This document shows, one piece after another, positions 1 to 64,000 of a stretch of 64,000 nucleotides of DNA. Numbering within the stretch: the first letter of the stretch is position 1; the number at the start of each line of letters is the position of its first letter. The DNA is from Bacteroidia bacterium. Lineage in GTDB: Bacteria; Bacteroidota; Bacteroidia; Chitinophagales; JAUHXS01. The DNA is taken from positions 248,001-312,000 of the forward strand of contig JAUHXS010000002.1 of the NCBI GenBank assembly GCA_030426955.1, given 5' to 3'. The position numbers were made by a program, and so were the translations under genes. Below the pieces are notes generated by a model, which worked only from the letters and a program-made list of their open reading frames with translations, was not told where the DNA came from and ran no database searches.

Positions 1-1
1 A

Positions 2-67
2 AATGAGGCAAAAATTAGAGCTGAGAATATAGCTCGACTAATGCATCACAAAGTTCAGTCTATATGA
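2..67 (+). CDS. 3' end of an upstream gene (partial)
   Basis: The first bases read as an open frame of 21 codons that runs in from outside the window and ends in TGA at 65-67. Its stop overlaps the ATG of the following MarR gene in an ATGA arrangement, which suggests the two genes are translationally coupled. The visible tail is basic and polar (ends KVQSI). Too little is present to name the product. Confidence 0.5.
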   Translation, partial: NEAKIRAENIARLMHHKVQSI

Positions 68-675
68 AAAAATCAGCTTTTGATTTAAATTTTCAGAATT
101 TAAGCATTGACAGTAAAATCATTGCTTCCTTAGAGCGTATTGCTCAAATCTTTAGAGTCTTGTTATGGGAAGAAAGCAAGGAGTTTGCTTTAAGCCCCAT
201 ACAGGTGCAAGTGCTCATTTTCGTACTATTTCATTCTGAAGAAAAGAGAAAAGTAAGCTACTTGGCAAGTGAGTTTAATATGACCAAAGCTACTATAAGT
301 GATGCCATTAAGTCATTAGAGCAAAAACAATTGATAGAAAAAGAGTACGAACTGCATGATACTAGAAGTTATGTGATTCACTTGACTTCTAAGGGACGTG
401 ATATTGCTCATAAAACTTCTTTGTTTACAAGTCAATTACAGATTCCTATAGAAAAGCTACCTGATCCTGATAAAGGAAGTTTGCTATCAAGTTTATTGGA
501 CATAATAAAGCATTTGCATGGAGCAGGGTTAATCTCTACCCAAAGGATGTGCCTAAGTTGTAGGTTTTATAAGGCAGGCCAAGGTAAGCAAGACCATTAT
601 TGCCACTTGCTAGATCAGACACTTACTTCAAATGAATTGAGAGTTGATTGTCTAGAACACCAACTAGTGAACTGA
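64..675 (+). CDS. MarR-family transcriptional regulator with C-terminal Cys cluster
   Basis: A 203-residue winged-helix regulator. Residues about 43-113 form the MarR fold: a recognition helix around TKATISDAIKSLEQ followed by a wing containing DTRSY. The C-terminal tail is outside the usual MarR core and carries four cysteines (163, 166, 180, 196) plus histidines (HYCH), a likely metal or redox-sensing site. The start ATG overlaps the stop of the preceding gene, so it is probably co-transcribed with it and may control that operon. The ligand and target are unknown. The MarR family call is firm; the metal-site idea is inference. Confidence 0.85.
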   Translation: MKKSAFDLNFQNLSIDSKIIASLERIAQIFRVLLWEESKEFALSPIQVQVLIFVLFHSEEKRKVSYLASEFNMTKATISDAIKSLEQKQLIEKEYELHDTRSYVIHLTSKGRDIAHKTSLFTSQLQIPIEKLPDPDKGSLLSSLLDIIKHLHGAGLISTQRMCLSCRFYKAGQGKQDHYCHLLDQTLTSNELRVDCLEHQLVN

Positions 676-682
676 AAATGAA

Positions 683-2521
683 TTACTCTACCGTGACTGA
701 TTTAGCCAGATTCCGTGGTTGGTCGACGTTGCAACCTCTCATCACTGCAATATGATAAGCTAGTAATTGCAATGGAATAGTAGACAGAAGAGGGGTTAAA
801 GGCTCTTCTGTTTCAGGAATTTCGATTGTAAATTCAGCTATATCTCGAATGATTTTATCCCCTTTAGAAACAATAGCTATAATTCTGCCACCACGAGCTT
901 TTACCTCCTGAATGTTGCTGATGATCTTATCATAAGCACTTCTGTTAGTAGCTAATACTACAACAGGCATATGTTCATCGATCAAAGCAATTGGTCCATG
1001 TTTCATTTCCGCAGCGGGATATCCTTCTGCATGGATATAAGAAATTTCTTTGAGTTTAAGAGCTCCTTCCAATGCGACTGGAAAATTATAGCCCCTTCCT
1101 AGGTATAAGAAGTTGGTTGCGTCTTGAAATGTCGTTGCAATCTCTTGGGATTGTTCATCACACTTAAGCGCTTCCTTTACTTTTTCTGGGATTAAATCTA
1201 ATTCTCTTAAGATCTTTTGAAACTCCGACTTAGGCAGCACGCCTTTCTCTTGTGCTATGGATAACGCCATTAATGTCAACACTGTAACCTGAGCTGTAAA
1301 AGCCTTAGTCGAGGCTACTCCTATCTCTGGCCCTGCATGTGTGTATGATCCAGCATGAGTACTTCTTGCAATAGATGATCCCACAACATTGCAAACGCCC
1401 AATACAGTTGCACCTTTAGACTTAGCTAATTCAATGGCGGCCAATGTATCTGCGGTTTCTCCAGATTGAGAGACAGCAATTACTACGTCCTTTTCAGAAA
1501 TTATTGGATTCCTGTATCTAAATTCAGACGCATATTCTACTTCCACGGGTACTCTTGCTAAATCTTCAAATAAATACTCAGCAACTAAACAAGCATGCCA
1601 AGATGTACCACAAGCAATCATTATAATACGGTCAGCATTTACAAGTCTTTTATGATAATCTTTAATGCCACCAAGTCCCACAAGGCCTTCTTGAGCATTT
1701 AGCCTTCCTCGTAAACTGTCCTTAATAGAGTTAGGTTGTTCGTTGATCTCTTTTAACATGAAGTGATCATAGCCACCTTTCTCCAGCATTTCCAGTTTCA
1801 ATTCTAGTTCATGAATGTAAGGCGTTTTTACCTTGTCTTGAATTGTCTTGATGTTTAATCCGCCATTAATGTCAACTACAGCAATTTCTTCATCGTTTAA
1901 GTAAACAACATTTTTGGTATGCTCTACTATTGGTGTTGCATCTGAAGCTAAAAAGAATTCATTATCACCTACACCAATTACTAATGGACTTCCCTTTCTT
2001 GCTGCAATTAGTTTGTTAGGAGTGCTTTTAGCCATTACGACAATTGCATAAGCACCAACAACTTCATTAAGAGCAATTCTTACTGCCTCTTCCAAGTCAA
2101 CGTTTTCCTGTGAATAGATATGTTCAATTAGATTTGCTAGAACCTCGGTATCTGTCTCGGATTGAAACTTATGGCCTCTTTCTGAAAGCTCTTTTTTTAG
2201 TGGGCCGTAATTTTCAATAATGCCGTTGTGAATGATTGTTAAATCCCCCGCTTCAGTTGTATGTGGGTGTGCGTTTATATCGTTTGGAACACCATGGGTT
2301 GCCCATCTAGTGTGTCCGATGCCAATATTTCCTTTTTTGTTTTTTTCTTTAGCAAAAGCTTCCAAGTCACTTACCTTTCCAGCACATTTATAGATATTTA
2401 AGTCGCCATTTAATAAGGCAATTCCTGCACTATCGTACCCTCTATACTCTAGCCTTTGTAAACCTGAGATTAAAATTGGGTAGGCTTCTTTTTGACCGAT
2501 ATATGCGACGATTCCACACAT
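683..2521 (-). CDS. glmS: Glutamine--fructose-6-phosphate aminotransferase (isomerizing)
   Basis: GlmS makes glucosamine-6-phosphate from fructose-6-phosphate and glutamine, the first step toward UDP-GlcNAc for peptidoglycan and LPS. The protein begins MCGIVAYIG, so Cys2 becomes the N-terminal nucleophile of the glutaminase domain (about 1-220) after Met removal. Two SIS sugar-isomerase domains follow (about 285-610), with CGTSWHA and SQSGETADT typical of the phosphosugar site. The C-terminus DQPRNLAKSVTVE is the classic GlmS ending. Length 612 is normal. It is the last gene of a leftward run behind the DUF4270 lipoprotein (29-bp gap) and the starch synthase. Confidence 0.97.
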   Translation of the reverse strand: MCGIVAYIGQKEAYPILISGLQRLEYRGYDSAGIALLNGDLNIYKCAGKVSDLEAFAKEKNKKGNIGIGHTRWATHGVPNDINAHPHTTEAGDLTIIHNGIIENYGPLKKELSERGHKFQSETDTEVLANLIEHIYSQENVDLEEAVRIALNEVVGAYAIVVMAKSTPNKLIAARKGSPLVIGVGDNEFFLASDATPIVEHTKNVVYLNDEEIAVVDINGGLNIKTIQDKVKTPYIHELELKLEMLEKGGYDHFMLKEINEQPNSIKDSLRGRLNAQEGLVGLGGIKDYHKRLVNADRIIMIACGTSWHACLVAEYLFEDLARVPVEVEYASEFRYRNPIISEKDVVIAVSQSGETADTLAAIELAKSKGATVLGVCNVVGSSIARSTHAGSYTHAGPEIGVASTKAFTAQVTVLTLMALSIAQEKGVLPKSEFQKILRELDLIPEKVKEALKCDEQSQEIATTFQDATNFLYLGRGYNFPVALEGALKLKEISYIHAEGYPAAEMKHGPIALIDEHMPVVVLATNRSAYDKIISNIQEVKARGGRIIAIVSKGDKIIRDIAEFTIEIPETEEPLTPLLSTIPLQLLAYHIAVMRGCNVDQPRNLAKSVTVE

Positions 2522-2550
2522 AAGCTTAATAGTTTAAAATAAAACGAATA

Positions 2551-3873
2551 CTAGTTTGTTTCAGTATAGATTAATGTAAATTTAACTCCTTCATGATCTT
2601 GATTGTTCCCTCCAAGAACTAACCTATCGGCAATTAATGCACTTGGAACAGAAACTAAATAAAGACCATTGTCTTCTGATTTGCCATCCACTACCTCCTG
2701 AACATATCGAGCAATGTTAAAACGATATGTAGCAATTAATTGACCTTGAACATTAATTGCATTAGATCTTGTTCCACCATAATAGGCAACACCATCAAAA
2801 ATATCTGGTATTTCAAAGTTATTGGAACCATCTTCCCCAACTTTGATAATCGCCATTTCTGATGGAGTAGTTAAAAAAGAATCTTGATCCATCAGATGTA
2901 CTTGAGAAAACTCTAATTCTGCTTTATTAATAAGGACATTACTTAAGTTTGATAAATCTGGTAAGGTAATTAAACCTTTTAACCCTGACATAGACTCGAT
3001 GAAGATTAGACTATCATTGGATCCATTAATGTAGGATTGAGATAAGCTATTGGATTGATTGTTGTTGTAATAGCTAAATCGAGCCGAGTTAGATGTTATT
3101 AGGAAATCTGTTGACAAGCTATCCTCATCACTTGTTGAATAAAATAGAGTTAGCTTTGAAGAGGAAGACTGTAAATCTAAATATGCAATACTGCCCTCAC
3201 TAGGAACTTCCGTAAATATATCTGCAGTTTTATAATGGGCGCCAATTGGGTTAGCCGTAAATCCACTATCAACAGTAATCAGTATGCCTTTGAAAAAGTT
3301 TAAAAAAGCTTCTGCATTTGCTAGGTTACTACTACCTGACTCGTTAAGCAATCTGTCTCCAAATTGCTTGGATAGCTTAATGGGGATTACTTCATTAGCC
3401 TCCTTAGGTGCTATCTTTGCTGAGCCTAAAGGAACTGTCTTAACTGAAAGTGTTTCGTCTGAATAATATTCTTTATCCGAATCCATTGCTTCATCAAGCT
3501 CTCTGATAACAAAGTTTAAAGGAGTTGACGTATTGCCATAAAATTCTAAAACTTTTAAATATAAGACTACCGAGTCTAGTGTTGGATTTCTTCCAAAATC
3601 AATGCTACTTGATGAGGTTAATAATTGAGCATAGGTTTCAGCATATGATTGGCCAAAGACAGGATCAGTAATATTTCCAACAAGGTTGTAAGATAAATTA
3701 CTAGTACGTATCGGATCTTCTCTAACACTTGATACACTAGGTAATAAGCTATCTGAATAAGATATGTTTGGCTTGGCATTGTTACCAAGTAAGCTATCCT
3801 CGGGATCAATGCGCTTTTTGCATGCAAAGCATAAAGAAATTAATACAAAAAAGATGCTTTGCCTCATATGCAT
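2551..3873 (-). CDS. DUF4270 family lipoprotein
   Basis: A 440-residue exported lipoprotein. The N-terminus has a hydrophobic stretch ending in LCFACKKR, a lipobox with the lipidated Cys followed by lysines. The rest is rich in Ser, Asn and beta-strand-like segments, consistent with the Bacteroidota DUF4270 family, whose function is not established. Two in-frame ATGs lie two codons apart (MHM), so the exact start is uncertain by two residues. It lies between the starch synthase and glmS on the same strand. The family assignment rests on architecture and on this gene order, which I recall as common in Bacteroidota. Confidence 0.75.
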   Translation of the reverse strand: MHMRQSIFFVLISLCFACKKRIDPEDSLLGNNAKPNISYSDSLLPSVSSVREDPIRTSNLSYNLVGNITDPVFGQSYAETYAQLLTSSSSIDFGRNPTLDSVVLYLKVLEFYGNTSTPLNFVIRELDEAMDSDKEYYSDETLSVKTVPLGSAKIAPKEANEVIPIKLSKQFGDRLLNESGSSNLANAEAFLNFFKGILITVDSGFTANPIGAHYKTADIFTEVPSEGSIAYLDLQSSSSKLTLFYSTSDEDSLSTDFLITSNSARFSYYNNNQSNSLSQSYINGSNDSLIFIESMSGLKGLITLPDLSNLSNVLINKAELEFSQVHLMDQDSFLTTPSEMAIIKVGEDGSNNFEIPDIFDGVAYYGGTRSNAINVQGQLIATYRFNIARYVQEVVDGKSEDNGLYLVSVPSALIADRLVLGGNNQDHEGVKFTLIYTETN

Positions 3874-3897
3874 TTTAAAAGATATACTATCCCATCA

Positions 3898-4692
3898 TTA
3901 GTCGAGTAGCGTATCGTATAGCTCTTTATAGCTTACAAAGCCTTCCTCATCACTGTGCTCGATAGTTGGAATTGAAACGTCGTCAATGGTGTTTTTATTG
4001 CCATCTCTATCAATAAGTGCGTCTGCAAAAGTCGCTGCGCCTTTATTTAAGCTATCAAATGAAACATCATTAAAGTTCGCCAATTCACTTTCTGAAACAC
4101 TTCCGTTAATAGAAGCCATTTTATTTAAATCATCATTTAACTTATCAAAAAATTCTTCCTTGTAGACAGAGTAAACAATTTTAGAATCTTTGAAAACAGG
4201 CTCATCTTTATATGCGGTTTTTGCATAAAGCGGTACTAAGCTAGTCATCCAGCCATGGCAGTGAATAATATCAGGTGCCCATCCAAATTTCTTGATGATT
4301 TCCATTACGCCTTTGCAGAAAAAGGCCATTCTCTCTGCATTGTCTTCGTAAAATTTCTTGTTTTTTTCATCCAAAATATCACCTTTTCTCTTGAAAAGAT
4401 CTTCATTATCCAAGAAGTAGACTTGCATTCTCGTGCCAGGTAGTGAGCCAACTTTAATAATTAGAGGGTAATCATCATCATTGACGCTAATATTGATTCC
4501 TGAAAGTCTCACAACCTCATGTAACCTATGTCGCCTTTCATTAATATTACCATATTTTGGCATTAATACACGAATATCCATACCATCTTCTTGAACGTGC
4601 TGAGATAAATCTCTTACTATCTGGCTTATATCAGTATGTCCGATGTATGGTTGCATCTCCTGAGTTACAATTAAGACTCTCTTTTTTTCCAT
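3898..4692 (-). CDS. Glycogen/starch synthase, GT5 N-terminal domain only
   Basis: Residues 1-165 resemble the ADP-glucose-dependent GT5 catalytic N-domain: VLIVTQEMQPYIG at the start and DIIHCHGWMTSLVP in the middle, as in glycogen synthases. The protein has 264 residues, whereas full GlgA has about 480, so the C-terminal Rossmann domain that binds the nucleotide sugar is missing. Short forms like this are common in Bacteroidota and are usually annotated as glycogen/starch synthase; enzymatic activity of this one cannot be assumed. It heads the leftward starch synthase-DUF4270-glmS run. A TATCTTTG box lies upstream at 4750-4757. Confidence 0.75.
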   Translation of the reverse strand: MEKKRVLIVTQEMQPYIGHTDISQIVRDLSQHVQEDGMDIRVLMPKYGNINERRHRLHEVVRLSGINISVNDDDYPLIIKVGSLPGTRMQVYFLDNEDLFKRKGDILDEKNKKFYEDNAERMAFFCKGVMEIIKKFGWAPDIIHCHGWMTSLVPLYAKTAYKDEPVFKDSKIVYSVYKEEFFDKLNDDLNKMASINGSVSESELANFNDVSFDSLNKGAATFADALIDRDGNKNTIDDVSIPTIEHSDEEGFVSYKELYDTLLD

Positions 4693-4749
4693 AAGAATTT
4701 AATGTAGTTGGTCCGTAGGTTAAAGAATTGAATTTGACATTTTGGGACG

Positions 4750-4757
4750 CAAAGATA
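4750..4757 (-). promoter_or_regulatory. Bacteroidota-type -7 promoter box (TATCTTTG)
   Basis: On the minus strand the sequence TATCTTTG matches the TAnnTTTG -7 consensus of Bacteroidota housekeeping sigma. It lies 57 bases upstream of the starch synthase start codon and is the natural promoter for the leftward starch synthase-DUF4270-glmS run. I did not find a clear -33 TTG element at ideal spacing. Confidence 0.5.
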
Positions 4758-4823
4758 AGAAAAAACTTTTACTTTTATTGCTATAATGCGATGTTTGTAC
4801 TATTGCATAAGTAATTACGGTCG

Positions 4824-5660
4824 ATGATTATCTTTAAAAAGCAGACTGATATTAGAGTGTACCTAAAGCGCCTTGAAGCGATTGGTATAGGCTTTGTGCC
4901 AACGATGGGTGCGTTGCACGAAGGTCACTTATCCTTGATAAGACAAGCTAAAAAAGAAAATGACTTAGTAATAGTTAGCATTTTTATAAATCCAACCCAA
5001 TTTAATAATTCGGAAGATTATACAAAATATCCGATAAAAGTAGAGTCAGATATAAAAATGCTGACAGAAGCTAAGGTGGACATATTATTTATGCCATCTA
5101 AAGAAGAGATATACCCTGAGGAAAAAGACCTAAATAATGATAATTTCGATTTTGGAACTTTAGAGCAAGTGTTAGAGGGTAAAATGAGAAAAAATCACTT
5201 TAAAGGAGTTGCGCAAATAGTCTCTATTCTCTTAAATACTGTCGAACCACACAAGTTATACCTTGGTCAGAAAGATTATCAGCAGTATTTAATCATTAAA
5301 ATGTTAATCCAGCAACTAAATAAAAAAGTAACTATTGTTTTATGCCCAATCGTTAGAGAGGCTAAGGGACTTGCGATGAGTTCTAGAAATGTGCGCCTTT
5401 CGCCAAAAGCACACCTAGAAGCAAACAATATCTTTAAAGCATTGACCTACCTAGAAGAACACAAAAGTGAAAAATTAGAGGAGGTATCAAGAAAGGCTAA
5501 AGAAATTATAACCCAGAGTAATATTGCTGACCTAGAGTACTTTGAGGTAGTTGATAAAAACACACTGAGCCCTTTGCTGAGTATTGAGAAGGGAAATACC
5601 TTGGCGTGTATTGCAGTAAAAATAGACGGTGTTAGGCTTATTGATAATATTTTGTTGTAA
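4824..5660 (+). CDS. panC: Pantothenate synthetase
   Basis: PanC condenses pantoate and beta-alanine using ATP in the cytoplasm to make pantothenate, the coenzyme A precursor. The 278-residue length is standard. PTMGALHEGHLSL near residue 26 contains the HxGH nucleotide-binding motif of the cytidylyltransferase-like fold; NPTQF and the later SSRNVRLSP loop are also diagnostic. It is divergent from the starch synthase and followed after 78 bp by panD, which supplies beta-alanine, so the two adjacent genes feed one pathway. Confidence 0.97.
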   Translation: MIIFKKQTDIRVYLKRLEAIGIGFVPTMGALHEGHLSLIRQAKKENDLVIVSIFINPTQFNNSEDYTKYPIKVESDIKMLTEAKVDILFMPSKEEIYPEEKDLNNDNFDFGTLEQVLEGKMRKNHFKGVAQIVSILLNTVEPHKLYLGQKDYQQYLIIKMLIQQLNKKVTIVLCPIVREAKGLAMSSRNVRLSPKAHLEANNIFKALTYLEEHKSEKLEEVSRKAKEIITQSNIADLEYFEVVDKNTLSPLLSIEKGNTLACIAVKIDGVRLIDNILL

Positions 5661-5724
5661 AGGTCGCTTAAGGGGGACTCCAATTAATAGTTAGCGTTTT
5701 GATGATAATTAATTATTGGTTTGT

Positions 5725-5732
5725 TAACTTTG
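5725..5732 (+). promoter_or_regulatory. Possible -7 box for panD (TAACTTTG), near-leaderless
   Basis: TAACTTTG fits the TAnnTTTG consensus and ends only six bases before the panD ATG at 5739. A TTTG that could act as the -33 element lies at 5698-5701, with a spacer of 23 bases that is slightly long. If used, the transcript would start at or next to the start codon. Chance occurrence is possible. Confidence 0.35.
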
Positions 5733-5738
5733 TGGCTT

Positions 5739-6089
5739 ATGCAAATTCAGTTATTAAAATCAAAAATACATAAAGCTACTGTCACGCAAGCTGACTTGCA
5801 TTATGTGGGTAGTATAGGCATAGACGAGGCCTTAATAGAAGCTGCTAATCTTATTCCAAATGAAAAAGTACAGGTTGTAAACTTGAATAATGGAGAACGT
5901 TTAGAAACGTACGTGATTAAGGAAAAAAGGGGCTCTGGGATTATTTGCATGAATGGACCGGCTGCTAGAAAAGCAGTTGTTGGAGATACAATTATCATCA
6001 TTTCTTACGCAACAATGGAGTTTGAAGACGCTAAAAAATTTCAGCCTACCATTATATTCCCTGATGAGAAAAATCAGTTAAAAGGCTAA
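5739..6089 (+). CDS. panD: Aspartate 1-decarboxylase precursor
   Basis: PanD decarboxylates aspartate to beta-alanine for pantothenate synthesis. Counting from the ATG at 5739 the protein has 116 residues, and Gly24-Ser25 in the motif YVGSIGID is the self-processing site that creates the pyruvoyl group. An upstream in-frame TTG at 5721 would add six residues not typical of the family, so I prefer 5739. [15 protein letters not shown] is the conserved central block. It follows panC, whose product uses the beta-alanine. The stop is directly followed by the next gene. Confidence 0.96.
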
Positions 6090-6091
6090 TT

Positions 6092-7099
6092 TTGAAGAAG
6101 CTTTTACTGAATACACTTCGTTTTTTGATTTTTTTATCCATAGGCGTTGCTATTCTATGGTGGATAATGAAAGACTATAGTATTGGCGATTTATGGAGCA
6201 AAATAAAGAGTGCGAATTACTGGTGGGTAGGTTTTTCCTTGATTTTTGCCATTCTAAGCCACTTGAGCAGAGCAATAAGATGGAAAATACTTCTCGAATC
6301 AATAGGGTATAAAGTAAGGACGCCGATTGCTTTTTTCTCTGTAATGATTGGCTATGTTTCTAATTTAGCATTTCCTAGAATGGGAGAAGTGGTAAGAGGA
6401 GGTTTTTTAGGCAAGTATGATGGAATACCCTTGGATAAAGTTTTTGGAACAGTGGTTATAGAGCGAATAGTTGATCTTTTATTGTTGTTATTGCTTTTTG
6501 TTGTTGCTTTCTTTATTCAGTCAGACTTGATTTTTGAATACATTAAACCTAAGCTAAATAACCTCTTGCAACAAGACATGACTATTTTGTTAATAATACT
6601 AGCATTATTAGTGTTAGGGGTGTTTGTTTTTATCAAAGTTAGGTATAAACTAAAGCAGACTATCATATATAATAAGTTGGTGAAATGGTTGAGTGGGTTT
6701 AGTGAAGGTGTTAAATCTATATTTAATTTAAAGCAAAAAGGACTATTTGTATTTCACTCGATATTTATTTGGATAATGTATTTTTTGATGACATATCTTT
6801 GTTTTTGGAGTTTGCCTGCTACGGAACATTTACAAGTAAAGGCAGGGGTAACAACCTTGGCACTAGGTAGTGTCGGTATGGCAGCACCTGTGCAAGGTGG
6901 AATAGGTACGTACCATATTTTTGTACAAAAAGCTTTGTTGGCTTACGATGTGAGTGGAGAAGATGCTCTGGTCTTTGCATGGCTTATATACATATCTCAA
7001 ACCATCTTAGTCATCTGTTTAGGACTATTGTCTTTTATTACCATTTCTTTTTTTAAAAGAATTAAACCTAATGGCAACGCACCTGCAAAGGCTGTCTGA
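6092..7099 (+). CDS. Flippase-like integral membrane protein (COG0392/YbhN family)
   Basis: A 335-residue multi-pass membrane protein with roughly eight hydrophobic helices. It has the family hallmark block FPRMGEVVRGG near residue 95 and AAPVQGGIGTYH near residue 265, found in the lysylphosphatidylglycerol synthase transmembrane domain/YbhN family. Members are annotated as flippase-like, but here the substrate is unknown. Translation appears to start at TTG 6092, two bases after the panD stop, with KKLLL following; no closer ATG fits. The 3' end overlaps the next gene by 29 bases, indicating coupling. Confidence 0.8.
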   Translation: MKKLLLNTLRFLIFLSIGVAILWWIMKDYSIGDLWSKIKSANYWWVGFSLIFAILSHLSRAIRWKILLESIGYKVRTPIAFFSVMIGYVSNLAFPRMGEVVRGGFLGKYDGIPLDKVFGTVVIERIVDLLLLLLLFVVAFFIQSDLIFEYIKPKLNNLLQQDMTILLIILALLVLGVFVFIKVRYKLKQTIIYNKLVKWLSGFSEGVKSIFNLKQKGLFVFHSIFIWIMYFLMTYLCFWSLPATEHLQVKAGVTTLALGSVGMAAPVQGGIGTYHIFVQKALLAYDVSGEDALVFAWLIYISQTILVICLGLLSFITISFFKRIKPNGNAPAKAV

Positions 7100-7571
7100 T
7101 AAGATAATTACGTTGCAACAAGCTCAAAAAGAGGTTGTTCGCTGGAAATTCTTGGGGCAAAAAATTGTTTTTACCAATGGATGTTTTGATTTATTACATG
7201 AAGGACACATTACTTATCTATCTCAAGCAGCTGATAAAGGAGATCGTTTGATTATTGGATTAAATTCAGATGAATCAGTTAAGTCTTTGGAAAAAGGAGA
7301 TAGTCGACCAATTAATTCGGAACAATCCAGAGCAAAGCTATTAGCGGCAATTCATTTTGTGGATGTTGTAACCATCTTTAGCGAGGAAACACCATTGAGT
7401 TTAATTGAAAGTATAAATCCAGATGTTTTGGTAAAAGGAGGTGATTGGGATATAAGTAAGATTGTCGGGGCAAATCATGTTAAGTCCTATGGTGGATCAG
7501 TAGAGAGTATTCCCCTCGTTTCAGGTTTTTCTACGACAAGTATTGAAGAAAAAATCAAGCATTTTAGTTAA
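7071..7571 (+). CDS. rfaE2: D-glycero-beta-D-manno-heptose 1-phosphate adenylyltransferase
   Basis: RfaE2 (HldE C-terminal domain as a separate protein) transfers AMP to heptose-1-phosphate to form ADP-heptose for the LPS inner core. The 166-residue protein has FTNGCFDLLHEGHITYL with the HxGH nucleotidyltransferase motif near residue 45 and the LVKGGDW block. The start overlaps the preceding membrane gene by 29 bases. The kinase half (RfaE1) is not in the window. Confidence 0.93.
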   Translation: MATHLQRLSDKIITLQQAQKEVVRWKFLGQKIVFTNGCFDLLHEGHITYLSQAADKGDRLIIGLNSDESVKSLEKGDSRPINSEQSRAKLLAAIHFVDVVTIFSEETPLSLIESINPDVLVKGGDWDISKIVGANHVKSYGGSVESIPLVSGFSTTSIEEKIKHFS

Positions 7572-7612
7572 GTTTGCAAACTCGTTCTTATTATTAAAAA
7601 GTATATACGCTT

Positions 7613-8752
7613 ATGAATTTTGAATTATCCGAAGAGCATTTAATGATACAAGAAGCGGCTAGAAACTTGGCCCAAAATGATATTTTAAATACTGTTTTAG
7701 AACGTGACGATAAACAACAGTTTCCAACTGATGAAGTCAAAAAAATGGGAGAACTAGGGTTTATGGGAATGATGGTCGACCCTAAATACGGAGGTGGTGG
7801 AATGGATACCATTTCATATGTTTTAGCTATGGAGGAAATTTCAAAAGTAGATGCATCTTGCTCTGTGATAATGTCGGTGAATAATTCATTGGTTTGCTGG
7901 GGGCTCGAAACGTTTGGAAATGAAGATCAAAAACAAAAATACTTAACAGAACTCGCGACTGGTCAAAAAATAGGTGCCTTTTGTCTATCTGAACCCGAAG
8001 CAGGATCGGATGCTACCTCTCAAAGAACGACTGCTGAAGATAAAGGAGACCATTACTTGTTAAATGGAACGAAAAACTGGATTACGAATGGTAATTCTGC
8101 ATCTTATTATTTAGTAATTGCACAAACAGATGTTGAGAAAAAGCATAGAGGGATTAATGCTTTTATTGTTGAGAAAGAGTGGGATGGTGTAACCGTTGGA
8201 CCTAAGGAGAATAAATTGGGTATTAGAAGCTCCGATACGCACTCTATCATGTTTCAAGATGTAAAAGTGCCAAAGGAAAATAGAATAGGAGAAGATGGTT
8301 TTGGTTTTAAATTTGCCATGAAAACTTTGTCAGGTGGTAGAATTGGTATTGCTTCTCAAGCACTAGGAATAGCTTCAGGAGCTTATGAAAGAGCGTTGGC
8401 TTACTCGCAAGAGAGAAAAGCATTTGGGACAGAGATTGCTAACCACCAAGCTATACAATTTAAGCTGGCTGATATGTCCACTCAAATTGATGCAGCAAGG
8501 CTGCTTTGTTTGAAAGCAGCATGGCACAAAGACAATAAAATGAACTATGATCTTTCAGGATCAATGGCTAAACTGTATGCTTCAGAGACTGCCATGAGAA
8601 CGGCAACAGAAGCAGTACAGATTCATGGTGGATATGGCTTTGTAAAAGAGTATCATGTAGAACGGATGATGAGAGATGCAAAGATCACTCAAATTTATGA
8701 AGGTACTTCTGAAATTCAGCGAGTAGTTATATCTCGAAGCATTTTAAACTAA
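7613..8752 (+). CDS. Acyl-CoA dehydrogenase (short-chain/butyryl-CoA type)
   Basis: An FAD enzyme of 379 residues that oxidises acyl-CoA to enoyl-CoA in fatty-acid or branched-chain amino-acid breakdown. FCLSEPEAGSDA (about 123-134) and WITNG form the flavin-binding middle domain. The C-terminal helical domain carries QIHGGYGF and the IYEGTSEIQR signature whose first Glu is the catalytic base in short-chain members. Length is typical. It precedes, on the same strand, a small membrane protein and a methylmalonyl-CoA-mutase-type subunit, a setting that suggests acyl-CoA catabolism. Chain-length preference cannot be read. Confidence 0.93.
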   Translation: MNFELSEEHLMIQEAARNLAQNDILNTVLERDDKQQFPTDEVKKMGELGFMGMMVDPKYGGGGMDTISYVLAMEEISKVDASCSVIMSVNNSLVCWGLETFGNEDQKQKYLTELATGQKIGAFCLSEPEAGSDATSQRTTAEDKGDHYLLNGTKNWITNGNSASYYLVIAQTDVEKKHRGINAFIVEKEWDGVTVGPKENKLGIRSSDTHSIMFQDVKVPKENRIGEDGFGFKFAMKTLSGGRIGIASQALGIASGAYERALAYSQERKAFGTEIANHQAIQFKLADMSTQIDAARLLCLKAAWHKDNKMNYDLSGSMAKLYASETAMRTATEAVQIHGGYGFVKEYHVERMMRDAKITQIYEGTSEIQRVVISRSILN

Positions 8753-8757
8753 GCTGA

Positions 8758-9282
8758 ATGGATATCTTTCTGGAGCTTTTAAAATATGCTATCCCAGCAT
8801 TTGTTGTATTCCTGACAAGTTATTATCTCGTTAATAATTTTCTCAAAGCTCAAAATGAAAAGACGCTAGTTGATTTGCAAATAGCTAAGCAAAAAGTTGC
8901 TTTACCAATAAGGTTACAAGCATACGAGAGATTGGCTTTGTTTCTAGAGCGAATTACATTGGCAGGTCTTATTCATCGAGTGAGACGAAAAAATATGTCG
9001 GCGCAAGACTTACAGTTAGCAATGTTACAAAGTATTCGTTTAGAGTTTGATCACAATGTAGCACAACAGGTATATGTCTCTCCTGAAATGTGGATGTACA
9101 TTATAGGGGCGAAAGAACAAACACTTGCCATTGTCAATAGAGTAGGAGCAAGCTTGCCCAAGAACGCAACAAATATGGATTTTAGCCAAAGGTTATTACA
9201 ATATTTTGGTAATACGGAAGAGGACGTTCCAACGGAGAAAGCCTTATTATTCTTAAAAAGTGAAGTGAAAAATATTTTCTGA
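8758..9282 (+). CDS. Conserved hypothetical membrane-anchored protein
   Basis: A 174-residue protein with one N-terminal hydrophobic helix (about 7-27), then a charged, mostly helical cytoplasmic region containing [19 protein letters not shown] recall this kind of protein as a Bacteroidota conserved hypothetical found beside methylmalonyl-CoA mutase genes, but its function is not known to me. It lies five bases after the acyl-CoA dehydrogenase stop and 11 before the mutase start, so the three are probably co-transcribed. Confidence 0.75.
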
Positions 9283-9293
9283 CTTTAGTTAGC

Positions 9294-10856
9294 ATGAAAA
9301 AGGAGAGAAAAGAAAAGTTTGAAACTTCATCTGGTATAGAGATTAAGCCTGAGTATAATAAGGTAAATGATCTAGAGCCCTCGGCTGGGCAATTCCCCTA
9401 CACCAGAGGAGTCCATGAAAGTATGTATCGTAGCAAGCTATGGACAATGCGTCAATATGCTGGATTTTCAACGGCTGAAGAATCGAACAAAAGATACCAT
9501 TACTTACTCAATCAAGGTACAATGGGCTTGTCTGTTGCTTTTGATTTGCCAACACAGATTGGGTATGATTCAGACCATGATTTTGCAGAGGGAGAGGTTG
9601 GTAAAGTAGGTGTTGCTATCGACTCGATTGATGATATGGAAATTCTTTTTAAAGGTATTGAGCTTGAAAAGATTTCTACTTCGATGACGATCAACGCGAC
9701 TGGCTTTATCTTACTGGCGATGTATATAGCACTGGCTAAAAAGCAAGGAGCAGATATAAAAAATATTTCAGGAACAATTCAGAATGATATTTTAAAAGAG
9801 TATGCTGCTAGGGGTACATATATATATCCACCTAAACAGTCGATGCGTATCATTACAGACATCTTTGAATATTGCAGTTTGAATGTTCCGAAGTGGAATA
9901 CCATCTCCATATCAGGCTATCATATTAGAGAAGCAGGGTCTACGGCTGCACAAGAACTGGCCTTTACCTTAGCTAATGGCAAAGCTTATGTAGAGGCTGC
10001 AATAGAAAAAGGTTTAGATATTAATGTGTTTGGCAAACGTCTTTCATTTTTCTTTAATGCACACAATAATTTCTTTGAAGAGGTGGCTAAATTCAGAGCG
10101 GCAAGAAGAATGTGGGCCGATATTATGAAAAAGCTAGGTGCTACGGAACCAAGAGCACAAATGTTGAGGTTTCATACACAGACTGGAGGCTCTACACTGA
10201 CAGCACAACAACCAATGAATAATATTTCTAGAGTTACGCTGCAAGCACTTTCTGCCGTATTAGGAGGAACACAGTCTCTTCATACCAATGGATATGATGA
10301 GGCGCTTTCTTTGCCTACAGAAGAAGCTGCTAGGATTGCCTTAAGAACACAACAGGTGATTGCCAATGAAAGTGGTGTTGTAGACACAGTAGATCCGTTG
10401 GGTGGTGCTCCATTTATTGAGTCTTTGACAAATGAAATAGAAGAAAAGGCGATAGAATATATCAATAAGATTGATGCGATGGGAGGAGCAGTTAAGGCTA
10501 TAGAGGAGGGATATGTTCAACGAGAAATAGCTAACGCCTCTTATAAATATCAACAAGCGGTTGAGACTGAAAAGGAAGTAATTGTCGGTGTAAATAAATA
10601 TCAAATTGAGGAAGAGGTAAAAGAAGCTTCTTTTAAGGTAGATGATTCAATTAGAAAGGTGCAAGCGGAAAAAATAGAACGATTAAAAGCCAGTAGGGAC
10701 AATAAAAAAGTAGCCGATTGTTTAAAGCAATTAGAGAAAATTGCAGATTCTGACAAAAACTTAATGTCGACTGTAATTGATGCGGTAGAAAATAGAGCAA
10801 CACTTGGAGAAATTGCCGACATTTTGAGACAAAAATTTGGCGAATACAAAGGTTGA
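9294..10856 (+). CDS. Methylmalonyl-CoA mutase-type large subunit (catalytic domain only)
   Basis: The 520-residue protein is the TIM-barrel substrate domain of a B12-dependent acyl-CoA mutase, which interconverts methylmalonyl-CoA and succinyl-CoA or a related pair. Landmarks are [47 protein letters not shown] and [14 protein letters not shown]. The Tyr of ESMYR and the Arg of KEYAARGTY occupy positions usual in methylmalonyl-CoA-specific enzymes, though I place them by eye. No cobalamin-binding domain (DxHxxG) is present, so a separate small subunit must exist elsewhere. The last 60 residues are a charged helical tail. It ends the acyl-CoA dehydrogenase operon and is followed by a terminator. 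Confidence 0.88.
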
Positions 10857-10900
10857 TTTTACAACTGGCTGATTTTCTTGCGCTAATAATTATGTTTTCT

Positions 10901-10938
10901 AAAACTCAATAATATCAAGTATTTCTGAGTTTTTTTTC
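10901..10938 (+). terminator. Rho-independent terminator after the mutase gene
   Basis: AAAACTCA at 10901-10908 pairs with TGAGTTTT at 10926-10933, with an inner AATA/TATT extension, and the descending arm runs into a T tract to 10938. It sits 45 bases after the mutase stop and separates that operon from dnaA. Confidence 0.65.
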
Positions 10939-11088
10939 TTACATTTAATATAATTTTAACAAAAAAATGGCGATTTCATCATACTGTTGATTAAATTAAA
11001 AAGTCAATAGCAAATTCGTTTTTTTTTAAACTTTTTTATGGTCAACTTAGATGCCCTTTTCGAAAAAACTAAAATAGAAGATTAAACG

Positions 11089-12525
11089 ATGACAGAACCA
11101 CATGTAGCCGTTTGGGATAATTGCCTGAAAATCTTTAAGGATAATGTAAATATCCAAAGCTACAAGACGTGGTTTGAGCCAATTCGACCAATTAAGCTCG
11201 AAGGAAGTGTTTTAACAATAGAAGTTCCAAGTCAATTTTTCTATGAATGGTTAGAGGAGCATTATGTTACTTTGCTGAGAAAGACAATTGAGCGAGAGTT
11301 GGGCAAAGATGCTCGTTTAGAGTACAGTATTGTTGTTGAAAATAGCTCAGGTTTTAAAAGTCCCTATACAATTAATATTCCAACTTTTGGAAATACGCCT
11401 AGTAAAAATCCGGACGTTTCTGTTCCGATTAATATAGGCAATTCAATTAAGAACCCTTTTGTGATTCCAGGATTAAAAAAGATCAACATCGATCCTCAGT
11501 TGAACCCTAACTACAACTTTGAGTCTTTTGTAGAAGGTGATTGCAATAGATTAGCAAGGTCAGCAGGTTTTGCAGTGGCAAACAAACCAGGAGGAACATC
11601 TTTTAACCCACTGGTGATTTACGGAGGTGTTGGTTTAGGGAAAACACATTTAGCACAAGCAATTGGAAATCAAGCTAAGCAAAACTTTAACAATAAAACG
11701 GTTCTTTATGTTTCGTCAGAGAAGTTTACCAATCAGTTTATAGATGCATTAAAGAATAATTCGATCAATGACTTTGTGCATTTTTACCAGTTAATTGATC
11801 TGTTAATTATTGATGATATTCAGTTCTTTGCTAACAAAGAGAAGACACAAGATATCTTCTTCCATATATTTAATCATTTGCATCAATCAGGTAAGCAGTT
11901 AGTATTAACATCTGACAGACCTCCAAAAGACTTAGAGGGCATCGAAGAAAGATTGTTATCACGTTTCAAGTGGGGGTTATCTGCAGACCTTCAGGTGCCT
12001 GACTTTGAAACGCGTATTGCTATCCTAGAAAAGAAAATGCATGCAGACGGTATAGAGCTTCCAAGAGATGTTGTCGAGTTTGTTTCTTACAATATTGATA
12101 CCAACATCAGAGAGCTAGAGGGCGCTTTGATCTCGTTGCTAGCACAATCTAGTTTGAATAAAAAAGAGATAGATTTAGAAATTGCGAAGAAGATCATCAA
12201 GAACTTTGTAAAAAGTATTTCTAGAGAAGTATCTATCGACTTTATCCAAAAAATGGTTTGTGAGCATTTTCATGTACCCATTGAAAAAGTTAAAGAAAAG
12301 ACTAGAAAAAGAGCCATCGTTCAAGCACGTCAGCTATCTATGTTTTTAGCGAAGAGTTATACTAAAAACTCATTGAAACTAATTGGTAAGCACTTCGGTG
12401 GTAGAGACCATAGTACAGTGATACACTCTTGTCAGGCAATACAAAATCTTTTAGATACCGATGAAGAGTTTAGAGATAGCGTAGATGAGTTGAAGAAGAA
12501 GATTCAGATGAGCAGTATCTCTTAG
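11089..12525 (+). CDS. dnaA: Chromosomal replication initiator protein DnaA
   Basis: DnaA binds DnaA boxes at oriC and melts the origin. The 478-residue protein shows all four domains: an N-terminal DnaB-contact domain (1-85), a short linker with Asn/Pro, the AAA+ domain with Walker A GGVGLGKTHL (about 184-193) and Walker B LLIIDDIQFF, and the C-terminal DNA-binding domain with GRDHSTVIHSCQ. The 232-bp upstream region is AT-rich, but I see no convincing run of DnaA boxes there, so oriC cannot be claimed at this site. Confidence 0.98.
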   Translation: MTEPHVAVWDNCLKIFKDNVNIQSYKTWFEPIRPIKLEGSVLTIEVPSQFFYEWLEEHYVTLLRKTIERELGKDARLEYSIVVENSSGFKSPYTINIPTFGNTPSKNPDVSVPINIGNSIKNPFVIPGLKKINIDPQLNPNYNFESFVEGDCNRLARSAGFAVANKPGGTSFNPLVIYGGVGLGKTHLAQAIGNQAKQNFNNKTVLYVSSEKFTNQFIDALKNNSINDFVHFYQLIDLLIIDDIQFFANKEKTQDIFFHIFNHLHQSGKQLVLTSDRPPKDLEGIEERLLSRFKWGLSADLQVPDFETRIAILEKKMHADGIELPRDVVEFVSYNIDTNIRELEGALISLLAQSSLNKKEIDLEIAKKIIKNFVKSISREVSIDFIQKMVCEHFHVPIEKVKEKTRKRAIVQARQLSMFLAKSYTKNSLKLIGKHFGGRDHSTVIHSCQAIQNLLDTDEEFRDSVDELKKKIQMSSIS

Positions 12526-12617
12526 TAAAATTTCTAAGTTTTTATTTTCACCATTAAAGCTTGTTGGATTAAACGCTTGGAAATTTAAGAATTTGTTAGT
12601 TCTTTTGCATACTCACT

Positions 12618-12702
12618 GGAGAGGTGGTCCAAAGGACTCCCTTGGAGGTGAGTGGCTGAAACCAACGGTTTGTCCCAAAGGACTCCTATGGAGCTAAATC
12701 GT
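12618..12702 (+). pseudogene. Interrupted 5' half of tRNA-Ser(GCT) with two hairpin inserts
   Basis: The first 44 bases of the intact tRNA-Ser at 12966 recur here without substitutions but are split in three. Segment 1 (12618-12627) equals tRNA bases 1-10; then 20 foreign bases (12628-12647); then tRNA bases 11-35 (12648-12672); then 21 foreign bases (12673-12693); then tRNA bases 36-44 (12694-12702). The two inserts resemble each other (TCC..AAAGGACTCC..GGAG) and each folds into a short hairpin with an ACT loop. The second insert lies inside the anticodon, between G and C of GCT. The tRNA 3' half is absent. The GIY-YIG start codon lies six bases further on. Confidence 0.9.
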
Positions 12703-12708
12703 TGAAAT

Positions 12709-12951
12709 ATGTTCTTTGCATATATATTGAAAAGTTTAAAAGATGGGAGATGCTACTATGGTAGCACTAACAATTTGCGGAATAGACTGGAGAAACATAA
12801 CAAAGGGTATGTCAAGTCAACTAAGCAAAGAAGACCTTTTGAAATTATATACTTTGAAAAATTTGATACTAGAAAAGAAGCATTTAATAGAGAAAAGTAT
12901 TTCAAGAGTGTTGATGGCTATATTTGGCTAAAGAAAGAAAAAATCATTTAG
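12709..12951 (+). CDS. GIY-YIG endonuclease-superfamily protein
   Basis: An 80-residue single-domain GIY-YIG protein. The two motif strands are read as AYILKSL and CYYGST (the Y-x-Y/x-x-G signature near residues 4-20), followed by NNLRNRLEKHNKG with the conserved Arg, and the later catalytic Glu region TRKEAFNREKYF and a KxxxG-like end. Stand-alone UvrC-like members of this size are frequent in Bacteroidota; their biological role is not established. The gene starts just after a broken tRNA-Ser 5' half and ends 14 bases before the intact tRNA-Ser, so it sits between two copies of its neighbour tRNA. A homing or tRNA-targeting role is inference. Confidence 0.85.
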   Translation: MFFAYILKSLKDGRCYYGSTNNLRNRLEKHNKGYVKSTKQRRPFEIIYFEKFDTRKEAFNREKYFKSVDGYIWLKKEKII

Positions 12952-12965
12952 AAACTTAACTTACT

Positions 12966-13054
12966 GGAGAGGTGGGTGAGTGGCTGAAACCAACGGTTTG
13001 CTAAATCGTCGTGCTTGGAAACAGGCACCGCGGGTTCGAATCCCGCCCTCTCCG
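12966..13054 (+). tRNA. tRNA-Ser(GCT)
   Basis: Acceptor stem GGAGAGG/CCTCTCC with discriminator G at 13054, anticodon stem ACGGT/ATCGT with loop TTGCTAA (anticodon GCT), a long class II variable arm, T-stem GCGGG/CCCGC with loop TTCGAAT. The 3' CCA is not encoded. All arms pair, so this copy appears functional, in contrast to the broken copy at 12618. Confidence 0.96.
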
Positions 13055-13147
13055 CTTTTACTCTCTGTAGCCTTGGCGAAAGGGAGTATCGTTCTTTGAA
13101 GATGGTAGACTATTGTGAAATTTTGATAGCCTGTCATAGAGAGTTTC

Positions 13148-13163
13148 AGCGGACAAGTCCGCT
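13148..13163. repeat. Perfect palindrome upstream of the broken tRNA-Pro copy
   Basis: AGCGGAC at 13148-13154 and GTCCGCT at 13157-13163 are exact inverted repeats with a two-base AA loop. No T tract follows, so it is not a typical terminator. It is within the segment that differs between the upstream flanks of the broken and the intact tRNA-Pro copies. Confidence 0.7.
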
Positions 13164-13174
13164 AAACAATCTTA

Positions 13175-13233
13175 CGGGGTGTAGCGTCAGCCTTCGTTGC
13201 ACTTTGACTGACAAGCAGTCCGGTTAACCGGAC
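13175..13233 (+). pseudogene. Interrupted 5' part of tRNA-Pro with palindromes
   Basis: Bases 13175-13186 equal the first 12 bases of the intact tRNA-Pro (13284), preceded by the same TTA. A 28-base insert bounded by GTCAG/CTGAC inverted repeats follows. tRNA sequence then resumes as GCAGTCCGGTTA at 13215-13226, and the D-loop is extended into the perfect 16-base palindrome GTCCGGTTAACCGGAC (13218-13233). No anticodon arm, T arm or 3' acceptor follows, so this is a 5' fragment only. Confidence 0.85.
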
Positions 13234-13283
13234 GAAGCTTTTAAATAATAATTTGGTATTATTAAATTGATAGGCTGAAATTA

Positions 13284-13358
13284 CGGGGTGTAGCGCAGTC
13301 CGGTTAGCGTACCTGGTTTGGGACCAGGTGGTCGCAGGTTCGAATCCTGCCACCCCGA
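13284..13358 (+). tRNA. tRNA-Pro(TGG)
   Basis: Acceptor stem CGGGGTG/CACCCCG with discriminator A at 13358, anticodon stem CCTGG/CCAGG with loop TTTGGGA (anticodon TGG), T-stem GCAGG/CCTGC with loop TTCGAAT. CCA is not encoded. All arms pair, so it appears functional. Confidence 0.96.
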
Positions 13359-13362
13359 CATT

Positions 13363-13402
13363 GCCCATCGAAGCTTTATGCGAAGATGGGCTTTGTCTTT
13401 TT
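13363..13402 (+). terminator. Terminator after tRNA-Pro
   Basis: GCCCATC (13363-13369) pairs with GATGGGC (13385-13391), followed by a T-rich tail TTTGTCTTTTTT. It ends the tRNA-Pro transcript five bases downstream of the tRNA. Confidence 0.75.
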
Positions 13403-13556
13403 TATAGGCTTTTAGTTTTCAATAAGTTATATTTTCCTTCTCGTGATTTTTTGCTTTTTATTGAGCATTTTCTTGAAAACGATTTTATGCGGGTTTCAGA
13501 GGTGTTTTATTGTGAGTGTCGTGACCTATAGTATGTCTAAATTTGGGGCGCGAAAT

Positions 13557-14273
13557 TTATTTAACCTTGTTGTAATTTCTGATGGCAACAAATTTCCGCT
13601 TTTTGCCATTACCAAATATTGCATAGCCTAGATATAATAGAGGTGCTGATATTGGAGCCAAGAAAAAGTAGTCATCTTCATTTACAATTGCAATTGGAAT
13701 AAATGAAATTGCAGTAGCCATTAAACAGCTTCCAATAATGTAGTAGTTTTTTCTTCTATTAAAGATTTTAATGGATTCTTGATTATCCGAAAGCATCTCA
13801 TACAATAAAGGATTTTTAAATTCTTGTAATCCGCTATCTTTCTCTAAATAATCAATATGTGTCCATCTTGGGTCTGGGTCTTTTTTGTACCAAGAAATTT
13901 TACCGCTATCTATGGGAAATACCCAAGAATTATCTTTATACGGAAATCCGGAAATTGACTTATAGTCTCTATACCGTACATTTAGCCGTTTTATATATTC
14001 GGTTTCATTTGGAAAAATTGAATCCTTCTTAGAATGTAAGTAAAGTTTTATAGAGTCTTTCTTGCCAAGAATATTAAAACCAGAATACACAGTATCTAAA
14101 GTTCCATTAAGAAATTTAACCTCAAAATTGTATTTCACACTATAATTAGTTGGGAAATATATGGGCACCCTATAACCAGGACTAACTGATATGCCTGTTG
14201 GTGCACCGAATTGCGCAAAACATTTGTAGGCAAATAGGATAATGCCAAAAAGAAGTGTAGTTTTCTTTAACAT
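13557..14273 (-). CDS. Hypothetical exported/membrane protein
   Basis: I do not recognise this 238-residue protein. It has an N-terminal signal-like segment (TTLLFGIILFAYKCFA), a central soluble part rich in Tyr, Lys and Asp (RYRDYKSISGFPYKDN), and two hydrophobic segments near the C-terminus (about 176-193 and 200-217) followed by a basic tail (GNGKKRKFVAIR). It lies convergent with the tRNA-Pro terminator in the accessory stretch, with no operon partner on its strand. Confidence 0.65.
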   Translation of the reverse strand: MLKKTTLLFGIILFAYKCFAQFGAPTGISVSPGYRVPIYFPTNYSVKYNFEVKFLNGTLDTVYSGFNILGKKDSIKLYLHSKKDSIFPNETEYIKRLNVRYRDYKSISGFPYKDNSWVFPIDSGKISWYKKDPDPRWTHIDYLEKDSGLQEFKNPLLYEMLSDNQESIKIFNRRKNYYIIGSCLMATAISFIPIAIVNEDDYFFLAPISAPLLYLGYAIFGNGKKRKFVAIRNYNKVK

Positions 14274-14332
14274 AAAGTAATTTACAAAAAAATGATTGGA
14301 TTGTAATTGAAGAATATTATATTGATAATAAT

Positions 14333-14698
14333 ATGATGAAAGTAGGAAATAGATACTTTATACCGCTGATATTTTGTGTTATTTTAGTATTAGTAACGTT
14401 TGCACTTGAAAGATTTGAGGTGATTGAAACAATACTATTCCAGGGCGTGTTAATCACAGCAACCATGTTTTACGTTCTGTATGTGGTATTAGTGACATTG
14501 CTTAAGCTTTTCATTAAGAAAGACTTTTTTACAGGAACAATTGCCTTTGGATTAGCACTCTTCTTAGTTGGGCAACTTTATAGATTGATGCATTGGCCAG
14601 GTGGAAAGATAATGGTATTAATAGGTATTGTGGTGACAGTTCTATTTGCTTTGATAATGTTTTGGCAAGGAAGAAAGGAAAAAGCTAATTTAAATTGA
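14333..14698 (+). CDS. Small membrane protein with GldL-like helices
   Basis: A 121-residue protein with four hydrophobic helices and almost no soluble part. The segment LYRLMHWPGGKIMVLIG resembles the second-helix motif (HWPG) of GldL, the gliding/T9SS motor subunit, but the protein lacks the long GldL cytoplasmic part, so it is at best a GldL-related fragment family and not a motor subunit by itself. It is transcribed divergently from the preceding hypothetical and converges, with a 14-base overlap, on the next leftward gene. Confidence 0.6.
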   Translation: MMKVGNRYFIPLIFCVILVLVTFALERFEVIETILFQGVLITATMFYVLYVVLVTLLKLFIKKDFFTGTIAFGLALFLVGQLYRLMHWPGGKIMVLIGIVVTVLFALIMFWQGRKEKANLN

Positions 14699-15167
14699 AA
14701 ATAGTTTTAAAGAAATTCTTAAGTCCTGTTGAATTATTATAGTGAATGCTAAACTGCCAATAAGTTCCAAACCTATCCTTTTCACTTAATTTGATTGTAC
14801 AGTTCTTTAGTTTCCAAACTATATCGTATTCCAGTTTACTTCTTTTTCTCAAAGTGCCGTGTCTTCCTAGTTCTTTAATTATTTGAGACTTTAGCAATTT
14901 GAATTTGTCTTCACTGATATTAGAATATGCTTCTGTAAGCCTTTTGTTTAATCCAGTAGACCATCGCATTATAACCAAATCAAGTTCGAGGTTTTCAAAT
15001 ACCTCTTCAGTTTTCCAGACTAGGTCAGTTCGCTGTTCTGAATGTTCTATTAGCTCTGGACTCCCAAATGACTTCAGACTTTCAAAGGGTGTTTCCCAAG
15101 GTAAAACTAAGCCAGTCTTGATTAATGGAATGCCTATTTCTAATTTATTTAATAATACCGTATTCAT
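14685..15167 (-). CDS. Hypothetical protein, coupled to the upstream membrane gene
   Basis: Not recognised. From the ATG at 15167 it has 160 residues, soluble and charged (LELDLVIMRWSTGLNKRLTEAY, GTYWQFSIHYNNS). Longer readings upstream overlap the neighbouring gene out of frame and are unlikely. Its ATG overlaps the stop of the upstream gene as ATGA (15164-15167), so translation is probably coupled. The two proteins likely act together, but no function can be given. Confidence 0.6.
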   Translation of the reverse strand: MNTVLLNKLEIGIPLIKTGLVLPWETPFESLKSFGSPELIEHSEQRTDLVWKTEEVFENLELDLVIMRWSTGLNKRLTEAYSNISEDKFKLLKSQIIKELGRHGTLRKRSKLEYDIVWKLKNCTIKLSEKDRFGTYWQFSIHYNNSTGLKNFFKTIFNLN

Positions 15168-15697
15168 AGTTGCTGGTTCAGCTTTTCGACCAAATATTTT
15201 GCTTCGGCATCGTCCAAACTTAAACCAAATGAATAAGTCTTTAATCCATAATCGAATTTTATTTTTCCTTCTCCAAGCCCCCAAACTGCCCAACTACGGT
15301 CTCCATTCCAAAAATTAGAGGTCGTTTTTTCAAAGTTAAAATCCTTTATATCCCTTTTGTTTAACACTCTCTTTGTTCCGATATTAAATACCGTTCTTTT
15401 GAAATGAACTTCATCAAAGTCAAATTCCAGCACCTCTTGGCCAAAATAGCCCCATAGTAAAAAAAATGTAATTGCAAGACCACCTACAAGCCATCCACAT
15501 ATCCAAAAAAGCATGAATCCATCAATAAGTCCATTCTCACTTTTTCCAAGGGTTGCTAGGGCCATAATAATGCCAAATAACCAACCACCAAGCCAGAATG
15601 TTCCAAATATCAGTGCGAACCAATTTTTCCTCGAGGGAATATTGACTTTAAGTCTTCCATTTGAATTTGTCTCAATTTTTGCCCTTCCATTGTTCAT
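15164..15697 (-). CDS. Hypothetical two-helix membrane protein with PH-like tail
   Basis: A 177-residue protein. Two long hydrophobic segments (about 27-48 and 60-86, FWLGGWLFGIIMALATLG and LVGGLAITFFLLWGYFG) are followed by a beta-rich soluble tail with alternating strands (EVLEFDFDEVHFKRTVFNIG), which resembles bacterial PH-like membrane proteins. The resemblance is by pattern only. It is the first of a two-gene leftward unit, ATGA-coupled to the next gene. Confidence 0.6.
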   Translation of the reverse strand: MNNGRAKIETNSNGRLKVNIPSRKNWFALIFGTFWLGGWLFGIIMALATLGKSENGLIDGFMLFWICGWLVGGLAITFFLLWGYFGQEVLEFDFDEVHFKRTVFNIGTKRVLNKRDIKDFNFEKTTSNFWNGDRSWAVWGLGEGKIKFDYGLKTYSFGLSLDDAEAKYLVEKLNQQL

Positions 15698-15763
15698 ACC
15701 TAAATGGAAATTACAAAAAATGGTGGAATTGTAATTTTGGTGAAAAGATAGTATATTCTAAGC

Positions 15764-16024
15764 ATGATTTTAAGTTTCGGAGGTTCAGTAGCAGCAATGA
15801 TTCACAGTATTAAACAGAATACTGCGTTATTGAGAAAACGGGGTAAGTCTTGGGAGCTAGAATCAGGTGGAAAAAGAATAGGTAATCCAGACTTAAAAGC
15901 TATTAATGATAGTATTCTAGCACGGAGAATACGCAGAATTGAGGTTAAGAAAAGAACTAGGATTATTTGGAGACTTCTTTTTCTTGCCGTTATTATAATC
16001 GCTATCATTAGTATTTTCTTTTAA
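15764..16024 (+). CDS. Small hypothetical protein with C-terminal membrane helix
   Basis: An 86-residue protein starting MILSFGGSVAAMIHSIKQN, then a basic, charged middle (ARRIRRIEVKKRTR) and one C-terminal hydrophobic helix (LLFLAVIIIAIISIFF). Similar short proteins with an FGGSVAxM start are frequent in Bacteroidota and uncharacterised as far as I know. The last codons and stop are repeated, diverged, at 16833-16863, showing that the downstream duplication begins inside this gene. Confidence 0.65.
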   Translation: MILSFGGSVAAMIHSIKQNTALLRKRGKSWELESGGKRIGNPDLKAINDSILARRIRRIEVKKRTRIIWRLLFLAVIIIAIISIFF

Positions 16025-16090
16025 AAGTGCTGGTACAAAAGCCTTTCCAAGTTTGGTCGCAAAAAAGCCAGCCAATATATTTGCGACTCA

Positions 16091-16249
16091 ATGTCGCTGA
16101 CAAAATATATATACCTCAAAAAGAATAAGGATAAGAAAGGTAGGTCAGCGATTTACTTAAGACTGATTGTTGATGGTCGGGCAAAAGAAATATTCCTCCA
16201 ACGAAAAATCGCCCCAGAAAAATGGAATCAGGAAAAACAATCCGTATAG
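16091..16249 (+). pseudogene. Tyrosine-recombinase N-terminal (arm-binding) fragment, copy 1
   Basis: The open frame starts MSLTKYIYLKKNKDKKG and continues with IYLRLIVDGRAKEIFL and APEKWNQEK, the pattern of the Arm-DNA-binding domain at the start of Bacteroidota phage/transposon integrases (structure: strand-KKGxxPIYLRI-strand-xPxxWN). It stops at TAG after 52 residues; no core-binding or catalytic domain follows. It is therefore a remnant of an integrase, not a working enzyme. It sits immediately upstream of the first toxin-antitoxin pair. Confidence 0.8.
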
Positions 16250-16301
16250 GGAAGTAGTCAGGATGCAACTTTTTCACTAGATTTACGTTATAATTAATGT
16301 T
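16250..16301 (+). promoter_or_regulatory. Leader conserved ahead of toxin-antitoxin pair 1
   Basis: These 52 bases are identical to 17135-17186 ahead of pair 2. They start right after the integrase-fragment stop and end at the antitoxin ATG, and include ACGTTATAATTAATG. Perfect conservation next to diverged coding genes suggests a promoter/operator, or a recent shared origin. Confidence 0.5.
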
Positions 16302-16508
16302 ATGAGGCTTCTATTAGAAATAAAAGATAACAAAGCGGCATTCATTCTTGAACTACTTAAGAATTTTTCATTTGTGAAGGCTAAACCTCTTTCTGATGAA
16401 ACAGCTCAACTAATGGCGAATCTTAAAAAATCAGTTGATGAGGTTAATCTTGCCAAGGCAGGAAAGCGAAAGCTACGAACTCTAGACGAAGTTTTGGATG
16501 AGCTTTAG
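16302..16508 (+). CDS. Antitoxin of RelE/ParE-type pair 1
   Basis: A 68-residue acidic/basic small protein whose second half (LKKSVDEVNLAKAGKRKLRTLDEVLDEL) is the common toxin-wrapping tail seen in antitoxins of RelE-type modules. Its last bases overlap the toxin start by 11 bases. The C-terminal 30 residues resemble those of the second antitoxin (17187) while the N-terminal part differs. The N-terminal DNA-binding function is not evident. Assignment is by position and tail. Confidence 0.75.
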   Translation: MRLLLEIKDNKAAFILELLKNFSFVKAKPLSDETAQLMANLKKSVDEVNLAKAGKRKLRTLDEVLDEL

Positions 16509-16827
16509 ATTAGAAGTTACCCCTGATTTTGAAAAATCATTAAAGAAACTTACCAAGAAGTATCCTTCACTAAAGCAAGAAATAAAATTGCTGGGTTTGC
16601 AATTGAAAGAGAACCCAACTTTAGGGACTGCTATTGGTTTGGATTGCTATAAAATAAGAATCTCGATAAAGTCAAAGGGCAAGGGGAAATCTGGTGGAGG
16701 CAGGGTTATAACTCACCTTTATGTTGAGAAAGAAACAGTTTATTTACTAGCCCTCTATGATAAGTCTGAATATGAGAATATTTCAGAAAAATACGTTAAA
16801 GACCAAGTGAGAAGAATTAGAGAATAG
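16498..16827 (+). CDS. RelE/ParE-family toxin, pair 1
   Basis: A 109-residue basic protein. FEKSLKKLTKKYPSLKQEI, CYKIRISIKSKGKGKSGG and LLALYDKSEYENI are the helix-pair and central-strand features of RelE/ParE-fold toxins, which usually cleave mRNA at the ribosome or poison gyrase; which applies here is not decidable. It overlaps the antitoxin by 11 bases (ATGAGCTTTAG), typical for these modules. About half the residues match the second toxin at 17416. Confidence 0.85.
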   Translation: MSFRLEVTPDFEKSLKKLTKKYPSLKQEIKLLGLQLKENPTLGTAIGLDCYKIRISIKSKGKGKSGGGRVITHLYVEKETVYLLALYDKSEYENISEKYVKDQVRRIRE

Positions 16828-16944
16828 CTGTGTATAATTACCATTCTTAATATTTTCTTTTAAAAGCGCTGTTGCAAAGGCTTTTTCAAGTTAGATCGCA
16901 AAAAAGCTTTTCTTCGCTAAAGCTTCGAAAAACAAAAGCCAGCC

Positions 16945-16962
16945 TTCCGATAGCTATCGGAA
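16945..16962. repeat. Perfect palindrome inserted in repeat copy 2
   Basis: TTCCGATAGCTATCGGAA is an exact 18-base palindrome. The sister copy at 16058-16070 lacks 16 of these bases while flanking sequence (CAGCC ... ATATTTGCGACT) is retained, so the palindrome behaves as an insertion. Palindromes of this kind recur near the pseudo-tRNAs of this window. Confidence 0.85.
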
Positions 16963-16976
16963 ATATTTGCGACTAA

Positions 16977-17134
16977 ATGTCGCTGACAAAATATATATAC
17001 CTCAAAAGAATAAGGATAAGAAAGGTAGGTCAGCAATATACTTAAGACTCATTGTGGATGGTCGGGCAAAAGAAATATCCCTCCAACGAAAAATCGCCCC
17101 AGAAAAATGGAATCAGGAAAAACAATCCGTATAG
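16977..17134 (+). pseudogene. Tyrosine-recombinase N-terminal fragment, copy 2 (frameshifted)
   Basis: Nearly identical to 16091-16249 but one A is missing in the run after CCTC (four instead of five), which shifts the frame after the tenth codon. The remainder still encodes the arm-binding pattern in another frame, so this is a dead duplicate of an integrase fragment. It lies just upstream of the second toxin-antitoxin pair. Confidence 0.85.
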
Positions 17135-17186
17135 GGAAGTAGTCAGGATGCAACTTTTTCACTAGATTTACGTTATAATTAATGTT
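17135..17186 (+). promoter_or_regulatory. Leader conserved ahead of toxin-antitoxin pair 2
   Basis: Identical over 52 bases to 16250-16301. It ends directly at the second antitoxin ATG. It likely carries the promoter of the module. Confidence 0.5.
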
Positions 17187-17426
17187 ATGGCAGATAATAC
17201 TATAAATAGTGAAATTTTAAAGTATTTAAACGAACTACCGCAAGCGAAACGGATAGATGTCTTAGGATATGTAAAATCTTTATTGCCAAGAAGGAAGAAA
17301 GAAGCTTTGACAAAAGCAAACAAGCAATTTCTTTCAGAGTTGGAAGGTGCAGTTAAGGAACTTAACCTCGTTAAAGAGGGAAACGTTAAATTACAATCTG
17401 CCAAAGGGTTTATGGATGAGTTATAA
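17187..17426 (+). CDS. Antitoxin of RelE/ParE-type pair 2
   Basis: A 79-residue protein with a helical N-terminal half (LKYLNELPQAKRIDVLGYVKSLL) resembling short antitoxins that begin with a dimerising helix pair, and a C-terminal tail (LEGAVKELNLVKEGNVKLQ..MDEL) similar to that of antitoxin 1. Its stop overlaps the toxin start by 11 bases, as in pair 1. The N-terminal half is unrelated to antitoxin 1, so the modules share tails and leaders but not the whole antitoxin. Confidence 0.75.
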   Translation: MADNTINSEILKYLNELPQAKRIDVLGYVKSLLPRRKKEALTKANKQFLSELEGAVKELNLVKEGNVKLQSAKGFMDEL

Positions 17427-17742
17427 TGTTGAACTTGCAGAATTTTGTAAAAAGCAAGTCAAACGTTTAGTCAAAAAACACCCTTCTCTTAAAGTAGAAA
17501 TCAACACTCTAATTGTCTCTTTGGAAACAGACCCCAAGCAGGGAACATCAATTGGTTCGGGATGTTACAAAATACGTCTTGCCATTAAATCAGAAGGTAA
17601 GGGCAAATCAGGAGGAGCAAGAGTAATTACTTACTTTTATATTGAAAAGACAACTGTTGTTCTACTTTCTATTCATGATAAATCTGAACAGGAAAGTATA
17701 TCTGATAAAGAAATTAAACTGTTACTTAGCCAAATAAAGTAA
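17416..17742 (+). CDS. RelE/ParE-family toxin, pair 2
   Basis: A 108-residue RelE/ParE-fold toxin from the ATG at 17416, embedded in the antitoxin end; longer upstream readings cross the antitoxin and are unlikely. KKQVKRLVKKHPSLKVEI, CYKIRLAIKSEGKGKSGG and LLSIHDKSEQESI align with the first toxin at about half identity. A terminator follows at 17758. Target (mRNA or gyrase) unknown. Confidence 0.85.
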   Translation: MSYNVELAEFCKKQVKRLVKKHPSLKVEINTLIVSLETDPKQGTSIGSGCYKIRLAIKSEGKGKSGGARVITYFYIEKTTVVLLSIHDKSEQESISDKEIKLLLSQIK

Positions 17743-17757
17743 GTTTGAAATTTTAAG

Positions 17758-17780
17758 GCCTTTCTTAACAAGGCTTTTTT
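17758..17780 (+). terminator. Terminator after toxin-antitoxin pair 2
   Basis: GCCTT (17758-17762) and AAGGC (17770-17774) pair around a seven-base loop and are followed by six T residues. It lies 15 bases downstream of the toxin stop. Confidence 0.7.
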
Positions 17781-17863
17781 AAGAGAGTTGGTTTGTGACC
17801 TGCCTGTTTATCTAAATGAATAATTTTGCATAACTTAGTTATGTGATTTAATGTTTCGTAAAT

Positions 17864-18514
17864 ATGCCTGATTCAGAGTTATTGTTAGAGGTTCGTGCAG
17901 AGTCAGATTCAACTATTCTTGAGGTTACAGAGTCTGAATGTATAGAATGTAGATTGCGAGTTGAATATCAAGGATGGGATTGGTTCTCGATAGTAACGGT
18001 AAGTCGACATTATAATGAAACAGAGTTGAAATCAATTCCTAAAATCATTGAAGAAGGGATTATTCAGAGCAAGAAAATATCTAAAATTGTTTTAGAGGCT
18101 CGCGTTATTTCAGGTGATGCTCCATGTAATTGTGAAGCAACTGTAGATGGAAAATTATCGCATGTGGTAAAAGTTCCTGAATGGAAAGAGTGGTCAATTA
18201 ATTGGAGTACAATCATACTTGCAATCAGTGCAGTCGCTGTACCTGCAATTTCCGATCTTAAAAAAATTGGCTTGGGGTTAACAGGACCTTTTGGGCTATC
18301 TGCACTTCTACACTCTGTTGTATTGAATAGTATTGAGGTGAAAATTAGAGAAAATTCACATCCAACAAAGACGGAGTCTGTTAAATTAGACTGTGAGTGG
18401 ACTGATGTTACTACAGTGTTTGACTTAGGGCGGGTGCCAACTACTCAAGCGTGTATGGCAGAGCTATTTCATGAAGGTAAGCGTATAAAGAAAATTATCT
18501 TACACTTCGACTAA
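17864..18514 (+). CDS. Hypothetical protein of 216 residues
   Basis: Not recognised. The sequence is acidic, with Cys pairs (SECIECR, APCNCEA) in the first half, a hydrophobic Trp-rich stretch (WKEWSINWSTIILAISAVAVPAI, about 107-129) that could be one membrane helix or an amphipathic segment, and a beta-rich end (KLDCEWTDVTTVFDLG). No signal peptide. It stands alone between the toxin-antitoxin island and a leftward gene, which makes an accessory origin likely. Confidence 0.55.
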   Translation: MPDSELLLEVRAESDSTILEVTESECIECRLRVEYQGWDWFSIVTVSRHYNETELKSIPKIIEEGIIQSKKISKIVLEARVISGDAPCNCEATVDGKLSHVVKVPEWKEWSINWSTIILAISAVAVPAISDLKKIGLGLTGPFGLSALLHSVVLNSIEVKIRENSHPTKTESVKLDCEWTDVTTVFDLGRVPTTQACMAELFHEGKRIKKIILHFD

Positions 18515-18734
18515 TTCCGATGAGAGCCTTGGCCAAAAGAAGGAGTATTAATAAAGCAAGCTTTTCAAACTCATCCTTAAGTAATTTGACTAGTAGTGAT
18601 ATTACGAGTAGAATAGGAAGGAGTTCTTTTAAATAAAGGATGCGTTAAGACTTTTTTGATCTGGGGGAATTGGGGGTAGTTTTTGTTGCTAATGGTCTGT
18701 TGAAAAATAGGCAGAAAGGTAAGTATTGTATGAC

Positions 18735-20210
18735 TTAGTATCTTTTTAGTACTTTGATAATCCAATCATCATATTTAAAATGTGCTAAAGCCTTTTTGAT
18801 TTCTGTATTCGTATTATCGACTCTAAAGACTTGTAAAAGTATATTTAATCTACTCTTTGTATCACGCCAATTGTTATCAGTTTTTGAGAGAAATTTAAGC
18901 AACTCTTTTTCAAATGGATAAAGTGCTCTTTGCTTCTTGATATACGCTTGAATAGATATTGAATTTTGTTCTACTAATTTAAAGTTCTGGAGTTCCCATT
19001 GTGCTAATAAATATAATAATTTTCCTCCGATGTAGACATCTCTTCGCTTTTCTTTGCCTAGCTCTTGAAATAATTTATTTAGCCAGATTATGCATTTGTC
19101 ATACTCGTTGAGGTGGAAATATGCCATTGCTATTTTATAGAAAAAGACATACCCTATGGTATTGGGTATGTTGGGCAAACTACTAAGTTCTAACTCTATT
19201 TGATGCAGTAGACGCGGAAGCTCCCTTCTGTAGGACATATTAGAGAACAAATCTAACTTGTTTACATACAATGCTTTGAATTTTGCATAGCGCTCCATAA
19301 GGCTATTCGCTTTGATATGGCTTAAATGGTCAAATACTTCAAAGGCTTTCTTTGTATGACCTGATAAAATTGCGGTATAAGCATAGTTGCTTAAAGTATT
19401 AATGTAGAACAATAGATCTTGTTTGAAATGAGAAGACTTTAATACTATTAGAGCAATTTTATGAAAATGTACATAAGCTTTTTCTGCGTCACCTGATAAT
19501 AAATGAAAGAGAGTATATACATGATAAAAGATGATTTTTGCATGATCTGATAATGCATACTTTTCGTGGAAAAGCAACTTATTATTATTGATAATATGAT
19601 TGATGTACCTAAGGTTGTCTGTGCGACTAGCTGTCATGTTATCTACTCTGATTCGTACTAAGTGCATGATGTCGTAATATGCCTCTAGGTTATTTGTAAG
19701 TAGCCTATTTGCAGCACTTTCTTTTAATAAGTCTTTCCACTTCTTCGCTGAAGAAAGGTGTCTTAATTTACGGTGATACTTTATTTTATATTGTAGTGAT
19801 AACTCAGTCAATACATAATTATTAGCCTTTTTTGCAGTCTTTAAAGCCTTGTCGGTTCTGCTTAGGCATGATTTGTTCAAGCCCTTGTGGTATAAAATAT
19901 CTGCCTCTAATAAGTAGTTTAGAACCTTGCCTTCATACATTGTCTTTTCACTTGTGGAGCGGAGTGTTCTTAGTATTAGATTAAACAAATGGTGAGCAAT
20001 GATTCTTGGGTTTTTTATATCTGATTGCTTCAGTATTTCTTTAAATTTTTCTTTATTATAGTTTTTTTCTTTGTTGATTAAGGAGAATAGCCTTAAATAG
20101 TTGTGGTTTCCCTTTCTTTTGAAGACAGAGTGGTTAAGTTGGAAGGTTCTTTTTTCGGCGGATGATAATGTATGAATGAGTCTATAAAGTGCTGCTATAT
20201 TGTTATTCAT
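18735..20210 (-). CDS. TPR-like helical protein (Bacteroidota-type)
   Basis: A 491-residue all-helical protein with no signal peptide. The start (YRLIHTLSSAEKRTF) followed by a basic LKQSDIKNPRIIAHHLFNLILRTLRS segment is a pattern I know from uncharacterised Bacteroidota proteins with degenerate TPR repeats. Helix pairs with spaced Ala, Tyr and Leu continue to the C-terminus (YIGGKLLYLLAQWELQNF). Probably a cytoplasmic scaffold; no enzymatic motif is seen. It is alone on its strand and divergent from the next large surface protein. Confidence 0.6.
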   Translation of the reverse strand: MNNNIAALYRLIHTLSSAEKRTFQLNHSVFKRKGNHNYLRLFSLINKEKNYNKEKFKEILKQSDIKNPRIIAHHLFNLILRTLRSTSEKTMYEGKVLNYLLEADILYHKGLNKSCLSRTDKALKTAKKANNYVLTELSLQYKIKYHRKLRHLSSAKKWKDLLKESAANRLLTNNLEAYYDIMHLVRIRVDNMTASRTDNLRYINHIINNNKLLFHEKYALSDHAKIIFYHVYTLFHLLSGDAEKAYVHFHKIALIVLKSSHFKQDLLFYINTLSNYAYTAILSGHTKKAFEVFDHLSHIKANSLMERYAKFKALYVNKLDLFSNMSYRRELPRLLHQIELELSSLPNIPNTIGYVFFYKIAMAYFHLNEYDKCIIWLNKLFQELGKEKRRDVYIGGKLLYLLAQWELQNFKLVEQNSISIQAYIKKQRALYPFEKELLKFLSKTDNNWRDTKSRLNILLQVFRVDNTNTEIKKALAHFKYDDWIIKVLKRY

Positions 20211-20415
20211 AAAAGATTAAAAGGTTAAAAGATTAAATTATTAATATAGTGAATATCAATGATTAATTGCTTTTTTAAATGATTTAAAAGATTAATAATG
20301 GTAATATAAAATATTTGTTTTTAAATATAGTATATCCTAAATTCAACTATAGATGTTGAGTGGTTGCTCCGTTTCAGTGTTAAAGAACTTTGCCAGATTT
20401 AATGTTTAGGTTATT

Positions 20416-22794
20416 ATGTTATTTAGAAAGTTGGTTTATTTTTTGTTTTTTATTTCTATTCACATTTCTCTTACTGCACAAGAAATCTGTGACAACTGTA
20501 TAGATGATGATAACGATGGCTTGATTGACTGTTATGACGAAGAATGTAGAAATAACGATCAGTTTTGTGAGAAGTTTTACCTAGGTGCTATAGATGAAAG
20601 TGACTCATTAAGAAAATGTACCGAAAGTTTTTTTGCTGATAACCTATGGACGATACCTGGCAATTTACAAAGCACACCCATGGCAATTGGAGATATAGAT
20701 GGAGATGGAATGCCTGAGGTCATTGCAGATGGTAACGTTTATGATGGAGCGACTGGTAACCTTGAAATTATTGGTGAAGAAGGGGATCCAGCAATTGGAG
20801 ATATAGATGGAGATGGTACTGCAGAAATTTTTATTAATACGCCTGGGGGTAGATTAGAACGGTATGAACATGATTTTAATACCCCTACGTGGTTTGTTGA
20901 CAATCCAACAAGTCCGAGTTATCCTAGCATAGCAGATTTTAATGGAGATGGTATCGCAGAGGTTTTTTTTGGAGCAACTATTTTTAATGCAGTATCAGGT
21001 ATATTAATTGTAGATAGAGATGACCTCATTGAGCATAGTGATCTAATGGCAAACCCATCAACGCCAAGAGTTTTTGCTATAGCTGCCGATGTTTTGCCTG
21101 ACAATTATTGTGATGACTGTGAAGGGCTAGAGCTAATTAATGGAAGAAATATTTTATCAGTTAATATAGATATGGGTAGGGTTACTAAAGAAAATACAGC
21201 TCCATCTATTATGGGTAATGGACAAATGTCTTGTGTTGACTTTGATGGGGATAATGCCTTAGATGTTGTTGTGCATTCACAGGATGCGCTTTATGTTTAT
21301 AACCCAAGGAGTGGTGCTTTAATAGGGAACCCTTTCTTTTATGATTCTGGCTTCAATGGGAATGGCGGGAAACCAGCTGTTGGAAACTTTGATAGAGATC
21401 CTGGTATTGAAATTGCGATAGATGCAGGGACAGACTCTTTTATGGTTATTGATGATGATCTAAGTACTATTTTGTGGTCAAATACATCTTTATTTGATGG
21501 AACTGGACCTTCTGAGTGTCATGCTATATTTGACTTTAATTGCGATGGGATTAATGAAATTATTCATCAAGGAGGGGATGGGAACTTAGATATTGTAAAT
21601 GGTATGAATGGTAACCGTTTAGCTCAAAGCGCATGTTTCTCAACTACGCGTATTGAAATAGCTTATGTTGTGGATGTAAATGCCGATGGCTTTGCAGATA
21701 TTGTCTATGCCTGTCAAGATGGGATTAAAGCATGGTCTGGGGCAACGAATGGTTGGGCGCCAGCAAGACAAGTGTTTAACCAGTTTGCGTATTCACCTAC
21801 ATTAGTTAATGATGATTTAACTATTCCTTGCTTTAGTCAAAATAAGACAGATGACAAACTGCCTAAAGAGTTAAATCGTTTTATTGCCCAAGCACCACTC
21901 TACAATTCAAATGGAAAAACTTGTACCTTTGATAATAGCCAGCTTGATGTTGCGGCTCAAATAGATACCGTTATATATTTAAACTGTGACAGTGCTGCTA
22001 TCCTTTTTACGTTTTGTAATACAAGTACAGACAGTACCATTGCAAATTTGTATTATTCTATTTACCAAATAGATAGTAATAGGACTAGAATGTTGCTAGG
22101 GAATAATTTGATTGCGGATATCATACTACCACAACAGTGCTTTTCTACTAATATTACGATACCTATTTCAGGTCAGGAGATTGAAATTTTTGCTAATGAT
22201 GATGGGACAGATGTTGAAAATGTTCCTACACCTGTTCTAAATGAATGTTTTTTAGAAAATAACCATGTAGCAGTTCTAATTAAGAAAAATGTAACAGTCA
22301 ATGATGTAAAATTGGGTAGCGATACAGCAATCTGTTTTGGTGATACCATAGAGATTGAACTTGATGCATCAACAATTAATGGTAATAATATATTATGGTC
22401 TACAGGAGATTCCACAATAGCTATTGAGGTCAGCTCAGTTGGTCAGTATTCAGTTGCTGTTTTTGCTAACCCCTCCTGTATGAAGGCAGATACTATAACA
22501 GTTACAGACGCAGGATGTAGTCCAGTTATATTTGTTCCTAATGCTTTTTCTCCCAATGATGATGGAATAAACGATCTTTTTACTGTGAAATATGCTTCGT
22601 TAGATGAAATAAGCTATGACATATATAATCGTCAAGGTCAAAAAATATTTTTCACATCAGAACCTATTGGTTCTTGGGACGGTACTTTTAACGGTGTGGA
22701 TGTAGAGTCAGGGGTCTATCTAGTTTTTGTTACTGCTTCATTCAATAATGAAAACATTTATAAAAAACAGAACATTTTTTTATACCGACAATGA
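20416..22794 (+). CDS. Secreted FG-GAP/VCBS-repeat protein with type B T9SS sorting domain
   Basis: A 792-residue surface protein. A signal peptide (LVYFLFFISIHISLTA) is followed by a Cys-rich calcium-like stretch (CDNCIDDDNDGLIDCYDEEC), FG-GAP/VCBS beta-propeller repeats with DxDGDG loops (GDIDGDGMPEV, ADFNGDGIAEV, FDFNCDGINEI) over about 90-450, then Ig-like segments. The last 90 residues (FVPNAFSPNDDGINDLF, SWDGTFNGVDV, GVYLVFVTA) match the gliding-motility-associated C-terminal domain, the type B signal for the type IX secretion system. It is likely exported and cell-surface bound. Ligand unknown. Confidence 0.9.
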   Translation: MLFRKLVYFLFFISIHISLTAQEICDNCIDDDNDGLIDCYDEECRNNDQFCEKFYLGAIDESDSLRKCTESFFADNLWTIPGNLQSTPMAIGDIDGDGMPEVIADGNVYDGATGNLEIIGEEGDPAIGDIDGDGTAEIFINTPGGRLERYEHDFNTPTWFVDNPTSPSYPSIADFNGDGIAEVFFGATIFNAVSGILIVDRDDLIEHSDLMANPSTPRVFAIAADVLPDNYCDDCEGLELINGRNILSVNIDMGRVTKENTAPSIMGNGQMSCVDFDGDNALDVVVHSQDALYVYNPRSGALIGNPFFYDSGFNGNGGKPAVGNFDRDPGIEIAIDAGTDSFMVIDDDLSTILWSNTSLFDGTGPSECHAIFDFNCDGINEIIHQGGDGNLDIVNGMNGNRLAQSACFSTTRIEIAYVVDVNADGFADIVYACQDGIKAWSGATNGWAPARQVFNQFAYSPTLVNDDLTIPCFSQNKTDDKLPKELNRFIAQAPLYNSNGKTCTFDNSQLDVAAQIDTVIYLNCDSAAILFTFCNTSTDSTIANLYYSIYQIDSNRTRMLLGNNLIADIILPQQCFSTNITIPISGQEIEIFANDDGTDVENVPTPVLNECFLENNHVAVLIKKNVTVNDVKLGSDTAICFGDTIEIELDASTINGNNILWSTGDSTIAIEVSSVGQYSVAVFANPSCMKADTITVTDAGCSPVIFVPNAFSPNDDGINDLFTVKYASLDEISYDIYNRQGQKIFFTSEPIGSWDGTFNGVDVESGVYLVFVTASFNNENIYKKQNIFLYRQ

Positions 22795-22989
22795 CTGAAG
22801 GTTGACTCATTCCAAAGCTTGATTGTTTTGCTGCCTTCTTATTATATCTTAACCACCTAGCCTATTGCTATAAATATTGTTCTGGTATTTGTTCTTTTAA
22901 TTCCTCTTTCTCTACTACTGTAGGATAAAAACAGGCAATAAAGATCATAATTGCAGATCATATTCTTATTTTAGCATAAAATATAAAAT

Positions 22990-23412
22990 ATGTCGAATGT
23001 AGATATTTTAAACTCATCAAAGGCCCCAGAACCAGTAGGGCTGTATCCTCATGCAAGAAAGGTGGGTAATCTATTGTTTTTGTCTGGAGTTGGTCCCAGA
23101 GAAAGGGGAACTAAAAAAATACCGGGAGTTGAGTTAGATGATGATGGAAATATTACTTCTTATGATATTGAAAAACAATGTCACTCTGTGTTTAACAATA
23201 TTAGCTATATACTAGAGGACTGCGGGTCAAGCTGGGATAAAATTGTAGATGTAACCGTATTCTTGACTAACATGAAAGATGATTTCAAGACTTATAATAA
23301 AATTTATGCCGAATATTTTAAAGATAACTTACCTTGCAGAACTACATTAGAAATTAACTGTCTTCCGACACCCATAGCAATTGAGTTAAAAGTAATTGCA
23401 ACAATAGACTAA
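22990..23412 (+). CDS. RidA-family protein, possible 2-aminomuconate deaminase
   Basis: A 140-residue RidA/YjgF-fold protein. The start APEPVGLYPHARKVGNLLFLSG and the middle VELDDDGNI with CGSSWDKIVDVTVFLTN are like the 2-aminomuconate deaminase branch; CRTTLEINCLPTPI carries the conserved Arg and Glu of the RidA active site. It would hydrolyse an enamine/imine, in aminomuconate deaminases releasing ammonia during tryptophan/kynurenine breakdown. The start of a tight four-gene run (2-bp gap to the next gene). The substrate is inferred from the subfamily look. Confidence 0.8.
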   Translation: MSNVDILNSSKAPEPVGLYPHARKVGNLLFLSGVGPRERGTKKIPGVELDDDGNITSYDIEKQCHSVFNNISYILEDCGSSWDKIVDVTVFLTNMKDDFKTYNKIYAEYFKDNLPCRTTLEINCLPTPIAIELKVIATID

Positions 23413-23413
23413 G

Positions 23414-24439
23414 ATGCGACTAGCAACATATTTAAAAGATGGTAAGCAACATGTAGCGATACTATCTGGGGAGCACTTATACCCAATGGAGAAACTAGAT
23501 AATCGTTTTCCCAATAGTATGTTGGAGTTTCTCAGAGGGGAAGAAAAACTGATGGAGCTTGCCAAGAGTTTTAATAACAAGATCATAAAGGGTGACTTAA
23601 CGGGAATGCCAATTCGGGAGTTGAAAAATGTAGAAGTCTTAGCGCCTTTACCGAATCCAGCATCGGTAAGAGATGCTTATGCATTTAGGCAGCACGTAGA
23701 AACAGCCAGAAAAAACAGGGGCGCTGATATGATACCAGAGTTTGATCAGTTTCCGATATTCTATTTTACTAATCATCAAGCGATTGTTGGTGGCGGCGAA
23801 ATTGAATTAATGTCTGATCATTTTCAAAAGTTAGACTTTGAATTGGAAGTAGCAATTATAATCGGTAAAAAAGGAAAGAATATTTTAGCTGAAGATGCAG
23901 ATGACTATATTGCTGGTTTTACAATAATGAATGATTTTAGTGCACGTCAGTTACAGATGGAGGAGATGAAGCTAAATCTTGGTCCTGCAAAAGGGAAGGA
24001 CTTTGCTACTGCAATAGGACCTTATATGGTTACTACTGATGAATTAGAGGTAAAAGTAGTAACTGCAAAAAGTGGGCATATAGGAAAAGCATATGATCTT
24101 CATATGAAATGCACGGTTAATGATACAGTCGTTTCAGAGGGCAATTTAGCAGATATGGATTGGACATTTGCTGAAATTATTGAAAGAGCATCTTATGGTG
24201 TGGAGCTATTTCCAGGAGATGTCATCGGTTCAGGAACAGTTGGAACGGGGTGTTTCTTGGAACTAAATGGTACAGGAAAGAGGGGTGATGAAAATTATCA
24301 AGAGCAGTGGTTACAAGATGGCGATATAATCGAGCTAGAGGTGGAATGCTTGGGTAAACTCAAAAACACCGTAAGTAGATCAGCTTCTGATCATTCTATT
24401 ATAGCATTGAAAAAAAGTACTAACTATGAAGAAGTATGA
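23414..24439 (+). CDS. Fumarylacetoacetate hydrolase (FAH) family protein
   Basis: A 341-residue FAH-fold enzyme that cleaves or decarboxylates 2-keto-type acids using Mg. The metal ligands are in FELEVAIIIGKKGKN (Glu pair, about 143-157) and MNDFSARQLQ (Asp). The block DWTFAEIIERASYGVELFPGDVIGSGT is the conserved C-terminal face. The neighbours RidA and flavin reductase-like protein suggest aromatic/tryptophan catabolism, but other FAH substrates such as fumarylacetoacetate remain possible. It begins two bases after the RidA stop and overlaps the next gene by 14 bases. Confidence 0.85.
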   Translation: MRLATYLKDGKQHVAILSGEHLYPMEKLDNRFPNSMLEFLRGEEKLMELAKSFNNKIIKGDLTGMPIRELKNVEVLAPLPNPASVRDAYAFRQHVETARKNRGADMIPEFDQFPIFYFTNHQAIVGGGEIELMSDHFQKLDFELEVAIIIGKKGKNILAEDADDYIAGFTIMNDFSARQLQMEEMKLNLGPAKGKDFATAIGPYMVTTDELEVKVVTAKSGHIGKAYDLHMKCTVNDTVVSEGNLADMDWTFAEIIERASYGVELFPGDVIGSGTVGTGCFLELNGTGKRGDENYQEQWLQDGDIIELEVECLGKLKNTVSRSASDHSIIALKKSTNYEEV

Positions 24440-25313
24440 TCCTGAGGTCTTAGACACTAGAGGTTTTTATAGTTTAATGACAGAGGCAGTCGCTCCAAGG
24501 CCTATCGCATTTGCTAGTACAGTGGACGAAAATGGGGCAGTGAATCTCTCACCATTTAGCTTCTTTAATGTATTTAGTTCAAAGCCACCTATTCTTGTTT
24601 TCTCTCCTGTAAGAAGGGGTAGAGATGGAACGGCAAAAGATACTTTGAATAACGTCAGCAAAACTAAAGAGGTTGTCATAAATATCGTTAACCATCAATT
24701 GGTTGAACAAATGAGTTTGGCTAGTGCAGAATATTCGAGTGATGTCAATGAGTTTGTGAAATCAGGACTGACTCCAATTGAATCGGAAAAGGTGAAGCCA
24801 CCAAGAGTTAAAGAAGCACCTGTTCAGTTTGAGTGCAAAGTAAACGAAATTATCTCTTTTGGTGAAAATGGTGGGGCTGGAAATTTAGTGGTTTGTCAAG
24901 TGGTTTTAGCACATGTGAATGAGGAACTACTTGATAACGAAGGGCATATTGATCCGCAAAAAATAGATCTGGTCGCGCGTATGGGACAAGACTATTATTG
25001 CCGTGCATACGGGGCTGCCGTTTTTGAAGTTGAAAAACCGATTGGTAAAATCTGCATCGGCGTGGATAATATCCCTGATTCAATAAGGAATAGCAATATA
25101 TTGACTGGTAATAATCTTGGTCAATTGGGGAATGTAGAACAACTTCCAGAAACATCAGAAGTGGAAGCCATAAAAGAAGGTATTTTATCTATGTTTTCTT
25201 TCGATTCTTCTGATAAAGAGGCATTGCGCAATAGCCTTCACGAATACGCCAAAGATTTGCTGGGTAAGGGTGAAGTTTATGAGGCTTGGAAGGTATTATT
25301 GATTAATGCCTAA
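24426..25313 (+). CDS. Flavin reductase-like FMN-binding protein
   Basis: A 295-residue protein whose first 200 residues have the split-barrel FMN-binding fold: MTEAVAPRPIAFASTVDENG, NLSPFSFFNVFSSKPPILVFSP and VVINIVNHQLVEQMSLASAEY are typical of DIM6/NTAB flavoproteins. The C-terminal 80 residues are a less conserved helical tail. It probably binds FMN and may reduce flavin or handle a flavin-dependent step in the same catabolic pathway as RidA and FAH, with which it overlaps (14 bp). Exact reaction unknown. Confidence 0.8.
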   Translation: MKKYDPEVLDTRGFYSLMTEAVAPRPIAFASTVDENGAVNLSPFSFFNVFSSKPPILVFSPVRRGRDGTAKDTLNNVSKTKEVVINIVNHQLVEQMSLASAEYSSDVNEFVKSGLTPIESEKVKPPRVKEAPVQFECKVNEIISFGENGGAGNLVVCQVVLAHVNEELLDNEGHIDPQKIDLVARMGQDYYCRAYGAAVFEVEKPIGKICIGVDNIPDSIRNSNILTGNNLGQLGNVEQLPETSEVEAIKEGILSMFSFDSSDKEALRNSLHEYAKDLLGKGEVYEAWKVLLINA

Positions 25314-25322
25314 TTGTTAAAT

Positions 25323-26327
25323 ATGTTTTCTCGTTCTGATAAGATAGTTGAATGCGTTACCAATTTTAGCGAAGGGAAAGACTCCAAAGTTGTTCAGCAA
25401 ATATCAGGTGCGATTAGCAACGTTCCTAATGTTAAGGTCTTACATGTTGATCAAGGAATAGATGCGAATAGAACGGTTGTCACTTTCGCAGGCTTTCCAG
25501 ATGCAATTATAGAAAGTGCTTTTCAGGGAATAAAAGTAGCGAGTGAACTCATAGATATGTCAAAGCATATTGGAGTTCATTCTCGGGTTGGAGCTGCGGA
25601 TGTGTGTCCATTAATTCCTATTGCTAACGTTTCTATGAGAGAAACGATTGAGTATTCAAGAAAGCTTGCAGGTAGAGTAAGTAAGGAGCTTGAAATTCCG
25701 GTTTATTTATATGAACATTCTGCAATATCTTCAGAACGACGGAATCTAGCAAATATTAGAAAGGGACAGTACGAAGGGCTGGCTGAAAAAATGAAAGACC
25801 CTAAATGGAGGCCTGACTTTGGCCCTAGCAAGTTGAATGTTAAAAGCGGAGCAACGGTAATTGGGGCAAGAGATTTATTGGTTGCGTTTAATATGAATCT
25901 AAATACTGATGATGTTAAAATTGCTAAATCAATTGCTCAACTGATTAGAGAAAGTGGTTTTAAAAGAAAGTCTGGCATTTTTAAAGGCCTGAAAGCCATT
26001 GGATGGTATATGAAAGAATATGGAGAGGCTCAAGTCTCCATGAACATAACGAATATTAATACAGCTCCGCTTCACTTAGTATTCGATAAAGTATGCGAAT
26101 TAGCTGCGGATCATAATGTAGGTGTTAATGGATCTGAGCCAATAGGGTTGATACCGAAGCAATTAATTTTAAATGCAGGAAGATATTTCAGAAGAAAGAA
26201 AGCACAAAGCACGAATTTATCGGAGAAAACTCTGATTGATTCAGCGATTGAGGGATTGCGTTTAGATTATATTAAGCCTTTCGATCCAGAAAAAAGGATT
26301 CTAGAGAAGTGTTTATATAGTGCTTAA
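25323..26327 (+). CDS. ftcD: Glutamate formimidoyltransferase
   Basis: A 334-residue enzyme that transfers the formimino group of N-formimidoyl-glutamate to tetrahydrofolate, the last step of histidine degradation. IVECVTNFSEGKD at the N-terminus, HIGVHSRVGAADVCPLIPI and the VSMNITNINTAPLH block are diagnostic of the formiminotransferase domain; the deaminase domain of bifunctional FTCD is absent, so 5-formimino-THF must be deaminated elsewhere. The ATG at 25323 is preferred over the TTG at 25314. It follows the flavin reductase-like gene by nine bases. Confidence 0.93.
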   Translation: MFSRSDKIVECVTNFSEGKDSKVVQQISGAISNVPNVKVLHVDQGIDANRTVVTFAGFPDAIIESAFQGIKVASELIDMSKHIGVHSRVGAADVCPLIPIANVSMRETIEYSRKLAGRVSKELEIPVYLYEHSAISSERRNLANIRKGQYEGLAEKMKDPKWRPDFGPSKLNVKSGATVIGARDLLVAFNMNLNTDDVKIAKSIAQLIRESGFKRKSGIFKGLKAIGWYMKEYGEAQVSMNITNINTAPLHLVFDKVCELAADHNVGVNGSEPIGLIPKQLILNAGRYFRRKKAQSTNLSEKTLIDSAIEGLRLDYIKPFDPEKRILEKCLYSA

Positions 26328-26344
26328 TAGATAAGTTATAGGTG

Positions 26345-26376
26345 CTCCCCTCCTGCTAGGAGGGGTAAGGGGTGGT
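26345..26376. repeat. REP-like palindrome, copy 1
   Basis: CCCCTCC (26347-26353) and GGAGGGG (26359-26365) form a hairpin with a five-base loop, followed by TAA and GGGGTGG. Two more copies are at 35391 and 41938. It lies between the convergent ftcD and xerD genes. Confidence 0.85.
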
Positions 26377-26389
26377 AGAGTAGTAGTTT

Positions 26390-27283
26390 CTATGCTTTAT
26401 GCCTCGGATGATAACTCAAAATAGTTTCCCTAAGATATTCCCGATCCAAGTGTGTGTATATCTCAGTTGTTGTGATAGACTCGTGACCTAGCATTTCCTG
26501 AACTGCCCTTAAATCTGCGCCCCCTTCAACTAAGTGCGTAGCAAAGGAGTGTCTGAAAGTGTGTGGACTAATGGTCTTCTTTAAGTCGACTTCTTTCGCT
26601 AGGTTTTTTATGATAGTGAAAATCATGACCCGCGTTAATTGGGCGCCTCTCCTGTTTAGAAATAGAAAGTCTTCATGGTCTTGTTTAACATTTAACTGAC
26701 TTCGAATTTGATTTTTATAAATTTCAATGTATTTGATTGCGTCACTTCCGATAGGCACTAGTCTTTCCTTATTGCCTTTCCCGACAATCTTTATATATCC
26801 AATATCAAAATAGAGATTAGACAGCTTTAAGTTTACCAACTCGGAAACACGGAGACCACAACTATAAAGTAGTTCAATAATGGCCTTGTTTCGAGTCCCC
26901 TCTTGAGTACTTAGGTCAATAGCAGCAATTAAATCATTTATTTCTTGAGGACTCAATACTTCAGGGAGTTTCCTAGATAATTTTGGTGCTTCTAATAATT
27001 CGGTTGGATCTATATCGATAATATTTTCAAGTAATAAATACTTGTAAAAAGCCTTGATGCCCGAGATGATTCTTGCTTGAGACCTTTCGCCAATTCCCAG
27101 TTCATATATAGCACCAATAAATTCCTGTAAATCCTCTCTAACAATTTGAAGTGCTGTCTTATTTTTTGAGAAAGCAGATAGTTTCTCTACATCTCTTAGA
27201 TAGTTTTCGATGGTATTTTGAGATAAAGCCCGTTCTAACTTTAAATAATTTTCAAATCCTTTAATATAAATTGCCCAACTCAT
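26390..27283 (-). CDS. xerD: Site-specific tyrosine recombinase XerD
   Basis: A 297-residue tyrosine recombinase that resolves chromosome dimers at dif with XerC. The SAM-like core-binding domain spans about 5-90 (YLKLERALSQNTIENYLRD), the catalytic domain 110-297 with CGLRVSELVNL (Arg), IVGKGNKERLVPI (Lys), HTFRHSFATHLVEGGADL (His-x-x-Arg) and ITTTEIYTHLD (Tyr nucleophile). The length and EVLSPQEINDLIAAID match XerD rather than a phage integrase. Convergent with ftcD. Confidence 0.92.
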   Translation of the reverse strand: MSWAIYIKGFENYLKLERALSQNTIENYLRDVEKLSAFSKNKTALQIVREDLQEFIGAIYELGIGERSQARIISGIKAFYKYLLLENIIDIDPTELLEAPKLSRKLPEVLSPQEINDLIAAIDLSTQEGTRNKAIIELLYSCGLRVSELVNLKLSNLYFDIGYIKIVGKGNKERLVPIGSDAIKYIEIYKNQIRSQLNVKQDHEDFLFLNRRGAQLTRVMIFTIIKNLAKEVDLKKTISPHTFRHSFATHLVEGGADLRAVQEMLGHESITTTEIYTHLDREYLRETILSYHPRHKA

Positions 27284-27319
27284 ATTTTCTAAGGTAATTA
27301 TTTTTTACCCCAAATTACT

Positions 27320-27690
27320 CAATAGAGAGACACGAAGTGTCTAGGCTATTGTGTTAGTTTGGGTAACCCCTGCTTCGACAAGCTTTAGCAGGCGAGCCGA
27401 TTTAAAGTTTGTTAAGAAGTATCTTGATGATACTGACTTACAAAGTTTTAATCGATTCAGTATTTCTAATACTGAATTTGGGTTTAAGGCTAAATGACAG
27501 GCAAAATCTGATTTGAATAGGTATATATACCGAAAGTAGCTGAATTTTAGAAAAAAATGAATCGTACTTGCGGTTATGCCGAGGCTTTGTTTTGATAAGT
27601 TTTGCAAACAGAAATATATTCGGCATAAATACTTTAACTTTATAACTAGTATGGCACGATTTTTGAGCTAATAATATTTAAATTAGAATA
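27320..27690. other. Intergenic stretch with two hairpins and no gene
   Basis: Between xerD and the DUF4783 gene I see no supported gene. Two hairpins stand out: CAATAG..AGACAC-GAA-GTGTCT..CTATTG (27320-27351), and CCTGCT...AGCAGG (27369-27392), a common bacterial palindrome type. The stretch after it (about 27396-27480) reads as a short codon-like frame ending in a stop and looks like decayed coding sequence. The rest is AT-rich leader for the DUF4783 gene. Confidence 0.5.
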
Positions 27691-28083
27691 ATGAAAAACT
27701 TATTAATACTGATTATGTTGGTTCTTTCTCTATCAGGGTTTGCAACAATTCTGGATGGTGTTGTAGATCAGGTGGAGTTGGCTATAAAAATGGCAAACTC
27801 GAAAAAAGTAACTGAATTGCTAGATGCTTCTGTAGATATTACCATAGTGGATGAAGAAGGGACCTATAGTAAGACACAAGCTAATGAGATTATAAAGAGC
27901 TTCTTTCAAAAAAATCAGGTTAAAGACTTTAAAATAATACATAAAGGGGATGCCAATGGCGATTCTCAATATAGTATTGGTAAGCTAACCAATGAGAAAG
28001 GAGAATCATATAGGGTATATGTTTACTTGGTAAAGCGCGGGGAACTATATAAAATACAGGAACTTCGTTTCGAAGAAGAATAA
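27691..28083 (+). CDS. DUF4783-family exported protein
   Basis: A 130-residue protein with a signal peptide (LLILIMLVLSLSGFATI) and a compact cone-like NTF2-type fold suggested by SVDITIVDEEGTYSKTQANEIIKSFF and YRVYVYLVKRGELYKIQELRFEEE. This matches DUF4783, a Bacteroidota periplasmic family of unknown role found upstream of nadC. It is seven bases ahead of nadC and probably co-transcribed. Confidence 0.8.
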   Translation: MKNLLILIMLVLSLSGFATILDGVVDQVELAIKMANSKKVTELLDASVDITIVDEEGTYSKTQANEIIKSFFQKNQVKDFKIIHKGDANGDSQYSIGKLTNEKGESYRVYVYLVKRGELYKIQELRFEEE

Positions 28084-28090
28084 TATCGAT

Positions 28091-28924
28091 TTGAATATTA
28101 CAGACTTTATTAAATCTGCCCTGGAAGAAGATGTTAAAGATGGAGATCATACTTCTTTAGCTTGCTTAACTGAGCATGATAGGGGAGAGGCAAAGTTGAT
28201 TTTTAAGGAAGATGGCATTTTAGCAGGCGTTGAAGTAGCGAAGGAGATACTTCAATATGTCGATAAGACTATTGAGGTGGAGTGTTTTTATCAAGATGGA
28301 GACTCACTCAAGCATGGAGACCTGATTATGGATATTTCTGGCAGTGCACAAAACATTCTAACGGCCGAAAGATTATTGTTGAACTGTATGCAACGGATGA
28401 GTGGTATAGCTACTTTAACAAAAAAATATGTGAAGGCAATAGAAGGCACAGGAGCTAAAGTGTTAGATACAAGAAAGACAACTCCAGGATTCCGATGGTT
28501 TGAAAAAGAGGCAGTGAAGATTGGTGGAGGAACAAACCATCGTTTTGGACTTTTTGATTTGATAATGATAAAAGACAATCACATAGATTTTGCAGGTGGA
28601 ATAACGAATGCTATTAATGCTACGAAAGAGTATTTAAGCGACAAGAATCTGCATCTGAAAATTGAAGTGGAAGCCAGAAATATTGATGAGGTAAAAGAGA
28701 TATTAGCAACTGAGAGTGTTGATCGAATTATGCTAGATAACTTTACTCCTTCACAAACTAAAGAAGCAGTTGATCTAATTGCCGATAAAGTAGAAACCGA
28801 ATCCTCTGGAGGGATTACCCTCGAAACCATACGATCTTATGCAGAATCAGGAGTAGGCTATATTTCTGTCGGTGCTTTAACCCATGCTTATAAAAGCTTG
28901 GATATAAGTTTGGTGGTTAAATAA
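28091..28924 (+). CDS. nadC: Nicotinate-nucleotide diphosphorylase (carboxylating)
   Basis: NadC turns quinolinate and PRPP into nicotinate mononucleotide in de novo NAD synthesis. Length 277 is standard. TRKTTPGFRWFEKEAVKIGG, FDLIMIKDNHI and VESSGGIT-like TESSGGITLETI are the QPRTase signature blocks, with phosphate-binding at the C-terminal SVGALTHAYKSLDISL. The start appears to be TTG at 28091 (MNITDF), seven bases after the DUF4783 stop. If kynurenine-derived quinolinate is made, it would feed this enzyme. Confidence 0.95.
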   Translation: MNITDFIKSALEEDVKDGDHTSLACLTEHDRGEAKLIFKEDGILAGVEVAKEILQYVDKTIEVECFYQDGDSLKHGDLIMDISGSAQNILTAERLLLNCMQRMSGIATLTKKYVKAIEGTGAKVLDTRKTTPGFRWFEKEAVKIGGGTNHRFGLFDLIMIKDNHIDFAGGITNAINATKEYLSDKNLHLKIEVEARNIDEVKEILATESVDRIMLDNFTPSQTKEAVDLIADKVETESSGGITLETIRSYAESGVGYISVGALTHAYKSLDISLVVK

Positions 28925-28978
28925 TAGCTAGGGTGTATTATTTACAAAAGCGGTTGCCTAAAATTATGACAAACTGAT

Positions 28979-30844
28979 TTATTCTTTTATCAGGCGAAGG
29001 GTAGCCTTTTTATCTTTTGCTTGAATAGTCAGGAAATATACTCCAGCTGGTCCATTTATAAAAAGATTAGGAACTCGTGATTGAGTAATATGTTTTGATT
29101 CAATCAACTTTCCGGAAATATCTGTGATTAAGATCTGTACTTCTTTATATGTAGCTCCAAGATCTACCAAAAAAAATCCATTAGTCGGATTAGGGTAGAT
29201 TTTTAGTCCCTCCCCTAAGCTATTCTCAATAATTCCAACAGTTGTAATAGGAACACAAGCAGAGGTATCCACACATCCATTTTCTGTTATCTCAACAGCA
29301 TAATTTCCATTAATTGTTGGTGTGAATGTTTGTTCTGTTTCATCAATAATGGTATTGAAATCATTGTCGCAATCCAGCCATTGATAAGTAGCATTTTCAT
29401 TGGTAGCAGTAATAGTATTTCCGGAAGTAGAGGTGGTTATATCACTAGCTAGGCACCTCTTTTTTAATATATATACTGACCCCGCATTATTGAGGTGATT
29501 TTCTCCTGTTGCATCTCCATCCTCTAATACAGCACCAACTATCGCATGATTTCCAGAAATTGAAACTGACCAACCAAACCAAGCATCAGCTCCTCTGTCA
29601 GAAGCCACAACCTTTTGTGCCTCATACCAAGTTCCTTCACTGACTTTAAATATATATGCTGCTCCTGCCCTATTAAGGTAATTTGTTCCAGTTGTATCAT
29701 GGTCTTCATTATGAGCACCAATAATTGCATAATCTCCAGAAGTTGATACTGACCAACCAAAATTATCCTCATCCTCTCTGTCAGCAGCCACAATTTTTTG
29801 CGCCTGAGACCAAGTTCCTTCATTATTTTTAAATATATATGCTGCTCCTGCGTTCTCAAGGTAGTTTCCCTCTGTTATATCCTCATCTTCGCGGTATGCA
29901 CCAACTATAGCATAGTTTTCAGAGATCGATACTGAAAAGCCAAACCGATCTCTAATCCCTCTTTCAGGGGCAACAATTTTTTGCACCTGCGACCATGTTC
30001 CTGCGTTGTTTTTAAATATATATGCTGACCCTGCTTCGCTAATAGTAATTCCTCCCGTTGCATTCTCATCTTCCCGTTCAGCACCAATTATTGCATAGTC
30101 TCCAGAAATTGATAGTGAAGTGCTAAACCAATCATTAGCACTTCTATCGGAAGCCACAATTTTTTGCACCTGCGACCATGTCCCTTCATTATTTTTAAAT
30201 ATATATGCGGAGCCCGCTTCATGAAGAGTAACCTCTCCTGCTTCATTTTCACTTTCCCGGTGAGCGCCAACGATGGCATAATCTTCAGAAATTGATACTG
30301 AAAAACCAAAGTTATCATCAGCACTTCTATCAGAAGCAACAATTTTTTGCACCTGGGACCAAGTTCCTGCATTATTTTTAAATATATATGCTGACCCTGC
30401 ATCAGCAAGGGTATTTACTCCCATTTCATCTTCGTCTTCTAAGTAAGCACCAACAATGGCGTAATCTCCAGAAATTGATACTGCATTGCCAAAACCAAAC
30501 CAATCATTAGTGCTTCTGTCGGAAGCCACAATTTTTTGCACCTGGGACCAAGTTCCTGCATTATTTTTAAATATATATGCTGCCCCCGCATCATTAAGAG
30601 TATTTTCTCCTGCTACATCTTCATCCTCAAAAGCAGCGCTAACTATTGCATAGTCTCCAGAAATTGATACCGAACTGCCAAACCAATCTTCAGCACCTCT
30701 GTCAGAAGCTACTGTTTTAACATTCTCATCCAAGGTTTGGGAAAAAATATCATTCATACTACTCCACACAAAAAACAAAGTTAAAACCAATAGAGGTTTA
30801 ATTAAGTTCGCTATCATCTTAAGTAAATCTTGATTTTTTCTCAT
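28979..30844 (-). CDS. Secreted FG-GAP-like repeat protein with type A T9SS sorting domain
   Basis: A 621-residue surface protein. After a signal region (LLVLTLFFVWSSMNDIFS) come seven to eight near-identical repeats of about 55-62 residues, each with VASDRS..DWFG.SVSISGDYAIVGA..ED and AGSAYIFKNN.GTWSQVQ, a blade-like FG-GAP/integrin repeat. An Ig-like module (SGNTITATNENATYQWLDC) follows. The end, IYPNPTNGFFLVDLG..LITDISGKLI..GVYFLTI, is the type A sorting domain. The repeats are similar at DNA level over about 29460-30720, so copy number may vary. Ligand unknown. Confidence 0.9.
   Translation of the reverse strand: MRKNQDLLKMIANLIKPLLVLTLFFVWSSMNDIFSQTLDENVKTVASDRGAEDWFGSSVSISGDYAIVSAAFEDEDVAGENTLNDAGAAYIFKNNAGTWSQVQKIVASDRSTNDWFGFGNAVSISGDYAIVGAYLEDEDEMGVNTLADAGSAYIFKNNAGTWSQVQKIVASDRSADDNFGFSVSISEDYAIVGAHRESENEAGEVTLHEAGSAYIFKNNEGTWSQVQKIVASDRSANDWFSTSLSISGDYAIIGAEREDENATGGITISEAGSAYIFKNNAGTWSQVQKIVAPERGIRDRFGFSVSISENYAIVGAYREDEDITEGNYLENAGAAYIFKNNEGTWSQAQKIVAADREDEDNFGWSVSTSGDYAIIGAHNEDHDTTGTNYLNRAGAAYIFKVSEGTWYEAQKVVASDRGADAWFGWSVSISGNHAIVGAVLEDGDATGENHLNNAGSVYILKKRCLASDITTSTSGNTITATNENATYQWLDCDNDFNTIIDETEQTFTPTINGNYAVEITENGCVDTSACVPITTVGIIENSLGEGLKIYPNPTNGFFLVDLGATYKEVQILITDISGKLIESKHITQSRVPNLFINGPAGVYFLTIQAKDKKATLRLIKE
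29460..30720 (-). repeat. Intragenic tandem repeats of about 180 bp
   Basis: The phrases TTTTTAAATATATATGCTG and CAATTTTTTGCACCTG recur at near-constant spacing inside the surface-protein gene. The DNA similarity between blades is high enough to expect recombination and copy-number change. Confidence 0.8.
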
Positions 30845-31121
30845 AAATAATTTTGTTCAAACTTATGTGAATCCAAGTTGTAAATCAGGCGAAAATTAGA
30901 ATTTGAAAATCTTTTTAGACCGACTTATTGATAATTTTAGACATTGATTTTTAAACGTTTGAATAAATAAATATTATTGCTTAAGATTAGCAGTATGGTA
31001 TTTAATACTAGTTTGCCTTTTAATTAGGAGATACAAAAACTATCCTACAAAATTGGTTTTGTTGTGGGGTTATCCGTCTGAAAATAGATAAGATTTGCTT
31101 TCGTCTTGCGACAAAGGTTAG

Positions 31122-31529
31122 TTATCTAAAAAACGGCTTCATCTTATCCATAAAATAATCAGGAGGTGAGCAAGGTTTCTTGCTTTTAGCATCAATAAAA
31201 ACAAGGGTCGTATTCCCAATATTCAATAAATCATTTGACTCATTGAAAACTTCGTATTTGAAGTGAATTCTTACTCCAGGAAGTTCCTCAATTGTAGTTT
31301 TAATGGTAAGCAGCTCATCGTAAAAAGCTGGTTTAATGTATTTGCTTTGTAAATCAAGCACAGGCATTAAAATCCCATCATCCTCTAATTCTTTATAAGT
31401 CAAATCAAGTGATCTAAGAGCATCCGTTCTTGCAATTTCATAATAGAGCATATAGTTGCCATAGTAGGCATACCCCATTTTGTCAGTTTCCCCATATCGG
31501 ACTCTTACTTGGGTCGTTGACTCGAACAT
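31122..31529 (-). CDS. Acyl-CoA thioesterase of the YbgC/4HBT hotdog family
   Basis: A 135-residue hotdog thioesterase. The N-terminus VRYGETDKMGYAYYGNYMLYYEIAR fits the 4-hydroxybenzoyl-CoA thioesterase/YbgC pattern, with the ETD Asp as the expected catalytic residue, but the usual His before the NY element is Tyr. It hydrolyses acyl-CoA thioesters; the natural substrate is unknown. It shares one base with the mltG stop region and is the last gene of the leftward trio multihaem-mltG-thioesterase. Confidence 0.85.
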   Translation of the reverse strand: MFESTTQVRVRYGETDKMGYAYYGNYMLYYEIARTDALRSLDLTYKELEDDGILMPVLDLQSKYIKPAFYDELLTIKTTIEELPGVRIHFKYEVFNESNDLLNIGNTTLVFIDAKSKKPCSPPDYFMDKMKPFFR

Positions 31530-32593
31530 TACCTGATTTTTCGTTTATTGAGTTCAGCTCGGTATGCTCGGGCATTAGCCAGATGCTGTGAATAAGTTGC
31601 TGCAAAATTGTGGTTACCACTAAAATCAGCATTGGCACAAAAGTAGAGATAGTTGTGTTGCTCAGCATTCAGAGCAGCTTCAATTGTTTCTAAGGAAGGA
31701 ATGCAAATGGGACCTGGAGGAAGCCCTTTATTTCTATAGGTATTGTAGGGAGATTCAACCCTAGTGTGTACTTTTAAAATCCTTTTTAAGGTGAAATCTC
31801 CTACTGCATACTTTACGGTTGGGTCAGCTTCTAGACGCATACCTTTTTTTACTCTATTTAGATAAACGCCTGCTATCCTAGATTTCTCATTTGCTCTATA
31901 GGTCTCCTCCTCTACAATAGACGCTAAAGTAATTACTTCTAAGGGGGACAGTCCTAACTGCTTTGCCTTATGAACACGGTCTTCTGTCCAGAATCGCTTG
32001 TATTCTTTAATCATTCTCTCAAAGAAGCCTGTTGCATTGGTATTCCAATAAAATTCATAGGTATTGGCAATAAAAATGCTAAAAACGTTACTGGGGTTTA
32101 ATCCATACTGTCTTAAAAAAACTTGGTCATTTAACAAATTGGTTAGCACGGTTGAATCAGCCTCTAATTCTCCGGAAACATGACTTACTAAATCTTCAGT
32201 AGTTCTATGTTTTCTTATAACCAGCTTCACTGGTTTTTGCTCTCCGCTACGTAAAAGAGAAATCAAAGAGCGATTGTTCATGGAAGGTTTTATGATGTAT
32301 TTTCCTGCATTGATATTATTAGGGTAGTTCATCTTTTCAGCTACCCACCTAAAAGAAGCTTCATTTTTTATAATACGTCTATTTTTCAAAATATGAACAA
32401 CATCCTCATACGATGCATCTGTGGGAATAAATAGATAGAAATCAAAGCCATTGTGCTCATAAACATTTGGAGCATAAACTTTTTTGTACAAGTCATAAAC
32501 GAAAAAAGCAGCAAAAATCCCTCCGATAAGAATAACTAATAGAATTACTTTTTTGATGGCTCCTCCTTTCTTCTTGCTTTTTCTTCTTGCCAT
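31529..32593 (-). CDS. mltG: Endolytic murein transglycosylase MltG
   Basis: MltG is an inner-membrane lytic transglycosylase that cuts nascent glycan strands and helps set glycan length. The 354-residue protein has a very basic N-terminus, one membrane helix (VILLVILIGGIFAAFFVYDLY, about 15-35) and a periplasmic YceG domain with ITLASIVEEETYRANEKSRIAGVYLNRVKKGM carrying the catalytic Glu, then LEADPTVKYAVG and SPYNTYRNKGLPPGPI. Its start is one base from the stop of the multihaem gene. Confidence 0.95.
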   Translation of the reverse strand: MARRKSKKKGGAIKKVILLVILIGGIFAAFFVYDLYKKVYAPNVYEHNGFDFYLFIPTDASYEDVVHILKNRRIIKNEASFRWVAEKMNYPNNINAGKYIIKPSMNNRSLISLLRSGEQKPVKLVIRKHRTTEDLVSHVSGELEADSTVLTNLLNDQVFLRQYGLNPSNVFSIFIANTYEFYWNTNATGFFERMIKEYKRFWTEDRVHKAKQLGLSPLEVITLASIVEEETYRANEKSRIAGVYLNRVKKGMRLEADPTVKYAVGDFTLKRILKVHTRVESPYNTYRNKGLPPGPICIPSLETIEAALNAEQHNYLYFCANADFSGNHNFAATYSQHLANARAYRAELNKRKIR

Positions 32594-32594
32594 T

Positions 32595-34511
32595 TTATTG
32601 GTAATAGGTATTGAGTTGTGTTAAGATCTGTTTGGCTTGGTTACTATTACTAGTACGTATAATGTTAAGTAAAAGTTGCCTTGCCAAGTCTATTTCTTTG
32701 TTAACAATATGTATCCCGACTTTGTTCAATTGTGCCTGTTCATAATCGGGATTAATATCGAGAGATTTATTGTAATAGTATAAAGCTTTTGATTGCTCGC
32801 CAAGGTTAAGATAGGTAAACCCGAGGTTGGAAAGCGCTACAAAATGTTTAGGGTTTTCTGAAATAAGCTTTTCAAAAGTAGTCTTAGCATTTTGAAATTG
32901 TCTTTGCTTTAAATGAACACTTCCGAGCTTGTTGAGAAATTCTAAATTATAAGGTTTTTGTTGGACAGCCTTTTGATAATAGACCAATGCTTCAGGAAAC
33001 TTGCCAGATTTATAAAAAGCCTCTCCAATTCTGTAGTTCGTCCAACCATCAAAAGTAGCTTTGGGGTTAATGTTAGCAATATATTGAATGAGCTTTTGGT
33101 ATTTATTTTGTAAAAAGAATAGGTGGATTTTAGTTAAAGGGAAACTAATCTCTTTGGGGTTAGCTAATTGCAAAAATTTTTCTGCAGAGTCTAAGAAGGC
33201 CTCATTGGAAGAAAACTTTTCATAAAAAGCAATGTATCCCTTAGCACGCATTAAATTACTTGGATTGTTATTGGTCATGCAAGCTAAACGGACAAATTCT
33301 TTTAACTTTTTAGTATTGTTCTCTGCCTTTGGAATCTTAATGTTATGGTCAGTAATAGCAACATGAGGAATGTCAATGCTGCCAGACTTTGGCATATGGC
33401 AACCAAAACAATTATCGTTATTAGAAGTATTTCTTGTACTGAGGTCCTCAGCACAAACAACATTATTCGAAGAGTGGCAGCCTTTGCAAGTATTATTGAA
33501 AAAGTCTTTAGATGCTTCTTTTACGCTGTGGTGCGGGTTATGACAAGTAATACAACTGATTGTTTTTGATTGTTTAAAACATTGACTTTGCCTCAATCGA
33601 TCTGCTTGAGAAGCCATAATGAACTGGTTATCATTTTTGTACTTTGGTAAGAATATCTCCATTATGCTAGATAATTGCATGCCCGGCTGAAAATCTTCAT
33701 AGCTTTTATTATCCTGTAAAACGGCAATTCCTTGAAGGTGGCAACGTTGGCACAAACTCATTTGTAGGTCTAATGACAAATCAGCAGGGTTTACTATAGT
33801 GGGGTCAATGTATTTAGAAGTGTCAATAATATTGCCTTTTAATTTTTCAGCAACATGTAAACTTCCTGGTCCGTGGCAACGTTCACAATCTATACCAGTT
33901 AGTACTTTATGAAATTTATTTTCTGAGCCTTTTTCGAAGTCAGGCAATCCATTATGACACGTTATGCATTCATTTCCAATGAGCCTAGTAAACCTAGTGT
34001 TTTGCCCATTCTCAAACCCTGGAGCTAAATCCCATTTTCCATCTTGGGTGTAATAGGTTATTGGTGCCTGATACAAGTATCCATTGATATCAATGATATG
34101 GGAGTTTGTATGTTGTCCAGATCCGATGATATATTTAACATGTTCAACCCTTGAGTGAATCGTGTCATTGTTTTGCAATCTATATTCCTCAATAAAGAAA
34201 CTGTCATTTTGCCAATAGGGCTTATAGTAATAGTTTAATAAAGAGTCATAAACGATATCTTCTGAGGTAAAGGTGGCAGCACTTTTTTCTTTGGTTGCAT
34301 AGTGAAAAGATTGCCCCATACCTGTTTTTTTGAAGGTCTCATAAACATTAGCATGACAAGTTTTACAGGTATTAATACCAACATATTTTGCCGAATCGTT
34401 AAGATTTAAATAAGTATTCTGAGCTGATTTATCATTTTTTTTCGTGTTGCAGAAAATATAAATGACCAATAGCGGCAGTAGAAGGTAAATGCTTTTTGAA
34501 ACGTTTTTCAA
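32595..34511 (-). CDS. Heptahaem cytochrome c/TPR lipoprotein
   Basis: A 638-residue exported protein. The N-terminus has a membrane segment with a lipobox-like end (LVIYIFCNTKK). Seven CxxCH haem-binding motifs occur in the first 380 residues: CKTCH, CITCH, CERCH, CQRCH, CITCH, CKGCH, CFGCH, i.e. a multihaem cytochrome c. The C-terminal third (about 450-630) is TPR repeats (RIGEAFYKSGKFPEALVYYQKA, ALSNLGFTYLNLGEQSKALYYY). This fits periplasmic multihaem/TPR proteins with suspected roles in electron transfer or haem-protein assembly; the partner is unknown. It heads a leftward run with mltG. Confidence 0.9.
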   Translation of the reverse strand: MKNVSKSIYLLLPLLVIYIFCNTKKNDKSAQNTYLNLNDSAKYVGINTCKTCHANVYETFKKTGMGQSFHYATKEKSAATFTSEDIVYDSLLNYYYKPYWQNDSFFIEEYRLQNNDTIHSRVEHVKYIIGSGQHTNSHIIDINGYLYQAPITYYTQDGKWDLAPGFENGQNTRFTRLIGNECITCHNGLPDFEKGSENKFHKVLTGIDCERCHGPGSLHVAEKLKGNIIDTSKYIDPTIVNPADLSLDLQMSLCQRCHLQGIAVLQDNKSYEDFQPGMQLSSIMEIFLPKYKNDNQFIMASQADRLRQSQCFKQSKTISCITCHNPHHSVKEASKDFFNNTCKGCHSSNNVVCAEDLSTRNTSNNDNCFGCHMPKSGSIDIPHVAITDHNIKIPKAENNTKKLKEFVRLACMTNNNPSNLMRAKGYIAFYEKFSSNEAFLDSAEKFLQLANPKEISFPLTKIHLFFLQNKYQKLIQYIANINPKATFDGWTNYRIGEAFYKSGKFPEALVYYQKAVQQKPYNLEFLNKLGSVHLKQRQFQNAKTTFEKLISENPKHFVALSNLGFTYLNLGEQSKALYYYNKSLDINPDYEQAQLNKVGIHIVNKEIDLARQLLLNIIRTSNSNQAKQILTQLNTYYQ

Positions 34512-34616
34512 ATCAACTTTAAACTCAAGACGTTAAAGATTGTTAAATTAACTCAGAAATTGCAAAATTGGTACGGTATTTGCTGTATATTTTTTTAGAC
34601 ATATCGACTAATTTGT

Positions 34617-34624
34617 TACTTTTG
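34617..34624 (+). promoter_or_regulatory. Bacteroidota-type -7 box (TACTTTTG)
   Basis: TACTTTTG matches TAnnTTTG and ends 38 bases before the ATG of the YwqK-like gene. No well-placed -33 element was found, so this is a tentative promoter. Confidence 0.4.
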
Positions 34625-34662
34625 TTAAAGTCAATTTCTGTAAAATAAAAAAGCAAAATGAT

Positions 34663-35367
34663 ATGAGAGAATTGAATCTGTTTTTAGGCCTACTAATATC
34701 AACTTCATTATTTGCTCAAAAGAAAGATACGACCGTTACAAAATTGGAAAACGGAATGGAGTTATGGCAAATTAAAAGCGGTGTAATCGTGCTGGAAGAA
34801 GGGGCTTATAATAAGGGGAAAAAAGATGGAGTTTGGAAAGAATATAATAGCACAGGCGCCTTTAAGTCAATTTCGACTTATAAGAATGGACTGCTTGATG
34901 GACCATCTATTGCAATTAATAATAAGGGGTTTGTAACCTCTGAGACAAACTATAAAGAAGGGAAAAAAGATGGTGCATTAAGAAAGTTTACATATGACAA
35001 ATATTCGAAAGATCCTGCTGCATTGTCATCTGTAGAGACCTATCAAGATGATAAGTTAAATGGATATAAGAGAAAAAATTATTCGAAGAAGACTACACCA
35101 CAGGAAGAGGGTTATTGGAAAGATGGAGAACGTCATGGAGTTACTAAATGGTATGGTCAAGATGGAAAGCTGGTAGGAGAGTTTAATTATAAAAATGGAA
35201 ACCTAGACGGCCTCTACAAAGCTTACCACTCTGAGAGCGGAGCGTTAAGAGAAGAGGGGATGTATGTGAACAATGAGCGAGATGGTGTTTGGAAAGAGTA
35301 TGATGAAAGTGGAAAACTAATTAATACGACTAAATACAAAGATGGTATTGCTAAAGGAAAGAAATAA
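34663..35367 (+). CDS. YwqK/MORN-repeat-like exported protein
   Basis: A 234-residue protein with a signal peptide (LFLGLLISTSLFAQ) and repeats of about 22 residues such as NKGKKDGVWKEYNSTGAFKS, YKNGLLDGPS, NNERDGVWKEYDESGKL, matching the MORN-like repeats that databases label YwqK-family antitoxin. There is no toxin partner here, and many such Bacteroidota proteins are surface repeat proteins, so the antitoxin name should not be taken literally. It is divergent from the multihaem gene. Confidence 0.75.
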   Translation: MRELNLFLGLLISTSLFAQKKDTTVTKLENGMELWQIKSGVIVLEEGAYNKGKKDGVWKEYNSTGAFKSISTYKNGLLDGPSIAINNKGFVTSETNYKEGKKDGALRKFTYDKYSKDPAALSSVETYQDDKLNGYKRKNYSKKTTPQEEGYWKDGERHGVTKWYGQDGKLVGEFNYKNGNLDGLYKAYHSESGALREEGMYVNNERDGVWKEYDESGKLINTTKYKDGIAKGKK

Positions 35368-35390
35368 CTGTAACACAAATAAAGTAAAAT

Positions 35391-35421
35391 TCCCCTCCTT
35401 TGGGAGGGGTTAGGGGTGGGG
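35391..35421. repeat. REP-like palindrome, copy 2
   Basis: CCCCTCC (35392-35398) and GGAGGGG (35403-35409) with a four-base loop, followed by TTA and GGGGTGGG. Same family as 26345 and 41938. It lies between the YwqK-like gene and the NtrC-type regulator. Confidence 0.85.
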
Positions 35422-35450
35422 TTTTAACAACACATTAAACAAACTAAGTT

Positions 35451-36821
35451 ATGCCGAATATTTTAATTATTGATGATGAGAAGCCGATCAGGAAAAGCCT
35501 GAGAGAGATTCTTGAGTATGAAAATTATACTATAGAAGAGGCTGAAAATGGTCCTGATGGACTTAAGCTAATTAAGCAGAAGCCTTTTGACATTATACTA
35601 TGTGATATAAAGATGCCTAGAATGGATGGCATGGAAGTACTAGAGAATATCAAAAATTTAGAAGAAGATATTCCAGTTATCATGATTTCTGGTCATGGCA
35701 ATGAAGAGACAGCGGTAGATGCAGTAAAAAAAGGAGCATTTGACTATATCTCAAAACCGCCTGATTTAAATAGGTTGTTGATTACCATCAGAAACGCCTT
35801 AGATAAAAATCATCTCATTACAGAGACCAAAGTTCTTAAAAGAAAGGTCAGCAAAACCAGAGAGATTGTAGGAGAGTCTCCGGCAATTAACAAAGTTACA
35901 GAGACAATTGATAGGGTGGCGCCAACGGATGCAAGAGTGCTCGTAACTGGTGCAAACGGTTCTGGAAAGGAACTTGTGGCTAGATGGATTCACGAAAAAA
36001 GTATGCGTGAAAAGGAACCATTTATTGAGATCAATTGTGCCGCAATTCCCGCTGATCTGATTGAAAGCGAACTCTTTGGTCATGAAAAAGGAGCCTTTAC
36101 TTCAGCTATCAAGCAACGTGTTGGAAAATTTGAGCAGGCAAACGGTGGAACCATCTTTTTAGATGAAATCGGAGATATGAGCCTATCTGCACAAGCCAAG
36201 GTGTTGAGAGCATTGCAGGAAAATAAGATTACCAGAGTTGGCGGAGATAAGGACATTAATGTAAATGTCCGGGTGATTGCAGCAACAAATAAAGATTTGA
36301 TCAAAGAGATTGATGAAGGCAACTTTAGAATGGACCTATACCATAGGTTAAGCGTTATCTTAATTCACGTGCCTTCATTGAATGAGCGTAAGGAGGATAT
36401 TCCACTATTAGCAGAACGTTTTGTTAAAGAGATATGTGAAGATTACAGCATTCCTCGTAAAATGATGGCACCAGATGCAATAGAAGCTCTGCAAAATGTC
36501 AACTGGACAGGTAATATTAGGGAATTAAGAAACGTAATAGAGCGACTAATAATCTTATGTGGTAATGAAATTACGGCATCTGATGTAGCTAATAATGTTG
36601 TTATAGCAGATAAAAAGCATTTCTCTGAGGAGGTGTTCCAAAAATTTGCAAAATTTCAGGATTTTAAAGACCATATGGAACGGTTGTTTATTGAGAATAA
36701 GCTGGAGAAGAATGACTGGAATGTTTCTAAAACAGCAGAAGAGATCGACATTCAGCGTAGTCATCTGTATAACAAGATTGAAAAGTTTGGGTTGAAAAGA
36801 GTGAGTGCGAACAGCAACTAG
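35451..36821 (+). CDS. NtrC-type sigma-54-dependent response regulator
   Basis: A 456-residue regulator: receiver domain 1-120 with phospho-acceptor Asp52 (IILCDIKMPRMDG), AAA+ domain about 145-385 with Walker A-like GANGSGKE (Ala and Asn replace the usual Glu and Ser), the sigma-54-contact loop GAFTSA, GGTIFLDEIGDMS, and GNIRELRNVIE. A Fis-type HTH ends the protein (KTAEEIDIQRSHLYNKIEKFG). It activates sigma-54 promoters after phosphorylation. No histidine kinase is next to it, so its partner is elsewhere. Confidence 0.93.
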   Translation: MPNILIIDDEKPIRKSLREILEYENYTIEEAENGPDGLKLIKQKPFDIILCDIKMPRMDGMEVLENIKNLEEDIPVIMISGHGNEETAVDAVKKGAFDYISKPPDLNRLLITIRNALDKNHLITETKVLKRKVSKTREIVGESPAINKVTETIDRVAPTDARVLVTGANGSGKELVARWIHEKSMREKEPFIEINCAAIPADLIESELFGHEKGAFTSAIKQRVGKFEQANGGTIFLDEIGDMSLSAQAKVLRALQENKITRVGGDKDINVNVRVIAATNKDLIKEIDEGNFRMDLYHRLSVILIHVPSLNERKEDIPLLAERFVKEICEDYSIPRKMMAPDAIEALQNVNWTGNIRELRNVIERLIILCGNEITASDVANNVVIADKKHFSEEVFQKFAKFQDFKDHMERLFIENKLEKNDWNVSKTAEEIDIQRSHLYNKIEKFGLKRVSANSN

Positions 36822-36835
36822 ATGTACCATATCAG

Positions 36836-37237
36836 ATGCAAAACATATTCAAGCCAGGCGATGTCAAAACATATAAAAAGAAAGTTACTAAAGACGATAT
36901 AGCAACTTTTGATACGGGAACGGTGCATCCAGTATATGCTACCTTTGCTTTAGCTAGAGATGCGGAGTGGACTTGTCGCCTTTTTGTTTTAGAAATGAAA
37001 GAGGAAGGAGAAGAGGGTATTGGAACTTATTTAACGATTGATCATCAATCTCCGGCTTTGCTGGAACAAGAAGTTGTATTTACAGCCAAGGTGAAGAAAG
37101 TAGAAAAGAACGAAATCATTTGTAGCTATGTTGCTGAGGTAGGAGGGCGGATAATTGCGAGTGGTGAACAAGGTCAAAAGGTATTGAAAAAGAAACGTAT
37201 AGAAGAATTATTTGAAGATGTCAGGCATCAGCATTAA
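36836..37237 (+). CDS. Hotdog thioesterase, FlK-like
   Basis: A 133-residue single-domain protein whose pattern (ATFDTGTVHPVYATFALARDAEW, TYLTIDHQSPALLEQEVVFTAKV) resembles fluoroacetyl-CoA thioesterase-like hotdog enzymes. It should cleave or bind an acyl-CoA, substrate unknown. It starts 14 bases after the regulator stop and overlaps smpB by about 20 bases, so the three may be co-transcribed. Confidence 0.7.
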   Translation: MQNIFKPGDVKTYKKKVTKDDIATFDTGTVHPVYATFALARDAEWTCRLFVLEMKEEGEEGIGTYLTIDHQSPALLEQEVVFTAKVKKVEKNEIICSYVAEVGGRIIASGEQGQKVLKKKRIEELFEDVRHQH

Positions 37238-37673
37238 AAATAGGAAGGCAAGCTTTAACTACAACTTACTAGATAAGTATGTTGCTGGCATTATGCTGAC
37301 AGGCACAGAGGTTAAGTCTATTAGAGCAGGGGAAGCAAATATCAATGAAGCGTATTGTTTCATCTCAAGAAAAGGAGAATTGTTTGTGAAAAATATGCAC
37401 ATTAAAGAGTACAAACAAGGAACACATTACAATCATGATCCAATACGAGACCGTAAATTGCTTTTGACAAAGAGGGAGTTGGATAAGATTCAAGGAAAAG
37501 TTACAGGCAAGGGAATTACGATTGTCGCAACGAAATTGTTTATTTCAGATAGAGGATTCGTAAAACTGGAAATTGCCACTGCAACAGGTAAAAAACAGTT
37601 TGATAAAAGAGAAAACCTTAAGGAAAAAGACGCCAAGCGAGATATGGATCGGGCTAAGAAAGGGAAGTATTAA
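37218..37673 (+). CDS. smpB: SsrA-binding protein SmpB
   Basis: SmpB partners tmRNA in ribosome rescue. The 151-residue protein (from ATG 37218; a TTG two codons upstream is possible) has the beta-barrel landmarks FNYNLLDKYVAGIMLTGTEVKSIRAGEANINEAYC and IKEYKQGTHYNHDPIRDRKLLL, and the basic tail KQFDKRENLKEKDAKRDMDR that enters the decoding centre. It overlaps the preceding thioesterase by 20 bases. The tmRNA gene is not in the window. Confidence 0.96.
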   Translation: MSGISIKNRKASFNYNLLDKYVAGIMLTGTEVKSIRAGEANINEAYCFISRKGELFVKNMHIKEYKQGTHYNHDPIRDRKLLLTKRELDKIQGKVTGKGITIVATKLFISDRGFVKLEIATATGKKQFDKRENLKEKDAKRDMDRAKKGKY

Positions 37674-37675
37674 AG

Positions 37676-38809
37676 CTACTTAAACAAAACATCAACAGAA
37701 TTTTTCTGTTCAACGGCTTCCCCATTTTCAGTGGCTGGCTCCCAACGAGGCATAGATTTTACTAGTTTGATAGCCTCACTATCAAGTGGTTTTGAAACAC
37801 CACTAATAATATTAATGTCCTTAATTTTACCTTTTTTATCCACTAAAAAGCCAACTTTTACTATTCCGCCAACTCCATTTTCTTTTTCATCAGAGGGGTA
37901 GCTGAGGTTTTTAGAGATATAATCTTTAAGTGCAGCAGATCCGCCTGGAAACTGAGCAGACTTTATTGCAGGCTCTGTCTTTATAGACTGGTAAGCATCA
38001 TTTTCCTGACCATTCATTTTTCTTGATACTTGCTCTGCCATGATTTTTTCTTCAACAGGAGCTACGTCCATTGATATACTTTCTGCTTTAACAACTTCGT
38101 CTTTCGCTAATACAGGATCGGAAGTTTTCAAGCTTTCTGCTTCTTCAGTATCAACTTCCAAGCTATTGCTCTTTTTGGCTTTGACAGACTCTACGGATTC
38201 CTTAACTTCTTTTTTCTCCTGGGGTGTATTGTTGGCGTTGCTTTCTGTAGTTGTTTCTCTTTTTTCTAATACACTACCATCTGTTATCGTAGTTACTGGA
38301 ATATTAGTATCTAAAATACTTTCTCTCTCTGTTGCGTAATAGCTACTTGATTGATTTGGCTGGCTTTTTTTGTTTCTTTTATACTTTAAAGGTTTAGAGT
38401 CAGCTATTTCGTTATGGGTGTTTGAATTGCTTTGTATCCAATTGTATAGCGGAAATACACTAATCAATAAGGCAATACTAGCTGCTACTAAAAGGATTTT
38501 TTTAGGAGTAATATTAAGTTTGGTTAAGTCAATATCAACTGGTTGTGATAAACCAGCCTTGGTATTGATTTTACTTTCTAGTTCCTTGAGAGATTCCTCT
38601 ACTTTAACACTGTTTACTGAAGTCAGCCCTTCGAGAGCCTCCTCAAGCAGCAAGTCGCCAATGGTAGTTTGTTCTACCTGATTTTTTTCCTCATCAGTCA
38701 GCTCATTTTTTAGATAAGCCAATATGGTAGCTTTATCAGGAGTATCTTGTTTTTTTAAGATATTCTTGAGACTAACATTCTTGTTGATATTTTTTTGCTC
38801 GTTATTCAT
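37676..38809 (-). CDS. Anti-sigma-like membrane protein with TonB C-terminal domain
   Basis: A 377-residue protein. A cytoplasmic N-terminal part (NILKKQDTPDKATILAYLKNELTDEEKNQVEQ, about 14-70) resembles anti-sigma cytoplasmic regions. One membrane helix follows (ILLVAASIALLISVFPLYNW, about 103-122), then a long low-complexity Ser/Glu/Lys linker and a TonB C-terminal domain (FPGGSAALKDYISKNLSYP, VKVGFLVDKKGKIKDINII). Its start overlaps the stop of the upstream sigma gene by eight bases. It could hold the sigma factor and sense the periplasm, but that is inference. Confidence 0.8.
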   Translation of the reverse strand: MNNEQKNINKNVSLKNILKKQDTPDKATILAYLKNELTDEEKNQVEQTTIGDLLLEEALEGLTSVNSVKVEESLKELESKINTKAGLSQPVDIDLTKLNITPKKILLVAASIALLISVFPLYNWIQSNSNTHNEIADSKPLKYKRNKKSQPNQSSSYYATERESILDTNIPVTTITDGSVLEKRETTTESNANNTPQEKKEVKESVESVKAKKSNSLEVDTEEAESLKTSDPVLAKDEVVKAESISMDVAPVEEKIMAEQVSRKMNGQENDAYQSIKTEPAIKSAQFPGGSAALKDYISKNLSYPSDEKENGVGGIVKVGFLVDKKGKIKDINIISGVSKPLDSEAIKLVKSMPRWEPATENGEAVEQKNSVDVLFK

Positions 38810-39401
38810 CTAGTTTTTGTCCTAGCAGAATGTTCTTTAAGTTTCTTTTGCCGTTTTGTATATGGCTTTTTATTTCATTTAAGCTATACTTTGTTGTTGC
38901 TTCGATTGTTTTATAACTTTTCTTTTCTAAGTAAAACAATTTGACACATTCTTTTTGTTCGTCACTAAGCTCTGTTATAGCCTTTTCTAGTAATTCAAGC
39001 TGCTTTTCTTCCTGTTCTTTATATAGATGACTTAAATCATCATTTTCCACAAAATTCTTCTTGAAATTTTTGTAAGCTTCTTCTTTTTCTAGTACGAATT
39101 GTCCCTTTCTAATCTTCATCAAGCAATGATTCTTAGAAACTTGATATAGCCACGGTCTGAATTGGCGTATGTCATGTGATCTTAAGTCCACCATAAGCTG
39201 CTCAAATATCTCCATTACGGCATCTTTGGACTTGTCTGGATCTTCTAGATATTTTAAACAAATTCCATATACCATCTGAGTGTATCTTTGAAACAACTCA
39301 CCTAAATAAATTTTATTTTGAGAATTTCTGTATTGCTCTACCAGTTCAAGATCCGTTTCTGTCTTGCTTTTTTTGAACTTAAGAAAGAGAGTGTAGAGCA
39401 T
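38802..39401 (-). CDS. ECF-like sigma-70 family RNA polymerase sigma factor
   Basis: A 199-residue protein from the ATG at 39401 (an upstream TTG would add six residues). Region 2 is around LGELFQRYTQMVYGICLKYLEDPDKSKDAVMEIFE and RPWLYQVSKNHCLMKIRK, and region 4 is ELSDEQKECVKLFYLEKKSYKTIEATTKYSLNEIKSHIQNGKRNLK. It directs RNA polymerase to a specific regulon. It overlaps by eight bases with the TonB/anti-sigma-like gene, the usual order of sigma then anti-sigma. Confidence 0.9.
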   Translation of the reverse strand: MLYTLFLKFKKSKTETDLELVEQYRNSQNKIYLGELFQRYTQMVYGICLKYLEDPDKSKDAVMEIFEQLMVDLRSHDIRQFRPWLYQVSKNHCLMKIRKGQFVLEKEEAYKNFKKNFVENDDLSHLYKEQEEKQLELLEKAITELSDEQKECVKLFYLEKKSYKTIEATTKYSLNEIKSHIQNGKRNLKNILLGQKLDE

Positions 39402-39526
39402 AGTTTGTAATTGATACAAAGTTAACTATTTGATTAGCAAAACTATTAGAATCTGTAAGGAATTATTTGATAGGTCTCTCCATATACTTTGGTTTGATAT
39501 TTTCGTTATATCTTGTGTAAGCTTAC

Positions 39527-40459
39527 ATGAGTAACGATATCCAAACATTATCCAATATTGAAAACTTAGATCTCTTAGCTAAGCAAGTAGTAGAGGGCTT
39601 CATTATTGGAATGCATAAAAGTCCATATCATGGGTTTTCAATAGAGTTTGCAGAGCATAAGCAATATTACCCAGGACAAGCAATAAAGAATATAGATTGG
39701 AAAGTCTTTGCAAGAACAGATAAGCTGTTTGTTAAAAATTTTGAGGAAGAAACAAATCTTAGATGTCAAATAGTCTTAGATGTTTCTCCATCCATGTATT
39801 ATCCAGACAACTCCAATAATAAGATGAACTTTTCCGTTGTCGCTGCGGCTTCTTTGGCTAAACTGATGAAGCGTCAGCGAGATGCTGTGGGACTGTCATT
39901 GTTCCACGATAAAGTAAAGTTTCACATTTCTGCAAAGTCTTCAACGGTTCATCACAAATTAATTACTCAAAAATTAAGTGAGGTTTTAAATGATTCGGAT
40001 ACTAATAAAGTCGGAAGTAATGTAATTGATTCATTACATGAAATAGCTGATCGTATTCCTAAAAGATCTCTTGTTGTGTTGTTTAGCGATATGTTTGATA
40101 ATGTATTAGATGCTAATGATGATGAGGGCAAAGGGTTAAATGAATTAATGCTATCCTTACAACACTTAAAGCATAATAAGCATGAGGTTATTGTATTTCA
40201 TGTAACAGATTCTAAAAAAGAACTGGAATTTGAGTTTGAGAATAAGCCGTATCACTTTATAGATATTGAGTCTGGAGAAGAAGTGAAACTGTTTGCAGAT
40301 GAGGCAAAAGCATTTTACACGAAACAAGTTGGAGAATATAAAAAACAATTGATGTTGAAATGTGGTCAGTATAAAATAGATTTTGTTGAAGCGGATATTA
40401 ATAAAGGTGTTGAAGATATCTTGTTGCACTTTTTAGCAAAAAGATCTAAAGTTGGATAA
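39527..40459 (+). CDS. DUF58-family protein (vWA-like)
   Basis: A 310-residue protein with the DUF58 block YPGQAIKNIDWKVFARTDKLFVKNFEEETN and the MIDAS-like LDVSPSMYY near residue 86, giving a von Willebrand A-type fold. In other genomes DUF58 proteins sit with MoxR ATPase and Bat proteins; those are absent here. Its end overlaps the next gene by eight bases. The function is unclear beyond the family. Confidence 0.85.
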   Translation: MSNDIQTLSNIENLDLLAKQVVEGFIIGMHKSPYHGFSIEFAEHKQYYPGQAIKNIDWKVFARTDKLFVKNFEEETNLRCQIVLDVSPSMYYPDNSNNKMNFSVVAAASLAKLMKRQRDAVGLSLFHDKVKFHISAKSSTVHHKLITQKLSEVLNDSDTNKVGSNVIDSLHEIADRIPKRSLVVLFSDMFDNVLDANDDEGKGLNELMLSLQHLKHNKHEVIVFHVTDSKKELEFEFENKPYHFIDIESGEEVKLFADEAKAFYTKQVGEYKKQLMLKCGQYKIDFVEADINKGVEDILLHFLAKRSKVG

Positions 40460-41873
40460 TAAAAAGGTCATCATTATTGGTGCAGGACCAGCGGGATTGA
40501 GTGCAGGGTATGAGCTAGTAAAGGCAGGATATAAAGTAGACATTTATGAGGCAAGCCCTTATGTGGGAGGAATGGCGAGAAGCTTTGATCTCTGGGGGCA
40601 AAGAGTGGACTGCGGACCACATCGCTTCTTTTCAAAACAGCCCCAAATCAACAAGTTTTTTCAGGAGCTAATTAAAGATGACTATACATTAGTTAATCGA
40701 CTCACAAGAATATATTATAAGAATCGCTTTTTTGATTATCCGCTTAAAATTGCTAACGTGCTGAGTAATTTGAGCATTATCGAGATCAGTGGAATTCTTT
40801 TCTATTATATAAAGCAACGTCTATTCCCAATTAAAGACCCTAAAACCTTTAAAGAGTGGGTAACCAATCGTTTCGGAAAAAAGCTGTTTGATATCTTTTT
40901 TAAGAATTATTCTGAAAAACTTTGGGGTATTCCATGCTCTAAAATAGATGCGGATTGGGCGGCACAAAGAATAAAGTCTTTGTCATTATACGAAGCGATC
41001 AAAAATGCGTTGGTAGGAGACAAAAATCAAAAGCACAAGACATTGGTGGATCAATTCGCATATCCACACTATGGTAGTGGAACGATATACGAAAGGGCAG
41101 CGGATTATATTCGTAATAATGGTGGAGCAATTCATTTAGAAACAAAAGTGAAACAAGTTCATCAAGAAAATGAGGGCTTCAATTGTATGTTTGAAGATGG
41201 TCAAAGCAAACAAGCAGATTTGGTGATTTCTACAATGCCTTTGACTTCTCTAGTGAGAAATTTAAATAATGTTCCTGAATCTGTGACAAGAGCTTTATCT
41301 AAACTTTATTTCAGAAATACAACGTTGATATATTTGAATATCGATGCCCTTGATTTATTTCCAGATAATTGGATATATGTCCATTCAGACGATGTGAAGT
41401 TTGGTCGTGTGACGAACTTTAGAAACTGGTGTCCAACCATGAATGGAAACTCAAAAACATCAATTTTATGTCTAGAATATTGGAGCTTTGATCAGGATGA
41501 TTTTTGGAAAATGGATGATACGGAATTAATAAAATTAGCAAAGGCAGAAGTCCGAAAAACATCTTTAGTTGACGAAAGCGTGGAAATTATAGATGCATAT
41601 GTTTTGAGAGTGCCAAAATGTTATCCTGTATACGAAACGGGCTATATGGAGCATGTGAATGTCATCTCCGATTATTTAAAAACGATCAAAAATCTAATTC
41701 CAATAGGTCGCTATGGCGCATTCAAGTATAATAACCAAGATCATTCTATCTTAATGGGGTTATTAGCAGCTGAAAAGATCAAGAACAATGAGAGCCCTGA
41801 TGAGTTATGGAATATTAATACGGATACTGAATATCAGGAAGAGGGAAAGATTAAAGATGTTTTGATTCAATAA
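40452..41873 (+). CDS. FAD-dependent amine oxidase/UDP-galactopyranose-mutase-like oxidoreductase
   Basis: A 473-residue FAD protein. GAGPAGLSAGYELVKAG near residue 8 is the Rossmann dinucleotide loop, VDIYEASPYVGGMARS gives the ribose-binding Glu, and DCGPHRFFSKQPQ and GSGTIYERAADYI are typical of the protoporphyrinogen oxidase/amine oxidase group and of UDP-galactopyranose mutase-like proteins in polysaccharide loci. The C-terminus YGAFKYNNQDHSI completes the FAD site. It starts at TTG 40452, overlapping DUF58 by eight bases. Substrate unknown. Confidence 0.8.
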   Translation: MDNKKVIIIGAGPAGLSAGYELVKAGYKVDIYEASPYVGGMARSFDLWGQRVDCGPHRFFSKQPQINKFFQELIKDDYTLVNRLTRIYYKNRFFDYPLKIANVLSNLSIIEISGILFYYIKQRLFPIKDPKTFKEWVTNRFGKKLFDIFFKNYSEKLWGIPCSKIDADWAAQRIKSLSLYEAIKNALVGDKNQKHKTLVDQFAYPHYGSGTIYERAADYIRNNGGAIHLETKVKQVHQENEGFNCMFEDGQSKQADLVISTMPLTSLVRNLNNVPESVTRALSKLYFRNTTLIYLNIDALDLFPDNWIYVHSDDVKFGRVTNFRNWCPTMNGNSKTSILCLEYWSFDQDDFWKMDDTELIKLAKAEVRKTSLVDESVEIIDAYVLRVPKCYPVYETGYMEHVNVISDYLKTIKNLIPIGRYGAFKYNNQDHSILMGLLAAEKIKNNESPDELWNINTDTEYQEEGKIKDVLIQ

Positions 41874-41937
41874 GTATGAGTATTTTTGAATATTCTTTAA
41901 GGGTAGTAATGAAAAAATAAAAATTTTCATTTCGAAG

Positions 41938-41971
41938 CTCCCCTCCAACGGGAGGGGATAAAGGGGTGGGT
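41938..41971. repeat. REP-like palindrome, copy 3
   Basis: CCCCTCC (41940-41946) and GGAGGGG (41951-41957) with a short AACG loop, then ATAAA and GGGGTGGG. Same family as copies at 26345 and 35391. It lies in the 241-bp gap between the oxidoreductase and the lipoprotein operon. Confidence 0.85.
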
Positions 41972-42114
41972 GTTTATTTCCACTAAAATATTGTCGTTAT
42001 AAGTATCAGCAGATAGTTAGACAAATATTTTAGCGAAAGAAAGTATATATCTGAAACCTGTTTTTAGGCTTTAATAGCAATATCTTTCTCAATATTATTA
42101 GTTAAATTAGATAT

Positions 42115-43008
42115 GTGGACAGCTTGCTTTTTTTCTATAGAATCCTTTTCACTATTACAATCTTAATGACGCTTTTTTCCTGTAAGAAGAATGAAGTTGT
42201 TCACGAAAATAAGATCATTAAAGATAATGATCCTCCTTTGGATACTAGTGTTTCTGTTTTGACTGTTCAAAGCTATGTGAACAAGCTATATATTGATTTA
42301 ATTGGGCGAGAGCCTGATAGCCTTGAGTTGAATGATGATGTTGATTATCTAGTCGATAATAATTTGTCAAACATTGCTAAAGGTACAATTGTGGAGGACA
42401 TTATTTCAACTAATGAATATCACAAGAGGCTTTTTGAGGTACTAAGTACTGAAATGATTGGTGGTGTTGATAGTGCTGATATAGCTGAGCAAATTACCCT
42501 CTTTAATATGGTGAAACAGGCTTCTACAGATTCTATAGAGAAGTTGCTTTTAACATTAGAAATTGAGCGCTTTGAAGAAATCCTGAGTGCTCAAAATGAT
42601 TTCAGGGCTGGAAATATTGACGTTAACGACTATTACAAGCGATTTATCGATAATGCAATTTATGATGACATAAATATGGGAAGTGAAAACTTTGTTTTGG
42701 CAAGTTTTGAAGATTTATACAATCGATTTCCTACAACCTCAGAGTTAGAAGAAGGCATTCGGATGGTTGAAAATGAATCTACTGCACTGTTTTTAATTGA
42801 CGGATCTAATAAAGGGGATTACATTAATATTATTACCAGTTATTTAGAGTTTTACGAAGGAATCATCAACGATAATTATCTGATCTTTTTGCAGCGAGAA
42901 CCAACAGCAACAGAGGTATCTGATATGCTCACTGACTTTGTTCAGAGCAAAGATTTGCAGGAGTTGCAAAAAGAAATATTAATTAAAAAAGAATATGCAG
43001 GTTTTTAA
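42115..43008 (+). CDS. Exported lipoprotein, operon gene 1
   Basis: A 297-residue protein with a membrane segment ending in MTLFSCKKN, a lipobox. The mature part is acidic and helical and contains VQSYVNKLYIDLIGREPDSLELNDD and later NYLIFLQREPTATEVSDMLTDF, which I read as two copies of a repeated motif (IDL..REP....E) reminiscent of Planctomycete-type DUF1549 lipoproteins. That resemblance is weak. It starts a five-gene same-strand operon and overlaps gene 2 by 14 bases. Confidence 0.7.
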   Translation: MDSLLFFYRILFTITILMTLFSCKKNEVVHENKIIKDNDPPLDTSVSVLTVQSYVNKLYIDLIGREPDSLELNDDVDYLVDNNLSNIAKGTIVEDIISTNEYHKRLFEVLSTEMIGGVDSADIAEQITLFNMVKQASTDSIEKLLLTLEIERFEEILSAQNDFRAGNIDVNDYYKRFIDNAIYDDINMGSENFVLASFEDLYNRFPTTSELEEGIRMVENESTALFLIDGSNKGDYINIITSYLEFYEGIINDNYLIFLQREPTATEVSDMLTDFVQSKDLQELQKEILIKKEYAGF

Positions 43009-43504
43009 ATATAGTGTTTGGTTTTGCTGTTTTATCTTGATAATAGGTTGCAAAAAGAAAGTCACTCAAGAAGTGGTTTATGATAATGTTATTTATGAGC
43101 TAAATCCTAAGTCAATTTATCTAACGAATGCGCAAAAGAATAAACAAAAAAATGAATCACAATACCATTCTATCGTTTATTCCGATCTGTATAAAAAAAC
43201 AATACCGAATAATCAGTTAAGTGATTTATCCAATCTGTCCTTAGCCTTTGGTGATAAACAGGTATTTAATGAGCTAGTCGTAAGCAATTATATGAATGAT
43301 GCTCAGGTAATTATTCCAAGTGATGCTCAAATGAGAGGAGATGTTGAGCATTTTATTAAGGATACTTACTTAAGGTTTTATCAAAGAGAACCATCTGAAC
43401 TAGAGTTGTATTACTTTAAAAATCTGATTGAAAATGACAATTCTGTTACCGCAGAAATGATCTATTATTCTTTTACGATATCAAACGAATACCAGTTTTA
43501 TTAG
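42995..43504 (+). CDS. Exported lipoprotein, operon gene 2
   Basis: A 169-residue lipoprotein (CCFILIIGCKKK lipobox), acidic/polar, with DVEHFIKDTYLRFYQREPSELELYYFKNLI, the same REP....E motif as gene 1, and a C-terminal SNEYQFY. It may be a smaller paralogue of gene 1 or a partner subunit. No enzymatic motif. Starts inside gene 1 and stops three bases before the Tat protein gene. Confidence 0.7.
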   Translation: MQVFKYSVWFCCFILIIGCKKKVTQEVVYDNVIYELNPKSIYLTNAQKNKQKNESQYHSIVYSDLYKKTIPNNQLSDLSNLSLAFGDKQVFNELVVSNYMNDAQVIIPSDAQMRGDVEHFIKDTYLRFYQREPSELELYYFKNLIENDNSVTAEMIYYSFTISNEYQFY

Positions 43505-43507
43505 ATA

Positions 43508-44851
43508 ATGAAGCGTAGAACATTTATTAGAAAAGCAGGAGCTGTGGCAGCTGGTGTTGTAGCGGCACCTTATATTTTACCATCCGGAAGGTTGTTTGCC
43601 AGCACTGGGGCAAGGTTGGTTAATCATGTAGTTTATGTTGTTTTTGGAGGAGGAATTCGTAATCAGGAATCTGTAGGACAACAGTATCTAGCAAATCAAG
43701 GTTTAGTAACTCAGGGTAATATTATGGAAAATATGTTATCAGGTGTTGCCCCGTCAAGCAACATTGTCTACGATCAATGGGCACCTGTCCTTTCAACAAA
43801 ATTAGCGCAACAAGGTACTCTACTTAAAAAAATGAGATACTCTACGGGTAATACTGGTCATTACAATGCACATGCTGTAGCCATGACAGGTAGCTATATC
43901 TCAACAGGGATCAATGTCAATGTAAACCCTGATGTGCCTACGTTATTTGAATTTTATAGAAAACATACCGATCCATCAAAAAGTGCGATTAATGCATGGT
44001 GGTTAAGCGAGGGATTAGGGCCATACCCATCACTCAATTATAGTAAGCATCCATTATATGGTTCATCTTATGGAGCAAACTATTTAAATGCAGCTAACCT
44101 TTTTTCTGCACAAGCAACAGCATATCTTTCTAATGCAAAAAATTACCATCCAGATGAGTTAGGTAAAATAAATGATATCAAAGGGTTTCTAGATAATAAC
44201 TTTAAAGATGTAGCTGGTGGAGTAGGTGTGCAAAACACAGAAGAAAATAGAGAAAATATCAAGCAGTTCATTCTGGATGCCATGGAAGACTTTGGCGGAG
44301 GAACAGGAGAAGTTGCTACTCCTGGTTCTAATTATGCTTTATTAACAGGAGATTTGTTAAACATATCAGCATCTTGGCGTGTGCTTGATACTTTTGCTCC
44401 TGAGTTGACCGTGATTAATACCACTAACCTTGATGTTTGTCATGATGATTTTACAGGTTATATAGATTTTCTGCACAAAGCAGATTACGGTATTGGGTGG
44501 TTATGGGATAAAATTCAAAATCATCCTGTTTTAAAAGATGATACGATTATGATTTGTATGCCAGAACATGGAAGAAATTTAGAGCCTAATACCATTTATG
44601 ATTCAAATGGTTTTAGAGCGTATGATCACAATAGCGATGATAATTCAAGAGACGTATTTGCTTTAATTGCTGGGCCAACCGGAGTAGTTAATCAAGGAAC
44701 GGAGTTCGATGAGAACGATTATCCTTTAAGTGGTGCTGCGCTTCCTGAATGTATTGACATTGTTCCTACAATAGCAAACATTTTAGGCTTTGGTGATAGT
44801 ATACCACAGGGTTTTTTAACTGGAAGAAATTTAGGAGAGGCATTTGTATGA
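43508..44851 (+). CDS. Tat-exported DUF1501-like protein
   Basis: A 447-residue protein with a twin-arginine signal (MKRRTFIRKAGAVAAGVVAAPYI), so it folds in the cytoplasm before export. The mature part has TGNTGHYNAHAVAMTGSY and TIMICMPEHGRNLEPNTIYD with DHNSDDNSRD near the end, like the alkaline-phosphatase-superfamily metal sites seen in DUF1501/sulfatase-like proteins. Catalysis is not proven. It is gene 3 of the operon, flanked by lipoproteins, so it may act in a periplasmic or surface complex with them. Confidence 0.75.
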   Translation: MKRRTFIRKAGAVAAGVVAAPYILPSGRLFASTGARLVNHVVYVVFGGGIRNQESVGQQYLANQGLVTQGNIMENMLSGVAPSSNIVYDQWAPVLSTKLAQQGTLLKKMRYSTGNTGHYNAHAVAMTGSYISTGINVNVNPDVPTLFEFYRKHTDPSKSAINAWWLSEGLGPYPSLNYSKHPLYGSSYGANYLNAANLFSAQATAYLSNAKNYHPDELGKINDIKGFLDNNFKDVAGGVGVQNTEENRENIKQFILDAMEDFGGGTGEVATPGSNYALLTGDLLNISASWRVLDTFAPELTVINTTNLDVCHDDFTGYIDFLHKADYGIGWLWDKIQNHPVLKDDTIMICMPEHGRNLEPNTIYDSNGFRAYDHNSDDNSRDVFALIAGPTGVVNQGTEFDENDYPLSGAALPECIDIVPTIANILGFGDSIPQGFLTGRNLGEAFV

Positions 44852-45822
44852 TAAAAGCTATTGCTAAAATATCATTTGTACTTACGCTACTAGTCTTGAT
44901 ACTATATGCTTGCAAAAAGGAAGTGACTGTCATTGAGCCTGACTTGCCTAAAAACCCTTTTGATGAATTGTTAAGTGGAGGAAATGGTGCAGAAGATGAT
45001 GATATTGATTCTTCTACAATTGTAGGTATTCATAAATATATACTGTCGCCAAGATGTGCCTTGTCTGGCTGTCACGATGGAGCGTTTGAGCCGGATTATC
45101 GAACTATTCAGAGTAGCTATTCAACATTAGTATACCATCCTATTGTAAAGAATAATACTGCTCAAGAGTTTACCTATCGAGTAATCCCTTTTGATACTGC
45201 TGGATCTCTGTTTCATGAACGCATTACAAATTGCTGTTTTGTTAATGTTGGCGACCGAATGCCACAAGATGGAACGACGGGTAATTTATTACCTCAAGAA
45301 AGTATTGATGCTATTGCAGAATGGATTATGAACGGAGCAAGGGATATTTTTGGCAATGTTCCTGAGTTGGCTAACCCGCAACCTACACCATACGGAATGT
45401 TGGTATACTTAAATGATACTAATGGTATTAGACTCGATACTGTAAGGCCTCAAGAACTGTATCCTTTTGAGGTGCCCAAAGATTCGATTATTGATATTTG
45501 GGTAGGGGCATATGATGAAGAAACACCCTTAAATGAATTGACATATCGAAAGATTAACTTCAGCACTTCTATTAATGACTTTAGTGTTGCAAATGAAGTT
45601 GCCTTGGATTTTGTAACTAGCCCGCATATTGCTCCTGCATTTAATAATCAACAAGTCCCTTACTTTTTTCACTACCAGCTAAATTCATCTGCTTACAATC
45701 TAAATGACATTGTATATTTTCGAATTTACTTTAAAGATGAGCATCATGAAAACCCAACGGAAATTCCTTCAGATGGTTCACAATTATTTTTGAAAACGTA
45801 CTTTTCTTTTCAAATTAAGTAA
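44848..45822 (+). CDS. Exported lipoprotein with cytochrome-like CX4CH motif, operon gene 4
   Basis: A 324-residue lipoprotein (VLILYACKKEV lipobox). Residues about 70-80 read SPRCALSGCHDGAF, a haem-attachment-like Cys-x4-Cys-His where canonical c-type sites have two residues between the cysteines. The pattern up to DRMPQDGTTGNLLPQESIDAIAEWIMNGA resembles the c-type domain of Planctomycete-like PSCyt proteins. The C-terminal half looks like a beta-sandwich. It overlaps the Tat gene end by four bases. Confidence 0.7.
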   Translation: MIKAIAKISFVLTLLVLILYACKKEVTVIEPDLPKNPFDELLSGGNGAEDDDIDSSTIVGIHKYILSPRCALSGCHDGAFEPDYRTIQSSYSTLVYHPIVKNNTAQEFTYRVIPFDTAGSLFHERITNCCFVNVGDRMPQDGTTGNLLPQESIDAIAEWIMNGARDIFGNVPELANPQPTPYGMLVYLNDTNGIRLDTVRPQELYPFEVPKDSIIDIWVGAYDEETPLNELTYRKINFSTSINDFSVANEVALDFVTSPHIAPAFNNQQVPYFFHYQLNSSAYNLNDIVYFRIYFKDEHHENPTEIPSDGSQLFLKTYFSFQIK

Positions 45823-46278
45823 ATGAGGTTATTGATTATTATAGTTTTAGTTACGGGGTTTTTGAGTTCATGTAAGAAAGATGAAGAGGCTGCACCCAAC
45901 CCCAAAATATCTAATACTCCCGAGATAGAATTTGTCAAAGCAAATAAGACAACTGTTACTGAATTTGAAGATTCATTGGTCTTTACTATCAAGTACACAG
46001 ATGGAAATGGTGACTTAGGTTATGAGCATGCCGATTCTACTTCCTTAGAGTTGATTGATAATAGAGTTGCATTAGTAGAAAAATACCACCTTGGTTTATT
46101 AGCACCAGCAGGCTCAGATATTGTAATTCAGGGTGAATTGAGTGTGGTTTTGCCGCATACTTTTATTTTAGATGATTCGGCAAGTAGTGAGACAACAACC
46201 TATTCAATCAAAGTACGGGATCGTTCTGGAAATTGGAGTAATGTTGTGAATTCGCCAACTATTACTATTAATAAATAA
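45823..46278 (+). CDS. Exported lipoprotein, operon gene 5
   Basis: A 151-residue lipoprotein (VTGFLSSCKKDEE lipobox) with a beta-rich fold (TVTEFEDSLVFTIKYTDGNGDLGYE, YSIKVRDRSGNWSNVV) resembling small Ig-like surface lipoproteins. It starts immediately after gene 4 and is the last gene of the operon, converging with the DCC1 gene on the opposite strand. Function unknown. Confidence 0.65.
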   Translation: MRLLIIIVLVTGFLSSCKKDEEAAPNPKISNTPEIEFVKANKTTVTEFEDSLVFTIKYTDGNGDLGYEHADSTSLELIDNRVALVEKYHLGLLAPAGSDIVIQGELSVVLPHTFILDDSASSETTTYSIKVRDRSGNWSNVVNSPTITINK

Positions 46279-46677
46279 TTAATCTAGAAGTTTCCCTGCT
46301 TCAGAATCGGTGGGTACCCTGCATGTGTTTCTTTGCCCCCAAATACGATATCTATTTTTTGCAACTAAGTTGTATATCCAATCCCTTATAGGACTAGGAA
46401 TAATTTTGAAGATACCAACCATTTTCCATGCTCCACCAATATCAATTAATATGTTTAAAATGGCGCTTGACTTAAAGTATAGCTTGCCTGATCTATAGTA
46501 AATAATCGTATTTAAATCACTAGCTAGCTTTGAGTCCAAAAGCTTTTCAGATGTATTGCCTTGTAATGAGGCAAAGTGAAGTTGGTTCCTTTCATCACGC
46601 TTAATCAAAAAATCAACTAGGCCATTGCATAGATTGCAAACTCCATCGAAGAAAACTATGTTTTTTGAGTCAAGCAT
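46279..46677 (-). CDS. DCC1-like thiol-disulfide oxidoreductase (DUF393)
   Basis: A 132-residue protein with the DxxCxxC motif as DGVCNLCNGLVDFLIKRD near residue 11 and FASLQGNTSEKLL, matching the DCC1/DUF393 family, a predicted thioredoxin-fold oxidoreductase. It ends directly against the lipoprotein operon. The partner and redox role are unknown. Confidence 0.88.
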   Translation of the reverse strand: MLDSKNIVFFDGVCNLCNGLVDFLIKRDERNQLHFASLQGNTSEKLLDSKLASDLNTIIYYRSGKLYFKSSAILNILIDIGGAWKMVGIFKIIPSPIRDWIYNLVAKNRYRIWGQRNTCRVPTDSEAGKLLD

Positions 46678-46938
46678 CTCTGGATTGAAGATAGTGTTAT
46701 TATGTCAGTAGTAATCCAATTGATGGGTGTGATCTAAGGGATTTTAAAGCCAATTAAATAAATTAACATTAGAATATTGTTGATCAAAAATAATATATTT
46801 TTAATTGTTAATGTATTGGTAATTAATTTTTTTGATATTGTTTTATGTGATTCTGAATATATCTTTTTATGTATTTTTTTGTCGGTCTGAAACCTTAAAA
46901 TTAAATAAGATTGCACTCAAACTAAACAATAAAGTAAA

Positions 46939-49539
46939 ATGAAATTATTTAAAATTAACTTATTAAGAATTTTATTAAGTGCCTCTTGTTTTTCATTGGT
47001 ATCATCAGAAGTACTATTTGCGCAAGAATTAAGAGGGGGAGAAATCTTAGGAGAAAACATGGATGAAAGGGCTGGAAGTTCAGTAAGCATGCCAAGTGCT
47101 AATACTGTAGCTGCAGGAGCCCCATTAAATACAACTAATGGAAGAGGTTCTGGACAAGTACGCGTCTATGGCTTACAGGGAGGAATGTGGATACAAAAAG
47201 GAAGTAGTATGAATGGAGAAAATGTTGACGACTTTTTTGGTGCAAAAGTAGATATGCCAACTAATAATACAATTGTGGTAAGTTCAAATGGGAACGATGA
47301 TAATGCGCCAGAGAGCGGTAAAGTGTATGTTTATGACTGGAGTGGGGTAGATTGGATTCAAAGGGGCAATGCCATTTTAGGTCAAGATTCTTATGATTTT
47401 TCAGGTACATCTGTAAGTATGCCAGATAGCAATACCTTAGCAATTGGCACACCTGGAGGGGGGGGGATCCCTTCTATTCCTTATGGAAGGTCTGCAGGGT
47501 ATGTGAGTATATATAAGTGGAATGGGGCAAATTGGACGCTTAAGGGTAATGTTATCAATGGTCAGAATATTGATGACCTTACGGGCTATTCAGTAAGTAT
47601 GCCAGATAGCAATACAATAGCAGTAGGTGATCCGTTAAATGATGCTAATGGTTCTGGAGCAGGACGTATACGTATATTTAGATGGAATGGAACAAGTTGG
47701 GTTCTCAAAGGTAATAGTATTAGTGGAGAGCATGCAGATGATGGTTTTGGTACATCTATAAGTATGCCAGACAGTAATACAGTAGCCGTTGGTTCAATAT
47801 TTAATGATGGGAATGGTAATGGTTCTGGCCATACTCGAATATTCCAATGGAATGGAACAAGTTGGGTACAAAAAGGTAATGATATAGATGGAGAAAGCCA
47901 AGGAGATCAATCAGGGTACTCAGTGAGTATGCCAACTCCAGATTTTATTGCTATTGGTGCTCCAGCAAATGCAGGGGGAAGTGTAACCAAAGGCCCTGGT
48001 GGTTTTGGACCTGCAGGGCATGCGCGTATATATCAATGGAATGGAACGAGTTGGGTGCAGAGAGGTATTGATATTGATGGCTACCAAGATAACTTAGGAG
48101 GCTCTGTAAGTATGCCAGATACTAATACAGTAGCAGTAGGAGCCCCAGTATATGATTTGGGTAGAGGTAAGATCATGGTTCTGGAGAACTTTTGTAGCAG
48201 TACAAGCATGATTTTAGCAAATGAATGTGAGTCTTACACATCACCGAGTGGTAATTATATATGGAATACAAGTGGTATTTATACAGATACCGTGATTAAC
48301 TCTAATGGTTGTGATAGTATTATTACAATTAATCTGACAATTGATGCATCATCTGAATTGATTACCATAAGTGTATGTGATTTTTATATATCACCAAGTG
48401 GTAATTATACGTGGATGGAGAGTGGTATTTATAAAGATACCATACTCAACGCTAAAGGTTGTGATAGTATAATAACAATTGATTTAATGGTTGATCAACC
48501 TACTGGTAACATTAGTATAGAGGCATGTGATCAATATATTTCCCCAAGCGGAAGTTACACATGGATTACATCTGGCATCTATTTAGATACCGTTATGAGT
48601 TCTGGAGGATGTGACTCTGTAATAACGGTGAATCTATTAATGAAAGATACCAATGAGTATGTATCGGGTATAATTACTACAAGTCAAGGAAACCCTCTTA
48701 TTAACTCAAAAGTTTACCTGATCGGATTTGATTCAGATAATGATAGCGTTTATAAGCTCGATTCATCAGTTACTGATATATCAGGTAAGTATTTAGTAAA
48801 AACAAATAACCAAGAAGAAGTCTATATCAAAGCTGTTCCGGATTCACAAACTTATCCTAATGAAATACCGACCTATTATACATCTATTTTAACTTTTTTA
48901 GACGCAGATGAAATTCCAACAATAGATTGTGATACTATTGAGGCTGATGTTCAAACAATAGCAGGGCAAAATCCGGGTGGTTCAGGCTTTATAAGTGGAA
49001 ACATCAATAAAGGAGCCGGAAAATTATTGAGCTGCGAAGGAGAACCAGTAGTTAGGCTATCAATAATACTAATGAATAATAACAATCAACCTGTTCAATA
49101 TACTCAGACAGATGCTCAAGGAAATTTTGAGTTTTCGAATCTAGCATTGGGTGAATATCGCATATGGGCAGATGATCCTAATATTAATAATACTAATCCA
49201 CCTGCTTATACTATAAGTTCTGAAGAACAGCAATTGGATGATATTGTGATGAAGTATTCTAACCAATTAGAAAATTGTGTTAACAATAATACAACTAACC
49301 TAGTGGATGAGTCAGCTATATTATGGGAGGTGTTTCCAAACCCAGTTAGTGATAAGCTAAATATTACTATTAGAGGCGGTTTTACTATAAAGTTGCTAGA
49401 TATTACAGGAAAAGTCTTATTGGAAGAAATTGCTTATGATTATCTGAGCTTGAACTTTGCTTCAATAAGCAGAGGGATATACTTATTAGAAATCAGTAAA
49501 GAGCAGAACACGTATTATGAAAAAGTAATCAAAAAATAG
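46939..49539 (+). CDS. Secreted repeat protein with FG-GAP-like blades and type A T9SS signal
   Basis: An 866-residue surface protein. Signal peptide (LLSASCFSLVSSEVLFAQ); about seven blades of 50-60 residues with SVSMPDSNTVAVG and WNGTSWVQKGN; three copies of a Cys-x-Tyr-x-Ser-Pro-Ser-Gly-Asn module (CDFYISPSGNYTW..GCDSIITIDL, about 430-565), common in Bacteroidota adhesin-like proteins; a carboxypeptidase-regulatory-like Ig domain; and the type A sorting domain (WEVFPNPVSDKLNI..LEISKEQN). Likely cell-surface attached, with possible adhesion role. Confidence 0.88.
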   Translation: MKLFKINLLRILLSASCFSLVSSEVLFAQELRGGEILGENMDERAGSSVSMPSANTVAAGAPLNTTNGRGSGQVRVYGLQGGMWIQKGSSMNGENVDDFFGAKVDMPTNNTIVVSSNGNDDNAPESGKVYVYDWSGVDWIQRGNAILGQDSYDFSGTSVSMPDSNTLAIGTPGGGGIPSIPYGRSAGYVSIYKWNGANWTLKGNVINGQNIDDLTGYSVSMPDSNTIAVGDPLNDANGSGAGRIRIFRWNGTSWVLKGNSISGEHADDGFGTSISMPDSNTVAVGSIFNDGNGNGSGHTRIFQWNGTSWVQKGNDIDGESQGDQSGYSVSMPTPDFIAIGAPANAGGSVTKGPGGFGPAGHARIYQWNGTSWVQRGIDIDGYQDNLGGSVSMPDTNTVAVGAPVYDLGRGKIMVLENFCSSTSMILANECESYTSPSGNYIWNTSGIYTDTVINSNGCDSIITINLTIDASSELITISVCDFYISPSGNYTWMESGIYKDTILNAKGCDSIITIDLMVDQPTGNISIEACDQYISPSGSYTWITSGIYLDTVMSSGGCDSVITVNLLMKDTNEYVSGIITTSQGNPLINSKVYLIGFDSDNDSVYKLDSSVTDISGKYLVKTNNQEEVYIKAVPDSQTYPNEIPTYYTSILTFLDADEIPTIDCDTIEADVQTIAGQNPGGSGFISGNINKGAGKLLSCEGEPVVRLSIILMNNNNQPVQYTQTDAQGNFEFSNLALGEYRIWADDPNINNTNPPAYTISSEEQQLDDIVMKYSNQLENCVNNNTTNLVDESAILWEVFPNPVSDKLNITIRGGFTIKLLDITGKVLLEEIAYDYLSLNFASISRGIYLLEISKEQNTYYEKVIKK

Positions 49540-49656
49540 CAATGGTAAACAATTTTAGGATTAATGGTTATTTACCATTGATCTTAAAATTTGCCATTTA
49601 TTATGATGCACTATATTAAGAATGACAATTTAGATTGATAATGGTAATAATTTGAT

Positions 49657-51579
49657 ATGTATTACTTAATTTTTTTCATTACTGTTTTCTTTCCAGCATT
49701 GACTTATTCTCAGCTTGAAACTAACTTTTGGTTTTTTGGTGGTGCTACACCAAATGGGAGTCCTACTTTTGATGCAGCCGGATTAGATTTTTTGCAAGTA
49801 GGTACTTCAAATTTTGTTAATACAGATGGCCGATTAAGGGCTTTTGAGGGATGCGCTACTATGAGTGATAGGAATACAGGAGAGCTTTTGTTTTATACTA
49901 ATAGCCTTGAAGTTTGGAATAAAAATCATACAGTTATGCCTAATGGCAATGGACTTATAGGTAGTCCTAGTACTAGCACAACTCAGGCAACAGTTATATT
50001 ACCACAGACTGATTCAACTTACTACGTTTTTACATTAAATTACAGTTTGTATTACTCCATTTTGAATATGAATATGGATGGCGGTAATGGTGATATTGTT
50101 CCAGATACAAAGAATACCTTTGTTCGCAATTCATTAAACGAGAAGCTAGTTGCTATTGAACATGAGAACGATAACGATTTTTGGGTGCTTACACACAGTT
50201 TATCTGGGGATAGTTTTTTTGCCTTTCATGTCACCCCTACTGGTGTTATGTCAATACCAGTCATATCGCGAATAGGATATAGATATAATGTTACAGATTC
50301 AAGGGTTGGATATCTAAAAGGTTCACCTGATGGTACTAAAATTGTATCTGTCATGCATGGGCTAAACTCTTCTGGTACTTATCGAAATCAGTTATTTGAC
50401 TTTGATAAGAGTACTGGTATTGTCTCTAATACTATCACCATTGGAACCACATCTAATTATGGTGCTTCGTTTTCCCCTGATAGTAAAAAGCTATATACTA
50501 CAGAGGTCAAAGAATTTCCTGTTATATATGGTAAGCTATTTCAATATGATCTTTGTATATGGGACTCTGCACGTATTGTTAACTCTAAACAAGTTATAGA
50601 TAGTAGTGCAGGTATGATATATTCCGCATTGCAGTTAGGTTTAGATGGGAAACTATATATGTGTGCAATTTTTGAAAATTCGCTCGGAGTAATTCATTCT
50701 CCTAATAAACCAGGAACGTTATGTAATTACCAAAATATTGATGTCGGACTACCACTCGAAGGAAGGATCAGTAAAGGAGGACTCCCTAATTTTCTTGATG
50801 CTTACTTTCAAAAGGTAGAATCAGCTAGTCATAATGTAGTTACCACCTCCTCCTCTTTATGTTGGGGTGATACCGTCATTTTCTCTGATACCTTAAATGA
50901 TTCAGATATATTGTCTAGGAAATGGCTATTTAATGATCCTAATTCTAATTTTGCAAGTGTAGATACTGGATTAAATGCTTTTCACTTATTTAGCGATACA
51001 GGTATTTATCTTGTACAATTGATTGTTGAATTTCCCTGTGAGAGCGATACTTTTGAAAAGACAATTTATATAAAAAAAGGAGCCCATGTAATTAATGAAG
51101 AGTTATATTTGTGCGAAGGTTCAACATTAACGTTGTCCGCAGAAAACCTTGGCTATACAAGTTATGGTTGGTCAATAGGAGCGAATACCGCAAGCATTGA
51201 AATTGACTCCATAGGTAATTACTCTGTTTTACTTTATAGTAATAATTGTGCAGATTCTGGCACATTTTCAATCCTATCAAAGGATAATTGTCCATTTGAA
51301 AAAAATCCGTCTTTTATTTATATTCCCAACGGTTTTAGCCCTTCAAATGATAATCATAATGATTTCTTTCGAATTGTATCTAATAATATCGAATTAATAG
51401 AGTTTGCTATCTATAGTCGTGAAGGCAAGCTGTTATTTTACTCCGATAATAATGATTTTACTTGGGATGGGAAATATAAAAATAAAATGGTACCTCCATC
51501 TGTGCTTACCTACTCTATATCATATAAAAAAGGTGGTGAAAGTATATCAGATAGGGGGACGATTATACTAATACATTGA
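49657..51579 (+). CDS. Secreted surface protein with type B T9SS sorting domain
   Basis: A 640-residue protein. The signal peptide (LIFFITVFFPALTYSQ) is followed by a large beta-propeller-like part with strands such as YLKGSPDGTKIVSVMHG and ASFSPDSKKLYTTEV, a PKD-like module (LFNDPNSNFASVDTGLNAFHLFSDTGIY), and the gliding-associated C-terminal domain (IPNGFSPSNDNHNDFF..SREGKLLF..FTWDGKYKN). It lacks the obvious FG-GAP loops of its neighbour. Likely secreted through T9SS; function unknown. Confidence 0.85.
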   Translation: MYYLIFFITVFFPALTYSQLETNFWFFGGATPNGSPTFDAAGLDFLQVGTSNFVNTDGRLRAFEGCATMSDRNTGELLFYTNSLEVWNKNHTVMPNGNGLIGSPSTSTTQATVILPQTDSTYYVFTLNYSLYYSILNMNMDGGNGDIVPDTKNTFVRNSLNEKLVAIEHENDNDFWVLTHSLSGDSFFAFHVTPTGVMSIPVISRIGYRYNVTDSRVGYLKGSPDGTKIVSVMHGLNSSGTYRNQLFDFDKSTGIVSNTITIGTTSNYGASFSPDSKKLYTTEVKEFPVIYGKLFQYDLCIWDSARIVNSKQVIDSSAGMIYSALQLGLDGKLYMCAIFENSLGVIHSPNKPGTLCNYQNIDVGLPLEGRISKGGLPNFLDAYFQKVESASHNVVTTSSSLCWGDTVIFSDTLNDSDILSRKWLFNDPNSNFASVDTGLNAFHLFSDTGIYLVQLIVEFPCESDTFEKTIYIKKGAHVINEELYLCEGSTLTLSAENLGYTSYGWSIGANTASIEIDSIGNYSVLLYSNNCADSGTFSILSKDNCPFEKNPSFIYIPNGFSPSNDNHNDFFRIVSNNIELIEFAIYSREGKLLFYSDNNDFTWDGKYKNKMVPPSVLTYSISYKKGGESISDRGTIILIH

Positions 51580-51650
51580 TCTGAGTTTTTTTTAAATAAA
51601 ACTAATAAGATCTATTTTTCTATAAAGATGTCTTAAAAGATGAAAGTTCT

Positions 51651-52703
51651 CTATCTCGTGCCTTGCAGTAAAATAATATGACGACTATCTATACTAATAT
51701 ATGCTGTGTCATCATTTTTTAAGCCTTTTGTGTCTGTGCCGGATGAAATGATTGAAATATCATTATTGATTGATAAGTCCATCTCATGGTGTCCACCAAA
51801 ATAACTGATTTGAGTTATCTGTGCTTTCGTTTCATTTGGCTTGTTGGTCAACAGAATATGTTGTGGTCTGACACAAACTATACACTCTCCTGAAATATTT
51901 TCTGGAATACTATTGATTTCAAAGCGACCCAGTGCACAATTAATTATTTTGCCTTCAATTGCTCCGGGGATTATGTTAACTGCACCAAATAACTTTGCAA
52001 CATAAATATCTTCAGGGCTATTATATATTTTTTCAGGATTACCTTGTTGTAGTATTTTACCATCTTTTAAGACGACTATATCGTCAGCGACAGATAAAGC
52101 ATCAACAGTATCATGAGTTACAAATATTGTGGTGATGGAAGTTTGCTCAATGATATGTTTAATCTCTTTTCGAATAGACTTTTTTAAAATCCCATCTAAA
52201 TTACTAAAGGGTTCATCCAGCAATAGCAATTGAGGTTCTGGAGCCATTGCCCTTGCCAATGCTACCCTCTGTTGTTGTCCTCCAGATAACTCATGAGGGT
52301 ATCTAGTCCTAAATGCTTCAAGACCAACTATATTGAGATATTTACTGATCTGATCGACTTGTTCTTTCTTTTCTAAATGATTAAGTCCAAAAGCAATATT
52401 TTTCTCCACGGTTAAATGGGGAAAAAGAGCATAGTCCTGAAAAACCAGTCCAATATTTCGCTTATGTGGAGCAAGATTTACTTTTTTGTTAAAAAGCATT
52501 TTTTCTCCAAGATGAATTTCTCCACTATCTGGATTTTCTAACCCAGCTATCATTCTTAATAATGTCGTTTTACCACTTCCACTTTCGCCTACCAAAGCTG
52601 TTAAAGAACCTTTTTGTTCAATTTTTAGTGAAAGATTTTCAATAGCAAAATCGGATTGCTTAGAAAATTGTTTGGCTACATTTTGTATACTTAAGACACT
52701 CAT
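51651..52703 (-). CDS. fbpC: Iron(III) ABC transporter ATP-binding protein
   Basis: A 350-residue ABC ATPase: Walker A GESGSGKTT, signature LSGGQQQRVALARA, Walker B LLLLDEPFSNLD. The C-terminal 100 residues form the regulatory TOBE-like domain typical of FbpC/spermidine-type importers (GECIVCVRPQHILL). It powers ferric iron uptake from the periplasm with the adjacent permease and binding protein. It overlaps the permease by four bases (ATGA), so these are one operon. Confidence 0.92.
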   Translation of the reverse strand: MSVLSIQNVAKQFSKQSDFAIENLSLKIEQKGSLTALVGESGSGKTTLLRMIAGLENPDSGEIHLGEKMLFNKKVNLAPHKRNIGLVFQDYALFPHLTVEKNIAFGLNHLEKKEQVDQISKYLNIVGLEAFRTRYPHELSGGQQQRVALARAMAPEPQLLLLDEPFSNLDGILKKSIRKEIKHIIEQTSITTIFVTHDTVDALSVADDIVVLKDGKILQQGNPEKIYNSPEDIYVAKLFGAVNIIPGAIEGKIINCALGRFEINSIPENISGECIVCVRPQHILLTNKPNETKAQITQISYFGGHHEMDLSINNDISIISSGTDTKGLKNDDTAYISIDSRHIILLQGTR

Positions 52704-54313
52704 CCTTTTTGCTCTGTCATTAGTTTATTCAGAAAAAGTATTGGTATCAATCCAGCGATCACAATGATTAAAGACAAATTTGCAGATTCAGCTATTTGCT
52801 CGTTTTTTGCTAACTCAAAGCCTTTTATAGCCAAAGTATCAAAGTTAAAAGGTCTTAATATAATGGTCAATGGAATTTCTTTTAGCACGTTGACAAAAAT
52901 AAGTATAAAAGCACCTAATATGGCGTTTTTTAAAATGGGAAGGTTAATTTTAAAAAACGTTTTAAGGTTTGAAGCCCCAAGAACTCTAGCCGCATCATCA
53001 ATGTTACTGCTTACTTTTTCCATTGTTGAATCCATTGGGTTTAGTGCCAAAACTAAAAAACGAACGAAATAGGCAAACCCCAGTGCAATAAACGAACCAA
53101 CGATTAATCCGCGCATGATATCATAGCCTTTAATTAATTGAATCAAGTTATTATGGATAAAAATAAAGGGAATAATTACACCGACAGCAGCAACCGCTCC
53201 CGGTAAAATATATCCAATCGAAGCTACCTTAGACAGTAGTTTGCTAAGCTTATTTTTGCTTGCTCTTACGGAAAATGTTAACAAGATGCCCAGCAAGACA
53301 GTAAACGCGGAAGCAAAAATAGCCAATAAGAAGCTATTTTGAACTAACTGCCAAAAGGCCTTATTGATCACTTTGTGAGCAGTCTGGCATGACCAAGCAG
53401 TTAATTGAATTACAGGTATGATAAAACCGATTAGGAGAGGGGTGAAGCATATCAGGAAAATAATAAATGCTTGAAACCCTTTTAGTCTAGTTCTCTCTAA
53501 TGGCTTACTCGAGCTATTACTACTGGAATACTTTGCTCTACCACGAAAAAGTAATTCTATGACAATAAATATCAAAACGATTAACATTAAGTACATAGAT
53601 AGTTTTATAGCTGAGTTCACGTCATTAAAAGAAAACCAAACTTGACAAATGGATACCGTAAAAGTATTAATTCCATAGTATTTCATTGCACCATAATCAT
53701 TAAGTACCTCCATGATAACGATAACAGCGCCACTAACTATTGCTGGTCTTGCAAGTGGAAGGGCGATTGTGAAAAATGATTTTAATTTAGACTGTCCCAA
53801 AATCCTTGCTGCATCCAACATATCTGAAGATTGTTTAGAGAAGGAGTTTTTGCAAATAATGTAAACGTAAGGGAATAGACAAACGGATAAGATAAGGATG
53901 ATGTTTTCCATTGTCATTACATCAAAATTCATCGTTTGGATTCCTAATAAATCTCTAGTATAGGTCTGAACTGGGCTCGTAAAGTCAAATATGCCAGCGT
54001 ACGTATAAGCTGCAACATATCCGGGAATGGAGAGTGGCAATATCAAAGCCCAACTAAAAAACTTTCTTCCTGGAAAGTTAAATACAGATACACACCATGC
54101 AGTCGAAATACCAAAGATAAGTGCTAGGAGAACTGTCCCTAAAGCAACTAGCAAAGTATTGGTGATATACGATGTGAGTACTGTTTCAACTAAGTGATCC
54201 CAAACTTCACTATCAGCTGAAAATATATTGACAAATAGTGTGACAATTGGAATAAGAACTAGTGTAGTTATAAAAGCACTGATCCAAAACCAAATGTTGT
54301 ATTGCCTTGTCAA
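52700..54313 (-). CDS. fbpB: Iron(III) ABC transporter permease
   Basis: A 537-residue permease with about twelve helices and two BPD_transp_1 domains fused in one chain (EAA-like loops LDAARILGQSKLKSFFTIALP and DDAARVLGASNLKTFFKINLP), the FbpB/ThiP organisation. It forms the membrane channel for iron. Overlaps fbpC by four bases at its 3' end. The FbpABC assignment is by subunit order and architecture; thiamine uptake is a remote alternative. Confidence 0.92.
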   Translation of the reverse strand: MTRQYNIWFWISAFITTLVLIPIVTLFVNIFSADSEVWDHLVETVLTSYITNTLLVALGTVLLALIFGISTAWCVSVFNFPGRKFFSWALILPLSIPGYVAAYTYAGIFDFTSPVQTYTRDLLGIQTMNFDVMTMENIILILSVCLFPYVYIICKNSFSKQSSDMLDAARILGQSKLKSFFTIALPLARPAIVSGAVIVIMEVLNDYGAMKYYGINTFTVSICQVWFSFNDVNSAIKLSMYLMLIVLIFIVIELLFRGRAKYSSSNSSSKPLERTRLKGFQAFIIFLICFTPLLIGFIIPVIQLTAWSCQTAHKVINKAFWQLVQNSFLLAIFASAFTVLLGILLTFSVRASKNKLSKLLSKVASIGYILPGAVAAVGVIIPFIFIHNNLIQLIKGYDIMRGLIVGSFIALGFAYFVRFLVLALNPMDSTMEKVSSNIDDAARVLGASNLKTFFKINLPILKNAILGAFILIFVNVLKEIPLTIILRPFNFDTLAIKGFELAKNEQIAESANLSLIIVIAGLIPILFLNKLMTEQKG

Positions 54314-54322
54314 GAAATATGC

Positions 54323-55375
54323 TTATTGCCAACCAGCTTCATTAAAAGTCATGATCGCATCTCTATTATACTTACCAAGCAAAGCCATGTTGACAGTGTC
54401 AATCTTAAACTCACCCCAAGATTCCAGAATAATGGACTTTTTTACACCTGCAACCACTGGATACTCATAATTTGCACCTGCAAATTTCTCTTGAACATCT
54501 TTACTAGTTAAGTATTCCAATAGCTGAACCGCATGATCTTTGTTAGGAGAACTTTTTGTAACGCCTGCTCCACTTATATTAACGTGTGTTCCTCTATCAT
54601 CTTGATTTGGGAAGATAACCCCCATTGCTTTACCAACAGCTTGTTGAGCTGAATCATCGGAATTGATCATATTGGCAACATAGTATGAGTTGACCAAAGC
54701 TACATCACCAACTCCTGCCATGATACTTTTCATTTGATCCCTATCATTACCTTTGGGGTTTCTAGCCATATTTCGCACAACACCAGTTGCCCATTCTTTT
54801 GCTTTGTCGGCACCTTGTGTCGCAATCATTGATGCTAAGAGAGATTGGTTATAGATGTTTTCGGAAGATCGTACTAAAACTTTTCCTTGCCATTCTGGAT
54901 TTGTAAGCGATTCATAAGTTGGTGCAGTTGCTGGATCAACTTTCTGACTATTGTAAACAATAATTCTTGCACGATAAGTAAGTCCGAACCAATATCCTTC
55001 TGGATTTCTGAATTGATTAGGAATGCTGTTATTTAGCTTTTCAGAGTTGATTGCCTGAAGCAATCCTTTTTCCTGAGCGCGATAAAGTCTTCCAGCATCT
55101 ACTGTTATTAATAAGTCAGCAGGAGAATTAGCACCCTCTTGTTCTAATCTATTGATTAGTTCATCTGCTTTAGCTCTAATGATATTAACCTTAATTCCTG
55201 TTTCTTTTGTGAATTCCTCAAATATTTCATTATCAACTTCATAATGTCTATCTGAATAGAGATTAACCTCTTTTTGTTCTACTTTTTCAGTATTGCCTTC
55301 ATCTTTGGAATGATTATTGCAGGCTATAAAAGAGAAAAGGCTTATAATTAAAAAAAGCTTAGAAAATTTCAACAT
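54323..55375 (-). CDS. fbpA: Iron(III) ABC transporter substrate-binding lipoprotein
   Basis: A 350-residue periplasmic binding protein with a lipobox (LFSFIACNNHSKD). The type 2 binding-protein lobes show VNLYSDRHYEVDNEIFEEFTKETGIKVNI and an iron-binding-like NSYYVANMI (FbpA proteins use two adjacent tyrosines). Upstream of fbpB and fbpC on the same strand. It delivers ferric iron to the permease. Iron specificity is inferred from the YY pair and the family. Confidence 0.9.
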   Translation of the reverse strand: MLKFSKLFLIISLFSFIACNNHSKDEGNTEKVEQKEVNLYSDRHYEVDNEIFEEFTKETGIKVNIIRAKADELINRLEQEGANSPADLLITVDAGRLYRAQEKGLLQAINSEKLNNSIPNQFRNPEGYWFGLTYRARIIVYNSQKVDPATAPTYESLTNPEWQGKVLVRSSENIYNQSLLASMIATQGADKAKEWATGVVRNMARNPKGNDRDQMKSIMAGVGDVALVNSYYVANMINSDDSAQQAVGKAMGVIFPNQDDRGTHVNISGAGVTKSSPNKDHAVQLLEYLTSKDVQEKFAGANYEYPVVAGVKKSIILESWGEFKIDTVNMALLGKYNRDAIMTFNEAGWQ

Positions 55376-55395
55376 GGTTTACTTAAATTTGAATT

Positions 55396-56442
55396 ATGAA
55401 TATCCGAAGCTCAAAAGTATTTATTAAGAATAGATTATACAAGTTGTATTCTACTTTTTTAAGCCTACGAGTATCGTTATACCTGAAATTAGGTATTGCG
55501 TCTATCCTTATGTTTACTGTTGATGCTTATTCTAATGATATAGCTAAGCAATTATCAGAAACTGTTGTCAATAGCTTTAGGCAAAATGATTTTAGTAAAA
55601 TTGAGCAATACGTTATTTCAGTTGAGTCAATTGTTAAGCAGAGAGCAATAGAAGAGGAAGAGTATTACGAGAATTATGGACGTAAAAATATGACACAGAG
55701 AGATATTGACTATTTTAATTTAACTAATGATAAGGCCAGTAAAATAAGAAATAACAATATTACGCTACTCAAAAATTCATTTGCGTACACTTATAAAATT
55801 GGTGAAGAAGAGGTTGCGATTAGTTGGGAAAAAGCAAAACTAGACGATTATAAAATTAAGTTTGATACGCTTGGAGATAGAAATATAGTTGCTGATATAA
55901 AGATAAACTTATTAGTGAGAAAAAAGCAACGTCAATTGATTGTGAAAAATCTGTTGGTTGATGGGAGAAGCCTTTATCTGAAGCACAATTCAAGCTTTTA
56001 TATAGAAGGATATGCACCAATAGAAGTACTAGGAAAAAAGTTTACATATGCTTTGCAGCTAGATGCAATTGACGAAATTGTCAAGAAATTTGTACCAGAT
56101 AAAAAAGAACTATTGTATTTGTCTAGTTATGTGCCGACATTGTTTAAAATACGAGGGCAGGATGATTTGGCGATATCAAAGTTCAGAGCATCTTTAATTA
56201 ACAATCTTATCATTGATTTTTCAAACATAAGAGTTGATGGAACCAAAGATGGAATTGTTTGGGATAATATTAGCTTCGTCAAAGCAAGCGGTGAACCCAT
56301 TTTTGTAAACTATGATGTATCAAATGGTTCTATGGAGTTTTCGTTTAAACACAAAGAAGAAATTCAAACAATTAAGATAGGTCAGATCGCTTTGCTCTAT
56401 GGTAAACCCTATATTTTAGGAGGAGTAAAATGGGTGTATTAA
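55396..56442 (+). CDS. Hypothetical exported protein
   Basis: Not recognised. A 348-residue protein with a basic N-terminus and a hydrophobic segment (LKLGIASILMFTVDAYS, about 31-47). The mature part has two regions of alternating charged and hydrophobic residues (VVNSFRQNDFSKIEQYVI; FVPDKKELLYLSSYVPTLFKI) and a beta-rich end (GSMEFSFKHKEEIQTIKI). It is divergent from fbpA with only 20 bases between the start codons, so their promoters must overlap into each other's coding ends. Confidence 0.6.
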   Translation: MNIRSSKVFIKNRLYKLYSTFLSLRVSLYLKLGIASILMFTVDAYSNDIAKQLSETVVNSFRQNDFSKIEQYVISVESIVKQRAIEEEEYYENYGRKNMTQRDIDYFNLTNDKASKIRNNNITLLKNSFAYTYKIGEEEVAISWEKAKLDDYKIKFDTLGDRNIVADIKINLLVRKKQRQLIVKNLLVDGRSLYLKHNSSFYIEGYAPIEVLGKKFTYALQLDAIDEIVKKFVPDKKELLYLSSYVPTLFKIRGQDDLAISKFRASLINNLIIDFSNIRVDGTKDGIVWDNISFVKASGEPIFVNYDVSNGSMEFSFKHKEEIQTIKIGQIALLYGKPYILGGVKWVY

Positions 56443-56459
56443 AAGATAAATTTCTTTAA

Positions 56460-57692
56460 TTGGTACTCAACTACATTTGGATCGTTTTTTTCCTGATTGC
56501 TTTTTTGATCGCGTTAATTAAGCTGATTTTTTTAGGAGACACTAGTGTTTTCCCTGCATTGGTTTCGAGTACATTTGACATGGCAAAACTTGGTTTTGAA
56601 CTTTCTCTCGGACTTACTGGTGTGATGACACTTTGGTTGGGTATTATGAAAATTGGAGAAAATGGCGGCATGATTGCCATCATCTCACGGTTAGTAGCCC
56701 CCTTTTTTAGCAAGCTCTTTCCAGATCTGCCTAAAGATCATCCAGCGACAGGATCTATTGTAATGAACTTAGCGGCTAACATGCTAGGATTAGACAATGC
56801 CGCTACACCCCTTGGTCTGAAGGCGATGAAGGAAATGCAGGAGGTGAACTCAAAGAAAGATACGGCTTCCAATGCACAGATTATGTTTCTGGTTTTGAAT
56901 ACATCAGGTTTAACATTAATTCCTGTTAGTGTGCTCGTATTCCGAGCTCAAATGGGAGCAGCTGATCCGTCAGATGTTTTTATTCCAATCTTAATTGCTA
57001 CGTTTTGCTCTACCTTGGCGGGGATTATAGCAACATCTATTTATCAAAAAATCAATTTGATCAATAAGACGATATTAGGATATCTTGGATGCATGACACT
57101 CTTTATAAGTCTGACAACATTTTATTTTTCTACTTTGCCACAAGAAAGTGCAAATACAATATCCACATTAGCAAGTAATGTCATATTGTTTTCTATTATC
57201 GTGATATTTATTTTCCTAGGATTAATTAGAAAGGTAAATGTTTATGAATCCTTCATTGATGGAGCTAAAGAAGGGTTTGGTATTGCCATTAAGATTATTC
57301 CATATCTAATTGCAATACTCGTTGCAATAGGTGTTTTTAGAGCCTCGGGTGCCTTAGATATATTTGTAAATGGACTAAGCAGTGCTTTGATAGGGTTAGG
57401 GTTAAATACTGATTTTGTGCCCGCATTACCAACGGCATTGATGAAGCCTTTGAGTGGCAGCGGTGCACGGGGTATGATGGTAGATGCTATGGAAATATAT
57501 GGAGCTGACTCTTTTGTTGGAAGATTAGCATCCACCTTCCAAGGAGCAACAGATACAACCTTTTATATTATTGCAGTTTATTTCGGATCAGTTGGTATCA
57601 AAAAAACGCGACATGCCATAACCTGCGGACTAATCGCAGATCTAGCAGGTATAATTACTGCAATATTTGTAGCGTATTTGTTTTTTAGTTAA
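56460..57692 (+). CDS. Fused SpmA/SpmB-like nucleoside recognition (Gate) membrane protein
   Basis: A 410-residue membrane protein with two Gate/nucleoside-recognition domains, the SpmA-like first half (NYIWIVFFLIAFLIALIKLIFLG; NLAANMLGLDNAATPLGLKAM) and SpmB-like second half (GAKEGFGIAIKIIPYLIAILVAIGV; ALMKPLSGSGARGM). Spore maturation is not expected here, since Bacteroidota do not sporulate; the family probably transports or gates a small molecule. The start seems to be TTG at 56460, as homologues begin with LNYIW. It follows the hypothetical gene by 17 bases. Confidence 0.85.
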   Translation: MVLNYIWIVFFLIAFLIALIKLIFLGDTSVFPALVSSTFDMAKLGFELSLGLTGVMTLWLGIMKIGENGGMIAIISRLVAPFFSKLFPDLPKDHPATGSIVMNLAANMLGLDNAATPLGLKAMKEMQEVNSKKDTASNAQIMFLVLNTSGLTLIPVSVLVFRAQMGAADPSDVFIPILIATFCSTLAGIIATSIYQKINLINKTILGYLGCMTLFISLTTFYFSTLPQESANTISTLASNVILFSIIVIFIFLGLIRKVNVYESFIDGAKEGFGIAIKIIPYLIAILVAIGVFRASGALDIFVNGLSSALIGLGLNTDFVPALPTALMKPLSGSGARGMMVDAMEIYGADSFVGRLASTFQGATDTTFYIIAVYFGSVGIKKTRHAITCGLIADLAGIITAIFVAYLFFS

Positions 57693-57703
57693 AGAGATGC
57701 GTC

Positions 57704-57827
57704 AAACCTTCTAAAATCATTGTCGTCACTGCGAGGTATCGAAGCAGTCTTGCGGTTGCAAAGTATAGATTGCTTCAGTTCTTCGCAATGACGAATTTGT
57801 ATTATTTTATATGATTTTAGAAGGTTT
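57704..57827. mobile_element. MITE-like inverted-repeat element (about 124 bp)
   Basis: The outer 17 bases AAACCTTCTAAAATCAT (57704-57720) are exactly complementary to 57811-57827. Inside, CGTCACTGCGAGG..GAAGCAGTCT (57724-57750) is the imperfect complement of 57767-57793 (AGATTGCTTCAG..GCAATGACG). It has no coding capacity. The inner CGTCATTGCGAG/GAAGCAATCT arms belong to a palindrome type seen widely in bacterial genomes. Confidence 0.8.
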
Positions 57828-57841
57828 TGAAACTTAATAAA

Positions 57842-58759
57842 TTAATTAAACAAGCCTTCGACCGAAAGGTATCGCTGACCAGTATCACAAAAAATCCCTA
57901 CGATCATTTTATTTTCATTTTCGGGAAATTCAGATAAGCGCAACATAGCTTCAGTAACTGCTCCTGAAGTAATTCCAGTCAAAAGGCCCTCTTTATGAGC
58001 TATTGCCTTGCATTGCTTAAATGCGTCTGGTGTTGATACCAACATGATATCATCTAAAATATCTTTTTGCAATACTTCAGGTATAAACCCAGGAGAAGTG
58101 CCCATCATGATATGAGGAGCCCATTTTCCTTCTTTGACGAATGGGGCTTCAGCAGGTTCAACGCCATATACTTTGATATTGGGATTTAACTCTTTGAGTT
58201 TTTTTCCAACACCTGTTAAGGTTCCTCCTGTACCAAGACCTGCTACAAAAATGTCTACTTTCCCATCCGTTTGTTCCCAAATTTCCTCAGCAGTTGTATG
58301 ATAATGTATCGGCCAGTTATCTTGGTTATGGTGTTGTAACAAGTAAAATGCTCTGGTTTCTTCCGCAATTTTTGATGCGGCTTCTTTTGCTCCGGCCGTT
58401 CCCTTTTCACCGGGTGTTAAAACCAACTCTGCACCCAATGCTAGTAATACTTGCCGTCTTTCAATACTATATTTTTCGCTCATACAAAGAATGGCTTTAT
58501 ATCCTCTTGCTGCACAAATGGCGGCAGTGGCCATACCAGTATTTCCGCTGGTAGCCTCCACTACCGTTCCTCCAGGTTTTAATTTCCCTTTTTTCTCGGC
58601 CTCATTGATCATATTCATCACAGGCCTGTCTTTAATAGAGTATGGGTTGAATAACTCTAATTTTGCGATCAGTTTAGCCTTAGCATTTGGTACTAAATTG
58701 TTGAGTTGCAACATTGGCGTATTGCCAATTAAGCTAGTAATGTCTTGATGTATATCCAT
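57842..58759 (-). CDS. cysM: Cysteine synthase (O-acetylserine sulfhydrylase family)
   Basis: A 305-residue PLP enzyme. The lysine of SIKDRPV (about residue 43) carries PLP; EATSGNTGMATA is the substrate loop; GLGTGGTLTGVG binds the PLP phosphate; GVEPAEAP follows. It makes cysteine from O-acetylserine and sulfide. CysK and CysM are hard to separate by eye; I use cysM tentatively. It sits behind the PqqB-like gene on the same strand with a two-base gap. Confidence 0.88.
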   Translation of the reverse strand: MDIHQDITSLIGNTPMLQLNNLVPNAKAKLIAKLELFNPYSIKDRPVMNMINEAEKKGKLKPGGTVVEATSGNTGMATAAICAARGYKAILCMSEKYSIERRQVLLALGAELVLTPGEKGTAGAKEAASKIAEETRAFYLLQHHNQDNWPIHYHTTAEEIWEQTDGKVDIFVAGLGTGGTLTGVGKKLKELNPNIKVYGVEPAEAPFVKEGKWAPHIMMGTSPGFIPEVLQKDILDDIMLVSTPDAFKQCKAIAHKEGLLTGITSGAVTEAMLRLSEFPENENKMIVGIFCDTGQRYLSVEGLFN

Positions 58760-58761
58760 GA

Positions 58762-59715
58762 TTATAATTTTATAATTTGTCCTTCATAGCAGATATTAAA
58801 TCCGTTTTCTTCAATTTCTTTCCTTGCTTTACTATTATCCTTAAGAGTAGGGTTTGTGTGGTTGAAATGTATAAACCAGACCTTATTCTTCTCATGATCT
58901 GATTCTTGCTTAAACAAACTCATCGTCTCTTGAATGAAAGGATGAGGAATGGCACTCATGTCCCTTCCGGGTATTTCTCCATCAGCAAAAAAGGTACCAT
59001 CAATAAGTACTAAGTCAACCTTTTTTGTTTCTTCAATGATGTTTTTCTCCCATTTTTCCCATTTGTCAATATCCGGGATGAAAAGTAGAGATTTATGAGG
59101 TCCTACTATTTTAAATTCAACCGTTTCGGTGAACTCATCTCTGTGTGGAACTGTAAATGGTGTTACATTAATTTTAGCATTTAGCTCCAAGGGCTCATTA
59201 TTTCTTAAGCTAATCAGGCTGATGTTTTCTTTAGCGACTAGCTGACTCCATGGACCATTTGTAGTAAGAAACATTTTCATGCGAGGCATCACGTAGGTGT
59301 TAACAGCTTTGGCTCCTATTACTTCTTTTCCCAAATGCATCAACCCTGAATAATGTCCAATATGACCATGTGTTAGGAATATACCATTGGGTAGCTCTGT
59401 CGTTTGTGCTGCCTCCTGAATTGTTCGAAGTTGATATTTGAAATCTGGAGTGGCTTCAAATAGCCAATACTGATTTGTTGCCGGGTCAACCAATGCCAAA
59501 GAAGTAGCATGTTTTCTGGTCTTGAGGTTGATCCAAGCTTCCGAACAACATTCTTTTTGGCAGTTAGCTTGTGGGTATCCGGCATCTTGAGCAATTCCTA
59601 AAACATAGATATAAGCAGTTTGAGGCATTTGCTCTAATGCTTTCTGCTCTTGTTTTAAATTTTGACATGACGAAGCAACAAGTATGTAAGCAAGGGATAA
59701 AATGTATAGTCTCAT
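58762..59715 (-). CDS. PqqB-like MBL-fold lipoprotein
   Basis: A 317-residue exported protein. The N-terminus ends in ILVASSCQNLKQE, a lipobox. The MBL fold shows GIAQDAGYPQANCQKECC (a PqqB-like start), FLTHGHIGHYSGL where the usual HxHxDH is HxHxGH, and VWFIHFNHTNP. PqqB proteins act around PQQ formation, but membrane-anchored copies like this are of unknown role and no other pqq gene is in the window. It overlaps the HAD gene by four bases (ATGA) and precedes cysM. Confidence 0.75.
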   Translation of the reverse strand: MRLYILSLAYILVASSCQNLKQEQKALEQMPQTAYIYVLGIAQDAGYPQANCQKECCSEAWINLKTRKHATSLALVDPATNQYWLFEATPDFKYQLRTIQEAAQTTELPNGIFLTHGHIGHYSGLMHLGKEVIGAKAVNTYVMPRMKMFLTTNGPWSQLVAKENISLISLRNNEPLELNAKINVTPFTVPHRDEFTETVEFKIVGPHKSLLFIPDIDKWEKWEKNIIEETKKVDLVLIDGTFFADGEIPGRDMSAIPHPFIQETMSLFKQESDHEKNKVWFIHFNHTNPTLKDNSKARKEIEENGFNICYEGQIIKL

Positions 59716-60365
59716 GATAAAATAAAATCAACGGCTGACTGAATATCTTTGACTACATTAACTTGTCCGTTGTTTTTTCGTAATCGATCTTCAGGGTGAT
59801 GACCTATGGTAACTAATAAACAATCTATTCCCAATTCGTTAGCAACTTCAAAATCATGACTTGTATCGCCAATCATAATGGTTGTTTGAGGATCAATATT
59901 TTGATTTTTAATAAGTGATAAACCATGTTCAACTTTACTCACAGCGTATTCATCAGCTCTTCCTGCAATAGCTTTAAAGAAATGCTGTATTTTAAAATGT
60001 TTGGACATGGTATCAAGACCATTTTGACTAGCAGCTGACAACACATATTGATTCAATCCCTTTTCATGAAAGAGTGACAATGTTGACTCAGCATTTTCTT
60101 GCAAGCTACATTCTTTCAAACGTTTCATATAGTTTCCAATGAAAAAGTCAGTTAGCTCGTCAAAACTATCGACCGTAAAATCAAAACCAATTTTTCTATA
60201 ATACTCTTGAACCGGAAAGTCGAAATGTTTGTGGTAGTCATCGGCGGTAATGGTTGGCTTGTTTTTAGATATCAGCAATTCATTAACAATATCAACACAA
60301 AGCCACATATCGTTGACAATAGTTCCATTCCAGTCCCAAATAATATTTTGATAGGTTTTTTTCAT
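59712..60365 (-). CDS. HAD-family hydrolase (phosphoglycolate-phosphatase-like)
   Basis: A 217-residue HAD phosphatase. Motif I is IIWDWNGTIV with the nucleophile Asp, the second Asp being Asn as in the DWNGT subgroup; VLSAASQNGL is motif II; motif IV region is TIMIGDTSHDFEVANELGID. A four-helix cap lies between. Substrate unknown. A CAAAAGTA (TACTTTTG on the minus strand) box lies upstream at 60382. It overlaps the PqqB-like gene by four bases, so translation is coupled. Confidence 0.85.
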   Translation of the reverse strand: MKKTYQNIIWDWNGTIVNDMWLCVDIVNELLISKNKPTITADDYHKHFDFPVQEYYRKIGFDFTVDSFDELTDFFIGNYMKRLKECSLQENAESTLSLFHEKGLNQYVLSAASQNGLDTMSKHFKIQHFFKAIAGRADEYAVSKVEHGLSLIKNQNIDPQTTIMIGDTSHDFEVANELGIDCLLVTIGHHPEDRLRKNNGQVNVVKDIQSAVDFILS

Positions 60366-60381
60366 TTGGATTTGATCAAAA

Positions 60382-60389
60382 CAAAAGTA
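60382..60389 (-). promoter_or_regulatory. Possible -7 box for the HAD-PqqB-cysM operon
   Basis: On the minus strand TACTTTTG matches TAnnTTTG, 17 bases upstream of the HAD start codon. No clear -33 element; tentative. Confidence 0.35.
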
Positions 60390-60475
60390 AAAAGGAATAG
60401 ACTATTTTAAGACTTATTTAGGAAATAACTTGTAAAATCAAAAGAAGTCGTTTAAAAGTGCTCCAACTTTGAAAA

Positions 60476-60540
60476 GGGTTTTAGCCCGATTGGTTCAGCG
60501 CATCCCGATTAACATCGGGAGGGTCATAGGTTCGGGACAA
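60476..60540 (+). pseudogene. Pseudo-tRNA-Val, array copy 1
   Basis: Follows the intact tRNA-Val order up to the T loop (TTGGTTCAG, GGGTCATAGGTTCG), but the 5' acceptor, D stem and T-stem 3' strand do not pair, and the anticodon arm is replaced by the hairpin TCCCGAT-TAAC-ATCGGGA (60503-60520). Confidence 0.85.
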
Positions 60541-60657
60541 TTGAAGCAATCTATCTACGATGTAAGAAGTAATTAGAATAATATTAATTGTAGACTTATT
60601 TAGGAAATAACTTGTAAAATCAAAAGAAGTCGTTTAAAAGTGCTCCAACTTTGAAAA

Positions 60658-60722
60658 GGGTTTTAGTCCGATTGGTTCAGCGCATCCCGATTAACATCGG
60701 GAGGGTCATAGGTTCGGGACAA
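60658..60722 (+). pseudogene. Pseudo-tRNA-Val, array copy 2
   Basis: Almost identical to copy 1, with the same TCCCGAT/ATCGGGA hairpin (60685-60702) in place of the anticodon arm. The 3' end again turns into GGGACAA instead of closing the T stem. Confidence 0.85.
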
Positions 60723-60839
60723 TTTGAGCAATCTATCTAGGATGTAAGAAGTAATTAGAATAATATTAATTGTAGACTTATTTAGGAAATAACTTGTAAA
60801 ATCAAAAGAAGTAGTTTAAAAGTGCTCCACCTTTGAAAA

Positions 60840-60904
60840 GGGTTTTAGCCCGATTGGTTCAGAGCATCCCGATTTGATATCGGGAGGGGCATAGGTTCAA
60901 GATA
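60840..60904 (+). pseudogene. Pseudo-tRNA-Val, array copy 3
   Basis: As the other copies, but diverged (hairpin TCCCGAT-TTGAT-ATCGGGA at 60867-60885, loop changed, stem kept). T-stem closure is lost (GGTTCAAGATAA). Confidence 0.85.
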
Positions 60905-61015
60905 ATTTCAGAAATCAATTTAGAATATTGTTAGGTAATATTAATTGTAGACTTATTTAGGAAATAACTTGTAAAATCAAAAGAAGTCATTTAAATTTGC
61001 TCCACCTTAATGAAA

Positions 61016-61090
61016 GGGCGCTTAGCTCAGTTGGTTCAGAGCACTTGGTTTACACCCAAGGGGTCATAGGTTCGAATCCTATAGTGCCCA
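61016..61090 (+). tRNA. tRNA-Val(TAC)
   Basis: Acceptor GGGCGCT/AGTGCCC, D stem GCTC/GAGC, anticodon stem CTTGG/CCAAG with loop TTTACAC (anticodon TAC), variable GGGTC, T stem ATAGG/CCTAT, discriminator A. CCA not encoded. All arms pair. It ends the pseudo-tRNA array. Confidence 0.97.
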
Positions 61091-61093
61091 CGA

Positions 61094-61119
61094 AGCCTTC
61101 CACGTCGGAAGGCTTTTTT
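61094..61119 (+). terminator. Terminator after tRNA-Val
   Basis: AGCCTTCC (61094-61101) pairs with GGAAGGCT (61107-61114) around a five-base loop and runs into a T tract. The same terminator recurs, one base changed, after the downstream tRNA fragment at 61426. Confidence 0.9.
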
Positions 61120-61126
61120 ATTTAAT

Positions 61127-61384
61127 ATGCCTTATACTTACATTTTATATTCTTCCAGTATTGATAAGTATTACGCAGGGTATACCAGGTCAAACCTAGA
61201 GGAACGACTTAATAAACATAACACAAATCACAAGGGTTTCACAGGCAGGGTAAACGATTGGAAAGTCGTTTGGAATGAGTATCATGATCTAAAAACAGAA
61301 GCATACAAAAGAGAACGAGAAATAAAATCATGGAAGAGTAGAAAAAAGGTTGAAGTGTTGATTGGTTCAGCGCATCCCGATTAA
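61127..61384 (+). CDS. GIY-YIG endonuclease-superfamily protein with tRNA-encoded C-terminus
   Basis: An 85-residue GIY-YIG protein: YTYILYSSSIDKYYAGYT is the motif pair, SNLEERLNKHN has the conserved Arg, and EAYKREREIKSWKSRKK includes the expected catalytic Glu/Lys region. It starts seven bases after the tRNA-Val terminator. Its last residues (IGSAHPD) and stop codon are read from tRNA-like sequence: the D-arm GATTGGTTCAGCGCA and the hairpin whose loop provides TAA. So the gene runs into a broken tRNA 3' half in frame. A second member of this family is at 12709. Substrate unknown; tRNA-gene targeting is inference. Confidence 0.88.
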   Translation: MPYTYILYSSSIDKYYAGYTRSNLEERLNKHNTNHKGFTGRVNDWKVVWNEYHDLKTEAYKREREIKSWKSRKKVEVLIGSAHPD

Positions 61385-61422
61385 TATCGGGAGGGTCATA
61401 GGTTCGAATCCTATGGTGACCA
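61358..61422 (+). pseudogene. tRNA-Val-like 3' fragment downstream of the GIY-YIG gene
   Basis: From the D loop (GATTGGTTCAG) on, this resembles the array copies, including the TCCCGAT-TAAT-ATCGGGA hairpin (61375-61392), but here the T arm is intact (ATAGG TTCGAAT CCTAT), followed by GGTGACC and A. There is no 5' acceptor to pair with. Bases 61358-61384 are also the end of the GIY-YIG gene. Confidence 0.85.
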
Positions 61423-61425
61423 CGA

Positions 61426-61449
61426 AGCCTTCCACATCGGAAGGCTTTT
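61426..61449. terminator. Duplicated terminator
   Basis: AGCCTTCC-ACATC-GGAAGGCT followed by TTTT is the tRNA-Val terminator repeated. It lies at the same distance from the tRNA 3' fragment as the original does from the intact tRNA. It also lies two bases from the bestrophin stop on the other strand and can serve both. Confidence 0.85.
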
Positions 61450-61451
61450 AT

Positions 61452-62501
61452 TTACATCAACACCCCACCTTTTGTCGGTTCTATATTTGCAGGTATCTCT
61501 TGATCTTTTACCATTTCTTTTAGGTCAATTTCAATCGTTCTGCACAAAGACAGCATCGGGATATCATTGCCTAATCCCTCAAAAGGATTTTCAGAATAGT
61601 CGCCTACTAACTCCATCATTAAAAAGACCCAAGCTACCACAATAGTGAAGGGAATGGAGAGCCATGCGCCCCACTCTCCTAAATCATGAAACTCTGTCAC
61701 GAAACCAAAAGGTAGTAGAAAAATGAAGATGCCAATAAAAATCATACTCATACTCCCATATTGTCTTGGTAGTGGGAATTTCTTTATTCTTTCAGCTTTT
61801 CCTTGATGTATGTAAAAATCGTTTAAAATTTTTTGTAAATCCATATGCCTAAAATCATCTATTAAATCTTTTGATCTCAGCTCTTTTAGTTCTTGAGACT
61901 GTTTGTCAATAATTTGCGTGGCGGTGTTTTTATATTTTACCAATTCGTCTATTTCATCATCAGGTAGAAATTCTCTAAGTTCTTTTACCGTAACACCATC
62001 AAATTGTAAACCAAGACCAAAGGTTTTCATCCGTCTTTCCGTTACTTTACGTATCATCTTGTTTTGGTTGATATGTTCCCAAGCAGTTGGTATTAACAAC
62101 TGACTTCTTAGTGCATAAAGCCACCCAATATGTCTATAGATAAGTTTTTTATGAATTGCCTTAATCTCTTCCTCTGAATAAGTATCTGTTGTAAAATAAT
62201 CGTTGATATAAGCTCTTACATTCGAGCCCCACATTCTACTGCTATTGACAATAGCTCCCCATATTTTTCTTGCTTCCCACAACCTTCCATAAGCACTATT
62301 ATTCTTAAACCCTATGTAAAATGATACAGCCGTTGCAACTACGGATAGGGGAAGCCAGGGTACTTTAAATGCATAAATATTCAAATAGTGCAAATATTCT
62401 GTAAAGCAAGTGGCTGAAATGGCCCAAGCACTAATCCATATTAAGTGCCCTCCGCTAAATTCCATTAAGGATTTAAAAGAAAGGTTTTTAGTTACGTACA
62501 T
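61452..62501 (-). CDS. Bestrophin-family ion channel
   Basis: A 349-residue membrane protein of the bestrophin/UPF0187 family, which forms pentameric anion or cation channels. The block FKNNSAYGRLWEARKIWGAIVNSSRMW and HIGWLYALRSQL are characteristic; hydrophobic helices lie near 19-37, 47-63, 230-250 and 266-284. Substrate ion is not determinable. It is leftward, just inside the GIY-YIG locus, preceded by a TATCTTTG promoter box. Confidence 0.9.
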   Translation of the reverse strand: MYVTKNLSFKSLMEFSGGHLIWISAWAISATCFTEYLHYLNIYAFKVPWLPLSVVATAVSFYIGFKNNSAYGRLWEARKIWGAIVNSSRMWGSNVRAYINDYFTTDTYSEEEIKAIHKKLIYRHIGWLYALRSQLLIPTAWEHINQNKMIRKVTERRMKTFGLGLQFDGVTVKELREFLPDDEIDELVKYKNTATQIIDKQSQELKELRSKDLIDDFRHMDLQKILNDFYIHQGKAERIKKFPLPRQYGSMSMIFIGIFIFLLPFGFVTEFHDLGEWGAWLSIPFTIVVAWVFLMMELVGDYSENPFEGLGNDIPMLSLCRTIEIDLKEMVKDQEIPANIEPTKGGVLM

Positions 62502-62534
62502 TAATCAATGTCTTTGTATGTATGATAATAAAAA

Positions 62535-62542
62535 CAAAGATA
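62535..62542 (-). promoter_or_regulatory. Bacteroidota-type -7 box (TATCTTTG) for bestrophin
   Basis: TATCTTTG on the minus strand matches TAnnTTTG and lies 34 bases upstream of the bestrophin start codon. No strong -33 element was found. Confidence 0.5.
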
Positions 62543-62592
62543 ATGACTAGAACTTGATATTTTGAATGAAACAGGGTGTGTTTATAACAGGT

Positions 62593-63441
62593 CTATTTAT
62601 CTAATTCCCCAAAGACTTTCTCTAGAATACTAGTTACTCTGTGAAGTGGGTTTTCTCGTATTTTCTTTTCCTCATCACCAACCTTAAGGAAAAGACCATT
62701 TAGTCCTTTATTAGTGGAATATTCAGATAAATCTGTCGCACCAATAGCGTTTATATCCATTAAACTACCTACTGTAGCTGAGCTTAATGGGATGGAAGTA
62801 TTAACAATATCATTATAATCACCAACAAAGCCTTCATATAAATCTACGACACTTGTTCCTCCTACCTGCACACTACCTAATGCCGTGTCTATCTTTGGCT
62901 CAAACTTATTGAATAACTGAGGCCTTGTATTAGTATTTAAATATCCAGTTGCAGCGGTATCTATCCCTCCAAATAATATGTCTTTTCCATCTTGTATGGA
63001 CATGCCTGTGATAGCATCCCAGAAAATGGGTCCTGCATCTTTAGCAGCAGCTTCAGCAGCTCTATTAATACCCAAGATTAAATCGTCTTCCTTACTCTGA
63101 AGTGGGTTGATGTTTATTCCTAAAGCAGAAAAACCAGTTGTGTATAGCGTCTCTCCAGTAATTGTTTGCCCCGCGATAGTAACTTGCTTTGATTTAAAGG
63201 TAGCTATAGCATTGCTAACCTCCTCTGGTAATAATAACTTAATAGCTTGATCTTTAAAATAACCATCAGTAACTGACACAATGCTTACCGCAGTATCCGT
63301 ACCTACTCTTAAAGCTTCTTTTAAACCTTGAATAATTTCGCCATCACTAATCTCTTCCAATTGTGGTAGGTCTTCTGTACAACTATTAAATAGCAATGAA
63401 AGTGTGAGAATGAATCCTAGAAATTGATAATTATATTTCAT
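62593..63441 (-). CDS. DUF4197-family lipoprotein
   Basis: A 282-residue lipoprotein (LTLSLLFNSCTEDLPQLEE lipobox). The helical body, with EEISDGEIIQGLKEALRVGTDTAVSIVSVTDGYFKDQAIKLLLPEE and MSIQDGKDILFGG, fits DUF4197, a periplasmic family of unknown function. It stands alone upstream of bestrophin, 91 bases away on the same strand. Confidence 0.85.
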   Translation of the reverse strand: MKYNYQFLGFILTLSLLFNSCTEDLPQLEEISDGEIIQGLKEALRVGTDTAVSIVSVTDGYFKDQAIKLLLPEEVSNAIATFKSKQVTIAGQTITGETLYTTGFSALGININPLQSKEDDLILGINRAAEAAAKDAGPIFWDAITGMSIQDGKDILFGGIDTAATGYLNTNTRPQLFNKFEPKIDTALGSVQVGGTSVVDLYEGFVGDYNDIVNTSIPLSSATVGSLMDINAIGATDLSEYSTNKGLNGLFLKVGDEEKKIRENPLHRVTSILEKVFGELDK

Positions 63442-63484
63442 TTTGTGTTTTTTACTTAAACGAAAAGGAATGAAAAAGGTTGCG

Positions 63485-63808
63485 TTAATTTTTCAAAAAC
63501 CTATTGGCTAGGGAGTATAGCAAATCCCTTTTATATTCAATAAAACTTTGAGCCAAAGCCTTTGACTTTAAAGAAGTATAGTAAATAGTTTCATTAATAT
63601 AGTCAGAGGAGATCACTAAAGTAAGATAAGGCGCATTGGAGGCACACTCTGAGTAAATCCCGTTATCAATGACATCAAAGCCTTTATCGTAAACTAGTTT
63701 AACACTATGATTATTGCTTGAATTACAAATACTACTGCTAACGTTTAGGTCTTGATAAAGGGAGAATAGGGCAAAAATGACGATACCAGAAATCAGATAC
63801 TTCAACAT
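63485..63808 (-). CDS. Hypothetical exported protein
   Basis: Not recognised. A 107-residue protein with a signal-like start (YLISGIVIFALFSLYQDL), three cysteines (SICNS, SECASN) and a beta-like body (HSVKLVYDKGFDVIDNGIY, APYLTLVISSDYINETIYYTS). Alone between DUF4197 and the partial gene at the edge, with 40-odd bases on each side. Confidence 0.6.
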   Translation of the reverse strand: MLKYLISGIVIFALFSLYQDLNVSSSICNSSNNHSVKLVYDKGFDVIDNGIYSECASNAPYLTLVISSDYINETIYYTSLKSKALAQSFIEYKRDLLYSLANRFLKN

Positions 63809-63841
63809 ATCTTAAATATACAAAAACAACTGGTATACATA

Positions 63842-64000
63842 TTACATTTCTAGTACTTCTTCATTGGGAACTAACTTGCTTCTAGGGATGAATATCTTAT
63901 TGAAAATTCCTTTTTTATCTGTCTTGAAATATGCCTTAGGATTTTGGCTAGAATGAAGAATAAGCTCATTTTCGGATAACCCGGCATATGCCTTTATGGA
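63842..64000 (-). CDS. 3' end of a gene running off the window (partial)
   Basis: The last 159 bases are an open minus-strand frame of 52 codons plus the stop TAA at 63842-63844. The piece shows PKAYFKTDKKGIFNKIFIPR and LVPNEEVLEM. It is the C-terminus of a protein that begins beyond position 64000. No family is recognisable. Confidence 0.55.
   Translation of the reverse strand, partial: SIKAYAGLSENELILHSSQNPKAYFKTDKKGIFNKIFIPRSKLVPNEEVLEM

Follow-up and report, generated by a model that had tools for sequence, protein, structure and literature searches.

The locus at positions 12618–13055 of the window (the whole stretch of 64,000 nucleotides analysed here) is a member of a widespread and apparently undescribed family of cassettes of ~0.4 kb, in which a single-domain GIY-YIG gene has an intact tRNA gene on one side and a partial tRNA copy, interrupted by a palindrome, on the other. 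The cassette is probably a homing-type, seemingly selfish, mobile element targeted to a tRNA gene, although no cleavage or mobility data are available; its insertion is well supported, while cleavage, homing and what the palindrome does are matters of inference. No description of bacterial tRNA–GIY–palindrome cassettes was found in the open literature, most subscription papers and all preprints lying outside the scope of that search, so that novelty is not proven.

In the window, the intact tRNA-Ser(GCT) (12966–13055, + strand, called by ARAGORN) is preceded on the same strand by an exact repeat of its bases 1–44, identified by repeat comparison in three pieces: bases 1–10 at 12618–12627, bases 11–35 at 12648–12672, and bases 36–44 at 12694–12702; such a repeat, made of a 26-nt exact block and two shorter ones in register, is not a product of chance. 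Two related inserts, both read on the + strand, split this displaced 5′ part. Palindrome 1 (TCCAAAGGACTCCCTTGGAG, 20 nt, 12628–12647), at the acceptor/D-arm junction, has the arms and loops TCC-AAA-GGA CTCC-CTT-GGAG and matches in class the 22-nt double hairpins of tRNA-Ser cassettes; palindrome 2 (TCCCAAAGGACTCCTATGGAG, 21 nt, 12673–12693), in the anticodon loop, has TCC-CAAA-GGA CTCC-TAT-GGAG and agrees in both position and class with the inserts of the tRNA-Ser cassettes L248 and L260. The displaced copy stops at the 3′ side of the anticodon stem, the ATG of the GIY-YIG gene follows 6 bases past its end, and the stop codon lies 14 bases before the intact tRNA; the leader of the displaced copy (12611–12617, + strand, direct repeat D5) is likewise repeated, at 12959–12965, with 6/7 bases conserved (ACTcACT/ACTtACT). 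The initial annotation of this region had described a 44-base 5′ copy split by two related 20/21-nt inserts, ending at the anticodon stem and followed after six bases by the GIY-YIG gene and then by the intact tRNA, and a base-level check found it correct throughout 12618–13055, with the split copy at 12618–12702; the ends of both inserts are ambiguous by one G, and palindrome 2, which the annotation placed inside the anticodon, lies in the anticodon loop, either within the anticodon or immediately before it.

The gene enclosed by the two tRNA copies (12709–12951, + strand) encodes a single-domain GIY-YIG nuclease of 80 residues, matching PF01541 (E=2.2e-16) with 60.3 bits, above the cut-off of 22.6; Y5, Y16, G18, R26 and E62, comprising the motif tyrosines, the arginine and the catalytic glutamate, are invariant in alignments. 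The AlphaFold model (pLDDT 97.5) is a bare GIY-YIG domain with a UPF0213/SLX1-like fold, the nearest solved folds being UPF0213 and the branched-DNA nuclease SLX1, with I-TevI more distant. No separate DNA-binding domain is present in the model; since none has been added, and since tRNA genes and palindromes both form hairpins, target recognition by this nuclease may be partly structural, an inference drawn from the predicted structure. A relationship to group I intron endonucleases (TIGR01453) was considered and rejected (16.9 bits, cut-off 56); there is no intron to splice, because the tRNA reads through intact in the DNA.

The evidence for insertion comes from relatives at the same locus, where dnaA (11089–12525, + strand, identified as an ORF) is the conserved upstream neighbour, with a match in 95/100 order relatives, and was used as the anchor for the comparison. 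The gene order dnaA – tRNA-Ser(GCT) – tRNA-Pro(TGG) is conserved in the order; among the relatives whose region downstream of dnaA was read, 18 have one uninterrupted tRNA-Ser(GCT), 41–280 bp after dnaA, with neither a GIY gene nor a partial tRNA copy at this site, and local alignment of the tRNA to the gap scores 10–17 in these empty-site relatives against 64 in the window. The window cassette is therefore an insertion in its own lineage. That a GIY-bearing element entered the tRNA-Ser gene, leaving a whole tRNA and a displaced 5′ part, is well supported by comparison of the loci; that the 5′ part of the intact tRNA was supplied by the element is inferred. The initial annotation had called for a search for an uninterrupted tRNA-Ser in relatives, which the 18 empty sites provide, and had proposed that the element entered at the anticodon arm while supplying a new 5′ half; entry is upheld, but the window does not reveal where it took place, since nothing distinguishes the two copies between the leader and base 44.

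A clearer pair of filled and empty sites is offered by Flavobacterium, in which 27/30 genus members have the order YqeY-like gene – tRNA-Arg(TCG) with a plain tRNA, without insertion. The filled loci read CTGGATA, then an inserted unit composed of palindrome, GAATATCAGATTTCGAC, GIY gene and TGGCTGCGTAGTTCAACTGGATA, and then GAATATCAG; in short form, CTGGATA is followed by the unit palindrome-GAATATCAG..-GIY-..CTGGATA and then by GAATATC. On the simplest parse, the palindrome marks the site of insertion in the D-loop and forms one end of the element, whose other end restores the tRNA-Arg; the join, in this clearest pair, lies at the palindrome and not at the end of the partial copy. In the same genus, one locus (L237) carries within the same tRNA-Arg a cassette of the opposite polarity (type U, defined below), with palindromes at both the D-loop and the T-loop points.

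The window contains a second cassette (61016–61449), which is the mirror image of the first: the intact tRNA-Val(TAC) (61016–61091, + strand, ARAGORN) has the GIY gene downstream (61127–61384, + strand, 85 aa, PF01541 E=1.9e-15), and this ORF runs into the displaced 3′ part of the tRNA, which is followed by a duplicated terminator (61362–61449, + strand, by sequence comparison), the palindrome TCCCGATTAATATCGGGA (61375–61392) replacing the anticodon arm. Between these two, bases 1–12 and 13–23 of tRNA-Pro (13175–13226, + strand, direct repeats D7 and D11) are split by a 29-nt hairpin insert (13187–13215) with GTCAG..CTGAC arms, 58 bp upstream of the intact tRNA-Pro and without a GIY gene; this relic is a probable decayed cassette. 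At another locus (L215, G000:C5:112515), CCTGCCTGCCGGCAGGCAGG splits the leader and 5′ part of a tRNA-Gly, with the intact tRNA-Gly(GCC) just downstream and no GIY gene; GIY-less interrupted copies such as those of tRNA-Gly and tRNA-Pro are as expected for decayed cassettes. In a further genome (L207, G038), past dnaA – tRNA-Ser – tRNA-Pro, tandem GIY-less 3′ copies of tRNA-Pro carry TCCCGATAGCTCGGGA and CCTGCC palindromes, from which it follows that the neighbouring tRNA-Pro is also a target.

Two architectures recur in the family: type D, as at the window tRNA-Ser (partial 5′ tRNA – GIY – intact tRNA), and type U, as at the window tRNA-Val (intact tRNA – terminator – GIY – partial 3′ tRNA – duplicated terminator). 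Of the 11 GIY homologues in the genome to which the window belongs, 10 adjoin tRNA genes, namely those for Arg(TCT), Arg(ACG), Arg(TCG), three Met, Ser(GCT), Ser(TGA), Phe and Val(TAC), and at least 491 relatives were found in the collection scan. In both gene orders, the GIY genes lie on the strand of the adjacent tRNA in ~160/160 cases (61/61 in 100 order genomes, 79/79 in 80 GTDB loci and 24/24 among close homologues in the phylum), counting tRNAs within 300 bp of the GIY gene, a few loci being common to the sets. Most hosts are Bacteroidota; records carrying the labels Patescibacteria, Ignavibacteria, Omnitrophica, WOR-3 and Neomarinimicrobiota contribute single loci, but several of these are MAGs, so that binning errors are possible. 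The cassettes sit at many unrelated isoacceptors, isoacceptor-specific nuclease clades span families and phyla, and tandem arrays are common.

The GIY loci without an intact tRNA nearby were left out of the tRNA statistics; they consist in part of truncated or degraded tRNA cassettes and in part of a separate GIY-YIG subfamily, located away from tRNAs and flanked by inverted dispersed repeats such as GTCATCCTGAGCCTGTCGAAGG. Loci of this second subfamily are L052, L054–L057, L060, L062, L066, L067, L025 and L039, and the window's genome has one copy of it (C5:93682). At L271 and L276 (perhaps also at L261), the cassette layout is found on a gene of the GDP-mannose/dTDP-glucose dehydratase type (VTGGAGFI), whose 5′ end is duplicated upstream of the GIY gene, with the break after GGATTTAT. 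At L020, L049 and L082, ARAGORN calls as tRNAs (Stop-TTA, Ile-TAT) displaced copies with a palindromic anticodon arm; such copies, with their odd anticodons, are a source of false tRNA annotation.

The partial tRNA copies have a stereotyped anatomy. A recognisable one accompanies 125 of the 156 GIY genes lying within 200 bp of a tRNA, and 94 of these 125 hold an insert of 14–70 nt, giving 112 inserts in all, with a median fold z of -3.0 against base-shuffled controls; the points of insertion are the 3′ end of the D-loop (TA^GA), the 8/9–14 region, the anticodon arm and the T-loop (TTC^GA). Many inserts of the close homologues of the window protein are 22-nt double hairpins, e.g., TGCCAAAGGCATCCCTTCGGGA, in which compensatory changes are strongly evident (94% paired cells; covariation score 0.52 vs 0.16, 0/500 shuffles; slid controls ≤0.12), and the window inserts are shorter versions of them (TCC-AAA-GGA CTCC-CTT-GGAG). 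Folded singly, the two window inserts are weak (z -0.6 and -0.8, not significant); their standing as structured units rests on the covariation of the homologous 22-nt inserts, not on the folding of single sequences. A signature of hybrid tRNAs, sought as acceptor-stem mismatch between the two halves, was not significant, G2-U71 occurring also in empty loci.

Each nuclease lineage pairs with one target tRNA and one palindrome class, as is shown statistically. Along a tree of 184 GIY proteins, the anticodon of the neighbouring tRNA changes 43 times, compared to 92 when shuffled (minimum 83 in 200), and the best match in another genome has the same anticodon in 80/126 cases (12 expected). The GIY copies inside the window's genome are 45% alike, no more than random pairs. 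The closest homologues of the window protein (50–61% identical) are mostly at tRNA-Ser (TGA, CGA, GGA, GCT), the rest including some at tRNA-Cys and one at tRNA-Pro. As to the palindromes, Arg lineages have CCTGCCTGCCGGCAGGCAGG, fMet lineages TCCGCC..GGCGGA, and another group of nucleases TCCCG..CGGGA, which replaces the anticodon arm. Palindrome class agrees with that of the nearest GIY at another locus in 95/98 cases (46 expected; maximum 61 in 2000 shuffles), and still in 81/98 when this nearest GIY is forced to a different amino acid. The shuffle tests for anticodon and palindrome ignore shared ancestry. At least four palindrome classes, each with its own nuclease lineage, coexist in the window's genome, so that host identity fails to explain the pairing; since class follows nuclease lineage, the palindromes look like part of the element.

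On the homing interpretation, the nuclease would cut the uninvaded tRNA gene in the D-loop, the anticodon loop or the T-loop, depending on lineage, and the break would be repaired from a cassette-bearing copy, which would install the GIY gene together with the missing half of the tRNA; the tRNA would survive because the cassette carries that half. The palindrome would form the terminus of the element where this adjoins the displaced half, and there it could both spoil the cut site in that half and weaken recombination between the tRNA copies that would delete the GIY gene; repeated rounds would lead to the tandem arrays seen at many loci. Which role is the relevant one (blocking re-cutting, preventing recombinational loss or providing an end needed for movement) is open. 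Two of the criteria for homing elements and mORFs (see below) are fulfilled, namely empty syntenic alleles and a duplicated end of the target gene that keeps the gene whole; the acceptor-stem comparison gave no significant sign of a further one, origin of the supplied half in another lineage. Several points speak against the homing interpretation: besides this missing hybrid signature and the disregard of shared ancestry in the shuffles, the intact tRNA of the donor should be cuttable and its immunity is unexplained, the tandem arrays suggesting that cutting occasionally takes place; a local duplication would also account for the frequent agreement of the duplicated leader or terminator with the sequence of the site; and the predicted fold is nearer to UPF0213 and SLX1 than to I-TevI, with no separate DNA-binding domain in the model. 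A broader formulation can be put forward only tentatively, and remains doubtful: small GIY-YIG nucleases and their cognate palindromes would form mobile systems cutting conserved sites in genes (tRNA genes, and also a sugar dehydratase gene), the element rebuilding the gene and the palindrome sealing the displaced site, with the same activity seeding the dispersed palindromes of Bacteroidota.

A rather unlikely, still possible, alternative is that what really moves is the palindrome, mobilised by the GIY-YIG protein in the way that REP palindromes are by RAYT transposases, the tRNA cassette being the autonomous form and the dispersed palindromes its non-autonomous offspring. The window hairpin TCCAAAGGACTCCTTTGGA occurs at two further sites in the window's genome, one of them within a palindrome cluster, and the structured hairpin pattern has four true members there, two of them elsewhere; AAAGGACTCC, tried as a high-copy repeat of this genome, was discarded (5 exact hits, with a similar control). 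Besides the dependence of palindrome class on nuclease lineage, and the inverted dispersed repeats, rather than tRNAs, flanking the second GIY subfamily, this alternative draws on co-occurrence: among 296 genomes of the phylum, the double hairpin is found in 24/37 of those with a close GIY homologue vs 25/259 of those without (Fisher 5e-13), within one family in 8/10 vs 5/25 (p=0.0017), and a GIY homologue is present in 16/16 of the order genomes that contain the CCTGCC palindrome (CCTGCCTGCCGGCAGGCAGG), vs 57/100 overall (p=4e-5). This is, however, association only; the cassettes themselves account for some of the copies counted, a close GIY homologue is missing from some genomes rich in palindromes, and no GIY-YIG enzyme is known to act as a bacterial transposase. 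In several species of one genus (L195–L198), CCTGCCTGCCGGCAGGCAGG is inserted within simple GACACAA repeats, at CAA^GAC, here too just ahead of GA.

It is clearly unlikely that the palindromes are ordinary mobile repeats, accumulated in an unselected, dead tRNA fragment, with the GIY gene residing at tRNAs for an unrelated reason (a safe, transcribed site). The same palindrome classes are dispersed elsewhere, and two hairpins in one 44-base fragment resemble repeated hits; yet the inserts recur at set points (TA^GA in the D-loop, TTC^GA in the T-loop, and the anticodon loop), the classes follow nuclease lineage, the nucleases track the anticodon of their neighbour, and the CCTGCC palindrome is 38-fold denser within 300 bp of a GIY gene than over the remainder of those loci (80 GTDB loci). 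The initial annotation had taken the two hairpins for independent insertions of one tiny element; that they are of one class and have dispersed relatives agrees with this, while their being random strays is contradicted by the link between class and lineage. Neither circumstance that would have refuted its account, interrupted copies never accompanied by a GIY gene or hairpins forming part of an unrelated structured RNA, was encountered, although interrupted copies lacking the gene do occur.

A local tandem duplication of part of a tRNA gene that also captured a GIY gene, and that the host retains for some function (e.g., in tRNA maturation, regulation or defence) rather than as a selfish element, is quite improbable: duplicated leaders and terminators with local identity are frequent, placement on the same strand suits co-transcription, and tandem arrays are common, but presence is patchy at conserved loci, many unrelated isoacceptors are affected, isoacceptor-specific nuclease clades extend across families and phyla, and decayed GIY-less copies exist. 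Attachment of an integrase-type genomic island can practically be dismissed, for, even if tRNA genes are the usual attachment sites and one part of the tRNA is restored, the unit measures only ~0.3–0.45 kb, has no integrase-sized ORF (the stretch from one repeat to the other being taken up by the 80-aa GIY-YIG ORF), is found at either half of the tRNA, 5′ or 3′, and leaves a partial copy that is interrupted, not exact.

If the homing interpretation is true, the tRNA genes of Bacteroidota, and sporadically of several other phyla, have been repeatedly invaded by minimal homing elements of ~0.4 kb which keep the tRNA while replacing half of it. Such invasions would account for many short GIY-YIG genes, for pseudo-tRNAs whose anticodons are odd and for the breaking of contigs at tRNA genes; they would also provide a natural set of nucleases with differing tRNA-gene specificities. 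The pairing of nuclease and palindrome was unexpected, and makes the mover of the dispersed Bacteroidota palindromes a directly testable question.

The closest known systems, by analogy, appear to be the fungal mitochondrial mORFs as regards anatomy and phage SegB as regards biochemistry. The mORFs (mobile ORFs), known in atp6 of Allomyces macrogynus and in atp6, atp9, cox2 and nad3 of Glomus (that of atp9 being a GIY-YIG), bring a replacement gene end and leave the native end beyond, relatives having the uninterrupted gene (PMC3630166). The likeness lies in an endonuclease gene placed within a host gene, with a replacement end supplied and the native end displaced; the cassettes differ in residing on a bacterial chromosome, mostly in tRNA genes, in 5′ and 3′ versions, with a single-domain nuclease of ~80 aa and, where the element meets the displaced half, a lineage-specific palindrome. 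SegB, encoded within a tRNA cluster of phages T4/T6, is a GIY-YIG homing endonuclease of the free-standing kind (PMC2988022, PMC13096335), which cuts inside tRNA genes at RAWTSGAAC and drives tandem amplification via homologous recombination (PMC13096335). This motif is the reverse complement of GTTCSAWTY, i.e., of the T-loop (GTTCGAATY fits), and many type U palindromes stand at that site (GTTC^GA). A GIY-YIG gene beside tRNA genes is common to both systems, as cutting within these genes would be on the homing interpretation; SegB, however, is phage-borne, and a partial tRNA copy with a palindrome has not been described for it. SegB is also larger than a single GIY-YIG domain.

RAYTs are nuclease-type genes linked to a cognate short palindrome which is also dispersed. 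An overview of REP palindromes is available (PMC3733652). The link between cassette nuclease lineage and a cognate, likewise dispersed, palindrome class (95/98) is comparable; in contrast, the cassettes are tied to tRNA genes and have a GIY-YIG in place of a Y1 transposase (no Y1 transposase gene lies between the tRNA copies, where the only gene is the GIY-YIG), and there is no evidence that the protein moves the palindrome. The single-domain nucleases of the UPF0213/SLX1 group (PDB 1ywl, 1zg2, 7cq2), the nearest matches in sequence and fold, are housekeeping or branched-DNA nucleases, whereas the cassette genes have a patchy distribution, exist in multiple copies and are linked to tRNAs. Fungal mitochondrial double-hairpin elements are short inserts with two adjacent small hairpins; those of the cassettes, unlike them, are bacterial, lie beside a GIY-YIG gene and occupy fixed points of tRNA fragments. 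The element would work like a homing endonuclease gene with gene-end replacement, the lineage-specific palindrome being a new feature; homing and the role of the palindrome remain hypotheses, under which the cassettes would be a bacterial counterpart of the mORFs of fungal mitochondria and a relative, on the chromosome, of phage SegB.

Follow-up and report, generated by a model that had tools for sequence, protein, structure and literature searches.

Small GIY-YIG nuclease genes associated with tRNA genes and hairpin-broken tRNA copies: a probable family of homing-type selfish elements in bacterial chromosomes

We describe a locus in which a tRNA-Val gene is accompanied by several broken copies of itself and by the gene of a very small GIY-YIG nuclease. 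It is found in a stretch of 64,000 nucleotides of a Bacteroidia genome, which we call the window. The locus is probably a member of a large family of selfish, free-standing elements of homing type which reside in bacterial chromosomes and use tRNA genes as their sites. Such a selfish family living on tRNA genes has apparently not been described before. A preliminary description of the locus is confirmed almost to the base. Chance is excluded as the cause of the arrangement, since the same layout recurs at 79 loci.

The tRNA-Val locus

On the + strand of the window the upstream region of tRNA-Val is present four times, with starts at positions 60411, 60593, 60775 and 60950, so that the spacings are 182, 182 and 175 bp. 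The first three units combine a copy of this region with a broken tRNA-Val. In unit 1 (60411–60592) the broken tRNA lies at about 60476–60534 and contains a hairpin at 60503–60520. Unit 2 (60593–60774, hairpin at 60685–60702) is built in the same way, as is unit 3 (60775–60949), which is more diverged and has a hairpin with a 5-nt loop at 60867–60885. Three tandem units of about 182 bp had been announced: the three units with broken copies are there, but the third one measures 175 bp and is 70% similar to the first over the full reference length. In all of them the anticodon arm of tRNA-Val, CTTGGTTTACACCCAAG, has been exchanged for TCCCGATTAACATCGGGA (units 1 and 2) or TCCCGATTTGATATCGGGA (unit 3), and the copy is truncated in the T arm. 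The hairpin has the form TCCCGAT-loop-ATCGGGA, as previously reported, and is found also in a further copy to the right of the nuclease gene; the four loops are TAAC, TAAC, TTGAT and TAAT.

The fourth unit leads to the intact gene. Its upstream region (60950–61015) is the only one with a -7-like box TAAATTTG; it is followed by tRNA-Val with anticodon TAC at 61016–61091 (found by ARAGORN; 72 bits with the Rfam tRNA model) and by a terminator, AAGCCTTCC..GGAAGGCTTTTTT, at 61093–61117. In all three broken units the box reads TAAAAGTG. Judged by the Bacteroidota promoter consensus, these units are therefore probably poorly expressed. The broken copies can still be folded into a tRNA-like form.

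The nuclease gene comes next (61127–61384, + strand). It codes for 85 amino acids; no other open reading frame in 60411–61449 reaches 60 aa. The protein matches the Pfam family GIY-YIG (PF01541) with E=1.9e-15 and 57.3 bits, the curated cut-off being 22.6, and carries the catalytic residues Y5, Y16, R27, H31 and E63. The gene ends inside the right broken tRNA-Val (61358–61423), as had been noticed: its last codons are D-arm sequence and its stop codon TAA (61382–61384) is the loop of the hairpin at 61375–61392, which replaces the anticodon arm. This copy has no 5' acceptor strand. It has kept the T arm, the 3' acceptor strand and a near-identical terminator (61425–61449), so that the intact and the right broken tRNA share a 57-bp repeat with 95% identity.

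Other members in the same genome

The genome has eleven small GIY-YIG genes, besides one match in a frame of 594 aa which is presumably UvrC. Ten of the eleven adjoin a tRNA gene (Val, Phe, two Ser, three Arg and three Met), and a broken copy of the same tRNA is generally found on the other flank or nearby. The probability of such a result by chance is about 3e-22, allowing for 60 tRNA genes. The remaining gene (L010, with a protein ending NPNW...) belongs to a subgroup which has no tRNA linkage.

The window itself contains a second member, L009, at 12618–13055 of the + strand. It starts with a broken tRNA-Ser copy with two TCC..GGA hairpins (12618–12702), continues with the GIY-YIG gene (12709–12951) and finishes with the intact tRNA-Ser(GCT) at 12966–13055. 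The intact tRNA thus lies on the right and not on the left; the same holds for L002–L007 and L011. In several members of this genome the stop codon falls within the D arm of the intact tRNA. The palindromes in the broken copies are lineage-specific: two Met members have TCCGCCAG.TGGCGGA, while CCTGCC..GGCAGG is situated in the D arm of the broken copies of the Arg members.

Some further features of this genome may be mentioned. The palindrome CCTGCC..GGCAGG is also present on its contig C11, at position 151226 (L107), in the apparent coding sequence of a putative lipoyl-domain enzyme subunit. In-frame palindromic elements occur in Rickettsia, and this case is reminiscent of them. The active-looking gene of the tRNA-Met member L003 is preceded by a second GIY-YIG copy, which has decayed, and by a broken tRNA-Met whose D arm holds a long palindrome. 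Pieces of tRNA-Pro (CGGGGTGTAGCG ... GCAGTCCGGTTA) are found at 13175–13226 of the window, upstream of the intact tRNA-Pro at 13284–13359; they look like another broken copy and have no GIY-YIG gene of their own. The tRNA-Arg genes of L006 and L007 are each followed by some 130 bp of related sequence, ..AATCAA....TTGATTTTGACCT....GGATCA.., and L011 has similar sequence downstream of its tRNA-Arg. In L006 and L007 this stretch finishes by repeating the final 13–17 bases of the tRNA. Here, too, a small element linked to tRNA genes could be present, different from the first.

The nuclease family in other genomes

Searches at the level of the order, of the phylum and in named genomes gave 213 distinct proteins, 183 of them with the full domain. 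As the samples are best hits to the window protein or to a profile prepared from this genome, the fractions given here describe this nuclease family and not all GIY-YIG genes. A tRNA gene on the same strand lies within 150 bp of 110 of the 183 full-length proteins and within 800 bp of 29 more (139/183); none of the 183 has a nearby tRNA on the opposite strand. Within 150 bp the ratio of same to opposite strand is 124:0. The unlinked proteins correspond to contig ends, to tandem repeats of the unit or to other subgroups. Linked examples are found in Bacteroidota, Verrucomicrobiota, Chloroflexota, Thermodesulfobacteriota and Gracilibacteria. The layout recurs at more than 12 kinds of tRNA in several bacterial phyla, and the same layout at many unrelated tRNAs was what the preliminary description had expected of an endonuclease-linked element. 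Residues Y5, Y16, G18, R27, H31 and E63 are invariant in 183/183 proteins, which indicates that catalysis is under selection.

The ending of the protein within D-arm sequence does not turn out to be a general feature: among 160 related genes, 44 have at least 11 nt of the cognate tRNA at their end, and the corresponding number for a non-cognate tRNA is 2. The terminal motif GSxHPD is not a signature either. Apart from one locus read as Ile, only members linked to Val or Arg have it, and it is a by-product of one reading frame.

A tree of the nuclease was prepared with 134 proteins; its alignment has 84 columns and many of its forks are open. On this tree tRNA identity changes 38 times, with a mean of 97 and a minimum of 89 when shuffled. 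Host family requires 59 changes (89 when shuffled, minimum 82), so that the tree follows the tRNA more than the host. The groups associated with Met/TCCGCC and with Asn each span different families, the Asn group also different phyla. From these comparisons the nuclease lineages appear to keep one tRNA while they switch hosts.

In L086 two units in tandem are nearly identical, a recent tandem duplication. Another genome (L213, G108:C34) has a run of at least eight tandem GIY-YIG genes over about 5 kb; as far as the stretch was read, it shows no intact tRNA at a distance of up to 800 bp. A search with tblastn gave no phage homologue. We also considered an origin in phages or plasmids and rejected it: there are no phage matches, and the plasmid matches are eight from Rhizobium, at 37%; one of them was inspected, L290, and there is no tRNA close to it.

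Empty and occupied sites

Orthologous empty sites, where the tRNA is single and an array is absent, do exist, as had been anticipated for an endonuclease-linked element. At a tRNA-Asn locus with a shared upstream gene, genome G059 has a single tRNA, G036 has a left hairpin copy and the intact tRNA, and G003, G023 and G049 have the complete layout. A larger survey was carried out in one genus, where 81 genomes were searched and 30 tRNA-Val loci were read. Eight of these loci have both the nuclease gene and hairpin copies and 21 have neither; the remaining one has hairpin copies, and next to them an assembly gap where the gene would be. Gene and hairpin copies thus occur together (Fisher p=1.5e-6, not corrected for phylogeny). 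The occupied locus L272 and the empty locus L286 have both flanks in common. The results which had been named beforehand as refuting the proposal were not obtained in the form given. Arrays without a GIY-YIG gene had been considered contrary to the proposed linkage. They are absent from the genus of 81 genomes, apart from the case with the gap, but at the tRNA-Asn locus of G036 (L169) the left hairpin copy stands without a nuclease gene. The gene is often broken or lost, and the copies do not vanish at once (L003, L077 and L169).

These data bear on two explanations which dispense with a selfish element. The first is coincidence: tRNA loci are general insertion hot spots, which may collect mobile genes, and the palindromes would be separate repeats of the RAYT kind, since transposases of this type are present in the genome. 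It is extremely improbable, as the strand bias within 150 bp is 124:0, each nuclease lineage fits its tRNA, gene and hairpin copies are associated within one genus, no phage homologue is found and the palindromes close to the RAYT genes of this genome are unrelated. The second is a tRNA dosage device useful to the host, in which the nuclease would amplify its own tRNA against anticodon nucleases. Tandem arrays are indeed observed and the phage nuclease SegB offers a precedent (PMC13096335). However, what is amplified is for the most part broken tRNAs, and the same site has no element in most relatives; we judge this explanation very unlikely.

A terminator of native type, CTCCTTAAG..AATTA.GGAG, as seen in the empty locus L265, stands behind the right broken copy of L275 and L262, and the intact tRNA has another terminator. 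Because the native-type terminator is found with the right copy, these loci suggest that the host gene was split: the right copy would be what remains of it, while the 3' half of the intact tRNA would have been brought by the element. In loci of the window type such a split is not visible, since both copies carry the same terminator. An endonuclease-linked element which carries parts of its host tRNA, as was proposed at first, is supported. In several loci, however, the broken copy is probably a remnant of the host gene with its original terminator and was not made by the element. In L260 the native tRNA is intact too. An empty locus, L263, has a terminator of the element type, which may be a scar of loss. 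The intact tRNA is the same in the occupied and the empty loci read, and the idea that it has been recoded in occupied loci was discarded for this reason.

Hairpins in the broken copies

Broken copies were detected as hairpins of at least six pairs with pieces of the local tRNA, in the right order, on both flanks. Of the 131 linked loci, 79 are positive with the cognate tRNA, 1–6 with a non-cognate one and none with a shuffled one. The replaced segment depends on the tRNA. Copies of Val, Pro, Ala and some Arg have the hairpin in place of the whole anticodon arm, and other Arg copies in place of the D arm. In Asn, in Bacteroidota and Verrucomicrobiota alike, the 5' half of the anticodon arm is affected; in Met the replacement comes after the anticodon. 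With the flanking sequences as anchors we extracted 43 near-palindromic arms. They present paired changes at several positions (TCCCG/CGGGA, TTCCG/CGGAA, CTCCG/CGGAG, TCACG/CGTGA) and are 97.7% paired; after reshuffling of the 3' letters the value is 81.7%. This difference is no more than supportive, because the arms had been selected for near-pairing.

Hairpins of this kind raise the most serious alternative, given that similar palindromes sit in the loops of other hairpins of the genome. The hairpin itself might be the mobile unit and the GIY-YIG protein the enzyme which mobilises it, acting on extruded hairpins or cruciforms as in the REP/RAYT systems; tRNA genes would then be targeted because they fold. 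The class of palindrome does track the nuclease clade (19 changes on the tree; shuffled mean 39, minimum 30), a tRNA arm is often replaced exactly by the hairpin, stem pairing is kept through paired changes, and TCCCG..CGGGA palindromes elsewhere in the genome are often found in the loops of larger hairpins. Yet palindromes away from tRNA loci are few, with 22 TCCCG sites in 3.4 Mb, four of them at the window locus (a reversed control pattern gives 11). Furthermore, not only the hairpin but the nuclease itself is tied to one tRNA species, with empty and occupied alleles. We therefore regard this explanation as unlikely.

The perfect palindrome TCCCGATAGCTATCGGGA recurs in the genome (at about position 1500 in L246, L248, L249, L250 and L253). 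In most cases it lies in the loop of a larger hairpin, in one case within an open frame. Two other interpretations of the hairpins were rejected. They are not REPs of the RAYT genes, which in this genome lie elsewhere, with unrelated palindromes near them. Nor do they look like a generic dispersed repeat, as TCCCG palindromes are few and in one large genus they occur on tRNA copies only together with the gene; this last exclusion is not complete.

The broken copies are always on the strand of the gene, and some of the left ones stand directly behind a tRNA promoter. Both features, together with the conserved stems and the tRNA-like folding, would suit a nuclease which acts on RNA, for example on tRNA, with the broken copies as co-transcribed decoys or antitoxins in a system similar to toxin-antitoxin pairs. 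But the known activity of GIY-YIG enzymes is on DNA, left copies lack one end of the tRNA and right copies the other, none of the three broken units of the window array has an unaltered -7-like box, and the copies often outlast for a time a broken or lost gene. The arrangement resembles instead an insertion in a host gene followed by duplication. An action on RNA seems improbable to us.

A possible mechanism: tRNA-specific homing

Homing is probably the most economical explanation. The sequences show the architecture, the tRNA specificity of the lineages, empty and occupied alleles, the linkage between gene and hairpin copies, the invariant catalytic residues and a recent tandem duplication; the cutting of DNA, its position, homing through repair of a double-strand break and the role of the hairpin are deduced. 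The only gene of the element is a minimal GIY-YIG nuclease. Each nuclease lineage would be specialised on one tRNA species and would probably cut inside the corresponding gene. Repair of the double-strand break with an occupied copy as template would then insert the element. Its left end would complete the 5' half of the host tRNA, giving an intact tRNA with a terminator of its own, and the nuclease gene would come next; the host would survive because this left end rebuilds an intact tRNA. The 3' half of the host gene would be left over with the original terminator, the cut arm being replaced by a palindromic hairpin which destroys the target. Additional cutting and recombination between the tRNA repeats could produce tandem arrays, and hairpin copies would accumulate upstream. 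Phages offer a precedent: their free-standing GIY-YIG nuclease SegB cleaves regions with tRNA genes, and tRNA segments are amplified by its action (PMC13096335, PMC2988022).

The weak point of homing is the protection of the intact tRNA. Since this tRNA is the same in occupied and empty loci, a target within it would persist in the donor, and protection would have to come from elsewhere or be incomplete. It might be due to the flanking sequence or to a low activity on the donor allele, or the target might be something other than the tRNA gene. Some loci also speak against the scheme: the intact copy is on the right in L002–L007, L009 and L011, the native tRNA of L260 is intact as well, and L169 has a hairpin copy but no gene.

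A more general statement is also conceivable, which we put forward tentatively and with some doubt. There may be a class of mobile elements, common to several phyla, with one lineage for each tRNA species, which spreads by cutting tRNA genes, turns an arm into a signature hairpin and supplies a replacement tRNA. The hairpin could be a mark which makes the copy resistant to cutting, or even a recognition site. If this is true, it would be a third route into an essential RNA gene, in addition to those of self-splicing introns and of elements with an integrase.

Comparison with known systems

The GIY-YIG domain and the free-standing GIY-YIG homing endonucleases of phages are already known. A homing endonuclease is expected to be present or absent at one and the same site, as we find at the tRNA-Asn and tRNA-Val loci, and its lineages should follow the target more than the host; on our short alignment tRNA identity requires 38 changes against 97 when shuffled and host family 59 against 89.

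The closest likeness is with SegB of T4 and T6 and other phage enzymes, which are also free-standing GIY-YIG nucleases in tRNA genes and for which spread driven by cleavage and tandem amplification of tRNA segments have been reported (PMC13096335, PMC2988022). The family of the window differs from SegB by its single domain of about 85 aa, its location in bacterial chromosomes, the presence of one lineage per tRNA species and the tRNA copies with a hairpin in place of an arm.

Group I introns with homing endonucleases, found in the anticodon loops of bacterial tRNAs, also invade tRNA genes, often at the anticodon, and leave a functional tRNA. In contrast, our element maintains function by a duplicate tRNA and not by splicing. 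A search of the locus against Rfam (E<=1) gave no group I intron or other family above the cut-off except tRNA; the other matches were below threshold and due to chance. With REP/RAYT systems the element shares the association of small palindromes with a nuclease-like gene, which they often flank on either side, but it has a GIY-YIG enzyme instead of a Y1 transposase and its palindromes are inside tRNA copies. Integrative elements of tRNA sites likewise insert in a tRNA gene, restore a functional tRNA and leave a partial copy. Our unit has about 350 bp and its partial copy has an arm exchanged for a hairpin; neither integrase nor cargo is found at the window locus, where no other open reading frame reaches 60 aa.

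In the open-access literature we found no description of a chromosomal family organised tRNA by tRNA with hairpin-replaced arms. There is a real chance that this family deserves a class of its own. If our interpretation is right, a considerable share of the small proteins of Bacteroidota which are usually annotated generically as GIY-YIG nuclease family proteins would be tRNA-specific selfish nucleases, and tRNA neighbourhoods of this kind would explain many odd pseudo-tRNA annotations. The family would also provide very small nucleases for about fifteen different natural targets. It would offer a tractable case, with natural empty and occupied alleles, of the invasion of an essential RNA gene without splicing.
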